DNA of 64,000 nt from Watersipora subatra (Eukaryota > Bryozoa > Gymnolaemata > Cheilostomatida > Watersiporidae). Both the position numbers and the translations under genes were made by a program. Below, one piece after another: positions 1 through 64,000 of this stretch. The stretch covers positions 31,153,870 to 31,217,869 of the forward strand of contig NC_088712.1 in assembly GCF_963576615.1 (NCBI RefSeq), written 5' to 3'. Position 1 is the stretch's first letter, and every line of letters starts with the position of its first letter. Under the pieces are notes generated by a model. It saw only the letters and a list, made by a program, of their open reading frames with translations, did no database searches and was not told the origin of the DNA.

Positions 1-377
1 CCCACATGTTGTCATCTAAAAATAGATCTGTCAACCACGCGTGCTCATCGGTACCTCTGTGACCTCTTTGTGGAACATTTTATGCATTCAAATGTTTTTC
101 AGGGGGTGCATTGTTGATTTAAAATTCTTATCAGTTTCATAGATTTTATTTCTTTAAACATTTTGTGTAGCTAAAATGGAAAAAGTGAATATATCTTGTT
201 TTACTAGGCATGTGAAGCTTCACTGTGTGTGGTCGCTTACCCAAATCAAGTCGTCCGTACATGAAGTGCGAATAATTGGTTTATTCAGCTATTTGTGTAA
301 CAACTAGCTAGTTAATGTAACCACTGCCTGAGCAATTGTTCTTTTTGCCTCTGAAACAGCCTTCATGTGTCTTGCAG
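1..377 (+). other. intron tail of the upstream gene
   Basis: No coding exon is recognised here. The stretch ends in the acceptor CTTGCAG just before the terminal exon at 378, so it is read as the last part of that gene's final intron. Confidence 0.45.
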
Positions 378-493
378 GTGATCACTTGTATAGCTGCTTC
401 CTGCACGACGTTAACAACGAGACTCTGAAACGAGCTATGAATGACTTGGTGAAGACTTCTCAGCGTTCCTCAAGCATTTCTGAAGATAGTTGA
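378..493 (+). CDS. terminal coding exon of an unidentified upstream gene
   Basis: The exon begins after the acceptor CTTGCAG at 371-377 and is open until the TGA at 491-493. Read with two bases completing a split codon, it gives about 38 residues starting (G)DHLYSCFLHDVNNETLKRA and ending in the Ser/Glu-rich tail SSSISEDS. The amphipathic, non-repetitive composition, the good acceptor and the AATAAA about 180 bases after the stop support a genuine last exon. I do not recognise the family. The rest of the gene lies before base 1. Function is unknown. Confidence 0.55.
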
Positions 494-669
494 TGAAATA
501 TTTCTCAAAATTTTTGCTTCTTTTGTAATTACTTATCAGCACATGAAAACATATATATGTTTAAGGATAAATATAAATGTCTATGTGTATGTCTATGTGT
601 ATGCTGCGTACAATATACATTACAGGTGACACTAAGATACGTTTTAAATTAATGTTTAGCTTTACAACC

Positions 670-675
670 AATAAA
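670..675 (+). promoter_or_regulatory. candidate polyadenylation signal AATAAA
   Basis: A canonical AATAAA lies 177 bases after the TGA of the terminal exon at 378-493. It is the first full match after that stop and is a reasonable 3' end signal for that gene. Confidence 0.4.
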
Positions 676-908
676 AGGTTTCTGAATATAGCGCACACGA
701 AATCTGTTTCAAAAGTTGTAGCAGAACAAGCAGTTAAATTATGTCTGAAAAAGTGCACTGTTGTTTTTCTACTAGTCCCTACCCAGTTAAAAGTCTCTGT
801 TTACAGCCCAATGCTGTTTTTTATTTAGAAAACTTAGTGTCATAAAAGGGTTGAGGGGGCAACTCTTATGGTAATTGGCAACCAAGAATAAGATGGCAAT
901 AGACAAAA

Positions 909-1301
909 TTTGAGTGTTTGAGCCAGGCAATAACCCTTGAGCATACATTTGAGTGTGTAAGCCAGGCAATAACCCTTGAGCAAACATTTGAGTGTGTGAG
1001 CCAGGCAATAACCCTAGAGCAAACATTTGAGTGTGTAAGCCAGGCAATAACCCTAATGCAAACATTTGAGTGTGTAAGCCAGGCAATAACCCTAAAGCAA
1101 ACATTTGTGTGTGTAAGCCAGGCAATAACCCTAGAGCAAACATTTGAGTGCGTAAGCCAGGCAATAACCCTAGAGCAAACATTTGAGTGCGTAAGCCAGG
1201 CAATAACCCTAGAGCAAACATTTGAGTGCGTAAGCCAGGCAATAACCCTAGAGCAAACATTTGAGTGCGTAAGCCAGGCAATAACCCTAGAGCAAACATT
1301 T
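909..1301. repeat. 39-bp minisatellite, about 10 copies
   Basis: The unit contains GTAAGCCAGGCAATAACCCT followed by AGAGCAAACATTTGAGTGC. The last five copies are nearly identical and the first copies are diverged. Since 39 is a multiple of 3 and the unit has no stop in several frames, it yields false open frames on both strands. Confidence 0.95.
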
Positions 1302-3420
1302 ACATTGATCTATTTAAAGTTTTTAAATCCAGCTTAACTAGAAGACAACAAATAAGCCCTTATAATTTTAATTTTTTTTCTACAATTGTAATACGTTTTT
1401 ACTAGATGGCGTACACCAAATATAGGAAATAGGTTGTGTTTGACACTTCAATAAAAATAAGCAGAAGAAATTGGCTCTTGAGCATAAACGTAGAAGATGG
1501 AGCAGCAACTAAAATAGAGCACATGGTCTGAGTCTACTGAGGGATTTGTAGCTTGTAAGACCTTGTGAAAGCAATCAAAATTAAAAAAATTTGTCAAAAA
1601 TTGCTCATTTAGGATTTTGCTCTGCCTCTACCCTTAATCAGTGTAGCAATGCAATCCTAATTGTCTGTATAATTGAGAATACAACTCTCAAAATGTCCTA
1701 TCATAAGTCCATCTAGTAGACTAGCTTAAAGATGACAAGGCATGCATGCTATTCTATTTGCTAGAAAGAACTGTCTGACCAACCACAAAGTGGCGTTGAA
1801 ATCTGTGTGAAAATACAGTAAGGAATTGTTCTGCAACACTGTGTTAGAAAGAATGTGTGTAACCCCGGAATACAAAAAGAGTTTTGATTGTGTTTATTTG
1901 TAAATAAAAGATACTATAATAGGTTTGCTAACCTTTTTAATTTATGTCCACCAGTAAGATTTGTTGTTACAATATTTGATGACTAATAAATGAATTCTAC
2001 ATTTGAATAGAAAATTATTAGTCATGAAACCTGTCTGAGTTGGCATGTGACATACAAAACTTTAAAGTTTGCCATACGAACATTCTTTATTGTTGTGAAA
2101 ACGAACTCAGACTGCCAAGTATGTATGCCCTGTGCTCAAGTGCAGAGAAGAATGATGCTTTCAACAATTTAGTTAATTTTTCGTCAAATGATATGGGTGT
2201 ACTGAGTGCACTACTTGCCATTTCATTAGATTTGCTGGGTAGTTATTTTAACAGACATAAATGTACATTTATAATATACTGCACGGCACAAATTTTGTTT
2301 AAGTAGTTGCAACTTTCATCTTAAGTGACAGGAGAACTGAAAGTATTCAGGAAGCTCTCGAAATAATTAAAAAGTGGAAAAGCTCATGAACACCACGGGC
2401 ATGGATATTTGATTATGTAGATCAAAAATTTTCTGTTATAGACAAGTCTTCCGTACTGCCGTGTTTACTGCCTGATCAACCACAAATAACATTGTAACAT
2501 TACTCAATTCACAGAACATATGAATCACTTGTGGCATGATTTTAATTTGATGCCTCTATTCAACAAGCCCACTCAGGCTGGTGAATTGGTTAAATTGTAT
2601 TTTTTTTGCTGCTCCAACATGAAATATTTTCAAATGTATGAATCAATTGAATGAATACTATCTGCATTCTTACCAACTCTTCCACTAACTTAACGTCGTG
2701 TATATGTTAGTGATGTGTTAGTAATGTAATTAATTCAGATTGTGGCAGAGACAAATAAAGCCCTTAGTTAAGATTTAGATTAGATTTTATGAAAGACAAC
2801 TGGAGAAGAAAAGGAATAATGATTTTGAAAGATCTTAATAGAATCTTAATAATTTTTAGAAAGTCTGTAATACTTTTTTACTGTAAGAGGCTAGATTTCT
2901 GTTAATTTGCTGTATTTCACAGATGTTATGCCTGGTTTGTACTACATGTGAGTTTTACTGAGTTTTCTGCTGGCCATACATCAAGCAGCAGCTTGAGAAT
3001 GGTAGCGCATGTATCATATGGTTTAGTGCAGTACTTGCGAGAAGTGGTACCACCAGAGATGTATAACTCTCAGAACAACAAATATCAACCCCTTCCCTAG
3101 CATATTCATTGATTATTTCTGTAACTTCAGCACGTATTGGCAAAGACTGGGGCTTGCAGTAGATGTTTTTATTTCAGTTGACAGATTTATTGTTCCTTTT
3201 TCTAATCTATACTCCGATGCTAATCCTCTGGTCGCAACAAGCTACACATGCTCTGTTTTATATACCCAGTGTCAATAAGTATGTTGTATAGAAATATTAG
3301 CAAAGGCAGATAGCATAATGGAGAATGACTAAACACCGGAGATATATGCAATATTACAATGAATATGACACCTAATACATTAGAGGACCAGCAATAAAGA
3401 CAGTCATCATATACTCATCT
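1302..3420. other. no recognised gene or repeat
   Basis: AT-rich sequence without a recognisable exon, RNA gene or repeated block. The open frame at 2040-2306 has no recognisable domain and simple codon content, so I do not call it. Confidence 0.5.
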
Positions 3421-4290
3421 ACAAGCAGCTTAGAAACCTTTTGTGGAAGTAGCCAATGAAGAATGGGACATCAATTGAAACCCAGAAACCCATTAAAGGA
3501 TATCAGACCTGTACCAGACAAGACCAGACCAAGACAATTGGAGTTAGTCAACATTTCCAACCATTATAATCTCATGACGTACTTGAGACAAGTTCCCTCA
3601 ATCGCTAACCCTCTGCAACATAAGGAACAGAACCTGACCGCCAAATCACCTTCTCACACGCTAACGAAGACATCTATAAAAGAGAACAACTCCAATGACT
3701 CAGCATCTGTCTATCTCTCTCTTTCTCAAGGACCTGCTGAGAACCATTCCTTCGCCTCTGGAGCCTCCCTCTCTCTTCCCTCTGGAGCCCCATTCACCAT
3801 CATCAGCTGATTCTCTTCTACTCCACTATTTCAAGGACTCCCCTATATATCCAAGTACTGCCGTGATTATCGTTTGTCTGTCAAAACTCGCAGCCGGGAC
3901 TGAACAAGCAAAAACGGCCGACCGTTCAAGTAAGGGTGTAACTTTTGTCTATATTAACCTTTTGTTAATGATATTATTGTTTAGAATTCTGCTAGTTGTG
4001 TATTTTAATTGTTAGGCTTATAAAGTAAAGAATACCTTTTACTGACAAACATCAGTATTGCTTACAATAGCTTAACACCTCACTAGTACCTGAACCAGTA
4101 ATAATCAAATTAGTTCCTACAAGCTAAGCAAAAGTACCCAAACTGAACATAGCCAAAACAGAATAAAATGACAAAGCAAATTCAACACCGATGTGTATGG
4201 ATTCGGATTAGTTATGCATAGCATAATTTCTCTATGTCCACCCATGACAAGTATATGTACTTGGTGTTTTATGTCTACTGTATATAGTTA
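3421..4290. other. unassigned stretch, possibly decayed repeat
   Basis: Contains a 115-codon open frame at 3463-3810, rich in Pro/Ser/Thr, with CT-rich runs (TCTATCTCTCTCTTTCTC). No domain is recognised. The base composition differs from its surroundings, which would fit an old retroelement fragment, but no terminal repeats were found. Confidence 0.25.
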
Positions 4291-4295
4291 TCACA

Positions 4296-4333
4296 TAATC
4301 TGTGTTGTACACCTACTGGTGTACAACACAGAT
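4296..4333. repeat. perfect hairpin, 17-bp arms
   Basis: AATCTGTGTTGTACACC, a four-base loop TACT, and then the exact reverse complement GGTGTACAACACAGATT. Confidence 0.9.
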
Positions 4334-4597
4334 TGATGTCCCACACTAACTACTGTAATAAAATGTTAACCTTTATTCGTTAACCGTTAAACCCTTGGTT
4401 GTAAAGCCCAGAACGCTATACGTGTATTTGGTTTAATTTCCAATCCATTTAAAGTTCAAAGTCATTGTAGCTCGATAGTCGGCTCAAAGTCGGCTATAAA
4501 AAGTACTCAACAGCATTAGATTATATGAATGATGTGTAAAGGAATTTGCTGGGCTTCACTTTGGCATGATCTAGACTAAATAGTCATAGATACTGTC

Positions 4598-4658
4598 ACC
4601 GTACTCATTCTTTCTTGTTTATGTAATATTACATAAACAAAAAAGAATGAGTACGGTT
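4598..4658. repeat. 30-bp near-perfect palindrome
   Basis: The arm starting ACCGTACTCATTCTTTC and the arm ending AAAGAATGAGTACGGT pair over about 30 bp with one mismatch, meeting at TAAT/ATTA with essentially no loop. The form suggests two element ends joined head to head. Confidence 0.85.
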
Positions 4659-4982
4659 TCGTTCGCTTTTATTAAAGAAGAAAGTTCCATTAGCCGAGGA
4701 GCGTACGGCTATTGCTCTGCTCAACTGAGTGAGCACGCTCCTTTATATACATTCATGCCACCTGTTCCGGATAATGTAACCGAGTAAAAACCGTATAACA
4801 ATAAATATAAATGGAGTCGCTTGACATGGTTATAATACACTAACAATTACTAGCGATACAATATGGTGAACGAAGCTAAACAGAATAGCGATACAACTTG
4901 GTGACGATACGATATAATTTAAGAGCAAACAACATGCAAGATACATGTATAAATCGTATTGATAATAATAAGAAAGTCACGG

Positions 4983-5410
4983 CCCAGGGGCGAATTTTTT
5001 TCCCAAACATGTTTACCTATGGCAGTAAATTATTCGCTCCTAATTGGTTTAGTAATTGAGTTTTAGTAACCAAAACCTACATCATTAGATCAAAAATTAA
5101 GTTATAATTAGAAAGGAACACAAAATTCCAAAATTTTATTAAAAATGGTTTAAATCAATGCGTTTTAAGTGAGCACCCTTTTAAGTTTTAACAGCACTTT
5201 TAGAATGATAACATAAGTTTTACTAGGTCATTCGGATATTTGTGATCCTTTCTAATAACAACTATTAATTTTTAATGTAACGAGGTGGGTTCTGGTTACT
5301 GAAACTCAATTACTAAAACCAATCAGGAGCCAAGATTTTACTACCATATGTAAACCTATTTCGGAAAAAGAATTTTGCGGCTCGGAGGCGAATTTTTTTT
5401 CGCAAACATG
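4983..5410. mobile_element. foldback-type repeat element
   Basis: Two outer blocks of about 32 bp are direct copies (GGGGCGAATTTTTTTCCCAA and GGAGGCGAATTTTTTTTCGC). Inside them, 5009-5086 and 5283-5365 are diverged inverted repeats sharing CTCCTAATTGGTTTAGTAAT on one strand. The spacer of about 200 bp has no coding potential. It is probably non-autonomous. Confidence 0.6.
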
Positions 5411-7370
5411 AAAAAATTTCAAATAGTTTTTATAAATATTTTTTATTTAATATATTAATTTTATTGCAGTACGCCGACTAAAAGTTTCCTAATAAATATA
5501 TTATACGGTTATTTATTAGGATGCTGATAACATCGATAAATTAGAGTCCACAAGGAGAGAAAGTGCCATTCCACAGAACCTAGCTATGAATATCTCATAA
5601 GTTGAGCGTCGAATTTCCATGTATCATTTGGAGGAATTGGGCTACTTTTGTACAAACTACAGTTCATACGCTAAGTACACATCCTTGTAGGTTTTTTCAC
5701 TTGTTGAAGTCTTCCTATTTCATCAATTGAATCAATACATATATTACAAGTTTAGGATTTATTCTGAAAAAAATACAAACATTCTATTTTCTCATTCATC
5801 ACATATAAGCACCACCATGTCAGTGATACATCTTGAAATGGTAGTATTTGTACTGGTATTTGTTCAATAACGTATGTATCATCATATCACTCTCATCTGA
5901 CTGTTATCATTCTTTCCCCATCGACTGCTCTCTCAATGTTCTACAAAGTAGGGTAAAAGGACATAAAAAAGTAATATGTTTTTTAGAATATTGGAAAGTA
6001 TGATTATGCAATTTACTTTCTCTAGCTCGATACATCAGGAACCCAACACTGAGCCCGGGATAATAGGATTTGCACAGAGTAATGAGGAGAAAAATGGCAG
6101 CAATTATAAACAAGTATTGTAAGTGTTTTGGCTCACCATAAATGAATAAATTAACTGTATATGTGATATAAACAATCTGTAAAATTGGTTTCTTTGGTAA
6201 ATATAAATTTGGTAAAATTCACTCAACAGAACCTTAACCGTAGAGTACTAAGTACTAGAGTACGGGTTGTTCATCTAACTGGTTGTCTACAGATTGGTTG
6301 TGTAATATGTTTAAAGTGAAAGCACTCCAAAAACAAAAAGATTGGCAGAGAGATTTACTGCTTGTTTGATAGTGAGAGTGATAATACTTAATAATGATAA
6401 TCATGAAATCATAGGCTAGATCATGGGGTGGGTAACTCCCAAGTCAACAAACCATCTACTGACTATCTAAACCTGCATGTATGTATGACTTGTAATTTAT
6501 ATGATCTTAAAATGAATATACATACATGTATGTACACGTATTTCCAGTGAAGCAATATACATCAGCAGTGCAAAACAATTAGTCAATAATCCTACCTACT
6601 TTTTGATTGATTATTCAAATACAGAGATTTATGGAATATAAATATTTCACAAATATTACATTTATAGAGGAGTTAGTAGTTGGATCACCAAAACTTTTTC
6701 TATAATTGGAAATGTCAAGTTATTTAAATGATGTTACATGTACCATCAAACATATTTTTTTATGACAGGAAGTTAGACAACCCAGTGACAGGGGTAAACA
6801 CCTAGCATAAGCTGCATCAGAGTATATACCAAGTAAGCTAGATACACCAATAGATAGATAAGTAATTTGGAATACTAAAGATTAGATTTTTCAGACTGGC
6901 AGTGTGACTGTTTGTGAGTTAATTCTTTTGTAATTGTATAAAAAAAATGAAGCATAAACTGATAATAACATATACATAATAACTCAAATAAAAATCTGTT
7001 GTATTTTGTTGAAATTTGGTATTGACAATTCATCTACAGAAATCTACGAGAAATCATGCGATGAAGTTTATTATTTGCAACCGCAATCTAAGGATGTGTT
7101 GATGACGCAGTTTAGATGAAGATGACATGCAATGAAGATTGATGAGTAAACACAAGCAGATGACTTCTGTTGATTTCGCATAACAGAGAAAGGCAGGCCC
7201 ACAGTTGTCACTATTTTTCTGCAAGTTGTGTAATGCTCTAATAATATTAATAGCTATAGACCGATGCTAAAGGAATAAAATTACCAGGCACTCATACACC
7301 AGCACTGTCATGGGTGATGCTTGATTAGAGTAGCCATTTTATGTTGTTGAGAATACATGGTTTAGATCAT
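5411..7370. other. no recognised gene or repeat
   Basis: AT-rich noncoding-looking sequence. No open frame with a recognisable domain, no tandem repeat and no clear splice-bounded exon was seen. Confidence 0.5.
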
Positions 7371-7374
7371 TAAA

Positions 7375-7665
7375 AATGTTTGAGTTTATAAACTTTTTAT
7401 TTGAGTATAAATAAATTTTATTTATGTTTAATATTTACCAATGCAAAATGAAATATAGTTATACTTAACAAATATAAATATATTTATAATTTTTAAATAT
7501 AAAATATTATATAAAACAAAATATTATGTCAAATAAATATAAAATGCTATTTATATATTTATAATAAATATAAATACACAAATATATTTATATTTGTTAC
7601 AGATTCAAAAATTTATAACAAATTTAAATATTTGTTATAAATCGTTGAATTTATAACAAATATTT
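7375..7665. repeat. AT-rich low-complexity tract
   Basis: Irregular runs of AATATAAATATATTTATAA-type sequence, almost free of G and C. There is no fixed period. Confidence 0.8.
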
Positions 7666-9160
7666 ATGGCGCTGTAATTATAACGCCAAGCTTTTTGTTT
7701 CGTATGCCAATCACCCGCATTAACAATATAATTTTATACTGCAGAATGAAAGATTGTATACTCATACGTCTAGCAGAGTCACCTGTCATTGGAATGATTG
7801 CCACAGCTGCACCTCTCATTGACAACGTACTGTCACCGGTGGAGCAAAATAGAGCACATAGCAGCCATCACGATATCTCTGAGAGGTATAAAACAGAACG
7901 TAGCAGTTTAATCGGTAGATTTCAGATCAAATTTCTATAGTAGAATTATATAGAAAGTTTCACTAGCACCAGACTTGACAAAATAACTGCAAGTATCTAC
8001 AAACTAGAAGTGTACTGATTTAGGTAATCAATGAGTTTTGACGATGAGAAAAAATCTGTCATAATGTACATAACATAGAATTAATGGTTATTTGCACATA
8101 ATCTTTAGGTAAAACCAATGAAGAGAAAGAAATAATTTGCATCAGCAATAAATTGCAGATGCAAATTGTCAATTTACTAACACAACAAAATAGATGTAGT
8201 CATGGTCAATATAAAACATTTGATGTGGCTCAACTGCATACCATGGCTTCGACTCAATCAATTTCAAATGTATCAATTTTGTTTTATTAATCTCTATGGT
8301 ACAACCACTTTTGGTTGGAGGCATTATTTCCTGGAACATTTAAGCAGTAATATCTATATGTACATGTACTTGACTAGTTTTCTATATGCCTGTACTTGGA
8401 CTTGATACAGCAACTTTTAAAAGCATCGAGTAGCTGCAAGCTTGAATTTGCGCCCACACGGGTGAAACGACTCCAAATTACAAAGAATACCATATTTATG
8501 TCAAAATGATTAACCAATGATAATGCAGGGCGCATGTGGGAAAATCAGATGGCCTAGAAAGTTTAATAGACAGTTTTCTGGCAGAAAGAAGCTTCCAAAG
8601 ACCACGTATTCATATTGAGAGGGTAGTGAGTGTCATCTTTTAGAATTTCACATATGCGTTCTTATACCTCACTTTTTGTTCAAAACAGCAGTTAATCAAT
8701 TTAATGGAAATGCTTAATGTTTGCAGATCATTACTTACTGGGGCTACAACCACACCTGTGCCAGAAAATCAGGTCTACCTGGATCATATCAACTACAAGG
8801 CCACCCAGTTCATGGTCCCAGTTCATGAGGCCTACAAGAACGAACAATGATGTGAAAGGTTGGTACTGACAGTTTAATCACAGAGCATTCAGAAATGGTG
8901 CCCCAAATTTTTAGAGAATAATCGCCGAACTGTATAAAAAATAGAATATGACAGCGATTAATGTAAAGCTTATTTCTCCTAAAAAATTAAAAAAAGAGTG
9001 AGAAAATCGTCTGCAATGGTTCAGGGAAAGCATATGAAACTGTGGAGAGATTACGATGAAAGTGACTTAAGGACCTCGAGCCGAAAGTGTGTAGTCAGCT
9101 TGTTGGTAACAACTACATGTATTTTGTTTGATTTTTGTTTAAAAACTGTCTCCATAAAAA
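7666..9160. other. unassigned; possible isolated exons
   Basis: Two stretches read like protein between splice-like signals: 8531-8620 (contains SDGLESLIDSFLAERSFQRP) and 8726-8850 (after the acceptor TTTGCAG, contains VYLDHINYKATQFMVPVHEA, then a TGA). Their phases do not join with the available donors and no family was recognised, so they are noted but not called as a gene. Confidence 0.25.
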
Positions 9161-10060
9161 CTGCAAGACTCTCATTAGGCTGGAAATGTGCCAAGGTTGT
9201 ACCAGTATATAAAAAGGGTTCTAAGCATGATCTAGTTAACTATAGACCTGTGTCCTAGAGTAGCATTTGTTATAAGCTGTTGGAGCACATTGTTCATTCT
9301 GTTTATTCTTACATAAGCACACATCTTGGTAAATATAGCCTAATCACAGATATTCAACATAATTTTTGTGTTTTTATTTTTTATTAACTACTTTGTGGAC
9401 ACCATTAATTTTCATTTTTGTAGACATTTTACTGATGATGGTCTAGTTACACAAGACAAAGCCACCATGCTGCAACAAGATTTATGCTCTCTTGAATCTT
9501 GAGCCAAAATTTGGCACATGAAATTTAATCCACAAAAGTATTACCATCACTCTGGCAAGTCCTCTTTGCCGATGGATACAAATAATCTTTTCATCTTATG
9601 TGATCACCATCTTCAAAGTGTGACTTCTAATCCTTATTTTGTGGTAGAGTTGCAGAATGATCTGAAATTTAATCAAAATATTTTTAAAATTGAATCCAAG
9701 GAAGAGCAATTAATCGGCATGCTTGAAAAGCAATAGAAAGAAAGATAGCTGCTACTTCACTAGTTAGACCTGGGCCTGAGTATGGCTGCATGGTTTGGGA
9801 CCCTTACCTTACAAAGGATATTAGTTTACTAAAGTGAACTCGAAACGCTGCACTGAGATTTTGTATAGACAAAAAGGCAGAGCTAGTTTTCTTCAACTAT
9901 GAGAAATTAATTATTTTGAAACCTTGAAAGACAGATGAGTTAAACTTTGTCATAATGTTTTTAGTAAAATTCTGGGTGGTGATATTGACTTATTGATCAG
10001 AACAAAATATCAATATACCAATACTGACATTGGTCCCATTCGCTACCTGGGACTTGTAAT
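9160..10060 (+). pseudogene. decayed LINE (Jockey/CR1-like) reverse transcriptase fragment
   Basis: The translation shows the RT entry motif of Jockey/CR1-type non-LTR elements: GWKCAKVVPVYKKGSKHDLV followed by NYRPVS, then an in-frame TAG and SSICYKLLEHIVHS. After a deletion around 9360-9420 comes a degraded FxDD box (HFTDDG), a thumb-like segment with LQQDLCSLES and WHMKFNP, and the downstream signature SLVRPGPEYGCMVWDPYLTK. Stops at 9256-9258 and later, at least one large deletion and loss of the endonuclease half make it a dead, truncated copy. In a live element it would copy its own RNA at a nicked target. Assignment to one clade would need a tree. Confidence 0.8.
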
Positions 10061-13000
10061 TTAGATGTTGCGTACAATGCTACATACATGTAGGCCTACA
10101 TTGTAAAATGGTAGCGTACAGCCTGCTACATGGTGTTGGCTTTTCATACTTTGCAGTTTTAGACTAATTGTCCTGCTCAAAAGAAAAAATTTTTAATGTA
10201 ATGTTACCTATTTTTATTATGAATAGTCACCCCAAGCACAACAAAGTTTTAATTCATGACTCAACCTTTTGATCAATCAACCTTGCCTGCAACACAAAAT
10301 AATAAAATTACTAAATAATATATATATATACCAAAGCTATGTATCTTTGATATACTATTAATACTACTATGTATATATTAGCAATGCATAAGACAGTAAA
10401 AACATTAAAAGTGACCAGAAGAATGAAATAATTTAGCTATAAAACAACAATGTATTTTTTTGTTATTTATTCGCAGATAATTATATTGTTTAGGTTCATT
10501 CATTTACCTACACTCGTTTTACTATTAAGTTACTATAGGCAAACACACCAAAGTAAAAATATCGATTTATTAATACTAGTTCACCGTGAGTTGCAGACTA
10601 TTAATAATTATAAACTATCAATAAATAATAATTTTTAGTAGGCCTACCACAAATGGTACTCTCACCCTAAGGTAGTGATAATCTTATCAGACTCGAAGCA
10701 TCTACCAAAGCTTTGAGATTTTAAGCACACATGTTAGCGTTTTGGTGGTTCCGAGTGTGGTATGTTTATCAAATATTCAGTAAGCAACAGATCACTTTTA
10801 TTCAAATCCAAAACGCAACTGAATAGTTCATGTACATAGTCTAACACAAATTCATTGCATCAAGTATGACGTAATGTAAGCATTGCAATAAGCTGTTCAC
10901 AAAAAAGAAACAAACAGCCAATCTCAAATCAATGTCATAGTTTACATATATCAAATACATTCTACACCGAAGAGCCACCAGTAGTAATAGTAGCAGTGGT
11001 AGGGATCGGAGATAATAAATTGTTTTTATAATTCCACGATTTTCGTTTTGATTGATAGATGACTTTTGTCGGTAGTATATTTAGTAATCAATGTTAAATG
11101 AAATGTTAAATGAACTTTTGCATTATTTTTTACCATTTTTTCCCGTTTTCTCCTCCACGATCAATAGTAGGCGCCAGCTCCATAACTGTAGACGTATTCT
11201 CCAGGAAGTGTAGACGTAACTTACCAGCCATGCAGACGAAACCTCTCGGTGCCGAACTTTCTTATAGGCGAAACATTTTGTAGCCAAATCCTCTTTTAGG
11301 CGTAATCTCTGGAACCCATATTATTTGCTAGTTGAACTAACATGTTGGTATTGACTACTTTTGAAGGATATTAATTATCTAGTCGCCAATACCATTTGGT
11401 CAGTGTCTTGTACTGAAATAGAAAGGCTGTCTTATCGACCAACCTTGTGTATTGAAGCCTCGCAAGCAAATATTTTCTGTTTCTGGTAAGTAAAGTATGG
11501 GCGGAATATTAACAATGCGTTAATTAATGCAACTTTTGGATTATTTTGGTTGTACCATGCTCAATTATAATCCAAATGTGAGCTCAATAGTTTTAAATAT
11601 TTCTATCCTTTCCTTTAGAAATATGTTGTAAGTGATGACGTCTAGTGTGAACATGTTCAGTAATTTAATGAGTTTTTCACTTGATGAGGTATTGAGTTAA
11701 CACCAAACCATTTGTATTTTGCAACTTCTACTTGTGGGTGAACATGTAATATAAAATACTAAAATGATCGTAACAGTAATTTTTAGAGATTTCGCTAAAC
11801 ATTTTACATTGTTTTCTCTGAATAGAAGCACTATAAAAAAGTTAACATATAATTAAGTTTTAAGTAGAACCTTCGAGGCAACCTTTAGAATAAGTCATAG
11901 GCCTACATATTGTGGCTTTTCAAGTAGTTCCTTTATACACTTGTTAAAACTTGAACTTTTAAACTATGCTTTTAAGTGCATGACAATAACAAACAAATTG
12001 TCTCTAAATAGACTAGTATGTGACAAATTCTGTTATTATCCGTTTAAACTTTTGTATGATTGTAAAACGTCTTCTTATACCTTTTTCATCTATTCTTGAA
12101 TAGGACATTCAACCATTCTGGAACATTCTCTAGATTGGTTTAAACGGTGTTTGGTAGTTTAAGACTTATTACTGCCTTCTGGCCTATTGGTAATGCTTTA
12201 TACAAGAATATACAGTATAAATTTTCTGCTAAGAAATCTTAGCCAATGAGTATTATTCTTACGGGAAACAGTTCCAACATTGACAAGTCTGAACCTAGAC
12301 AAGTCCCAATCTCGACAGAGGTTGGTCCGAATCTAGACAAAGGTTAGTCTGAATATCGACAATTTATGCTGCACTGTACACCATCAATATCACGATGATA
12401 GAAAAAACTTTACTCCCACAAACTAGAAATAGCCTCCAGTGGTTATCTGATGAAGTATATAGGCCTAAGCTAAACGAGTTTTAAATTGATAGCATGCCTT
12501 TGCATAATCATCATCATAATGGTGATACCAAAATTGTAAATAAACTGCTCAAGAGAGGAAATAGAGAAAATAAATGAACACAAAGTAATAATAAGACTAT
12601 AGACTGTAAGGCTATAAACATTCATAAATAATATAATAATGCAAAAATATAATAATTATAATATTAATAAAAGATTGGACCAACCGTTGTCGATATACAA
12701 ACTCGTCGAGCTTCAAACCCGTTGAGGTTCGGACTATAATCTATTCGTATCAATATACTGGTGGAATAGTTATTATTTTGAAACGAAATACTACGAAACG
12801 ATCTTTAATACTTTACTACATATAACTACAATAACAAATGGAAAATTGATGTCTTTTCAATTTTTTGTATTCGCAATTAAATCTATTGTTTCCGATTTCT
12901 CACCTAGCGTGATTTGAACTAAATTAAGCACCATGATTTGTGTCTTCTCAGGCGTTTATAGAACTCATAGATTCTGTAAGATTATAACCTTAGAACAGGA

Positions 13001-13860
13001 TATTTTGAGGAAAGGTAATTGAATACGACTAAATAAGCTCAGGAGAGTAATCGTGGTCTGTGTTTGTGCAGTTGGCTATAATAGACTACAGAGAGCAACT
13101 GCTGTTTGATTACTCAGAGGCCTGCCATAGCAGCAGCTGCATTCTCAATCTTATTTCTTTAGCTACCATTAATACGCATTCCCATTATAATTATTAATAA
13201 AACATATTAGGTTTATGGCTGACATCAGCGAGTGGCTAATTCCCTTCATCCAAGCTGTAACTGTGAATTGCGTCATTTATAATAGATGCATTAGTCATGA
13301 GTTCTTACCTTACACACGTAGAATAGATGTATAACAAGTTGTCTCAAACCCTAAGGATTTACGTTACAACCAATAGAGAGGAAAAAGTGGGATTTGTACA
13401 CACATTCATGTCAGTCTGGCCGGCATTAATAGAACTGCAACCTTATATTTCTGTCTGAAAATAATCAGACATACAGATCATATACAGTATATGTATTTAT
13501 TTCATGAGATGACTTTTTTGATAGTCACGCGTTTTTCAATCTCCCGATCCAGTGTGGTGGTTTCTAAAGGAGTTCATGCTATGTGGCTTGTTGTTGCTCC
13601 TCACCTTTGTTATGAGATGATATCTCATCTCCTTGGTGCCTCTTATTGTCTCGTTCTGGGCCATTTATGGTAATCCTGTGACTCTTTAATGTTATTCTTG
13701 TCAAACAAAAGAAAGTCTCATCAGCATGCAATACTGTAAATGCGCGGACATATTTGCCTTTTCTCCGCTCAGTATTTGTAATATCATCAGCTAGTGTAAC
13801 AATAGCACCTGGTCCTTCAAAGCTGGTTTAATTGCTAGTGTTTTCTGTGTACAGCAACAC
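10061..13860. other. no recognised gene; a short TA tract
   Basis: A (TA)n tract lies near 10318-10330. The remainder is AT-rich sequence with no supported exon, RNA gene or array. Confidence 0.45.
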
Positions 13861-13865
13861 AACTA

Positions 13866-14276
13866 CCCTAGGACACTTGTGTATTCGCCTCATCTAACTT
13901 TCACCTTTTCATCCTCTCGCGAAAACTTCATGAGCGAAACTAAACTACCATAACGAACGAGCGAAAACGCGAAATTAGATAGCTTTGTTCATTGATAGTC
14001 CAAGAAACAAATGACAGCAAGCGATCAAATTGCATCGTCGATATCGCCCACACAATTCTACCTGCGGTTCACAATTACAAACTGGTCCCAAATTGAAATT
14101 TTTTTTCTTACCAGTGAACTGGACCTGAGGAATCTAATTATGTTCGTTCCACTGCATTTATTTTCACATCACTATATTTTCGCACTTATCAGAGCTGCGA
14201 AATTAAGTTGCAGCGAAATTTTACTCTCTATGCTACTCACGAAACTAAATACTAGCGAAATATAAGTGTCCTAGGG
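13866..14276. mobile_element. 411-bp MITE with CCCTAGGACACTT ends, TA target site
   Basis: The left end CCCTAGGACACTTGTGTATTCGC and the right end read in reverse (CCCTAGGACACTTATATTTCGC) are terminal inverted repeats, flanked by TA on both sides (13864-13865 and 14277-14278). The interior is rich in GCGAAACTAAA motifs and is noncoding. A second copy lies at 23580-24953 and is split by another insertion. Confidence 0.9.
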
Positions 14277-14451
14277 TATGATAGTTCCTAATCTAAACAA
14301 ATCCCATATTCCAACTATCTCTATAAACTAACTTCTGCTCAGTTTTTGTGCAGCTCGATTCGCTTGTAGCGATAACATCATGCAATGATTGTTGTGTTGC
14401 TCTGAAAGTATTTTACTAGAAACGAGCGTCCATCAGAACATACGACTGTCC

Positions 14452-14498
14452 AAAAAGCAAACAGCGGATGAAGTATCACATCCGCTGTTTGCTTTTTT
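14452..14498. repeat. 19-bp perfect hairpin
   Basis: AAAAAGCAAACAGCGGATG, a loop of about 8 bases, then the exact complement CATCCGCTGTTTGCTTTTT. The stem is short for a miRNA precursor. Role unknown. Confidence 0.85.
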
Positions 14499-14639
14499 AT
14501 TGTTGCATGCCTTAATTGTACACATGAGACATACACTCATTTTATTATTGCCATCAGTGACTAACAACTAATCTCTTTTCAGGTCATCAGCACATTGTCT
14601 AGTACTAGATTCATTTTATTATTTCACCTGTACTGTATA

Positions 14640-15178
14640 TATGTACACTGTGTATGCATACTGTATACATATACACTACTGTGTATGTATACTGTCTATG
14701 TATACTTTATACTGTGAATGTATTCTGTGTGTATGTATACTGCATACTGTGTATGCATACTGTATACATATACACTACTGTGTATGTATTCTGTGTATGT
14801 ATACTGCATACTGTGTATGCATACAGTATGCATGTATGTAAACTGCATACTGTGTATGTATACTGCATACTGTGTATGTATACTGTGTATGTATACTGCA
14901 TACTGTGTATGTATACTGCATACTGTGTATGTATACTGCATACTGTGTATGTATACTGCATACTGTGTATGTATATTGCATACTGTGTATGTATATTGCA
15001 TACTGTGTATGTATATTGCATACTGTGTATGTATACTGCATACTGTGTATGTATACTGCATACTGTGTATGTAAACTGCATACTGTGTATGTATATTGCA
15101 TACTGTGTATGTATATTGCATACTGTGTATGTATATTGCATATGTATACTGCATACTGAGTATGTATACTGTGTATTT
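14640..15178. repeat. 20-bp minisatellite, about 26 copies
   Basis: The unit is TACTGCATACTGTGTATGTA. From about 14870 to 15140 the copies are regular, while the 5' part is irregular with CATATACACTA variants. It is largely alternating pyrimidine and purine. It produces many overlapping false frames (CILHTVYVYC and similar). Confidence 0.95.
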
Positions 15179-15779
15179 ATAAGTCTGTTATGAACTGTTT
15201 CTACGTGTGATGATTACGACTGTTTAATTCAAACAAAATTTTTCTTGATTTTCAAGATCAAAATCTATGTAAATTTCATCGTAAATCTAATTTTTCGTGA
15301 ACAGAAATAGGAGGTGCAACAGGAAAGGGGGGAATATAATTCATATACACTAATGAATCAGGTACCTAATTGCTCTCCAAGCTAGACCAGAAATAATACC
15401 CACATAATCAGCTATATGGTTGCTCTTCGCCCTTCTCATTCATTTACTACAAATGAATAGGGCCTCTCTTTTAGCCCTATGCATGCATAATTTTCAAGGT
15501 CTTGCTGTCATGAATAATGTAGTAGTGAAATTTATGTATTCTTTTGTTTTCACATACCTAGCCTTAGAACCTTGGCATAGTCTTCTATTGAAACTATGGT
15601 TCTTTTTTATGCCCTACTTACTGTACTGTACCTAATTTCAATAGTTGGCTTCATTGTGGTTGCTCGGTACAAAGAGGAGGGGGTGGTGTAAGCCCCCCCC
15701 AACAGGGTTCTCTCATGTAGGGCCTCAGCCGGGCTTCTCATATGAAGTTTTAAAATTTTTTATTGGAAAGTATCAATAT
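15179..15779. other. no recognised gene
   Basis: No repeat family or exon is evident. The open frame at 15420-15635 is hydrophobic but has no conserved motif or splice context. Confidence 0.45.
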
Positions 15780-16375
15780 TTTTCTATTTTTTGAGATTTG
15801 TTTTGTTTTAGGTGATGTGACTGCAGGGACGTTTTTAGATTAAAATAGGCAAACCTTGACTGCAGTTAAAACGCTAAGAAAAAGACATCATTTTCTATTG
15901 AGCGTTTTAACCAGGATCAATTTTGCCGATTTTATTTTAAGTTCATCCGGAGATTTCCACGCTTTCGATGGGCCATGGCCAAGCGGATGTTTGGTAAAAC
16001 TTGACATTTTGCAAACCTTTATAAAAGTTGTTAATAAGAATATTTTGTCGCTGATGATAATAATGACGCCTAAGAACTACTAGAAGTTGATGTTTGTCTC
16101 TATTGCTTGGAATAAAGTGATATTCTACAGTCATAAAAACTGTCTCCATAACCGTTGGGCAAATAACTGTTCGAGTAAATGATGTTGAGGTCGAGTTATC
16201 TGAAGCAATTTATCATTGCGTGGGAATGGACCAAACAAATCCGTTCGATTTAACCTCGTGTTCGAGATGAAATGTTACATTTTATCCGAGGGCGAGTTAT
16301 CCGAGTTTGACTGTACTTAGCTGCGGAAAATTCCTAAATAGTTGGGGCGGCTCAGCCAGCCAGCCGCCCCAGAGA
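15780..16375. mobile_element. partial 'GAGTTATCC' MITE with GC-rich terminal hairpin
   Basis: This region matches 24065-24660 nearly base for base and is related to the full element at 34583-35345. Its right part contains CGAGTTATCCGAGTTTGACTGTA, the inverted-repeat end of the family, followed by a hairpin built from GGGGCGGCT and AGCCGCCCC at about 16343-16370. It is noncoding; the short open frames on both strands are shadows. Confidence 0.75.
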
Positions 16376-17095
16376 ATAGGGCCTGCAAAGAGCATTGCAT
16401 GCGGTAGTCTTTGTGTATATATGCAATGCATGCACAGTGCCTAAAATTGGTTTTCAAGTCAAGAGTCAATCCATTCTTTGGCAAAAGCTGACTTGATTCT
16501 TTTAAAAAGATTTGTTATGTTGAAAAGCGCCTCATTCGAATCCTTTGTACCTGTTCATGTTCCTAACTCAGAGTCAGTTATCGAGATGGTGCCAAACAAT
16601 GGAGTTTATAGCCCCTGCTTTTTGTGATGAGAGATTCCTTCCTTTGTTTGTTTGTACTTGGATGCAGTTAACTTGTCACCATTGTACTTCACACAGAATT
16701 GTTAATTGCCAGCTTGCCTACTATCCATTGTTATTTCAGCTTTGCCTTCCAATCTCGACAAGCCGGCGTTTGTTTGCAAGAAATCTGTGCGTTTTCATAC
16801 AATGTTTTGAATATCGTAGGTGGCGCATATCATAAGGCGTGTAGAGGTTACAGCCGTAATAACAGCTAAGGCAAGTACTTCTAGGTTATTCATTTTACGC
16901 TGCATTGAAATGTTTTTTGCCAAATGAATATCCAAAAACACAAGTTGTCATTTCTATATGTACTGACTTTGTCTGTTCTTTCGTATGCTTTTCTAAAAAT
17001 AGCTCTATCAAGATTTTAAATCTTAGTCGCGATGCTTGTACAGTGGAGTCAGTACTTATTTGTTTCTTTGTTGAACCCAAGCAATAACTGCAATA
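16376..17095. other. no recognised gene or repeat
   Basis: Contains open frames of about 60-96 codons on both strands without motifs. No splice-bounded exon is supported. Confidence 0.4.
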
Positions 17096-17097
17096 TA

Positions 17098-19904
17098 CCG
17101 TAAAACCTCTGATTGAACGCCGCCTCTATTTGAACGCAGCCTCCAATTGACCGCCACCCTGAGAGAAGGGTTAAAAAATAGACCGCCACTCTCCAATTGA
17201 ACACCACCTCCATTTGACCACCACTCTGACATTATTTGATCTTTATGAACCCGTAATATCAACTGATCTGTAGAAAAGTGTCCACAAAATAATATTAATA
17301 ACAAATCATTTATAATTTATATCAATAACAATTAATTCTCTCGTTATTCAATTCTAAAGCTTTTAGTTGTTTTTTCATTAAAACTTGGAAAGCGACTCCA
17401 TAGAAATAATCAATAATGATCTCAGGCTAGTATTAGTTCTCTGTTTAATGTTTAATGCAGTCTTTCTACTTCTAAGAAGGCTACATATAAAAACGGCTTA
17501 AATAATACGATGATAGATTAACCTTCAAAGCAACGCTATAGAAATAATTACTGTCTCAAGCTAATAGTGGTTCCTTGTTTAACGCGGTCGTGCTTCTTCG
17601 AAGTACGTGTACATATAACAAAAACGGTTTAAGTTTACGATGGTAGATGAACTTTGAAAGCAACGCCATAGAAATAACTACTGTCTCCTACTAATAGTTT
17701 CTTGTTTAACGCGGTCCTAATACTTTGAAGGACTTGCGGACAAAATCCGGTTCGCAAGTTTTGGACGAAAGGTTACGTTTACTTAGCAAACTTTTACGCT
17801 TTGCGTTCTTGCTAAATGCAGTGCGTGAAAGCTATTCTAAAAATATTTGGATGCTAATAGCGACTAGTTCAGCAGTGCAAAAGAAGAGTTGAAGTCAGAA
17901 GGTATTCTGGAAGGTATTGGAAAACTAGAAGATGTTTGTTCCATCGAAAGCAACAATCAGAAGGCAGCTATCCGAGCAAACGATGGAAATATTTTGGTGT
18001 TATAACCTTAATTTTTGTTTCTGCATGTAACATTTCTTGATTCGTTCATGTCACTTGTTCATATATATATAAATATTTGTATCATCTATCATTATTTATC
18101 ATTATTATATCATAATCTCACGACCGAACGCGAGCGAAGCGATTGTTTGGGAGCTTTATGACAAATGCATATGTGCACACAGCTCACGAAAATTATTCAT
18201 CAACACCGTCGTAAACCCTTGTACCGAAATCTCATCAACAAATTTAACCATTTTTCAATGGAGTCGTTTAAGTATAGTAATGATACAAAACACATATAAA
18301 CCTATTTACATATGTTACCAAGTTTTTGCAATTTGTAGACAAAATCCTGAACCTTACCCATCTGATCGGATAATACATAACTAGACAGATTAATTTGGCC
18401 TAAAATTGCTATTAAAACCTGATAAGCCTATTTTATTCAAAATTAAGACCGGCCAACAAAACGCCGATAAAGCCGTGCGACCGAGAGTAGAACCATCAAG
18501 TCGCGCGCATTTCACGAGAAAAACGTGCACATTTCACCAGTCTATGGCATTGTCCAATTGCTGAAGGTTACTAATATCTTTCCGTTTTTAATATCTTCCA
18601 AAAGTATTTAATTATAAGAATAATTATTTGATTTTATAAAATTATTATAAGATTTAATTATAAGAATAATCATTCAAATTTATTTATCCGCAGGTTTCTG
18701 TAATAAACGTAGACTGTTTGAGGCGTAAACCGATTTACAGGTATGAAATTGTGGTAAACAGTTTATCAGCCTACGTTTTTTTGTCCAATTACCGAAGCTT
18801 TCATTAAATTATTTAGAACGTTAGCCAAAATTCTTTACATCTTATGTACAAGCTAAGGCTGAACTACAATGCCCCTTCATGACGAGAACATTTTTTTATT
18901 TTGCTCCAGTTTGCAGAAAAACTTCCAGACGCGTGAATGCTGATGCTCGCTTTCTGTTGCAGATCACTATCAAAACCATTCTACATTCAACACAACCAAC
19001 TTTCAAACTGTTTATATTACACAGCAGCTTGCCATTTTATTTGTAATATTGTGTTTCTCCTATTGCAAGGAAGAGATATAAACATATAATCTTTTCCTTT
19101 CATAATTGCTGTTTGTTGTACATAATAACACCCAGTACATTACAGCTACCATTGCATCTACCATTGCAGTTATCCTATTGCACTGCAGTGCCATTTGACT
19201 GCTAATATTGCATTTCTCAACCAGCAGTACCGTTTCTTTTTTCCAATATCACTTTGGTCGTTTGCTGTATAACAGGGAAATTTCTAGTTTATTAATATAC
19301 AGATTTGTAGCGTGTTATTTAATTAATAGCGTCCTTGCAGCTATACTAAATCGGCTTACGATGGATCGATGCTCATAACTCCACTTCTATTGCACATAGA
19401 AAGCTAGTTGTGGCTGCAAATTGTAGAAAACATATCAAAGCGTGCAATGAGCTTTTATTCAACAATGTCAAATACAGATATAAAATAAAAATATGTCTTC
19501 AATTTTAGGAGGAAATAAAAATTGAAAACTCAAATAAATTGCAAAGAAGAACACAGGCAATAATATCATCGCAAGTCAATTAAAAGCAATAGCTATCAAC
19601 TATTAGAGATATTTCTCAGTTTATCGATGCACATAAATTTATTAAGATATCTTTGACAAGTAAAAGGCAAGTTAGCAGATTTATTGCATCCAAAAGGTTT
19701 AATATCGCTCCACCAAAAAAGAGCAAAATCTAGGCGACATTCGTTTCGCCCGTAGTAGTGCTAAATTTGCCTTCCGAAAATTCTGACGATCCATTTGAAA
19801 AACACACCGCCAGTCTCTATTTGAACGCCGCCTCCAATTGACCGTCACCATAAAAGAAAGGTTGAAAAATAAAGCGCCATGGCGTTCAATTTGAGGTTTT
19901 ACGG
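17098..19904. mobile_element. 2.8-kb TA-flanked inverted-repeat transposon, copy 1, with nested insertion
   Basis: The left end CCGTAAAACCTCTGATTGAA and the right end (reverse CCGTAAAACCTCAAATTGAA) are inverted repeats that continue into diverged subrepeats of the type TTGAACGCCGCCTCC. TA flanks both ends (17096-17097 and 19905-19906). Compared with copy 2 (28594-30169, 1576 bp), it carries about 1.2 kb of extra sequence near 18080-19290 that matches 40190-41440, so this is a nested element. Around 17870-18000 it matches the open frame of copy 2 but is broken by stops. No transposase domain could be named. Confidence 0.85.
18100..19290 (-). mobile_element. nested Helitron-like repeat, partial copy
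   Basis: Matches the body of the repeat at 39838-41445, including shared segments such as AATTATTCATCAACA and CCAATATCACTTTGGTCGT. It sits inside the transposon at 17098-19904. It lacks the GC-rich hairpin end seen at 39838, so it is truncated or joined to other sequence at that side. No coding sequence. Confidence 0.55.
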
Positions 19905-19960
19905 TAACTGTATTTGCAATATAGGTATCTCTGGTAAAGGATAATAACATAAGAATACTG

Positions 19961-20694
19961 GTCTGGTCGACTATCAACCGGTCTGGTCGACAATCAACCG
20001 GTCTGGTCGACTTTCAACCGGTCTGGTTGACTATCAACCGGTCTGGTTGACTATCAACCGGTCTGGTCAACTATCAACCGGTCTGGTCGACTATCAACCA
20101 GTCTGGTCGACTGTCAACCAGTCTGGTCTACTGTCAACCGGTCTGGTCGACTATCAACCGGTCTGGTCGACTATCAACCGGTCTGGTCGACTATCAACCG
20201 GTCTGGTCGACTATCAACCGGTCTGGTCTACTATCAACCGGTCTAGTTGACTATCAACCGGACTGGTCAACTATCAACCGGTCTAGTCGACTATCAACCG
20301 GTCTGGTCGACTAGCAACCGGTCTGGTTGACTATCAACCGGTCTGGTCAACTATCAACCGGTCTGGTCGACTAGCAACCGGTCTGGTCGACTAGCAACCG
20401 GTCTGGTTGACTATCAACCGGTCTGGTCGACTATCAACCGGTCTGGTCAACTATCAACCGGTCTGGTCGACTATCAACCAGTCTGGTCGACTGTCAACCG
20501 GTCTGGTCGACTATCAACCGGTCTGGTCGACTATCAACCGGTCTGGTCGACTATCAACCGGTCTGGTCGACTATCAACCGGTCTGGTCGACTAGCAACCG
20601 GTCTGGTCGACTAGCAACCGATCTGGTCGACTATCAACCGGTCGGGTCGATTAGCAACTGGTCTGGTCAACTAGCAACCGGTCTGGTCGACTAG
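19961..20694. repeat. 20-bp minisatellite, about 37 copies
   Basis: The unit is GTCTGGTCGACTATCAACCG. Copies are exactly 20 bp with frequent GTCGAC/GTTGAC/GTCAAC and CTATC/CTAGC changes. Each unit holds the palindromes GTCGAC and, at the junction, ACCGGT. Confidence 0.97.
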
Positions 20695-21664
20695 ACATTT
20701 CTGGCTGAAACGAACCATTTCGGTCTTGCTCGAAATTTCGTGGCCAAACCCCTGCTCTTATTGGCTGGTTAAAATTCTAGCGAGCACACGTCACATTTTT
20801 CCTTACGTGTGTGAGCAAAGTTAAAAAAGAAATGGGACGATCTTTTTATTGCGTTAATTAAACAACATGAAGAAATTTACGACAAGGCTCACCCGGGCTA
20901 CATAAAAAATATGGCGTCATTTACAATATTTGGTCCTTCATTTGGAATGAAATGAGAGCACAAAACTATATGGAATTCGTTGGTAAATATGATGATATAT
21001 TGTAAAAGGATTTCGTCGGGCTTTACTCAGGCACAATGTAGCTTGTGATTGTGTTGCATAAATGTAAGATGTTGCATTTAGGTTTTACATAAATGTAAGA
21101 GAATGGGTGTGGTTTTCTTTTCGTGTAGAATAGAGGTAATGTGTCATACTCATCCCGATGAAGAATCGTTGACTGATTTATTTATGCATAAGCCACAGTA
21201 CTATGATAAATACTGTTTTTGTTTATTATGTACTCAGCATAGAAAAACATTCATATGTTAACAAAAAATTTAGTTTTGTTGATGGGAAAGGTTGGAAAAA
21301 TGTTTGTATCAAGTGATTTGTTTTGAGCAGCTGAATGATGTTCTGATGAAATTGCTACGTAATTATAATTAATAGTTGTTCCTCACAATTTTTTGTTTAC
21401 AATAGAAACATTTAGCTCAAATACATAAAAACTACCAATGAAACGGTGTCCTGTCTCCATGCATATGGTATCTAGGAAGTGAAGTGACTTCGGATGCCGT
21501 GTGACATGTGGCTTAGCCGAACCGAAACAACCTCCGAACCAAACCCAAGTCGGTTTGGCCATCGTGTGACCACGGCTTTGGAGTGACAGGACTGCATAGC
21601 TATTTACAGAGTCATTAATTAGGCTAATACTTTACCTATTGGATCAAGGCTGGCTTTAAATCAC
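20695..21664. other. no recognised gene
   Basis: Unassigned sequence between the minisatellite and the next MITE. No exon or RNA gene is supported. Confidence 0.4.
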
Positions 21665-22323
21665 TGTTTCCATGATGCCCAGTACTTCGGAGTTGCGCAC
21701 TCTCCGAATCATGGAAACGGCGTCTTCGCACTGAAATCACTGCGCACTGATCCGTGCGAAGCCAGCGCAAATTCACAGCAAGGAAACAGCAATTGGGCAG
21801 TCGCTGCGCATAGCTCTCATGCCATGGAGACAGATTCTTCGAGCGTCATAAACTAGTACAAAAGTTATCCTGCTAATCTCGTTTTCTATTCTTCAGATCT
21901 TCTTTCACTTATATTTAATTATGGTCTGCTCCTACGAGGATGATGAAGTGATTACTATCCTGGACTTTGCTATCGATACCAACAATTTTCGAAAAATAGG
22001 TGGCAAGTCCTAAAGTAACATTTAAATAATTTATTACTTAAATAAATATTTATTAAAATATATTATTGCTAAAAACTGTGTTAAGGTTTGTAAAAAAATT
22101 GTGAATGTGTCTTGTAAATAAAAGTATAATGACGACAAAAGCATAAAAAGACCGTTTCTGACGTTCGAAATCCATGATCGATTCCATGTATCCATCCAGA
22201 GATTTGATTTATACAATTTCTCTTCTCTGGCTAATCTGCTGAAAACCACTGCGCAGCATGTAAACGTTCAATCCCCTCGACTTCGGAGGGGGCTGCATTG
22301 AAGCACTGCGCATCATGGAAACA
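21665..22323. mobile_element. MITE with TGTTTCCATGATGC ends
   Basis: The left end TGTTTCCATGATGC has its reverse complement GCATCATGGAAACA at the right end. The subterminal parts (CTGCGCA, CTTCGGAG) also pair roughly. A related copy lies at 43435-44140, sharing the block CACTGCGCACTGATC on opposite strands. No coding sequence. The target duplication is not clear. Confidence 0.7.
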
Positions 22324-23577
22324 TAGTGAATGAGTAGTGTACAGGTGTTCATTGAAACGCTAGATTGCAAAGTAATGCACAACCCCACATGGGTATCAAA
22401 GTAATGCACAACACCACATGGGTATCAAATAAGTTATAGAAACACAGTGTAAATAAAAGGCTTCGAATGAGTTGGGTTTCCAGTTTATTTTCAACTAGTA
22501 ATGTGAAGGACATGAGCTATTCTGATAATAAACATTAGGCTTTGCTGGTCGATGCTCTTTAGCTCATTTTCTATGGCAATAACCTTGTTTTGAGTTTTCC
22601 TTTCGACTATCAACGATTTGATAGTTTGTTTTTATTACAAATAAAAATTTCACTCGACCATCGAGCAGTGTCATGCAACACTATCCTTAGTTCAGGCCCG
22701 ACTGAAGCTCTGGATTTAATTGCATAGCAGCTAACTGGCAGGGTTGGCAAAAATATCGATGTTTAAAAAAAATCATATCGCTGATATATATATATATCAT
22801 TATATTTTTGATATTTATGATATTTTTTAAACAAATGACCATTTTGAAAAGAGTTTGAAGCTAGGTTGAACTTGTATGGTGTTTACATTGTGATCGATGT
22901 ATTTTATAGGTTCAATTAAGTTGTATGGGGCTAGTCAGCAATGTTTAATACCAGACTTGATTTATTGTAGGCCTAGTATAATAATAATATTTGTAAATAT
23001 AAAAATATTCATCAAACATTGAATTGGAAATCATGACAAGAATGTAATGTGCAAACAAAATAGTGCAAATAGTAAATACACACGATGATAGTCAAGCATG
23101 TTCTAATGTCCTACTCTTGTCTAGTTTAGGTATTTGTAAACGAACACCAGCTTGCCAGCTTTCATCACACCGAGATGATTTCTCAACTTGCTGCGAACCA
23201 GTCCACATGATGAAAACACACACTTTACACTAGCAGTCAAAGTTATGTCATCCCATTTATAGATTTTATACTGAGCCAGAATTCTTTGAAGCTATTGATT
23301 GAAACATTTTTACAGAAAATTATGAGATGAGTTATCTGTCATCTACTTTACTTACTCTGTCATCTCAGTGAGTCAGTGTAATGTGACACTTCTGTCTCAG
23401 GGTGTCAGATTGTTCAATTCAAAATCATGGATTATGAAGTTCAAAGGGTGTTCAGCAGGCTGGTCTTCCAATAAGGCAATAAAATATAACAGCTTAACAT
23501 GAGATGAGATAATCAAGTTAGGGAGATAAGCATCACATTTCCGATGCTTCATCGATGCCATCCATTCACGGTTCACA
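22324..23577. other. no recognised gene; short direct duplication and AT tract
   Basis: Around 22376-22430 the phrase AAAGTAATGCACAAC(A/C)CCACATGGGTATCAAA occurs twice in tandem. An (AT)n tract lies at about 22784-22800. No exon is supported. Confidence 0.45.
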
Positions 23578-23579
23578 TA

Positions 23580-24953
23580 CCCTAGGACACTTATGTATTC
23601 GCGGCATCTAACTTTCGCGTTTTCGTGGTGTCATCCTCTCGCGAAAGTTTCATGTGCGAAACTAAACTATCATAACAAACGAGCGAAAAAGCGAAACTAA
23701 ATAGCTTTGTTCATTGATACTGTATAATTGAATTTTATAACGACATTTATTTTAACGTTTTAACGACCACTATAGCATCGTTAAAGTATAAACCGACAAA
23801 ATAATTTGACTGTCGAAATTTATTACGTTATTATTTTGCAATTATTTAGGATTATTTTCCCATTAGGAATGGTTTATAATGATAGGAATTTGATGTCAAT
23901 GCACATGCATTAGTTAGCGTTATCGTTTGCTGGGGACATCAATCAATGCAGTGAGCACCGTGTGTTGAAAGAAAATAAGACACATGCACTGACACTCGCA
24001 GTACTACACAAGCAGCATGGCTCTGAAAAGGTTTGGATTCACCACTGACACCTCTTCAATAACTTGTAATTTTTTTAGATTTGTTTTGTTTTAAGTGATG
24101 TGACTGACGAGACGTTTTTAAATTAAAATAGGCATAACATGACTGCAGTTAATACGCTCAGAAAAAAAAACATCTTTTCCTTTTGAGCGTTTTAACAAAG
24201 ATCAATTTTGCGGATTTTATTTTAACTTCATTCGGAGGCTTTTACGCTTTCGATGGGACACGGCCAAGCAGGTGATTGATAAAACTGAATCTTTTGCAAA
24301 CCTTTATAAAAGTCGTTAACAAAAATATTTTGCCTCTGATGATGATAATAATGATGCCTAAGAACTACTAGAAGTTGATGTTTGTCTCTATGGCTTGGAA
24401 TGAAGTGACATTCTACAGCGATAAAAACCGCGTCCATGGCCGTTGGGCAAATAACTTTTCAAATGAAGGATGTTGAGGTCGAGTTATCTGAAGGAATTTA
24501 TCATTGCGTTGGAACTGACCAAACAAATCCGTTTGAGTTGACCTTGTGTTTGAGATGAAATGTTACATTTTATCTGAGGGCGAGTTATCCGAGTTGGACT
24601 GTACTTACCGTAAAAAAATTCCCAAAAAGTTGGGGCGGCTCAGCCGGCCAGCTGCCCCAGTGAAAACTGGCCTGTTGATAGTCCAAGAAACAAATGGCAG
24701 CAAGCGATCAAATTGCATTATCGACCTTGCCCACACCATTCTACCTGCGGTTCACAATTACAAACTAGTCGCAAATTGAATTTTTTATCGGTGAACCGGA
24801 CCTGAGGAATATAATTATGTTTGTTCCACTGCATTTATTTTCACATCACTATATTTTCGCACTCATCAGAGCTGCGAAATTAAGTTGCTTCGAAATTTTA
24901 CTCTGTGAGCTACTCACGAAACTAAATACTAGCGAAATATAAGTGTCCTAGGG
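23580..24953. mobile_element. second copy of the CCCTAGGACACTT MITE, split by an insertion
   Basis: The outer parts match 13866-14276, and TA flanks both ends (23578-23579 and 24954-24955). About 955 bp are inserted in the middle (23720-24674), with the hexamer TTGATA duplicated on both sides of the insert. The break falls in the sequence that in the intact copy reads TTCATTGATAGTCCAAG. Confidence 0.88.
23720..24674. mobile_element. nested element containing the 'GAGTTATCC' repeat
   Basis: Bounded by the TTGATA duplications at 23714-23719 and 24675-24680. Its 3' two thirds are the same sequence as 15780-16375, including GGGGCGGCTCAGCC near the right end. No open frame of significance. Confidence 0.7.
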
Positions 24954-24974
24954 TAATCGATGTTGCATGCATAA

Positions 24975-25763
24975 AGGTATAAACACACTAGGCGATATTT
25001 AGAGCGATATCGCGCTGCGTAGCGCTAATCTGCGCTAGAATTCACCCAGCGTGCTCATCCAGAGCGATAACGTTAGACTTTCTCTGCACAACTTTATCGC
25101 TAGCGAGATGCATTTCGATTGGTTGGATTTTACCAGAATGCAATTTTATGGCGGGTAATTATTTCTTATCGATGTTCACCAACGTACATCAGCGACAATT
25201 TGCTATTTTGTTAATATTGAAACATCTTCAGAACGAGCACTGAATTGTTCATAAATTTAATAATAGCACTCCTAGTCATGTGCACCATAACAAACAAAAA
25301 TTGCAAAAAATCCAAGTTGAAAACCAACCTTTGGAGTCAATCGTTGCGCAGGTTGACCATCTTGAGAACAGTAAATATTTAATACATTAGGCCTAAACAT
25401 AAAAAACCACTACAAAATAAAATCTGCATAAAAATAGTGAAAAATATTACAGTTAAAAATGCAATAATTGTTTTTCTTATGTCTCCTTGTAGTGTAGGCA
25501 GTGTACAATCCGTGAAAGTGAGATAGGTTCAATAACAAATGCGTAAGTTGTTTATGTTGTCGCCTAGACGGCGCCATATTGACTGACCTAAATTTATTAA
25601 CAACTCCGAAGAAACTAATGATACGAAATTTTATTGGCAGTTTGTGGGCGTGCCCATTATATCGCTTGCTAGTGAATCGCTCAAGTGTGTTTATGCACAC
25701 GCTAGCGATATCTCCGCCCTCCTCATGACGCTCGCGATAAAATCGCCTAGTGTGTTTACACCT
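24975..25763. mobile_element. PIF/Harbinger-like MITE with TAA target duplication
   Basis: The left end AGGTATAAACACACTAGGCGAT and the right end (reverse AGGTGTAAACACACTAGGCGAT) form terminal inverted repeats. TAA is repeated at 24972-24974 and 25764-25766, the TWA duplication usual for PIF/Harbinger elements. At 789 bp and without a transposase it is non-autonomous. The minus-strand open frame at 25410-25781 is a by-product. Confidence 0.85.
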
Positions 25764-25766
25764 TAA

Positions 25767-26770
25767 GGGAAACGCTGACAAGCGGCGATATAGTATGAAC
25801 TGGCCTTGAGTCTATTTTAATGAATTTTTTGTTTTTGTAGTTGTCGATAATAACTGAACGTTTTAAGCATGTCTCTCCCACACTCTGCGTAAAGTTTTTG
25901 TCGTAAATACTTGGACCATATGTTTACGATGATTTAAAGTAGATATAGCGAAACCTGACTTGGACCAATCAACTCATTTCATGTCTTGCAGCAGATGAAT
26001 TCTTTTAGTAATTATATTTGCTGTTTAAAAACAATCAGATTCTTCAGACAATCAAAATTTTCACCCCAAGTGTGAGGCTATACTGATGACAGTGTCAGCT
26101 AGTGCTGACAACAGTCTATATGTATATGGTAGATAAGCAGCTATCGCTGAGCTATTCACTAGACACCTGTTATCATTAACAACGACTGACTAGGATGGCT
26201 GTGACAACTTGAAAACATGACAAAAACTCAGCAATAGACGTGAGTATATCGAAAGATTCAAATGGATGATTGTGGTCACTTTAGCTCACCTGCTACTGTT
26301 GGGAGACTGTAACTACATGTTATAAGGCTTATCAAGTATTTGATGTCTTCAGTGAATCTATTTTACGCCGTTTTAAACTCACATTCTGTCCCAGCTTCAA
26401 TACAGTAAACAGTGTGTTTTCCTTCCCTATAGAATCGGAAAGGTTTTTTGCAGTCAGAATTACTTCAATGTCTATTGATGTGTCAGGGAAGCATCGTTTG
26501 AGATGTCGCCACTTGCGATGTCGTAGCAGATCTCAACTGGATTGAAAATTTAATATTGCCATGAGCCCAAGCTCTCTTCTGCACACCTATCTAATCATTT
26601 TACAGCATTCACTTAATGTTTACACTATTGAAAACAAACAATAATCATGTGATCACTCATTTCTGATAAGTCAAGGACACCTGGTACGACGGCTTGATGA
26701 CAAACTGATGTCTTCAGACTAGATAGGTTGCCCTTGGCTTGTTCTCTTCTTTGCTCACGTATCTGCATTG
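25767..26770. other. no recognised gene
   Basis: Unassigned sequence between two MITEs. No exon, RNA gene or tandem array is evident. Confidence 0.4.
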
Positions 26771-27654
26771 GTTAAAGGTTGACTTGGAACAAAATTCACA
26801 TTACAGTTATTTGGTATCATAAGATTCACCACGTCTTGCTCTGTTGTGTTGTAGGTGCAAAATATGTGGAAATGTGATTACAAGCTCTTAAAAACTCAAA
26901 AACGAACAGTTCATCGCAGCCACACGAGACTGCCGCAGTTTGGATTCTTTCCAATACGGCTCAAATGTGACGCAGCTGTGTTAGATGGTTTCTGTTTACA
27001 CTTTCATGCAACTTTATTCGTCGAAATATTTCACAAATATACTTCACGCATTCAATAAAACCATGTCTATTGTTCTTACGCGTCTATTTTATCGTCATTT
27101 TAATGCTGTCACTTTTAGCTGTGATATCTTATAACTTACCGTAAAAATTCGCTCAATTTTTTAGCCTAAGCTTGAAGGAGTACATATCATTTTCTGATAA
27201 TCATGATGAGCCTGTTGGTCATTTGTGATAATCGAAAAGTGCTGCAGAAATTATTTGCGAAGTATTGGGTCACATTATCAGATTACGACTTGCCGATTAG
27301 ACCAAACCGAAACAAAACTGTAAAGTAGCGAGCATCTATATTTGATACGGGGTCTTCGGTAAAACCCGAAGTGTTTGTCATAAACTAGTGCTATGATAAG
27401 TTTTATATTGAGCTTTTTATTGCCCTTTTAATTCACGGGAGAACATCACGTGACAAGACGATAACCAAATTTCATGACTACGTCAGAGAAATAAAGAGAT
27501 TCCAATTTACGGCGGCTTTTCGTTTTTGAGCTTCTAAGAGCTTGTAATCACATTCCCACATATTTTGCATCTACAATACAAGAGAGTAAGACATGGTGAA
27601 TCTTTTGGTACCAAATAACTGTAATGTGTATTTTATTGCTAGTCAACCTTTAAC
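26771..27654. mobile_element. foldback MITE with GTTAAAGGTTGACTTG ends, copy 1
   Basis: The two ends are inverted repeats for well over 100 bp, sharing TTACAGTTATTTGGTA, TAAGACATGGTGAATCTTTT and TTGTAATCACATT. The interior includes GGGGTCTTCGGTAAAACCCG. A second copy of nearly the same length is at 51011-51897 in the opposite orientation. No coding sequence. Confidence 0.9.
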
Positions 27655-28200
27655 AGCCGGTATGAATTTTATCATTCTCAAGTTTATAGAGTTCTGATTG
27701 GGGTGTGTTTAGGGACAGCCTCATGGGAAGTGTGAGTTTAGTCTAGTTAAGAAATTACCTTGACAAAAGGCCCTTACGGATATCTTCAATGGATAGATAA
27801 AAAAGCTTCCTTTGTCTGTTCAAGAGAAAGATGGTTATTTTGCTCGTGTCAAGGGATTCTGTGAGGAAGGAATTTGTTCAATTGTGTTCGCCATTGTCAT
27901 AGCCCTAATCCTTCCTCACCGTTTAGATATAAGGCTATATGAGTTAATAGTTACCCCTCCCATTACCCGGTTGACCTGTTCTGGAAACCATTTTATTGAT
28001 ACGGTCAAACCCCTAAATTGACTCGTTTTGAGATCAGCTTCGCACATCATCACGGTTGGATATTATAGGGAATAATCTCATAGAGATACAATGATTTGTT
28101 AACTCCTTGATATATATATATATATTAACTAAAAGCAAATGCAAAAGCATATAAAAAGAGAACTCTACACTAAAAACCTAAAAGATTATTAGTGGAGTAT
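27655..28200. other. unassigned; TA tract
   Basis: The open frame at 27812-28021 has no recognised domain. A (TA)n tract at 28109-28125 precedes the hammerhead region. Confidence 0.4.
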
Positions 28201-28234
28201 GAAATATTTGAAAAATTATTGCGAAAAAAGTAAA

Positions 28235-28299
28235 CTTTTAGTATTTGCGTTACAAATTTGTTTCGTGCGGAGCACTCATCAGACGCGATTGTACTAAAA
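28235..28299 (-). ncRNA. type I hammerhead ribozyme (minus strand)
   Basis: Read on the minus strand: CTGATGA (28282-28276), stem II GTGC-TCC-GCAC, GAAA (28264-28261), a loopless stem III CAAATTTG, then U16.1 and A17 (cleavage triplet GTA, cut between 28251 and 28250), and the 3' half of stem I. Stem I has GCGT/ACGC next to the core with no mismatch, an internal loop, then seven pairs of ACTAAAA with TTTTAGT. All invariant core bases are present. Such ribozymes self-cleave the transcripts of retrozymes and Penelope-like elements. Confidence 0.85.
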
Positions 28300-28304
28300 T
28301 TGTA

Positions 28305-28370
28305 CTTTTAGTACAATCGCATCTGATGAGTGCTCCGCACGAAACAAATTTGTAACGCAAATACTAAAAG
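28305..28370 (+). ncRNA. type I hammerhead ribozyme (plus strand, inner stem I weakened)
   Basis: CTGATGA (28323-28329), stem II GTGC/GCAC with loop TCC, GAAA (28341-28344), stem III CAAATTTG, cleavage triplet GTA (cut after 28354). The outer part of stem I pairs CTTTTAGT with ACTAAAAG over 8 bp. The inner stem reads GCAT/ACGC, with one A-C mismatch compared with the inverted partner, so activity may be lower. Confidence 0.82.
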
Positions 28371-28413
28371 TTTACTTTTTTCGCAATAATTTTTCAAATA
28401 TATATATGTATAT

Positions 28414-28500
28414 GTATGTAATTACAACTATGCGTACATATATATGTATATATATATATATATATACATGTATATATGCATAGTTGTAATTATATTTAAT
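28414..28500. repeat. palindrome around a TA-rich core
   Basis: AATTACAACTATGC near 28420 is the reverse complement of GCATAGTTGTAATT near 28478. The centre is alternating TATATGTATATA. Confidence 0.85.
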
Positions 28501-28524
28501 ATACAATGTATATGGCATTTGTGT

Positions 28525-28593
28525 CTCTTGCCTGCTTTGAGCTGCACTGATGAGGCTTCATTGGCCGAAACAGTACTGTCTGTAGCATGAGTA
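28525..28593 (+). ncRNA. second-type hammerhead ribozyme, GTC cleavage site
   Basis: CTGATGA (28547-28553), stem II GGCT/GGCC with loop TCATT, GAAA (28567-28570), loopless stem III CAGTACTG, U16.1 and C17 (cut after 28580). Stem I pairs GCTGCA (28541-28546) with TGTAGC (28581-28586), six pairs including one G-T. All invariant core bases are present. Its stem II, stem III and cleavage triplet differ from the inverted pair just upstream, so it is a different ribozyme lineage. A transposon begins at 28594, directly beyond stem I. Confidence 0.87.
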
Positions 28594-30169
28594 CCATAAA
28601 ACCTCTAATTGAACGCCACCTCCAATTGACTGCCACCTTGAAAGGGTTTGAAAAATAGACCGCCACTATCCAATTGAACATCACTTCCATTTGACCGCCA
28701 CTTTGACATTATTTGATCTTTACGAGTCCATATTATCACCTGATCAGTAAAAAATGTATACAAAATCATATTAATAATGAATTATTTATATCAATAACAG
28801 TTAATTATCTCTTTGTTCAATTCCAAAGCTTTTCGTTTTTTTCATTAAAACTTTGAAAGCAAAACCGTAGCAATACTCAATAACGGTCTCAGGCTAGTAG
28901 TAGGTCTCTGTTTAATGTGGTCTTTCTACTTCTAAGTAGCCTACGTATATAAAAACGGCTTAAATTTACGATGGTAGATGAACTTTCAAAGCAACGCTAT
29001 AGAAATCATCACTGTCTCATGCTAATAGTGGTTCCTTGTTTATCGCTGTCCTGATGCTTCGAAGTACACGTGCATATGTAAAAATACGGTTTAAATTTAT
29101 GATGGTAGATGGAACTTGGAAAGCAACACCATAGAAATAACTACTATCTCAGGCTGATAGTCATTCCTTGTTAATACTTCGAAGGACATGCATATGAAAA
29201 CCGGTTCGCAACCGGTTTAGCAAGCAAACTTTTAGCACTGCGTCAGTGCTAAATGCAGCGCGTGAAAGTTTTGCTCTGCCGCAAAATTTTTTGGATGTTA
29301 ATATCGACTGGTTCAGCAGTACAGAAGAAGAATTGAAGCCAGAAGATAATTATTGTGGAAGGTATTGGACAACTAGAAGATGCTTTCATTCTATCGAAAG
29401 CAACAATCAGAAGGCAGTTATCCAAGCAAACGATGGAAATATGTTTTTTGTTTCAAATATGTTAATTTTTGTTTCTGCATGTAATATAAGTTTGGTTCGT
29501 TTATGTCACTTGTTCATGAATATATATTTGTATAATTTGATAGATTATTGTTGTATAACTTATGGATATGCAGATTTATAGCATGTTGTTTAATAGCATT
29601 TTACGGCTATCTTAACACTGCTTACAATGGATTGATGCTCATAACTCGACATCGATTGCTCATAAAAGCTAGTTTTGGCTGCAAACCGTAGCAAACATAT
29701 CAGTGAGTGCAATGAGCTTTTATGCAAGGTTGTTAAATATAGATATAAAATAAAAATATGTCTTCAACTTTAGAATGTAATAGAAATTGAAAATGCTAAC
29801 AAATTGCAAAGAAGGACTCGGGCTATAATATCATCGCAGGTCAAATGCAAGCAATAGATATCAACTGGTAGAGATATTTCTTGGTTTCTTGATGCGTATT
29901 TATTAAGATCTTTTTGACAAGTTAGAGGTAAGTTAGCATATTTACTGCATTCAAAATGTTTAATATCGGTCCACCGAAAAGAACAAGGGAAAATATAGGC
30001 AACATTCGCTTCGCCCGTAATACAGTTAGATTTACCTTCCGAAAATTCTGACGAGTTATTTGAAAAATAGACCACCAGCCTCTATTTGAACTCTGCCTCT
30101 GATTGACCGCCATCACAGAGGAAGGGTTGGAAAATAGAGTGCCATGGCGTTCAATTAGAGGTTTCACGG
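28594..30169. mobile_element. TA-flanked inverted-repeat transposon, copy 2 (1.58 kb)
   Basis: Same family as 17098-19904. The ends are CCATAAAACCTCTAATTGAA and, in reverse, CCGTGAAACCTCTAATTGAA. TA flanks at 28592-28593 and 30170-30171. This copy lacks the nested insert of copy 1, so it shows the original interior. It holds the open frame at 29246-29581. Confidence 0.88.
29246..29581 (+). pseudogene. remnant open frame inside the TA-flanked transposon
   Basis: 111 codons with an acidic middle (TEEELKPED) and the phrase NNQKAVIQANDG. The corresponding stretches at 17870-18000 in copy 1 and, reversed, near 44880 in copy 3 show related sequence, so this is family sequence and not a host gene. 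It is much too short for a full transposase and no catalytic triad is visible. It might be one exon or a fragment of the ancestral transposase. Confidence 0.4.
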
Positions 30170-30171
30170 TA

Positions 30172-30839
30172 TATTTATATATAGCTGCTAATTACACTTT
30201 TCATTATATATTAAACTGTGCATAATACTAATTGTAAAAAAGTAAATAATGGGTAAAAAGCGAAATTAATAATTATTATTGATTCCCTACATTAGGGACA
30301 GGCAAAGGTAAGTGTAGGCCTGAGGATGCATAGGTTTAGAGCTCGGATGTTAATAGAGATACAAGACACAACTTAGTTCAACTTAGACTAGGTGAAGTTT
30401 AAACGGATTAATTGTATATCCTTCATTATTTAATATTTTTGTTTTCACCAGCTTCTCCACATTCACTTATGAAACTACCATATTTCCGAAAGCCTCAAAC
30501 ATCTTCTGTTGGAAACAACTTCGGGTGTCAAGACAAATGCTAGCTGGAAGTTTAAATTTAATATTGCAAAATTTGAGTGTTATCGGTTTTTTAGTACAGG
30601 TTGAGGCGCGCTACATACTGTTTTGCGATTTTCTGGCACTAGTTCTCTCCAGTTATCTTTTTTGTTCATGGGAAGCAACTTCTTTACGCTTGAGACTCAG
30701 CGCTGATTGGATCGAATTCTTCCTTTAACTGCTAGTAAATATTGTATCTCTCGATTAAGTTGCTTTGAACAATAGAGAAGCTCCAATATGCTTTTGTTCT
30801 TTTAATTTTCATAACCTTAGATTTGCTTTTTTCTTGAAG
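30172..30839. other. 5' flank or 5' intron of LARGE
   Basis: No exon is recognised. A T-rich tract leading to TTTTTTCTTGAAG at 30826-30839 looks like an acceptor, which would make exon 1 here the second exon, after an untranslated one. A promoter could not be identified. Confidence 0.4.
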
Positions 30840-30862
30840 GACTCATCAAAGCTGAACCAGGG

Positions 30863-30910
30863 ATGACTTGTTAGATCAGAGCTGAGGCTATGATACCAGA
30901 GCAATGAGGC
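30863..30910 (+). promoter_or_regulatory. two minimal upstream ORFs before the LARGE start
   Basis: ATG-ACT-TGT-TAG at 30863-30874, and an ATG at 30892 (ATG ATA CCA GAG CAA TGA) whose stop overlaps the main start codon as CAATGAGG. The second arrangement would force termination next to the main start and could limit or couple translation. This holds only if transcription starts upstream of them. Confidence 0.45.
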
Positions 30911-30988
30911 TGGTCAGCAGTAGGTTCTTCCTCATCTGCTTATTAACAGCCACTGCGCCAGTCCTACTACTATACTATATTGCTGCTA
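30904..30988 (+). CDS. LARGE1: LARGE exon 1: cytosolic tail and signal anchor
   Basis: Starts with ATG and encodes 28 residues plus one base: MRLVSSRFFLICLLTATAPV and then LLLYYIAA. The basic start (R2, R7) followed by about 20 hydrophobic residues is a type II signal anchor, as expected for a Golgi glycosyltransferase, and matches the size and place of the anchor in vertebrate LARGE. The donor is A|GTGAGTAT at 30989, phase 1, which fits exon 2. The final 28 bases of this exon are the founder of the 42-bp array that follows. Start choice: first in-frame ATG before the anchor. Confidence 0.82.
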
Positions 30989-33900
30989 GTGAGTATCTTT
31001 GTACCTGTCCTACTACTATACTATATTGCTGTGAGTATCTTTGTACCAGTCCTACTACTATACTATATTGCTGTGAGTATCTTTGTTCCTGTCCTACTAC
31101 TATACTATATTGTTGTGAATATCTTTGTACCTGTCCTACTACTATACTATATTGCTGTGAGTATCTTTGTACCTGTCCTACTACTATACTATATTGCTGT
31201 GAGTATCTTTGTTCCTGTCCTACTACTATACTATATTGTTGTGAGTATCTTTGTACCAGTCCTACTACTATACTATATTGTTGTGAATATCTTTGTACCT
31301 GTCCTACTGCTATACTATATTGTTGTGAATATCTTTGTACCTGTCCTACTGCTATACTATATTGTTGTGAGTATCTTTGTACCTGTCCTACTGCTATACT
31401 ATATTGTTGTGAGTATCTTTGTACCCGTCCTACTACTATACTATATTGTTGTGAATATCTTTGTACCCGTCCTACTACTATACTACGTATATTGTTGTGA
31501 GTATCTTTGTACCTGTCCTACTACTATACTATATTGTTGTGAGTATCTTTGTACCTGTCCCACTACTATACTATATTGTTGTGAGTGTCTTTGTACCTGT
31601 CCTACTACTATACTATATTGCTGTGAGTATCTTTGTACCTGTCTTACTAATATACTATATTGTTGTGAGTATCTTTGTACCTGTCCCACTACTATACTAT
31701 ATTGTTGTGAGTGTCTTTGTACCTGTCCTACTACTATACTATATTGCTGTGAGTATCTTTGTACCTGTCCTACTACTATACTATATTGCTGTGAGTATCT
31801 TTGTTCCTGTCCTACTACTATACTATATTGTTGTGAGTATCTTTGTACCAGTCCTACTACTATACTATATTGTTGTGAATATCTTTGTACCTGTCCTACT
31901 GCTATACTATATTGTTGTGAATATCTTTGTACCTGTCCTACTACTATACTATATTGTTGTGAGTATCTTTGTACCTGTCCTACTGCTATACTATATTGTT
32001 GTGAGTATCTTTGTACCTGTCCTACTGCTATACTATATTGTTGTGAGTATCTTTGTACCCGTCCTACTACTATACTATATTGTTGTGAATATCTTTGTAC
32101 CAGTCCTACTACTATACTATATTGTTGTGAGTATCTTTGTACCTGTCCCACTACTATACTATATTGTTGTGAATATCTTTGTACCTGTCCTACTACTATA
32201 CTACGTATATTGTTGTGAGTATCTTTGTACCTGTCTTACTGCTATACTATATTGTTGTGAGTATCTTTGTACCTGTCCCACTACTATACTATATTGTTGT
32301 GAGTATCTTTGTACCTGTCCTACTACTATACTATATTGTTGTGAGTATCTTTGTACCTGTCCTACTACTATACTATATTGCTGTGAGTATCTTTGTACCT
32401 GTCCTACTACTATACTATATTGCTGTGAGTATCTTTGTACCTGTCCTACTACTATACTATATTGCTATGAGTATCTTTGTACCTGTCCTACTACTATACT
32501 ATATTGCTGCGAGTATCTTTGTACCTGTCCTACTACTATACTACGTATATTGTTGTGAGTATCTTTGTACCTGTCTTACTGCTATACTATATTGTTGTGA
32601 GTATCTTTGTACCTGTCCCACTACTATACTATATTGTTGTGAATATCTTTGTACCTGTCCCACTACTATACTATATTGTTGTGAGTATCTTTGTACCTGT
32701 CCTACTACTATACTATATTGTTGTGAGTATCTTTGTACCTGTCCTACTACTATACTATATTGTTGTGAGTATCTTTGTACCCGTCCTACTACTATACTAT
32801 ATTGTTGTGAGTATCTTTGTACCTGTCCTACTACTATACTATATTGTTGTGAGTATCTTTGTACCTGTCCTACTACTATACTATATTGTTGTGAGTATCT
32901 TTGTACCTGTCCTACTACTATACTATATTGTTGTGAGTATCTTTGTACCCGTCCTACTACTATACTATATTGCTATGAGTATCTTTGTACCCGTCCTACT
33001 ACTATACTATATTGCTGTGAATATCTTTGTACCCGTCCTACTACTATACTATATTGTTGTGAGTATCTTTGTACCTGTCCTACTACTATACTATATTGCT
33101 GTGAATATCTTTGTACCCGTCCTACTACTATACTATATTGTTGTGAGTATCTTTGTACCTGTCCCACTACTATACTATATTGTTGTGAGTATCTTTGTAC
33201 CTGTCCTACTACTATACTATATTGTTGTGAGTATCTTTGTACCTGTCCTACTACTATACTATATTGTTGTGAATATCTTTGTACCTGTCCCACTACTATA
33301 CTATATTGTTGTGAGTATCTTTGTACCTGTCCTACTACTATACTATATTGTTGTGAATATCTTTGTACCTGTCCCACTACTATACTATATTGTTGTGAGT
33401 ATCTTTGTACCTGTCCTACTACTATACTATATTGCTATGAGTATCTTTGTACCTGTCCTACTACTATACTATATTGCTGTGAGTATCTTTGTACCTGTCC
33501 TACTACTATACTATATTGCTATGAGTATCTTTGTACCTGTCCTACTACTATACTATATTGTTGTGAGTATCTTTGTACCCGTCCTACTACTATACTATAT
33601 TGCTATGAGTATCTTTGTACCTGTCCCACTACTATACTATATTGTTGTGAATATCTTTGTACCTGTCCCACTACTATACTATATTGTTGTGAGTATCTTT
33701 GTACCTGTCCTACTACTATACTATATTGTTGTGAGTATCTTTGTACCTGTCCTACTACTATACTATATTGTTGTGAATATCTTTGTACCTGTCCCACTAC
33801 TATACTATATTGTTGTGAGTATCTTTGTACCTGTCCTACTACTATACTATATTGTTGTGAATATCTTTGTACCTGTCCTACTACTATACTATATTGTTGT

Positions 33901-34560
33901 GAGTATCTTTGTACCTGTCCTACTACTATACTATATTGTTGTGAGTGTCTTTGTACCTGTCCTACTACTATACTATATTGTTGTGAGTATCTTTGTACCT
34001 GTCTTACTAATATACTATATTGTTGTGAGTATCTTTGTACCCGTCCTACTACTATACTATATTGTTGTGAGTGTCTTTGTACCTGTCCTACTACTATACT
34101 ATATTGCTGTGAGTATCTTTGTACCTGTCCCACTACTATACTATATTGTTGTGAGTATCTTTGTACCTGTCCTACTACTATACTATATTGCTATGAGTAT
34201 CTTTGTACCAGTCCTACTACTATACTATATTGCTGTGAGTGTCTTTGTACCTGTCCTACTACTATACTATATTGCTGTGAATATCTTTGTACCCGTCCTA
34301 CTACTATACTATATTGTTGTGAGTATCTTTGTACCTGTCCTACTACTATACTATATTGCTGTGAATATCTTTGTACCCGTCCTACTACTATACTATATTG
34401 TTGTGAGTATCTTTGTACCCGTCCTACTACTATACTATATTGTTGTGAGTATCTTTGTACCAGTCCTACTACTATACTATATTGCTGCGAGTATCTTTGT
34501 ACCTGTCCTACTACCATACTATTTTGTTGCTAGTATCTTTGTACCTGTCCTCCTACTATG
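30961..34560. repeat. 42-bp minisatellite of 85 periods across the LARGE exon 1 donor
   Basis: The unit begins GTCCTACTACTATACTATAT, continues TG(T/C)TGTGAGTATCTTTG and ends TACCT. GTCC anchors stand at 30961, 31007 and then every 42 bp to 34547. The distance 31007-34547 is 3540 = 84 x 42 + 12, and the 12 extra bases are three copies of a 4-base insertion (ACTACGTATATTG) at about 31486, 32204 and 32546. The first unit is 46 bp because it keeps the exon's GCTGCTAGTGAGT. Most units retain GTGAGT; others have GTGAAT, ATGAGT or GCGAGT. Open frames of up to 784 codons here are artefacts of the 3n period. Confidence 0.97.
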
Positions 34561-34582
34561 TTGTATACTACTGACCTATATA

Positions 34583-35345
34583 CAGTCAACCATGGATAAC
34601 TCGCCCACGGATAGCTCGAACACATGGTTAACTCGAATGGTTTCTTTGGTCCGTTCCCACGTAATGATAAATTGCTATAGATAACTCGACCTACACTTTG
34701 TTAACTCGAACAGTTTTCTGCCCAACGGCTACCGAGACGGTTGTTATTGCTTTAGAAAATCACTTTATTCCAAATCATAGAGGTAAACCTCAACTTTTCG
34801 TAAATCATAGGCGTCGTTATTACTACTGTTGGCAAAATATTTTTGTCAACGACTTTTTTAAAGGTTTGGTGAATTTTGATTTTTACCAAGCATCTGCTTA
34901 GCGATCGCCTTTCGGAAGCATGGAAAAGTGAGGTGACCTTCGCATAAACTTCAAGAAAAATCGGCAAAATTGATCTAGGTTAAAACGCTCAAAAGAAAAA
35001 GATGTCTTTTCTTCTGAGCATTTCAACAACGATCAAGTTTTGTCAATTTTAATCTAAAAAAACGTCCTGGCAATAACATCACCTCAAACAACAAAACAAT
35101 CTCAAGTGATAGAAAAATCTCCTATACTTTTTGATAAAAAAGTTTTAAACTTTACATTAGAAGCATTTAATTTGAAACAAGCCATTTATGTTTTTGATTT
35201 CTATTGTAGTTTGTATATGTGCATGCATCTACTAATAAATAAGTAAATACATGGACTTGTAACAGTGCTTTGATAACTTGAACGCTCTGATAACTTTAAC
35301 ACTTTCGCTCGGTCCCGTGAAGTTCGAGTTATCCATGTTTGACTG
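34583..35345. mobile_element. 'GAGTTATCC' TIR element, full copy, TA target site
   Basis: Left end CAGTCAACCATGGATAACTC, right end in reverse CAGTCAAACATGGATAACTC, TA on both sides (34581-34582 and 35346-35347). At 763 bp it has no transposase. It is the intact form of the sequences at 15780-16375 and 24065-24660. The TA duplication and CAG start fit a Tc1/mariner-type MITE. Confidence 0.87.
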
Positions 35346-35396
35346 TATATATATATATCACCTGTGATATATATATATATATATATTTATATAGTA
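35346..35396. repeat. TA microsatellite with central palindrome
   Basis: (TA)n, then ATCACCTGTGAT, then (TA)n, so the whole tract is self-complementary. Confidence 0.9.
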
Positions 35397-35589
35397 GTGA
35401 AAGTTTTGGTGTAGCACAGGTATTAAAAGTCAGCTTACAAACGGTGATAGCAATGCCACACTAATAAGATCAACTCATAAACAATACCACCTGCCGTTAG
35501 CCTGGCACATTGCCAATGGCTAATTTTCATAAGCTAGTTATCTACAGTTTTTACTCTCATAATGACATATATCGCCCAATGAAATTATC

Positions 35590-35770
35590 ACCCGCGCGTA
35601 GTCAAATTGGAAAGGCATTTGCTTGGTGAATGGGAGGTTCCGAGATCAAACCCTCTGCGATACGGATATCTTTAACCAAAATTTTATAGCTATTAATAAC
35701 TGGACATTCCGAACTACACAATTACACACACACAGACAAACTTTGAGATATATACTGTAGGTATATCTAT
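35590..35770 (+). mobile_element. tRNA-derived SINE, degenerate
   Basis: An A-box-like GTAGTCAAATTGGAAAGGC and a B-box-like GAGATCAAACCC about 40 bases later resemble a tRNA promoter. The sequence continues into a body with ACACACACAGACAAACTTTGAGA and ends in TA repeats. The tail is shared with 36715-36865 and 42955-43125. Confidence 0.6.
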
Positions 35771-35998
35771 ATACTGACAGAGTATATATATATACACTCT
35801 GTCGTCTCTTCATTTCTCATGACTGCTGGCCAATTCTATCGAGCTATCGGTAAACAGAAATTTTACAGAAATGTTCTAGATCATTGTGCTCGTGTTTTTT
35901 GCTGTACATGATGATTGAATTAAAAGCCAGGTATTTATTTAGCAGCCAATCGGCACAAAGTGTGAGTACAAGAAACTCAACAGCTTTGTATATCTGTA

Positions 35999-36240
35999 TT
36001 AGCTGTAGTACCCGGTGTTGCTCGGGTAATAACAAAGTCTGGACAGAATATTTATTTGTATTTAACATATAAAACAACATTTGTCATTCTAACTTTCAAA
36101 CTACGTATCATGAGAAAAGTGTTTTGTGTAGGCCTATAGTTGAAATAATTTAGGAGAAAATAAAAACAACTTAAGATTTTAAAACTTTGTCAAACAACTG
36201 TACCTTTCAAGCTTCACATCATGAGGAAAATATTTTGTGC
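35999..36240 (-). mobile_element. Helitron-like 3' terminus, truncated copy
   Basis: On the minus strand the sequence ends with the hairpin ACCCGAGCAACACCGGGT, about ten bases, then CTAA followed by T. This fits a Helitron 3' end (hairpin, CTRR, target T). The body (AACATTTGTCATTCTAACTT) matches 39838 onward. Confidence 0.55.
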
Positions 36241-36714
36241 AGATCAATAAATTAAAAAAAATGAAACAATTAAAGGTAAAATAGCAAGTAATAGCTAAAT
36301 CATGTCTGTTTTGCTACGATTACAATAAAAGATAATTCGGTAATGATACAATTATTACGAACTGAGAAAGCAAAATAAATATTCTGAATATATGTTGGAT
36401 TGATAATAACAATTCTTGCATAGAAGTGTGTGTATAAAAAAGATTGCTGTTCCACCAGAAGCTAAACTTATAGTACGATGATACTGGTACCTTTTGATAT
36501 TGGTACAAATGTAAAAATGAGATATCGTACTGTCTTTGTCTGACCGAATGGAGAGAGAATGTCGAGGCTCTTCCCACGGAGATAATATAATTGTCTGCGT
36601 GAGAAGAATTGGCCTTGACCTCAGATATAGTAATTGAACCTTACAAAACCTGAAAAAAATCATCAAGTTTCCTAATAACTAGGCGAAGAATATTTCATAA
36701 CTTTTTGGATTTTA

Positions 36715-36865
36715 AACATGCGGTTGCAATCTCTATGAGTTCAAATCCATCTAATTGCGGAATTTTAATTCCAAAATTTTAATAGTTTCAGATAGCCACA
36801 TAGTTTCATACACAACGACAGATACACACACGACCAACATTGAGAAATATATATATACATGTATA
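36715..36865 (+). mobile_element. SINE fragment with B box
   Basis: A B-box-like GAGTTCAAATCC is at 36738-36749. The tail GACAGATACACACACGACCA followed by TTGAGAAATATATATA is the same as in the SINE at 42955. The A-box half is lost or diverged. Confidence 0.55.
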
Positions 36866-36896
36866 TATAGATAGATCGATCATATACAGCCCTCCA

Positions 36897-37694
36897 AGAG
36901 TAGCCGACGGCTATCATGTGGGCGGGGCTTAATGATCGAGCTCTGTTGGGATGAACCCGAATCCGGCACCCGAACAAACCCATATGCTAAATAAAGCCCC
37001 TTGTAAATTTAAAAGTATTATGAACTATAGTGGTTATTTTACTGATCTGTTGAATTCATTTTGTTGTCAAATAAATATAGTTGCCCAATATTGTCATCGT
37101 TACGATCAGTCAGTTGCCATTCACAAGCATTCGTGATATTAATAGTCGCAATCGTAAAATAGCCCAAATTCAGTTTTATATTTAGATTTAGAGTATGAAA
37201 ACTACACTGCACAGCTTTGCCTGCTGTCCCATCTTATTGGCCAGGTAAAACAATGTGACAATGATGAAAGACTGTCATTTTATATTAGGGGTGGCAAAAT
37301 ATTAATCAAACACTAGGGAAAAAAGGCCGTTGTTTGGGTAATTTTGGGTAAATTATATTCAACTTTAAGCATATACTACGAACTTTACCAATTTAAAAAT
37401 TAGTAAAAGTAGGTAATTTGAAATGTTTTGTTTTGCATGGATCCATTATTTTGGTTAGGTATTACCCCTACATTGTAGAAATTCAAGGTTTGCTATATTG
37501 TGAATTGCGGGGCCTACTGACTGAATGAGCTAATGACACGATAACAGCGAGTCGTGTTTTCTGAAACCTAACAAGGCAACGCGACCACCCGGCGAGAATT
37601 GTGTTAGCTTCGAAACCCAGGCTAGCACAATCCTAACTGAGCTCGATCATTAAACCCGCCCATATGATAGCCGTTGCCTATCCTTGGGGGGCTG
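36897..37694. mobile_element. TIR element with CAGCCCTCCAAG ends, TA target site
   Basis: The left arm CAGCCCTCCAAGAGTAGCCG and the right arm in reverse CAGCCCCCCAAGGATAGGCA pair over about 55 bp, including GATCGAGCTC and GCGGG. TA on both sides. 798 bp with no coding sequence of note. Confidence 0.88.
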
Positions 37695-37819
37695 TATATT
37701 ATTGGATAGATTGACTTCTCACTGGCCTAAAGGTGTGTTTAGACTAAAGCAATACACGGACCTCGGTTTAACAATCAAGTGTTCTACAAAATTGTTATAC
37801 AAGCAGATTTTTGATTCAC

Positions 37820-37916
37820 TGATTTACTTGTGCGATTTACTTGTGGGATTTGTGGTGCGATGTACTTGTGCGATTTACTTGTGCGATTTGTGATGCGATT
37901 TACTTGTGCGATTTGT
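37820..37916. repeat. short irregular tandem repeat
   Basis: GTGCGATTTACTT and GTGCGATTTG alternate about seven times. This is a small, impure array inside LARGE intron 1. Confidence 0.75.
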
Positions 37917-38374
37917 TTACGTTTGAATTACCAACAGCATTCACTATGAAACAGTCAATGTAGACAGTTGGTGCAACGTTACTGCATATTTTGAAATGAA
38001 TTAGTAAGGCCAACATGGTTGACTTGATGTTGATATTATGATAGGATGTTTCATACCAAAGACATCGGTATGAAATATCCGACTATGTTGCTAGGATACA
38101 AGACTGTTGGCCGACTAGTAAGAGTCGAGGGAGGCAAGTTGTAATTTTCATTGAATGCCTAGTTTATGTGAGGACTAAGCATTAGTTTCTTCATGGCAGT
38201 CACATCTCGCTCAAATGTATCTGATCCTTTGACCCCCAATTCAGCCAATGATAACGCCAGCTATTATCTACACAAACCTGAACATCCTTGTGTAAAGGAA
38301 CTGACGGAGTTCCTTTACTCCCTCCCTTAGAATAGGACCACTCGAGTACAAGGCAATAAGAGTATGTACTTTGC

Positions 38375-38625
38375 AGCAAATATATACATGTGTATATTTT
38401 GCAGCAAGTATATACATGTATATAAAGGTACAGTCAAGTATATACATGTATATAAATGTACAGTCAAATATATACATGTATGTAAAGGTACAGTCAAATA
38501 TATACATGTATATAAAGGTACAATCAAATATATACATGTATATAAAGGTACAGTCAAATATATACATGTATATAGGCCTATAGGTACAGTCAAAATATAC
38601 ATGTATATAAAAGTACAGTCAAATA
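38375..38625. repeat. 30-bp minisatellite, about 8 copies
   Basis: Each unit contains GTACAGTCAAATATATACAT and GTATATAAAG. Copies are close to identical between 38430 and 38570. It lies in intron 1 of LARGE. Confidence 0.93.
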
Positions 38626-39559
38626 TGCAATAAACATAAGTAATTGCACAGTGTGAGACTTGCAGGTGCTCTGCTCTTGGTCCCTTCTGCGGCATCTTAT
38701 ATAGCTCCTGGCTTTGACTTGGCTCTGCCCTCAATTGTAGAGCCGACTTGGCTCCGCCCTCAGTTGTAGAGCCGATTTCGCCGCCGACCGTAAACATTAC
38801 CAGGAACCTTGTCGTCTACCGAGTTGGGTCTTGGCGTCGGCCGCATCGCCAGTCTTCTCGCTTTCCGTCCTGGTTCAGGCGATCGGTCACACGCTTGCAT
38901 CCCCGCGAACAGTTGAACGATAACATGTATCTAACTTCATCCAATAGGGAGTCGACAAAAAGCTGTAACTACCCAATCATTTCAATCTTCTCCTCAAACA
39001 ATTTAATGACACCTAACATCATTTGGCTAGCACGAGACCTTGACGACTCTATCGGCTTGTTCCAAATAGTTTTTATTACCAAGTTTTGCTGAAGAGTAGA
39101 CTTGGTGCGAACTAGGCTAAGACCCGATTGTCTCTCATTTCCTCATGATTTGACTAAGCAATGCTAAGTACATCGCTGAGCTTGGTACTTTTACTTTGAG
39201 TATGTTCCGATATATTTGTTATGATCTATTACTCCTTCAGTTTGTTCACAGCATGTACATGTCAGCTCCGTTCAAATTTGTGGCGAATATAAACAAATGT
39301 CTTTGTTAGGTGGTAAATAATAATAAATGATAATAACTATCAGTTTAAAGATTTATAAATTAACTCTTTGTGCTTTATAACACGTATTATTGGAATTATA
39401 ATAGCTGGCTTCTCAAGCTTGTAAAATTTAGTAATTGCTGCTTGTAGTCATTCATATCATTATCGATAATATTGCTATTGTAGTCATAATCCTTGGTAGT
39501 TGTCCTCTCTCTCTAAGTTTCACTGTTACAATAAGTTTTCCATTTTACGTGCTTGACAG

Positions 39560-39659
39560 ATACTGTTCAATTGGCACCAGTTGGCCCTGTACCATCATCT
39601 GCTGGTATTGACGTGTCTTCAGTGGAAGAGGACAACATCAGGCTCCGGCAGCAACTCCA
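39560..39659 (+). CDS. LARGE1: LARGE exon 2: stem with coiled-coil heptads
   Basis: Acceptor TTGACAG at 39553-39559, donor CCA|GTGAGT at 39660. It enters in phase 1 and leaves in phase 2. The translation includes TVQLAPVGPVPSSAGIDVSS and then VEEDNIRLRQQL. The second part corresponds to the luminal coiled-coil stem of LARGE (vertebrate REVEEENRALRRQL), which supports oligomerisation and spacing of the catalytic domains from the membrane. Phase 1 entry fits exactly the first donor of exon 1. Confidence 0.85.
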
Positions 39660-39837
39660 GTGAGTGATTTTTCTCTTTTGTGTGGCATATTACAGTCCAT
39701 AATGCTTTTGCCTGCTTGAGGTTGGGTAGACAGGGCAGGTAAGGCGGTCCAGATGATGCCAGAGTCTCGTGTCAAAGTTCTAATAGTGGAGGCTTAGAGG
39801 GCTGTTCAGGTGTGGCTCACCAAAACTTATTAAATCA

Positions 39838-41445
39838 CTAGCTGTACCACCCGGCATTGCCTGGGTAATAAAACAGTCTTTGGACAGAAAATTAATTTGT
39901 ATTCAACATATAACAACATTTACCATTCTAAATTTCAAACTACATATCATGAGAGAAGTGTTTTCTGTAGTTGAAATAAATTAGGAGAGAAAATAAAAAC
40001 AACTGTAAAAGTTTTCAAACTTTGTCAAACAACTGTAACTTTCAAACTTTATATCATGAGGGAATGATTTTGTGCAGAACAGGTTATTTTCTTTAGAGGT
40101 ATTAGACAATGTGTAACTTCTGCGAATACATGTGTTTAACAGATTAATAAAAAAGATATGACAGAGTATGGTAGTATTTTGTGGTTGAAATTTTCCCACG
40201 AACAAACGAGCGAAAGCGAAGTATGAGAGTGGTTATGATAAATGCATGTGCACACAACTTACGAAAATTATTCATCAACAATGATACGAATCCGTGTCTT
40301 GAAATTTCATCAACAAATTTAACCATCGTGTTGTAGATTAGTTAAAGTATAATAACGATACAAAACACATATAAACCTATTTAAATATGTTACCAAGTCT
40401 TTGTAAATTATCGAAATTCTCTTAAAACTTACCCATCTGATCGACTTATACACAAATAGACAGATTAATTTGGCCGAAAATCGTCACAAAACGCTTGAAA
40501 AGCTTGGTTTAATAAAAGTTAAGACCGGAAATTGAAACGCCGAGCAACAGAGAATAGAACTATTAAGCCGTGCGCATTTCGCGAAAAAATAACGTGCACA
40601 TTTCACCGGTCCATAGCATTGTCGAATTGCCGAAGGTTTCTGTCACTAACGTTGGAGTACTGAAATCGTTTCATCTTTGCCGATTTCAAAGTATCTGACT
40701 TTGTAGAAACATTCGAGTACTTTGGTATTCTAACTGATGTCCAACGCAGTGTAAGTAAAGGAAATGACGATGATATTTTTTCTAACGATTCTTATGAGAT
40801 TACGATATTTAATTATAAGTTTGGATATTATTCTTTATACTTTTTGATATTGTTAGCTATGACGTTTTTAAATGTAAACAAAATTGTTCATTGATTTTCT
40901 ATTATTACTGTATTACTATATTAATAATATTGGTTATTCTAATAATATCATTGCATTTTACTTCTAATATTGCATTTCTCCTATTGCAGCGGGAGAGATA
41001 TAAACATATTATCTTTTCCTTTCATTATTGCTGTTTGTCATGACCTAACACTTTTTCAAATAGATTTTTTTAAAATCTATATAAATATCACTTCTTGATA
41101 TTGTTAGCTATGACGTTTTGAAATGTAAACAAAATTGTGCATTGGTTTTATACTATTACTATATTAATAATATTGGTTATTCTAATAATATCAGTGTATT
41201 TTACTTCTAATATTGCATTTCTCCTATTGATGGGGGAGCGATATAAACATATAATCTTTTCCTTTCATTATTGCTGTTTGTTGTATATAATAACTCCCAC
41301 ACCCAGTACATTACAGCGACTATTGCAGTTATCCTATAGCACTGCAGTGCCATTTGACTGCTAATATTGCATTTCTCAACCATCAGTACCCTTTCCTTTT
41401 TCCAATATCACTTTGGTCGTGGGCTGTATGACAGTGGAATTTCTA
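39838..41445 (-). mobile_element. Helitron-like element, longest copy
   Basis: On the minus strand the 3' end has the hairpin ACCCAGGCAATGCCGGGT, about nine bases, then CTAG followed by T. The body is shared with 18100-19290 (for example GTCATACAGCCCACGACCAA versus GTTATACAGCAAACGACCAA). Part of it is internally duplicated: TTGTTAGCTATGACGTTT occurs at about 40852 and 41100. No Rep/helicase gene, so it is non-autonomous. The 5' end was not fixed to a TC. Confidence 0.55.
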
Positions 41446-42189
41446 GTATTAGAACAATGTCTGCCAAAAATGGTTGAATGAAAAATTAATATTAATAAGA
41501 AAGGTTGGAAACTAAGTAATAATAGGTAACAGTGATAAGACAACGAATAATGGTTAAACTTCAAACAGATATTAAACTCAAATTATGTTTAAAAAATGCA
41601 AGTTGCAATAAAAACGATAACGTAACAAACTGTAAAAACTTGTATTATAAACTACAAAAGTTATACAAAGTTTATAAATTATTTAATAAGAGAATGTAAA
41701 CCTACCTATATATATATATATATTTCTCAAAGTATGTAAATGTATGTAAATATAAGAGAGTGAGAAATAACTGATACTAACGATAAATGTTACAGATAAT
41801 CTTACATTAATCATACAAATGGTTGTTGTAAAATGTGAAAATAATTACGAATTACTAATTGGTTAGGTTTAGAAGGAAAGCTAGATACATGTGTAAGCTA
41901 ATACACAAAGCGAGTACTGATAGAAAAATTTTTGAACCACGCATTTAACTAACGAAACATTCGGCTGTTGGGGAAAGGAAATGGCGCTTGTTACTATACT
42001 ATATCGCTATTAAAATAAACGATAATTAACAAAATGAATAACATTTAGCAAAATGAAAACAACTGTAAAGGTTTTCAAAATTTTTCAAACGACTGTAACT
42101 TGCAAACTTCATATCATGAGGAAAAAGTTTTTAAACCACTGTATATTTAAAAGTTCATAACTTTCAGCAATGTGTAGGTTTTAATAACG

Positions 42190-42500
42190 TACAGTTCAAC
42201 CTATTCTAACGGAATTGTTCTAGCGTTGCTAACCGAGTTTTTCGAGATCCGAAACAATTTTTCCCATTAAAATAAAATTATGTAGATTTTAATCCGTTTC
42301 AAGATGCGCAAAAACTTGGGTAAATTCGGAGATATACTTCGGTAAAGTATTTTTTGCAACATTTTACACCATAAGATGTACTGTATACTGCGTACTATAA
42401 ATAGACACTGGTATATATAAATCGTGTTTAATTTTAATAAAATTTTTTATATTTATGATGATGGAAAAAGAAAGCAAAAGTAAACATTTTGTACGTTTGG
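42190..42500. mobile_element. degenerate repeat with CGAGTTTTTCGAGATCCGAA
   Basis: Matches 53926-54200 in several blocks (GAGATCCGAAACAATTTTTC, ATTTTACACCATAAG, ATGATGGAAAAAGAAA). A decayed copy of a Tc1/mariner-type MITE. Confidence 0.6.
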
Positions 42501-42954
42501 CTTTTAAAACATCCAAAGCATTAAAGGTTAAAATACAATACTAAAAACTATGCAACAGATAGTTACATAAAAAATCGTAGGAAAAAGAAAATATAAACAG
42601 CAATGGCCTGTTTACTTTACATCTTTAAAGGTGACTCATCCTCCAAAACAATTTAGGGTAACTCGACTGGAAGGGTCAACTCCCTAGCAAATTTCTTTGG
42701 TAGAGGAGGCGCCGTCCCACATGGTTTCTCCCTTTTTGTAAAGAATTTACGATGCTTAAAATGCTTATACATTTCCAAGCGTTTCCGGAGCTTTGCTAAA
42801 TGCAATGCGCATGCTCTAGTGTAGTCGGAAAACCGAATTTAGGTATGTTCAAGCTCCAAGACAAACAAATCTCAAAATCTTCGGTGAAAAACCTAAGGCT
42901 AAAATCATTAGCACGCGCAGGCTGTTTATTTTATAGGAAAACGTCTCTGAACTC

Positions 42955-43125
42955 TATGGCGTTATAGCTCAGTGGTAGAGCATCCAGGTGAAACCCTGTC
43001 GATGAAAAAGCCGTTGTGAGTTCAAATCCTTAAGATTGCGCAATACCAAGATTTTAAGTTCTATTGATAGAAAACCGACATATATACGACACACGACATA
43101 CTTTGAGAAATATATATATATAGAT
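42955..43125 (+). mobile_element. tRNA-derived SINE, best copy
   Basis: A box TAGCTCAGTGGTAGAGCA (42964-42981) and B box GAGTTCAAATCC (43018-43029) lie 54 bases apart, wider than most tRNAs. The 5' GGCGTTA and 3' AACGCC-type acceptor stem does not close and there is no convincing anticodon arm, so this is a SINE head rather than a tRNA gene. The body ends with ACACGACATACTTTGAGAAA and (TA)n. Confidence 0.72.
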
Positions 43126-43434
43126 AACTCTTACAACAGTTTTAATAGCTGAAATATATTTCAATTAAGAGAGAGAGTCAAGCAAGAGAACTCGGCTACA
43201 TATTCGAGGCAGTGTCTCAGTGCATTTATCTTTTTGTGAGTTGGGCTCTTGACATACTTCATTCTAGCAATACAAAGATAGAACCACAAGTGGCAAGCAG
43301 CAGAGCTTCTCTCAGCATAGCTTCAATGTCATTGAGTACCCTCGCCGAGAGACCAGATTGCAACATTTGTTGACCTTATTTGCGATCTTTCCATGACACG
43401 CATGATGCGCCAATTTAAGCCAATCACGAGATCT

Positions 43435-44140
43435 GTATCATGGAAACGGTAGAAATGCGCAAGTTAAACATGTGGTTGCGTCAAAAAGGTCGATTTAATG
43501 AAATTAACATCAATAAAAGGCTAAAACAACTACAATTTGATGTCATTTTTGTCTTTGTATACTAACCCTGTTCAGAGATGTATGCGTTTTAATAAAGCCA
43601 TCTTTTAAAAAGCTCACATTCCAGCGGGTGCTTCATTCATGACGTAACTAGTTATACATCTGAAAAGAGGCCACGAGCGATAAATATAAGATCGCTTCAT
43701 TAGCCAATCATCAGCACAAAATTTTTATATATGTCGTAATAAATGTTATCACTCGTAAAACGCGTTGTCTGCGATTTCAAATTTAGGGATTTTACTCTAT
43801 TATTAAATCGCATGGACATCAATATTTACTAAATTAATTAACATCATTACTTTAATGAATTACTCGATCGACCTCATCATCCTCGTGGGTGCAAAAAAGA
43901 TCGGAAGAATAAAAAAACACAAAATAAGCCGGATAACGTTTGTACTAGTTTATGGCTCTCTATGAATCTGCCTCCACAGTAAGAGAGCTATGCGCAGCCA
44001 CTTCGCAATTGCCGTTTCCTTGCTGCGAGTTTGCAATGGCTTTGCACTGATCAGTGCGCAGTGATTTCAGTGCGAAGACGCCATTTTCATGATTTGGAGA
44101 GAGCACAACTCCAAAGTACTGCGCGTAGTGAAAACATAGT
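43435..44140. mobile_element. second copy of the TGTTTCCATGATGC MITE, reversed and diverged
   Basis: Begins ATCATGGAAACGG and ends GTGAAAACATAGTGAAT. It shares with 21665-22323 the blocks CACTGCGCACTGATC (as GATCAGTGCGCAGTG) and TTTGTACTAGTTTATG. Noncoding. Confidence 0.65.
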
Positions 44141-44534
44141 GAATATGTGATGGCCAATCATGCTACAGCAATGGTTGAACTAAGTCATCTATTCCTTGAA
44201 CACTTGCATCTAAATTATCATCTATTTTATAGCTAAACTTGAGGTGATGTCGTAGAGCAGTAATTCTTTTTATCATAGCCCTCTTCAGTAGCCTGTGATT
44301 TTTGCTCCGCGAGAAATGATCGTGATTAGTCATGTATATAAAAGTTAGCCTACATTTGCTGGTTCATAAGTTTCATAAATCTGGTTGGTAGATGGACAGA
44401 TAAAGTTCTTGTTTTTAGGTAATTCAGATTTTTGTCATGGTTAAAAGGGTTTCTAATGCTGGAAGGAAAACTCCCGATATTGTATTATTGATAAGCTATC
44501 AATGATGATCAGCACATTGTCTGGCTCACTTTTT

Positions 44535-45305
44535 GGAAAACCTTTATGTGAACGCCACGGCGCTCTATTTTTTAACCCTTTCCTTAGAGTGGCGCTTTAT
44601 TAGAGGTGACGTTTAAATAAAGGGTGATGATGTAATTTTCAAACACTTCATCAGAATGCTGAGAAGATAAATTTAACCCTTTTACAGACGAATCGAATGT
44701 CGCCTATATTTTATGCTCTCCTTCGGGCAATTTGATTGTTGCTTCTGTTTGAAGCCATTTTGTGTTCTCTGACTGTTTAATACTTTCCACAATGCCTTCC
44801 GACCTCAAACCATCCTCTGCACGGCGGAGCTAGTTAATATTAGCGTCCAAACAATTTTTAGCAGAGCAAAACTTTCACGCGATTCCATTTAGAATCGAAA
44901 CTTTTAGCGCAAATAAAGAGAAACCGTGTGTAATTAAAATAACCTCCAAATATTAGCCTCAAAATACGTAGTAGCATGTTTTGCATCATAAATGCGAAAA
45001 CTTTCCCACATACATCGAAGTATGAAGACCACATTAAAAAAGGAACTACTATTAGCCTGACTCAGTTAATTATTTTTGTTGCAAAGTTTTTAACGAAAAC
45101 AACTAAAGAGATGGAGTTGGAAAACGGACTTTGATACAAATGGAAACAACAAACGATTTTATTGTGATCGAAGTAATTGAGTCATTATTGTACGGTTTTG
45201 TGGACACTTTTCTACTGATCACTTGCGATTTATGGGTTCGTAAAGATTAAAAATGTCAAATAGTATCGGTCAAATAGACGCAGCATTCAAATAGAGGTTT
45301 TACGG
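44535..45305. mobile_element. TA-flanked inverted-repeat transposon, copy 3, reversed
   Basis: The right end GAGGTTTTACGG followed by TA (45306-45307) and the left end GGAAAACCTTTATGTGAACG show the family of 17098-19904 and 28594-30169 in the opposite orientation. The interior near 44875 gives, reversed, the GTGAAAGTTTTGCTCTGC block of copy 2. At about 770 bp it is internally deleted. Confidence 0.8.
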
Positions 45306-45779
45306 TAATTATACAAACATGCCACCTGTTGGCACTTATCAAGGCCTGTCAACTCCTCATGTCCTGGCTCCACGAATCCTCATTAATTAGCATTGAAAGA
45401 ATGCTTATTAAGGAAAAGAGCCAACATTGCATCATATTACAGTATGCATGGATTAATACAATGAGCTTGATGTGCCAAGCACCAATGCTTCTTCTCTGTC
45501 TGGCCTAAAGCTGAGAGCTTGTAACATGAGATTCATTGTCGAAAACAATTTTATAACTATTAAGGACTACCTCAAGTTTCCAATGTTTCGAATGTGTTGC
45601 TTTTCAGAGAGGTTCTCATGTGGAACTATAACCGTTATTAGCTTATTTATCCATTGTTGGGGTCCTCCCATGTTTTGCGACGATTCTGACGACCCGACGA
45701 CAGAGATATTTGAAAAGTGACAGACGAGACGACCATTTATCGATATAGGTGACGATGATTGTGTAAGTAGGATTACTAA

Positions 45780-46498
45780 AGGTACGGCCACACGTAACAA
45801 ACTTTTTGTTGGTTCTGAGTTCTGGCCGAAATCACGAAAAACACAGAATTATTCGGTCAAAATTATTTGAGCTGTGCATGCCCACCGAATTCGTCGACGA
45901 AACGACTAAACAAATTATTAACAAGCACGATTCTAGCAGCTACAGCAATTAGTATAGTCCAAGACACGTATTGCGACACACAATAAAAGTACGAAGGCAA
46001 ATCAACATAGTACACACGATGTAACTGTTAAGTTGCGCTATTGTTGGTTAGCGAGCACAAACCTTGCAAATTTTGAAATTTATGTAGTCCGAGAACAAAA
46101 TGCGACACGCAAGAAAAATATCACGGCAATTCACCATAGTAAATACGATGCAGCCGACTTGATTGCCCTAAAGATGACAACATTTTCTACCACAAAACTT
46201 CTGCTGCTAAAAAGGAAATTTTTATTATTAAAAAATAAACTATTTGTAGCCATAATGTCCAAACAATAAAGACATACAATAGCGCAATCTAAGCAGTTGC
46301 ATTGTGTGTACTATTTTGAATTGTGCTTATACTTTTATTGTGTGTCATTATACGTGTCTTGGACTGTACTAATTGCAAAAGCTGCTAGAGTCGTGCTCGC
46401 TAGCACGATTCTAGCAGCGCAGAATAATTCTGTCTGTTTCGTTCATTTCGTGATTTCGGTCAGAACCATCAAAAAATTTGTTACGTGTGGCCGTACCT
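45780..46498. mobile_element. TIR element with AGGTACGGCCACACGTAACA ends, 7-bp target duplication
   Basis: The left end AGGTACGGCCACACGTAACA and the right end in reverse AGGTACGGCCACACGTAACA are identical for at least 20 bp. TTACTAA is repeated exactly at 45773-45779 and 46499-46505. The interior has two diverged copies of a block with AAATGCGACACGCAAGAAAA-type sequence and a strong hairpin near 46380-46420 (CTGCTAGAGTCGTGCT / AGCACGATTCTAGCAG). 719 bp, no transposase. The superfamily is uncertain. Confidence 0.88.
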
Positions 46499-47254
46499 TT
46501 ACTAACTTATTTGTCCATAAATCAACACGATCAAACAAAACTTCACTAGTTTTAGTTTGAAGCATCTGGCCCAGCATTTATAGACTGCCAGGTAATTAAA
46601 GTAAACAGCAGTGAAATGCCGCGACACTGACAGCAAATCCGTTTCCAAGTCTGTGACTGACATTGATTATTAAAGACAATCTCGGTCTATTTTCAGTACA
46701 AGAAATGTAACCCTAAAAACCTAAGACGGCTGTCACTCTTCGCGGAGTAATCAGCAACGCTCCCAAACATCACTAGTAAGTTTGTGAAAGTCGCTGGTTG
46801 AGCCATGCTTTTGATTAACAGAAGTTCAAGCTGAGCAAGTTTCAGGTTTTTAACGCAACCCAGTGCCACCAGAATGGATATTTGTATTAAAATGACGAAT
46901 GTGAAGAAAGAGGTTGTTTTGGTTACCGACTTAAAAAAGATGACGACAGTGATTTTGAAAGTGATGACGGTGATTTTAAAAGTGACTATTCTGACGACAA
47001 CTTTGTGTGGTAAGACCCCCATTGTTCATTCTTCCATAGGGTCTTGAGGTTGCTCTCTCCCACCCTTTAGGGAATCATGTATTGTCTTAGCCTGAGGATT
47101 CCTCATCCTATTGCGGGAATTTCGAAAGCATGTAGCAGAGTTTATTGGCTACTATAAAGAGATTGTGGGGATATTTAGTAAACATTCAGCGCTTCTAAGA
47201 AATGTGACCTGAGCGAGGGGACAATTGTCCTAAAAAAATTTGGGCATTGCCTTA

Positions 47255-48112
47255 GTCAGTGCAGTGCGATACCTCAGTCAGTGCAGTGCGATACTTCAGT
47301 CAGTGCAGTATGATACTTCAGTCAGTACAGTATGATACCTCAGTCAGTACAGTGCGATACCTCAGTCAGTGCAGTGCGATACCTCAGTCAGTGCAGTATG
47401 ATACCTCAGTCAGCACAGTGCAATACCTCAGTCAGTACAGTGCAATACCTCAGTCAGTACCGTGCGATTCCTCAGTCAGTGCAGTGCGATACCTCAGTCA
47501 GTGCAGTGCGATACCTCAGTCAGTACAGTGCGATACCTCAGTCAGTACAGTGCGATACCTCAGTCAGTACAGTGCGATACCTCAGTCAGTACAGTGCGAT
47601 ACCTCAGTCAGTACAGTGCGATACCTCAGTCAGTACAGTGCGATACCTCAGTCACTACAGTGCGATACCTCAGTTAGTACAGTGCGATACCTCAGTCAGT
47701 ACAGTGCGATACCTCAGTCAGTGCAGTGCGATACCTCAGTACAGTGCGATACCTCAGTCAGTACAGTGCGATACCTCAGTCAGTACAGTGCGATACCTGA
47801 GTCAGTGCAGTGCGATACCTCAGTCACTACAGTGGGATACCTCAGTTAGTACAGTGCGATACCTCAGTCAGTACAGTGCGATACCTCAGTCAGTGCAGTG
47901 CGATACCTCAGTACAGTGCGATACCTCAGTCAGTACAGTGCGATACCTCAGTCATTGCAGTGCGATACCTCAGTCAGTACAGTGCGATACCTCAGTCAGT
48001 ACAGTGCGATACCTCAGTCAGTACAGTGCGATACCTGAGTCAGTGCAGTGCGATACCTCAGTCAGTACAGTGCGATACATCAGTCAGTACAGTGCGATAC
48101 CTCAGTCAGTAC
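47255..48112. repeat. 22-bp minisatellite block A, about 39 copies
   Basis: The unit is CAGTCAGTACAGTGCGATAC plus CT, with TAC/TGC changes and a few shortened copies. Located in LARGE intron 2. Confidence 0.96.
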
Positions 48113-49078
48113 CACTGTTGGGTAATTGGCCAATTTGGCGGACCAATTAGAATACCAAATACTGAAAAATATAACCTGATACCAAATAAAATACCAGAGA
48201 CTTGGAAATCTCAGAGCCAAATACCAAATAAAATATCAAATCATCACCATTTTGTAAATCAAATACCAAATCAAATAGTACCACTGGGAAATTTGATAAC
48301 CAAATACCAAGTGAAATACCAAATACTGGCAATTTTTCAAACCAAATATCAAATCAAATAGTAATACGTGAAAATCCCAAGACAAAATACCAAATACTGG
48401 CAATTCTTGAAACCAAATTCCAAATCAAATAGTAATACTTGGAAATTTCAAAACAAAATACCAAATAAAATATCAAATACTTGGAAATATCAGTATCAAA
48501 TAGGGATAAAGGGAAATTTTATATTAAAATACCAAATAAATTACCAAACACTGCAATTTTTGGATATCAAATCAAATAGTTATATTGTGAAATTTCCGAA
48601 TCAAATGTCTTTTCCTCCAAATTTTCGCCAATTAATATACTGCGCACAGGGTGACAATGATTCAACTTAGCCAGCCAGGCTGCAAAACCATTAGATAAGT
48701 ATTAGTGGATTCTTTGATGTTTTTTTTGCTATCATTGTTCATAAGTACTTACTGCTTTTCACTCGGGAGTCCGGGATTATAAATCATGAGTAACATGCGA
48801 TTTGGGTGGGTGTTGTTTTACAACACCCACCCATGCGACTTGGGTGGGTTTCTGTACTGGGTTGCCGTTAAATGTGAGCTGTAAAGGAGAAGCTTTCTAA
48901 ACATCTATCGAATATCCATATTATTTCTAGCTAGCGGTTATAAACTTACACCAACTGAAATCAAAATTGATGATCAGAATGCAAAATATTAACGAATATC
49001 AAGCACCAAATACTAGAAAATATTCATACCAAATAATTAACCAAAATACCAGAAAAAATATTGGCCAATTATAAACCA
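48113..49078. repeat. degenerate ATACCAAAT-rich repeat with central hairpin
   Basis: 48150-48620 and 49000-49078 consist of loose repeats of AAATACCAAATAAAATACCA. Between them lies a hairpin GGGTGGGTGTTGT-TTT-ACAACACCCACCC at about 48805-48835. The whole stretch separates two blocks of the same 22-bp minisatellite. Confidence 0.8.
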
Positions 49079-49196
49079 AGTCAGTACAGTGCGATACCTC
49101 AGTTACTACAGTGCGATACCTCAGTTAGTACAGTGCGATACCTCAGTCAGTACAGTGCGATACCTCAGTCAGTGCAGTGCGATACCTCAGTCAGTA
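49079..49196. repeat. 22-bp minisatellite block B, about 5 copies
   Basis: Same unit as 47255-48112 (CAGTACAGTGCGATACCTCA). Block B resumes after the ATACCAAAT-rich stretch. Confidence 0.94.
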
Positions 49197-49493
49197 CTCT
49201 GGCTTGCTGAAGGTAGGTACACTTGGAGCACTTCTTGCGATGCTCCATTACTTAAAAAAATATGCAGTGCACGAGTTGCTCGCAATGCTTTGTAATTGTG
49301 TTCTCGATTTGCTGAGCTGACAACTCCATAATTGTTTTTTCAATTTGTTGTGCTTAATAGCCATTTCAGAGTAGCTCTATCGGGACATGCATGTTTCCGA
49401 TAATTTCTTTATGCATTTTTCTAATTTCCTTTTTTTTGTCAGCGTTACGGTATTTTAAATTCCTTTACAAATTGTCTTTTGTTATTATTGTAG

Positions 49494-49557
49494 AAATTAT
49501 CATTCCAAGCTAAATGATGAGAACTGTACAGGCCATAGCAGAGTCCCACAGTGTGAG
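49494..49557 (+). CDS. LARGE1: LARGE exon 3: end of stem
   Basis: Acceptor TATTATTGTAG ends at 49493, donor GAG|GTAGGG at 49558. It enters in phase 2 (completing CAA) and leaves in phase 0. The translation after the split codon is NYHSKLNDENCTGHSRVPQC plus E. The closing CE just before the catalytic domain corresponds to KCE in vertebrate LARGE. The remainder of this stem exon is poorly conserved, as expected. Confidence 0.78.
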
Positions 49558-49998
49558 GTAGGGACGTTACATCAGTCTTCTTGTTCTCTTCATTTCAAGC
49601 CTTCAATATTATAGGCATGTCCAAAAAGGGAGCAAAGTGTCATTTATTACTGTTTGTAACACCTCTGTCGTTAATCATCTGCTCCTATAGAATTCGAGTT
49701 TGTTAGTTCCTGTCTAAGCTCGTGTCTTTTGTAAGGTTTTTTATCAATTTTTTACGCAAAACAAAAAGGTTTTCACACTGTACACAAAATAATTTTTTTT
49801 GCAGGAGCTAATTATAGTTCAGGCATTGTCAGTGACCATAACTTGCAATGCACTCTCACAGTACTTTCAGCAAACCCTATCATTACGAGTAAACTTGTTA
49901 ACCTCCCATAGTTTGTAGTCTTATTTCGGTAGCTATAAGAATAGCAGAACTATATTGATTACGTGTACCACTTGTAATCTAAGAATAGCGTGAATTCC

Positions 49999-50292
49999 GG
50001 CGTACAGGTTGACCCGGTGTACAGGTTGACCCGGCGTACAGGTTGACCCGGCGTACAGGTTGACCCGGCGTACAGGTTGACCCGGCGTACAGGTTGACCC
50101 GGCGTACAGATTGACCCGGCGTACAGGTTGACCCGGCGTACAGGTTGACCCGGCGTACAGGTTGACCCGGCGTACAGGTTGACCCGGCGTACAGGTTGAC
50201 CCGGCGTACAGGTTTACCCGGCGTACAGGTTGACCCGCCGTACAGGTTGACCCGCCGTACAGGTTTACCCGCCGTACAGGTTGACCCGGTGT
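49999..50292. repeat. 17-bp minisatellite, about 17 copies
   Basis: The unit is GCGTACAGGTTGACCCG. The copies are very uniform, with a few GTGTACAGG and CCGCCG variants. In LARGE intron 3. Confidence 0.96.
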
Positions 50293-50515
50293 ATAGGTCG
50301 AGGTCTATAGTTATGTCATGTACCTGCCGTATTAGTAGATGTCCTCAAATCGTTTGATCGCTCACTAATAGTTAAGTTGGCATCAGAGGTGTGCCATGCG
50401 TATCTCAGAAAAAGGCATTTAAAAACGCCATCAGGGAAAATGCCTGTTTTTTGTGCTGTCGGCAACGTGTACATTATACTCGTTAAGCAAGAGATTGCAG
50501 ATGATGACTCTATAC

Positions 50516-50880
50516 ATGTCATAAGGTCACACTATACATGTCGTAAGGTCACACTATACATGTCGTAAGATCACACTATACATGTCGTAAGGTCACATTA
50601 TACATGCCGTAAGGTCACACTATGCATGTTGTAAGGTCACACTATGCATGTCGTAAGGTCACATTATACATGTCGTAAGGTCACACCGTACATGTCGTAA
50701 GGTCACACCGTACACGTCGTAAGGTCACACTATACATGCCGAAAGGTCACACTATGCATGTTGTTAGGCCACACTATGCATGTCGTAAGATCACACAATG
50801 CATGTTGTAAGGTCACACTGCATGTCGTAAGATCACACCGTACACGTCGTAAGGTCACACCGTACACGTCGTAAGGTTAT
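50516..50880. repeat. 22-bp minisatellite, about 17 copies
   Basis: Unit TATACATGTCGTAAGGTCAC plus AC, with many variants (TATGCATGTTG, CGTACACGTCG). It lies about 220 bp after the previous array, in the same intron. Confidence 0.95.
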
Positions 50881-51010
50881 ACACAAAGTTATACAGCCAA
50901 AACGCAAACCGTTGCTAAATTCTTAAACATAAATGTCCACACATGTAAAGAATTTCTTATATTTAACCATAATAGTGATAAACATCCACCTAATAATAAG
51001 TTAGCAATAG

Positions 51011-51897
51011 GTTGAAGGTTGACTTGCAACAAACAGTTACATTACAGTTATTTGGTATCAAAAGATTCACCATGTCTTACTCTGTGGCGTTGTAGGTGCC
51101 AAATATGTGGAAATGTGATTACAAGCTCTTAAAAGCTCAAAAGGGAAAAGCCGCTGTAGATTGGAATCTCTTTATTTCTCTGACGTATTCATGAAATTTA
51201 TTTATTGTCTTGTCACGTGATGTTCTCACGTGAATTGAAAGGCCAATAGAAAGCTCAATATAAAACTTATCGTAGCACTAGTTTATGGCAAACACTTCGG
51301 GTTTTACCGAAGACCCCGTATCAAATATAGATGCTCCCTACTTTATAGTTTGGTTTCGGTTTGGTCTAATCGGCAAGTCGTAATCTGATCATGTGACCCA
51401 TACTTTGCGAATAATTTCTGCAGCACTTTTCGATTATCACAAATGACCAACAGGCTCGTCATGATTATCAGACAATGATATGTACTCCTTCAAGCTAAGG
51501 CTAAAAAGTTAAACGAATTTTCACTGCAGATTATAAGATATCAGTGCTGAAAGTGACAGCATTACAATGATGATCAAATAGACGCGTAAGAACAATAGCA
51601 TGGTTTTATTGAATGTGTGAAGTATATTTAAGAACATATTTCGACGAATGAGGTTGCATGAAAGTGTAAACGGAAGCCATCTTGTACAACTACGTCCCAT
51701 TTGAGCCGTTTTGGAAAGAGATTCTAATCTACCGCGGTTTTGTGATGGCTGCCATTAATTGTTCGTTTTTGAGCTTTTAAGAGCTTGTAATCACATTTTC
51801 ACATATTTGGCACCTACAACAGAACAGAGTAAGACATGGTGAATCTTTTAATACCTAATAACTGTAATGTGAATTTTGTTGCAAGTCAACCTTTAAC
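51011..51897. mobile_element. foldback MITE with GGTTGACTTGCAAC ends, copy 2
   Basis: Second copy of the element at 26771-27654, with internal sequence in the opposite direction (CGGGTTTTACCGAAGACCCC). Left end GTTGAAGGTTGACTTGCAAC, right end in reverse GTTAAAGGTTGACTTGCAAC. It is followed by a few AATAAGTTAGCAATA repeats (51893-51965). Confidence 0.9.
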
Positions 51898-52371
51898 AAT
51901 AAGTTAACAATAAGTTAGCAATAGGCTAATAATAAGTTAATAAGTTAATAATAAGTTAGCATTATACAATCTTGTAAAATGTGCTCGGCAGTTTGTTAGG
52001 TCTAAAATTTCCTTTTCATTTTGGCGTGAAAATCGACCATAACTTTTTAAGCTGGTTTTCTTGCTGGAAAAACCAACTGCAACCATATTTTTAAGGTATG
52101 ACAACCCCTATCTAGGATGGCTTTTTAGCATAAAAGCCCTATGAGTATCAGTGCGCAAAAGCTTGATGGTCTATTTGCCTGAGACTGTTCACAAGTAGGG
52201 GAAGGTGGGGCATGCCTGGCCAAACCTAACTGGAGTAAGGTGTCGATTTCATATTTTTGTATTCCATACACACCTTGCCTGTACATATAAAACATAAAAT
52301 TTAGCTAGCGCATAAACAACCTTTGCAAGAGATGTTTTGTGGCTCATCTTAGCCAAGCGTGTTACTTGCAG

Positions 52372-52543
52372 GTTATTCATGTGTGCATCGTGTGCGCTGG
52401 TTACAACGCAGCCAGAGATGTCTCTACAGTCATAAAGTCTCTCCTTTTCTACAGAAGTAATATTCTACATTTGCACCTACTCGTCGACTCCGTTTCTCTT
52501 CCTATTCTCAATACGCTTCTCGGCACTTGGGATATTCCCTCAG
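52372..52543 (+). CDS. LARGE1: LARGE exon 4: start of the first GT-A domain
   Basis: Acceptor GTTACTTGCAG ends at 52371, donor CAG|GTCTGT at 52544. Phase 0 in, phase 1 out, 57 whole codons. It encodes [20 protein letters not shown] followed by IKSLLFYRSNILHLHLLVDS, aligning with the nucleotide-sugar-binding Rossmann start of LARGE (vertebrate [20 protein letters not shown]). The GYN(A)RD signature and the HxHL(I/L)xDS strand are both present. This is the strongest family match together with exons 7 and 8. Confidence 0.95.
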
Positions 52544-52965
52544 GTCTGTTATACTTGTATCTCATTAATACATCGTAGCATACGTCTGCGAGATAAAGGA
52601 TCAAGTCTCTTTCTTTTAGGATTGAGAAATCAATGTTGCACTTATACGGATAGTTGTAGCAGGTCTCTTGCGGGTGATAATAGTTTACTCTAAAAATCAT
52701 GTATCGCTTTTATGTTTTTCGAGAGAAAAAATATCTGGAAATCTGGATAGATCAATGACTTTAGTGCTGTCGGCCAACTTGTGCGCAGCCATAACTTTGA
52801 GTGACTCACTCTATTTGAGAAAGTTTATTTATTGATTTAGGTCAGAAGGTAGTGTTGTTCAGTGCTTGTTTCTTAATTTTGTTAGAAAAACTTGATTGAA
52901 AAATGTAATTTTTTGTTTCTAAAATGTATTAAAATAAGTTAAATTAAGTTACTTTATTTCTATAG

Positions 52966-53006
52966 AAAACCAGCTCATTGGCCTGCTATATCCATCTTAT
53001 CCAGTG
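52966..53006 (+). CDS. LARGE1: LARGE exon 5: 41-nt microexon
   Basis: Acceptor TTTCTATAG ends at 52965, donor GTG|GTAAGA at 53007. Its 41 bases turn phase 1 into phase 0, exactly what the neighbours require. The translation is (E)NQLIGLLYPSYPV, in the place of the variable VRVDFYNADELK segment of vertebrate LARGE. The sequence match is weak (only the LY/FY position), so the call rests on phase and splice sites. Transcript data would decide it. Confidence 0.6.
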
Positions 53007-53617
53007 GTAAGAACAGCTCCAGTGATATTCATGCATCATCTAAGATTTCTCAACTAATTGCTAGTGACTAGGGGGTCAAAGATCCGCATGTTGCTGCACC
53101 CTTGAGAGTTGTATTGAACAGTTATACATAATAGCCTTACTCTGGACATTGATGAATGTAAAGAACTTTGCAACAGTGTTTATACTGTAGTCCCTTATAG
53201 CATGGCATCCTATAAATATAGCCATTAGATTTCCCTGCCTACTATAGTGCGAGTGCGAGCTATCTAGCTTATTTATGTATGTGAGTTTTGAAAAGGGTGA
53301 GTTTCTGTAGCAGGTAAAGTAGCTGCGAGCTAGGTCAGCTGGTCTAGGAACATTACCGGATATTAGCCAAGTTTCACATTGAATTGAATACAATTGTTTA
53401 GCATTGGTTTGAGTTGCTGTAGTGATGCCATTATGTAAACATGGTATGACAAGAAGCTAAAACTCATCTGATATAACAACCTTCTTTACAAAGATATTCA
53501 GCTATTACTAAGAATACCGTTAGAAACTCGTACAATAGCGGCCATAAGTCCACTTTCAACTTTTGCATTAATCTCATTGTAGTTGTCTACTCTTTCTACT
53601 CAACAACTCTCATACAG

Positions 53618-53713
53618 AAAGATGTCTCATGGATTCCAAATGCTCACTATTCCGGTGTCTACGGACTTATGAAACTCCAGCTGCCTTATGTGCTACCAGC
53701 AAACATTGATAAG
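53618..53713 (+). CDS. LARGE1: LARGE exon 6: SWIPN-HYSG segment
   Basis: Acceptor CTCATACAG ends at 53617, donor AAG|GTAGAG at 53714. 32 whole codons, phase 0 to 0. It encodes KDVSWIPNAHYSGVYGLMKL and then QLPYVLPANIDK. SWIPN(x)HYSG(I/V)YGLMKL is an almost invariant block of the LARGE first catalytic domain. Confidence 0.95.
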
Positions 53714-53925
53714 GTAGAGTTGTTCAAATTTTTGTTTGTTTACATTCCTCTGTGTAAGGTTTAGTTGAGAGGGCTGAATACCTGGTGTTGCACTGGGAAT
53801 AAAAAAGGTTTTTGCGCAGAAAATTCATTTTTATTTAGCTTATTACAACATCTACCATTCTAACTTTTAAATGAAGTTGTTTGTTTATTTCTGTCTGTGT
53901 CCAGACAATGCTTAATTCAAATACA

Positions 53926-54680
53926 GTGGAACCTCAGTTCTCGAACACAATCCGTTCCAGAAGGTTGTTCGAAAACCGAGTTATTCGAGATCCGAAACAA
54001 TTTTTCCATTAGAATAAATCTATGTAAATTTAATCCGTTCCAAGCCAAGATAACAGCTTTGGTAAATTATTTTTTTAACATTTTACACCATAAGCTCTAC
54101 TGTATATCACATACTATAATTATATAAAAGCGGGTAGATATAGATCATTTATTTTTAATAAAATATTTTCTATCTATGATGATGGAAAAAGAAAACCAAA
54201 AGTAAAATTTCCTATTTTTTGCTCTTAAAACATCAAAAACATTCTAGGTTAAGATACAATAGCAAAAATTGCAGAAATTGATAATGAAATGGCAAAAAAT
54301 GCGACAAATCAGTTAACTTTAACTCTTATCTTAGCAGCTAAATTTAATCAATTTTTATAAGATTCAACCTTTCCTACTTGGCTTTCTATGAAGGCTTGTG
54401 CACACTATTGCTCAGATAGACGTATAGCTTGAACTTTCACATGGAATAATGCAACTGTTAGCCTCTTGATTGGCTGTTTGTTAGTAGCATTGGATCCAAT
54501 CTCTAAGTGGCTTTACCAGCCTTATTATGTGGAACGCGATGTTTTTTTGTACTCTCGTCATGGCATTGCTTTCACCATACAACAAAATTGTCTCTCTAAA
54601 TTCAAATTTGGTGGTCGGTGTGCTGCATTTGTAGGAGTGCTGAATACGATGAAGGCTGTTCTGTAATGATTACCATGAAA
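53926..54680. mobile_element. mariner-type MITE fragment, CAGTGGAACCTCAGTTCTCG end
   Basis: Begins CAGTGGAACCTCAGTTCTCG, a common Tc1/mariner-type terminal sequence, followed by GTTCGAAAACCGAGTTATTC. It shares blocks with 42190-42500. The later part (TTATGTGGAACGCGATGTTT, AAATTTGGTGGTCGGTGTGC) recurs at 59850-59980, so these belong to one repeat family. No intact transposase. Confidence 0.65.
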
Positions 54681-55870
54681 AATGGTTTGATACTGATACA
54701 GTTAACATAAACTGAAAAAAAACAAGATAAAAATCATATGTTGAATTAATAATAGTGATGAGTACATAGAAGTGTGTGTATAAAAAGGTTACTGTTGCAG
54801 CAGAAGCTATCCATCAAAATTTTGAATACAGCAAAACTGGTACCAACTTTAAAATGACATCGGAATTAAATACATCACTTAAGTGCACCAGGGTAAACAA
54901 TGTTCTTCGTCTAACCTAATGGAGAGAGAATGTATAGGCCACTTCTACTGCCTGCCATTTTGACTGCCTACTCGAGATAACCCAACATACAACTGTCCAT
55001 TCGAAAAGCAAGGTGTTAGTAGGTGATTACCGACAGTTTTGAGTGATTGACTTTGGGATTTGTTGATGGTGAAATGGAATTGGCCCGGGGCAAACAACTC
55101 ACACTTGAGTAACTGGGTCTTTTACTTAGTGATTAGATTAGATTGCCTTGCAAGTCTACTCTACAGATTCAATAGCAGTAACAAAGACGATATTCAACGA
55201 CAAAGAAAGATCGCATCACAAAAATTTGGAAATTTTGAACCAAACAGAGATATATTACAGCATAATAATTACACGATATCGGTCCTAGCTTTTGGAAACT
55301 TTTCTTTAGAAAGCTAACCCTAGTGCAAAAGCAAACTACCGCAAAAACAGGGTAACCAACCCAGTGGTTTTGGGCTCACGGCTAGCTTGCCATAAAACTG
55401 AATCTCATTGACCTGCTACATCTGAAATCCATATCTATAGTCAACACTTGTAAGTGAAAGCATTTAGTAGTATATTTGAAAATGAAAAGTTGGAAAAAAT
55501 AGATATTGAATGCAAGGCTCTTAAAAAAACTTTCAAAAGAAAAACAAACTCAAAAGGTAATTTTAATCAATAATGAAAAGTACACACTTAGCTTGTAACC
55601 TGCAATCGCGGTTACAATAATAATAGAATAAAGTTTCAAAAAGGAAATCATTTTTGCGTTACAAAAAGTGGTAAAACAACTCTAATATGCCGAACTAATG
55701 CAATGCAGAAAACAATGCTGAACCAATATTTTAATAATCAATAGTTTTTGTAGTTAACATATTATAACCAATCACTATTAACTGGGCATACACATGACAA
55801 AAAACAGACACTTCATTTTATACATACAGATGTGATTTTCATGCAAATAAGGATGATCAGTCTGACACGC
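54681..55870. other. no recognised gene (LARGE intron 6)
   Basis: No supported exon or repeat. The open frame at 55060-55317 is interrupted in context and has no recognised domain. Confidence 0.4.
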
Positions 55871-55874
55871 CTAG

Positions 55875-57070
55875 TTTGCTGCTGCATGTAACCTCTCATG
55901 TTATCGAGACCCTTGTCTCTCTTCAACGCCCCTGTCTTACATACATGTAACCCCTCATGTTATCAAGACCCTTGTCTCTCTTCAACACCCCTGTCTTACA
56001 TACATGTAACCTCTCGTGTTATCGAGACCCTTGTCTCTCTTCAACACCCCTATCTTACATACATGTAACCTCTCATGTTATCGAGAGCCTTGTCTCTCTT
56101 CAACGCCCCTGTCTTAAGCCTGGTTCCCATATACGTAGCAAAGCACCGGCGATAATATCGCGCAGCAAAACACTTGCGGTGCTCGGCGCAGTTTAATGTT
56201 CACATAAAAGCCACATCGTTAATAATATCGTAAACATAATTGCGTAATCAAATAAAATGTTCGCTCGCCATGTCGTTTCTATAATGGTGACCTTTACCGG
56301 TGCAGTGCATTTCGGGAAGGTTTTGCCTGCGGCCGTTTGCGAAATTTGAACATGCGCAAACTCTTGCGTTGACCGCCGGCATCCACCGGCGGTGCACTGC
56401 GATCCGCGGCGTGTAGGTTCCCATTTTACCGCAATAGCCTGCGGTGCTGTCGCCGGTGCTTTGCGGCGTATATGGGAACCAGGTTTTACGTACATGTCAC
56501 CTCTCATGTTATCGAGACCCTTGTCTCTCTTCAACGCCCCTGTCTTACGAACATGTAACCTCTTGTGTTATCGAGACCCTTGTCTCTCTTCAACACCCTT
56601 GTCTCACGTACTTGTAACATCTCGTGTTATCGAGACTCTTTTCTCTCTTCAACACCCCTGTCTTACATACATGTAACCTCTCATGTTATCGAGAGCCTTG
56701 TCTTTCTTCAATGCCCCTGTCTTACATACATGTACATGTAACCTCTCATGCTATCAAGACCCTTGTCTTTCTTCAACACCCCTGTCTTACATACATGTCA
56801 CCTCTCATGTTATCAAGGCCGTTGTCTCTCTTCAACACCCCTGTCTTACGTACATGTAACCTCTCACGTTATCAAGGCCCTTGTCTCTCTTCAACACCCC
56901 TGTCTTACGTACATGTAACCTCTCACGTTATCAAGGTCCTTGTCTCTTTTCAACACCCCTGTCTTGCATAGATGTAACCTCTCATGTTATGGAGGCCCTT
57001 GTCTCTCTTCAACGCCCCTGTCTTACATACATGTAACCTTTCATGTTATCAAGGCCCTTGTCTCTCTTTT
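55875..57070. repeat. 59-bp minisatellite, about 14 copies, interrupted
   Basis: Each unit contains TCTTACATACATGTAACCTC, TCATGTTATCGAGACCCTTG and TCTCTCTTCAACGCCCCTG. About four copies precede and ten follow the insertion at 56117-56485. In LARGE intron 6. Confidence 0.94.
56117..56485. mobile_element. PIF/Harbinger-like MITE inserted in the 59-bp array
   Basis: The ends AGCCTGGTTCCCATATACGT and, in reverse, AACCTGGTTCCCATATACGC continue pairing as GCAAAGCACCGGCGA for a total of about 38 bp. TTA is repeated at 56114-56116 and 56486-56488. Because neighbouring units read CTGTCTTACGTACATG, the empty site is known. 369 bp, GC-richer than its surroundings, no coding sequence. Confidence 0.93.
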
Positions 57071-57161
57071 TACTAATTATGTTTATGAGAAATCTTTCTA
57101 ATCAATTTATTTGATTCAGTGCCTCACTTCATCACTTTTGCATTCTCACTGCTAATTACAG

Positions 57162-57317
57162 GTAATCCTTCTTGACACAGATATAGTCTTCTCGTCTGAC
57201 ATCGCGGAACTCTGGAAGATGTTCCAGCTTTTTAGCAGTCAGCAGTTTATCGGCTTGGTTGAAAACCTGAGCGACTGGTATCTGCCTAGCTCAGGCCTTG
57301 GTAACTGGCCTGCACTC
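57162..57317 (+). CDS. LARGE1: LARGE exon 7: DXD catalytic motif
   Basis: Acceptor GCTAATTACAG ends at 57161, donor CTC|GTGAGT at 57318. 52 whole codons, phase 0 to 0. It starts [20 protein letters not shown] and continues with [20 protein letters not shown] and GNWPAL. DTD is the metal- and UDP-sugar-binding DXD of the first domain (vertebrate VIVLDTDITFATDIAELW), and GLVENxSDWYL is equally diagnostic. The catalytic residues are intact. Confidence 0.97.
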
Positions 57318-57989
57318 GTGAGTGAATTTCTCCTCAAATCAAGGCTATGTGTTTATTACTAACAGGACTTTAATCTCTTCTTTCTATCAGTAATTGTAAA
57401 AAGTCATGAACAGTAAACAACATGGAAATGACGCTTGCTTTGCTTTCAAATGTCTGTTCTATGTCTTTTATGTAGATATTCGGAGTAGCTTGTCTTCTTT
57501 GAAGTGAAGAATGCTCTAAAATGATTTTAACATGTAAAACGATCTTGCTTGCCAATTTCCTTGCAGCCAGATGAAGGAATCAAGGGTATTTTGGACACCA
57601 AAGAAAGCTTGTGTAGGAAGCTGATGGTGCATATATCTGTTATACAGTCTAAACTTGTATATTGTTTATTAGTACTGCATAAGCAATGGGCCTTTTACAG
57701 TAATACCAAACATGCCAAGTATTGACTGATCATGTTTTGCGTTGGAAGCTCTTTTATGTTGTTTTTAAAGGAATTATTATAACTGTGGGTTTATGTTCAT
57801 GTTAAAATTGAGAGTAAGTGTACTCAGCAATAAAGTACTTGGCTTTAGCCAATGAAAAAGCTGACAAAGCTCTCCGAACACCAAAATACTGACCTAATGT
57901 GGGGCCAGCAGTGTTGCACTAATGCTAAACACCAAGCTGTATATACAGTTTAACAACTAACATACCTGAAAGTAGCTGTAAATTAGCAC

Positions 57990-58045
57990 TTCATACGCTA
58001 TGAGATATCTCGCTATGAGATCTCTCGCTATGAGATCTCTCGGAC
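57990..58045. repeat. short tandem repeat TATGAGATCTCTCGC
   Basis: Three copies of CTATGAGAT(A/C)TCTCG in intron 7. Confidence 0.8.
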
Positions 58046-58198
58046 AGCAGTAGCTAGCTTAGACTCCTGCTAATCACTGTCATCACCTATTGCATGGTGT
58101 CAAGATTAGCAGAGATGTTTGTTTCACAGTGGTGAGTTGGTGCTTTGTATGGCATATTGGAGTTGAATGGATGGGTCTATTACAAATTCACCTTTCAG

Positions 58199-58330
58199 GG
58201 ACGGGGGTTTAACACAGGAGTGATGTTAATGAATCTTAGGCTAATGAAAGAAAGAAATTGGGCTAAACTCTGGAGACAAGTTGCCAACAAGTACTTGCCT
58301 GAGGCTGGCCCAACACGCCTGGCAGACCAA
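58199..58330 (+). CDS. LARGE1: LARGE exon 8: GRGFNTGV to ADQ
   Basis: Acceptor ACCTTTCAG ends at 58198, donor CAA|GTGAGT at 58331. 44 whole codons, phase 0 to 0. It encodes GRGFNTGVMLMNLRLMKERN, then WAKLWRQVANKYLPEAG and PTRLADQ. It aligns with vertebrate [34 protein letters not shown] ... SLADQ. The next exon should begin D-I-F-N-like in phase 0; none was found up to base 64000. Confidence 0.96.
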
Positions 58331-59204
58331 GTGAGTTCCTAGAATCAGAATTATTTTTGCTTTCTTTGACTACCCTATATCTTTTTGTATAAGCCGCCAC
58401 TGTGTATAGGCTGCACCCCAAACTTTGAAGGTGGTTTTTCGAGTTACAGATAACCGCGTGCGAAGCCGCTTTGCTGTTTTTTTTCCATTCGTTTAACTCT
58501 TTCACTACTGCTCTAGATTGGCTTTTCTGACCAAATAAATTCAAACTGATTTTCGAAAATTCAATATACCACTAGTACTTACGCAATATCTCAAGAATCA
58601 ATGCAGATATCGTTTTACTGTAAAATGCATCTTATTCAGAACCAAATTCGCTACAAGATAAGTACACAGTTCTTTTTAGTGAATCCCACTCTCACAAAAT
58701 TTGTTGCGCTTTCTTTGCATTGAACGAATGCAGAGAATCTTTTTTGCTATGATAGTAGCGATCTTGTTTTCCCATTTTGAAAAGTAAGTAAAAATGGAAT
58801 GGAATTGCATAGCAAAAAGACTTTCAATTGGTTGCACGTGATTGGCAACAAGGTTGTTTCGTTGGAGACAAAATTTGAATGGTCTAGCTAATGCGTAGGC
58901 TTCGTAATAAAAAGAATAGTGAAACCCTATCGATTATGCAATTCATCGGCTGATGGTCTATACTTCTATTACCGCATTTACTCTTTCGCTACCATTCGTT
59001 GATAGGTCGGCGCACTGTAGCGAAAGAGTTAACACATGTAATTTAATGTTCAGTCATTCGCCAAGTCTACCGGCTCTGTCTGTTGTCACACACTGCCTGA
59101 CGATGTGACATTCGATCAATGAATGTTTACGCCTTTGCGGATAAAGTGTTCTGTCTTCAACAAACCACAGGAAGCAAGTACCAAATTGGTGAGCACCCTG
59201 TAAC
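58331..59204. other. LARGE intron 8, no feature seen
   Basis: No exon continuing the LARGE reading frame and no array was recognised in this part. Confidence 0.4.
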
Positions 59205-59400
59205 CCATGTCATCAAGAAGGCCCCCGTGTCATCAAGAAGGCCCCGTGTCATCAAGAAGGCCCCTTGTCATCAAGAAGGCCCCCGTGTCATCAAGAAGGC
59301 CCCCGTGTCATCAAGAAGGCCCCCGTGTCATCAAGAAGGCCCCCGTGTCATCAAGAAGGCCCCCGTGTCATCAAGAACGCCCCCGTGTCATCAAGAAGGA
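59205..59400. repeat. 20-bp minisatellite, about 10 copies
   Basis: The unit is GTGTCATCAAGAAGGCCCCC, with one or two length variants in the C run that shift the frame. Confidence 0.95.
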
Positions 59401-60335
59401 CAATATACGATGAAGCTGTGTTTTAATTGAAAATTGTGGATGTAGCTTTGGAAACTACCAACCGAAATGCTGCTGTCTTTGGCATCCATGAAAAGCAACC
59501 CAACAAATGGAATCAAGTGCTGGTGATGTAACGTGCCAATGAGCACGATTATGACCTCATATTAGTACAAGTGCTGGATACTTCCTAGCGTCTTATTGTT
59601 GAATACACTATTTTTAGTATTTGCACATTTCCACAGTTAATGCAAATTGTAATAATAGTTATTCAAAAAAATCTTGTTTGAATTTATTAATACTTGATAT
59701 AATTCTTTTATATAAAAATATTTATTCTATCGTTATATGTAACGTTAAGCTTCTTACGTGACATTACCTTAACCTTAAACGTAATGAAAAGTTACAGGTA
59801 CACTGCACCTGTGGGTTACGACGTTCCTGTCTTATGGTTTTTTCGCCTTACTATGTGGAACGGGATGTTTTTTCGTCCCCTCGTCACGGCATTGCTATCA
59901 CCATACGACAACACCAAAATATCTCTCAAAGTTCTCGAAGTTTAAATTTGGTGGTCGGTGTGCTGCATACATAGGAATCATGAAGATACTGATATGCTGT
60001 TTGCTGAACTCCTTCCCATAACGCCTGAAAGATATACGAAGCTCTCTCTCTCTCTCATTTCGCATTCAGTGTTTCGTAAAGGCTTGATATTGCGTGAGTG
60101 AAATGAAAGTTAGTGGAAAGTAAACCAAACTGAAAGTTTATTGTGCGTTTTAGTGTTTAATATAATATCTGCTGTAAATTTAGTTCATCACAGGTATATA
60201 GCTATATAACTACATATATAACTTTAATTTCCTAGCCATTGGTCCTAAGATTGATAGCGACGTTAAAGGAAGAAAAGTAAGCAAGTGATTTTATTGCAAT
60301 AGAAATTTTATTGCAGACCATAACTGCTGAATACA
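59401..60335. other. no recognised gene; part of a dispersed repeat
   Basis: 59845-59990 (TATGTGGAACGGGATGTTTT, TTTGGTGGTCGGTGTGCTGC) matches 54525-54640, a dispersed repeat. Nothing else is recognised. Confidence 0.5.
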
Positions 60336-60344
60336 CAAAAATTA

Positions 60345-60882
60345 CTGTAACAACTATAATTACTGTAAGTAACTACAGTTACTTACAGTAATTACTTACA
60401 GTAACTATAGTTACTTACAGTAACTATAGTTATTATAAGTAACTATAGTTACTTACAGTAACTATAGTTTCTGTAAGAAACTATAGTTACTTATAGTAAC
60501 TATAGTTTCTGTAAGTAACTATAGTTACTTATAGTAACTATAGTTTCTGTAAGTAATTACTGTAAGTAACTATAGTTACTTATAGTAACTATAGTTACTG
60601 TAAGTAATTACTGTAAGAAACTATAGTAACTTACAGTAATTACTGTAAGAAACTATAGTTACTTATAGTAACTATAGTTACTGTAAGTAATTACTGTAAG
60701 AAACTATAGTTACTTATAGTAACTATAGTTACTGTAAGTAATTACTGTAAGTAACTATAGTTACTTATAGTAACTATAGTTACTGTAAGTAATTACTTAT
60801 AGTAACTATAGTTACTTACAGTAATTACTTACAGTAACCATAGTTACTTACAGTAATTACTGTAAGAAACTATAGTTACTGA
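60345..60882. repeat. palindromic repeat array TAACTATAGTTA / GTAATTACTGTAA
   Basis: Short palindromes TAACTATAGTTA, ACTGTAAGTAATTACT and related forms alternate for about 540 bp, so both strands read almost alike and very many hairpins or a cruciform could form. There is no fixed unit length. Confidence 0.93.
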
Positions 60883-61568
60883 GGTTAAAATGCTATTTTG
60901 TTACTAGTTTCTAGTATGCACAGTATGTATATAAAATCTTGATGTTTTCACCAGGGCGTGTTTGCTTTAGATAATTACCACGGGTTTCTATTATACCCCT
61001 CTATACGATATTTTTGCCTAAAGATGCAGACACCAGAATGCATGAATAAATTAGCATATAACAGCAAATAATTTAAATAAATTTTAGGGAGCAAATCTGT
61101 GTTTCATATTTGCCTTTTTATTTTAATTTCAGCTATCTTAAGCATGTGTTTTGGTTTGTTTGAAACATGCATATCACAAAATTGCATTGACATAATTGAA
61201 ATTTAATAATCACCAGACTTCACTTTTTAACACTAATTTTTTGTAACAGTTGAACAGAAGTAATTGTACTCTTGGGTACAAATTACATTTGAGACGTGAA
61301 ACAATATCTCACTATAGCAGTTTAACTCATTCAGGACTGTTCCTGGTTACTACGGGAAGAGTTATGCTCTCCAGGGCCCGTTCCCGAAGTCTCCGGGTTA
61401 ATCTTTGATTTGCTCTATTGCTTAGCTGTTTAGATACATCGGTTTCATTCATTCACCAAACGAAGTTTAAGAGTCTGGGCATCATTTTGATACCAAATAT
61501 GTGATTGGACAAGAGAGTTTTAACTAACAAATTACGTGATAGATATCAACTGTTTTGAAAATTTGTTG

Positions 61569-61582
61569 ATCGCCATTTTGGA
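61569..61582. promoter_or_regulatory. YY1-like site CGCCATTTTGG
   Basis: GATCGCCATTTTGG stands about 20 bases before the ATG of the small gene at 61600. CGCCATTTTGG (reverse CCAAAATGGCG) is the consensus of YY1, usually found close to transcription starts of metazoan genes. Confidence 0.45.
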
Positions 61583-61599
61583 AAAGGTTTATCCGAACG

Positions 61600-61705
61600 A
61601 TGGCAGAATTTTTAGGTGAATTAGATGTGGTAATCAGCTCAGGAGAAGAAAATAGCAACGAAAGTAATGTTCAAGAAGAAAGTGAGAATTTTCTGATGGA
61701 AGAAG
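61600..61705 (+). CDS. small acidic protein, exon 1
   Basis: The ATG has a good context (CGAACGATGGC). 35 codons plus one base: MAEFLGELDVVISSGEENSN, then ESNVQEESENFLMEE. Donor GAAG|GTAAGT at 61706, phase 1. The acidic Ser/Glu-rich sequence predicts a disordered region. I do not recognise the family. It could be the N-terminus of a domesticated or live transposon protein, which often have such acidic starts, or an unrelated small gene within or after LARGE. Confidence 0.5.
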
Positions 61706-62301
61706 GTAAGTTTTATGTGGCTATTTACAGAATTTTACCGAAAAAAAAACGATAAAAAGCCGAAAGTTTTCTTGTGAATTTCTAACAAACTTTATTCTAA
61801 CAGTGTAAGATATGGATTTTTCATGATACACATGATTATAACATTTTCAATCCAATGAAATTTAGATCTTTTGGCAGCATGAACTCATCACTCTATTACC
61901 CCATAATAAATAATAGTTTTATGATTTCCTTGTAGAACTACAAGATAATAAAAATTTCTTATTTCATTTATATCCAATTGTTCAACCCACAGTTAGTCAA
62001 GCATATAGTTCTCAACCTCAACATCTACTATAAACTAGCCCCAACCACTAGGCTCTAATATTGGTTGATAGGGGACATTTACCACAGTAATCATCTTCAT
62101 GACTTTCCGTGTTTATATCTACAGTATCAAAAATATTTGCAATTTGTATTACCAATTGTTAGCTGCAGTAGACTACTTATTTTCAATTTTTTATCAGGTA
62201 TTTACCCTGAAAAGCTACTAAAGCACAATTTTTTTCTAGGCTGTACGAGAAGTTTGAAAGCAAATAGGTTGCTTACTACCGATCATATTTGCTACATGTA
62301 G

Positions 62302-62393
62302 GTAAAGACAGTCAAGGGCTTGTGAGTGATGATGCTATTGATGATGAGCTGAGGGCTTCAACACCAATATCTGATGAATACTGCATCAACTAA
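62302..62393 (+). CDS. small acidic protein, exon 2
   Basis: Follows the acceptor ACATGTAG (62294-62301) and completes the split glycine of exon 1. It reads KDSQGLVSDDAIDDELRAST, then PISDEYCIN and a TAA at 62391-62393. The joined product has 65 residues. Alternative acceptors at 62198 (TTTTATCAG) and 62239 (TTTTCTAG) would give other C-termini, so the exon choice is not certain. No clear AATAAA follows. Confidence 0.42.
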
Positions 62394-63937
62394 CTTATAA
62401 TGGGAGCAAATATGCATATGTAGTTGGCATCAAATAACTCTCACTGTGTCATCATTTTTTTGTGAACACACCCATATTATACATGTATATATTGTTTCGT
62501 TTTCATGCATATTCATTTTTACTGTATTTTTTACAATATATTTTACTGTATTTTTACACCAATTTTCTTTGCTGGTGATTGATTGTCTGTTAGCTGGTAA
62601 CTTGGTTATCTTTTTTTATGCATAATATATTCATAATAACCTCTGCAATGCATTTCAATATAAATTAACAAATTGTTTGATTATATAATTGATAAAACTG
62701 TCAGTGACGTAGTGTTGGTTAGAAGCTAGTAACACCTGTTCTATTGCTTGGAATTGAGAAATCTTTTTTTATTTGCTGCTGATAAAGTTTGCTATCAATC
62801 TAACATGCGTAGGTCCAACAATGTCAGTACCAGAAAACTGCTTGTGAGCTGCTATGAAACATAAAAAATAATTTTGATCAAAAAAAAGTTCACGAAAGTA
62901 TTAAAAATTGTAGTTAGTAGAATTTGTAAAGGTGCACAAAAATTTATATCAAATTGTAGCCTGGAATGTCTTTGTTAAGCTGCAAAAAACAAATCAAGAT
63001 TATTTTGAAAAGAACTCTAGTTATACTCAATTTTGTGTAGCTCTATTTTAATTATAAGGCTACTAAAAAATTAATTAGGCTGGGGGAGCAGTCAACCAAT
63101 AACTAATTAGTCCTGAATGGTTTAATATTTATAGAATTTTTAAACACGATTAAGAAAAATGAACAATAGGCATATCAACAAGTGCAGGGCTCATTTAAAA
63201 TATGACAGTAACTATAAATGTTGATTGGATTTTTAAATGTTTTACACGCAGGTAACAGCGCTTCTGCCCAATTTATTATCCCTTTGAACCTTGGTCGGTC
63301 TTTGTCAGTGGTGTCAGTAACCCTAAGCAATCTGTCCAACGATCTTAAGTTTTTAAACTTTTATTAAATATAACTAAAAATACTCATAATACAATGATAT
63401 TTGGTAAAACATTAGTAAAAAGGTCGAGCAACCCACAGCAACTGTCATCAAACAGAAAAAACAGTGCGTCATCATTATTCCGACAAAACTATAAAAGTTT
63501 GTACGATTTTAAAAAACTCGTAAAAACATTTACAGTAGCATCGTATCCATTGAGCACACGTTTATCATCATTTCATGACTCAAAATATAGTGGAGAATTA
63601 TATTTAGTATCATAAAATTTTTTATTTGCATCACAATCATATATGACCTACCAACAAGCGAGTCGTATCAATTTTTTCGCGATAAAATAATAGTTCTCAT
63701 AAAGTCTGTTATTAAATCAAAGGAAGTGAAGATATTTAAAAACTGTTACAAATGGTTGAGACATTTCTGATCAAACATTCTGTTCAAGAAATAATCTGAT
63801 TGGTTTACGCTGTTACTTAAAAGCTGCTTTTGTAAACAAAGCCATGTGAATGCCAGAATTTCAGCTGATAGGCATTTTGACACACCATACGCAATGCTGA
63901 AAAATCGGCTGTTAGTGTTCAAAGGGTAATTCTACAG
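62394..63937. other. no recognised gene
   Basis: AT-rich sequence. The open frame at 63394-63615 is basic (Lys/Ser-rich) and shows no recognised domain. Confidence 0.4.
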
Positions 63938-64000
63938 GTGGGCCAGATATTATTGATTTGATGACAGAGGCTGCGGGCTGGATGAAAATTGACTTTGGGC
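63938..64000 (+). CDS. possible exon cut by the window end
   Basis: After the acceptor TTCTACAG the second frame reads GPDIIDLMTEAAGWMKIDFG without a stop to the last base. It looks protein-like but matches no part of LARGE that I know. It might open another gene's exon. Confidence 0.3.

Follow-up and report, generated by a model that had tools for sequence, protein, structure and literature searches.

In the bryozoan Watersipora subatra, the first coding exon of the LARGE glycosyltransferase gene runs into a minisatellite that begins inside the membrane-anchor codons and multiplies the LARGE 5' splice site along its length. With a probability of roughly 0.8, this is a minisatellite of the type known in amphioxus as 'mirages', derived from the LARGE exon 1/intron 1 boundary, in which the first donor is still used and the copies are decoys, with no adaptive role needed. 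The array is most likely neutral, and modulation of LARGE by it is unsupported so far. The window referred to throughout is the whole stretch of 64,000 nucleotides that was analysed, and positions are counted from its first base.

Seven exons in the window join to encode 280 residues that are identical (280/280) to residues 1-280 of a W. subatra protein of 709 residues (P0106, with the database name 'xylosyl- and glucuronyltransferase LARGE2s-like'), and all six introns between them start with GT and end with AG (Table 1). Within a six-exon join, residues 62-246 match PDB 7ui6, a human LARGE1 chain (E = 9e-61), and Pfam GT8 is matched as well (PF01501, E = 6.6e-11); PF13896 is absent from the six exons scanned and is present on full-length P0106 as a precomputed annotation. 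Beyond exon 7, no segment of P0106 found a match in the window at the required bit score of more than 22. The original prediction had taken the gene for LARGE, which the 7ui6 match and the identity to P0106 confirm, and had placed the array in its first coding exon, which also holds, since the seven-exon join reproduces P0106 from residue 1; the LARGE protein of Bugula neritina (P0107) is alignable at exon 1 too. Two short proteins from public contigs (P0103 and P0104) align to 53576-53725, at LARGE exon 5, and P0104, at 76% over 50 residues, is perhaps from another bryozoan.

Table 1. Positions in the window of the boundary array, its donor-like sites and the LARGE exons.
Feature	Position	Strand	Description
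LARGE exon 1, first coding exon	30904..30988	+	ATG 30904, short N-terminal tail, membrane anchor MRLVSSRFFLICLLTATAPVLLLYYIAA; ends in phase 1
42-bp minisatellite, about 85 units	30961..34559	+	unit of 24 nt like the end of exon 1 and 18 nt like the start of intron 1
First unit, 46 nt	30961..31006	+	28 exonic and 18 intronic nt; GCTA extra before the donor
Authentic 5' splice site, CTA/GTGAGTATC	30989..30997	+	donor implied by P0106
Eleven further donor-like sites	31031..31459	+	42-nt spacing, LARGE frame kept; seven GTGAGT, four GTGAAT
46-nt unit	31469..31514	+	4-nt insertion, through which the stop at 31498-31500 comes into the exon-1 frame
LARGE exon 2 (stem, VEEDNIRLRQQL)	39560..39659	+	seven-exon join matching P0106
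LARGE exon 3	49494..49557	+	seven-exon join matching P0106
LARGE exon 4 (IHVCIVCAGYNAARDV)	52372..52543	+	seven-exon join matching P0106
LARGE exon 5	53583..53713	+	seven-exon join matching P0106
LARGE exon 6 (VILLDTDI)	57162..57317	+	seven-exon join matching P0106
LARGE exon 7	58199..58330	+	seven-exon join matching P0106

TRF describes the array with a period of 42, 85.3 copies, 94% matches and a score of 6291. It contains 76 donor-like GT sites, comprising 58 GTGAGT and 18 GTGAAT with the authentic site counted, and the density of GTGAGT is 16 per kb in the array versus 0.31 per kb in the 60.4 kb of the window that lie outside it, where 19 occur. The first twelve donor-like sites lie at 30989 + 42n, the last of these being 31451, and the next step is one of 46 bases, to 31497. 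A 42-bp unit that starts in the anchor codons and includes the donor, some 85 periods, dozens of donor-like sites and a 42-nt spacing from 30989 and 31031 on to about 31451 had all been predicted and are all found, except that the period of 42 bp applies to the usual unit, which, unlike the first unit of 46 bases, lacks GCTA before the donor. Three array units have a 4-nt insertion other than the GCTA of the first unit, and the 46-nt variant unit that starts at 31469 is found again at 32187 and 32527. The last full unit has GCTAGT where the donor would stand. Altogether there are 29 unit variants, if the first unit and the truncated last unit are included, in varied order, and the longest repeated multi-unit block is five units long, versus a mean of 2.5 and a maximum of 5 in 200 shuffles, which hints weakly at duplication of multi-unit blocks within the array. 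At the 84 in-register sites past the first, GTGAGT stands at 57, GTGAAT at 18, ATGAGT at six, GCGAGT at two and GCTAGT at one, and few positions of the unit vary as much as donor position +5; taken together, the donors along the array are not preserved intact. For the idea that RNA structure hides the copies, there is one predicted fold, of a 126-nt piece, at -10.2 kcal/mol, a single value without a shuffle control.

Comparison with other LARGE proteins supports an old, anchor-coding origin for the unit's exonic half, and birth of the array from the exon. At the anchor position, P0107 of Bugula neritina, which belongs with W. subatra to the suborder Flustrina, reads VVPVLLLYYIAST, in which PVLLLYYIA is identical to the W. 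subatra sequence at nine of nine residues, and the predicted derivation of the minisatellite from an exon-intron boundary is upheld by this conservation. More widely, 33 of the 90 distinct N-termini of LARGE proteins that were compared contain P-[VATILMC]-x-x-x-[hydrophobic]-Y, a pattern chosen post hoc from the sequences (for example, as AGAFPVLLLLYLALN in Solemya velum P0217), whereas 500 shuffles averaged 1.2 and never exceeded 5, the observed span being the first 45 residues and the shuffled one 42. These N-termini derive from at least 221 LARGE proteins listed, 96 of which have 660-770 residues and an M start and yield the 90 distinct 42-residue starts, some of them clearly truncated; the 57 of these 90 without the pattern include many vertebrate or insect sequences.

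As a route to such an array, a boundary stretch of 28 nt of exon and 18 nt of intron would have been duplicated, perhaps via slippage between two short motifs that resemble each other, the exonic CCAGTCCT and the intronic CCTGTCCT. Four nt would then have dropped out of the unit as it amplified, and further slippage or unequal exchange would have brought it to about 85 copies, which now occupy the 5' end of intron 1 over some 3.6 kb. With CCAGTCCT at the left edge in the exon and CCTGTCCTCCTACTAT at the end of the array, birth by slippage between two such motifs is plausible; the right-hand motif CCTGTCCTCCTACTAT may as well be a decayed unit.

Seventeen arrays, hand-picked and merged from TRF rows, make up 14.6% of the window, or 8.9% when the LARGE-boundary array is excluded, and at 8.9% chance alone would be expected to put 1.2 of 13 splice boundaries inside arrays, with one observed. 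Because minisatellites are dense, the arrival of an array on a boundary is a likely event somewhere in the W. subatra genome, and the remarkable part is the length of the array together with its strong donor, not the overlap itself.

Several other repeats lie in and around the gene. In the intron before exon 6, a 371-bp element (56116-56486) with 46-nt inverted ends (85% complementary) splits a 59-bp minisatellite (55885-56116 and 56486-57068), and TTA, seen by eye, flanks the element on both sides, which suggests a target-site duplication and hence a small DNA transposon within a minisatellite. In the intron before exon 3, one 22-bp unit (CCTCAGTCAGTACAGTGCGATA, rotated in the second array) forms two arrays about 1 kb apart, at 47250-48112 and 49079-49197. 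Downstream of exon 7, positions 60342-60881 hold a tandem array that is imperfect and in part self-complementary, with TTACTGTAAGTAACTATAG as well as longer periods. Additionally, Bugula neritina P0107 has a stretch of about 36 residues missing from W. subatra (alignment columns about 397-432), with the near-repeat SYTVLHAISCYTVLQA; the stretch may be either a further exon-edge repeat or intron sequence that the gene model failed to remove. Searches of the window gave no RNA-family match at the gathering score and no tRNA gene; for positions 1-30900, coverage of protein genes consisted of a listing of open reading frames.

The array donors are predicted to be only slightly weaker than the authentic donor. 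On a rough weight matrix, the authentic donor scores 7.1 and the GTGAGT copies score 5.8-5.9 (the best at most 5.9), and the energy of the U1 duplex is -7.6 for the authentic donor versus -7.4 kcal/mol for the GTGAGT copies. Such copies fall within the top 3.5% of 3658 GT sites outside the array and, set against the five other LARGE donors scored (the exon 3 donor being left out), they beat three by the matrix and all five by U1 duplex (-5.7 to -6.9). Most copies differ from the authentic site only in the three preceding exonic bases and in position. Since the copies are near-equal to the authentic donor, their use is feasible as far as sequence goes, which counts against a simple silent reading, and a silent array would itself need explaining; if silent, the array offers a natural test of how the spliceosome chooses one donor among 58 look-alike GTGAGT sites.

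The protein record bears on which donor is chosen. Residue 29 of P0106 is asparagine, followed by TVQ, and among the twelve in-frame donors 30989 alone yields ...YYIAANTVQ..., the other eleven giving tyrosine before TVQ, after 14n extra residues. The LARGE record thus fits the joining of 30989 to 39560. P0106 is the sole W. subatra LARGE protein among the matches listed, has one member sequence and no isoform tag, and may be a gene model, possibly an automatic one. The LARGE protein search covered proteins of up to about 747 residues (1.75 x 427), and hence full-length isoforms with n <= 2 only, and within that range no W. subatra LARGE isoform with one or two extra units was listed. A search with the exon-1/array frame covered proteins of about 109-346 residues (to 1.75 x 198), a range that full-length LARGE exceeds, and gave no match at E <= 0.001 among 1863 candidates; inspection of Bugula neritina P0107 by eye revealed no array-type peptide. 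Because of these length limits, the absence of such isoforms from the listings is thin evidence. The claim that the extra donors are used to vary the LARGE anchor or stem, or its expression, is therefore not sustained, given that the sole listed protein fits 30989 and that the searches reach n <= 2. The finding that would have counted against that claim from the outset, that 30989 alone is always used, applies to one database protein and at the level of protein, not of reads.

If donors 30989 + 42n (n = 0 to 11) were joined to 39560, each would keep the frame and add 14n residues of the EYLCTCPTTILYCC type, as had been anticipated for the eleven extra donors. By translation, the exon-1 frame runs through the array to a first stop at 31498, in agreement with the predicted opening to 31500. 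Among the eleven, the donors at 31115, 31283, 31325 and 31451 are GTGAAT and weaker at +5. The 64 GT sites from 31497 onward lie after the frame shift, and an exon extending past 31500 holds a LARGE-frame stop. Because the first unit has 46 and not 42 bases, the copies are read as EYLCTCPTTILYCC, in a frame other than that of the anchor codons, and the anchor is not repeated; the added unit is mildly hydrophobic, with a mean Kyte-Doolittle value of 0.88, between that of the anchor (2.18) and that of the stem (-0.54). The frame stays open across the copies because 42 equals 3 x 14 and the unit is free of stops, and the open frame was rejected as a sign of function, being a consequence of unit length and no independent evidence. 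In the favoured reading, splicing would stay at 30989, as judged at the level of the database protein, and the copies would be decoys within intron 1; mistaken use of one of the first eleven would, by translation, lengthen the stem by 14n residues, and use of a later copy would bring a frame shift or stop, such transcripts being expected to be degraded.

It is unlikely, though worth weighing, that the array functions as a set of donors in the manner of human IFI6, with several of the first eleven in use, stems lengthened by 14n cysteine-rich residues and expression affected by array length. The kept frame for n = 1 to 11 would suit such a role, as would the seven in-frame GTGAGT donors, with predicted U1 pairing near-equal to that of the authentic donor, and the human IFI6 minisatellite is reported to act in this way in the part of the literature drawn on (PMC4526556). 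However, the sole listed W. subatra LARGE protein fits 30989, with forms of n = 1-2 not listed and those of n >= 3 beyond the reach of the search, and neither the Bugula neritina protein, by eye, nor the 1863 candidates of about 109-346 residues (at E <= 0.001) offer a counterpart of the added peptide. Amphioxus mirages, moreover, are reported not to disturb splicing in the sections of PMC3087553 relied on here, and a priori 1 in 3 unit lengths is a multiple of three. A little less probable again is the array as a splice-donor rheostat, in which the first copies would give the stems with 14n more cysteine-rich residues, later copies would remove transcripts, and array length would set LARGE output and anchor or stem length among individuals or among the zooids of a clonal colony. 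Were the extra donors used, the array would be a large, possibly variable IFI6 counterpart in a conserved glycosyltransferase gene.

The remaining explanations have still less to recommend them. Behind one of them is the idea of telescripting: the 58 GTGAGT in 3.6 kb would form, at the start of intron 1, a U1-pairing field that, while playing no part in splicing, affects transcription or shields the long pre-mRNA from premature cleavage and polyadenylation. The local excess of GTGAGT (16 versus 0.31 per kb) and the predicted U1 pairing of the copies, near that of the authentic site, are in keeping with this, but the copies vary at +1, +2 and +5, and the idea is very improbable. An intronic origin of the array, with later spread into the exon that would make the anchor codons repeat-derived, might seem to follow from the exon end belonging to the array; it is rejected, as something scarcely probable, because the same nine residues stand at the same place in Bugula neritina and a similar anchor pattern occurs in other phyla. 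Long arrays of similar units are open to mis-assembly, yet an artefact in the array or its length is the least credible explanation, in view of the 29 unit variants in varied order and of an assembly reported, in the portion of its description used, as PacBio HiFi with a primary QV of 63.2; an alternate haplotype, GCA_963576605.1, exists, as do an RNA-seq run, ERR11641139 (PMC12902671), and the HiFi runs ERR11458812 and ERR11458813.

Both the structure of the array and its proposed mode of action are of already known kinds, of which it is a striking large bryozoan example. The amphioxus Adh mirages are reportedly due to Canestro and colleagues (2002). In the parts of the sources consulted, mirages are minisatellite-like repeats of exon-intron boundaries, found in Adh3, the globins BflGb6 and BflGb9 and troponin C, with a similar case in PGBD5, and many carry splice signals and vary in length, regular splicing being reported as undisturbed (PMC3087553, PMC3902484). 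The BflGb6 units measure 150-160 bp and number 6 in one haplotype and 3 in the other, and those of Adh3 measure 10-72 bp (PMC3087553, in part). Like mirages, the W. subatra units span exonic and intronic sequence of one boundary (24 + 18 nt) and their copies bear splice signals (58 GTGAGT and 18 GTGAAT); unlike mirages, they have a bryozoan host, involve a 5' splice site and number about 85, at 42 nt each. The IFI6 minisatellite of humans has a repeat unit of 12 bp. Two of its downstream units are reported to be used as splice donors, giving three mRNA species, according to the passages of PMC4526556 that draw on Turri 1995. As in IFI6, the W. subatra unit keeps the reading frame (42 = 3 x 14; n = 0 to 11), whereas use of the extra donors is reported for IFI6 and would be hypothetical for the W. 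subatra array. Its GT8 domain and its match to human LARGE1 (7ui6) liken the gene itself to LARGE1/LARGE2, the xylosyl- and glucuronyltransferases. To our knowledge, a minisatellite in intron 1 is not a feature of the LARGE family. Among the openly licensed papers listed there was no bryozoan case of an exon-boundary minisatellite, the papers on bryozoans and minisatellites being judged irrelevant from titles or the starts of abstracts. As far as the literature was searched, the W. subatra array adds Bryozoa to amphioxus and human as hosts of exon-boundary minisatellites, and does so with many more units than the amphioxus globin examples.
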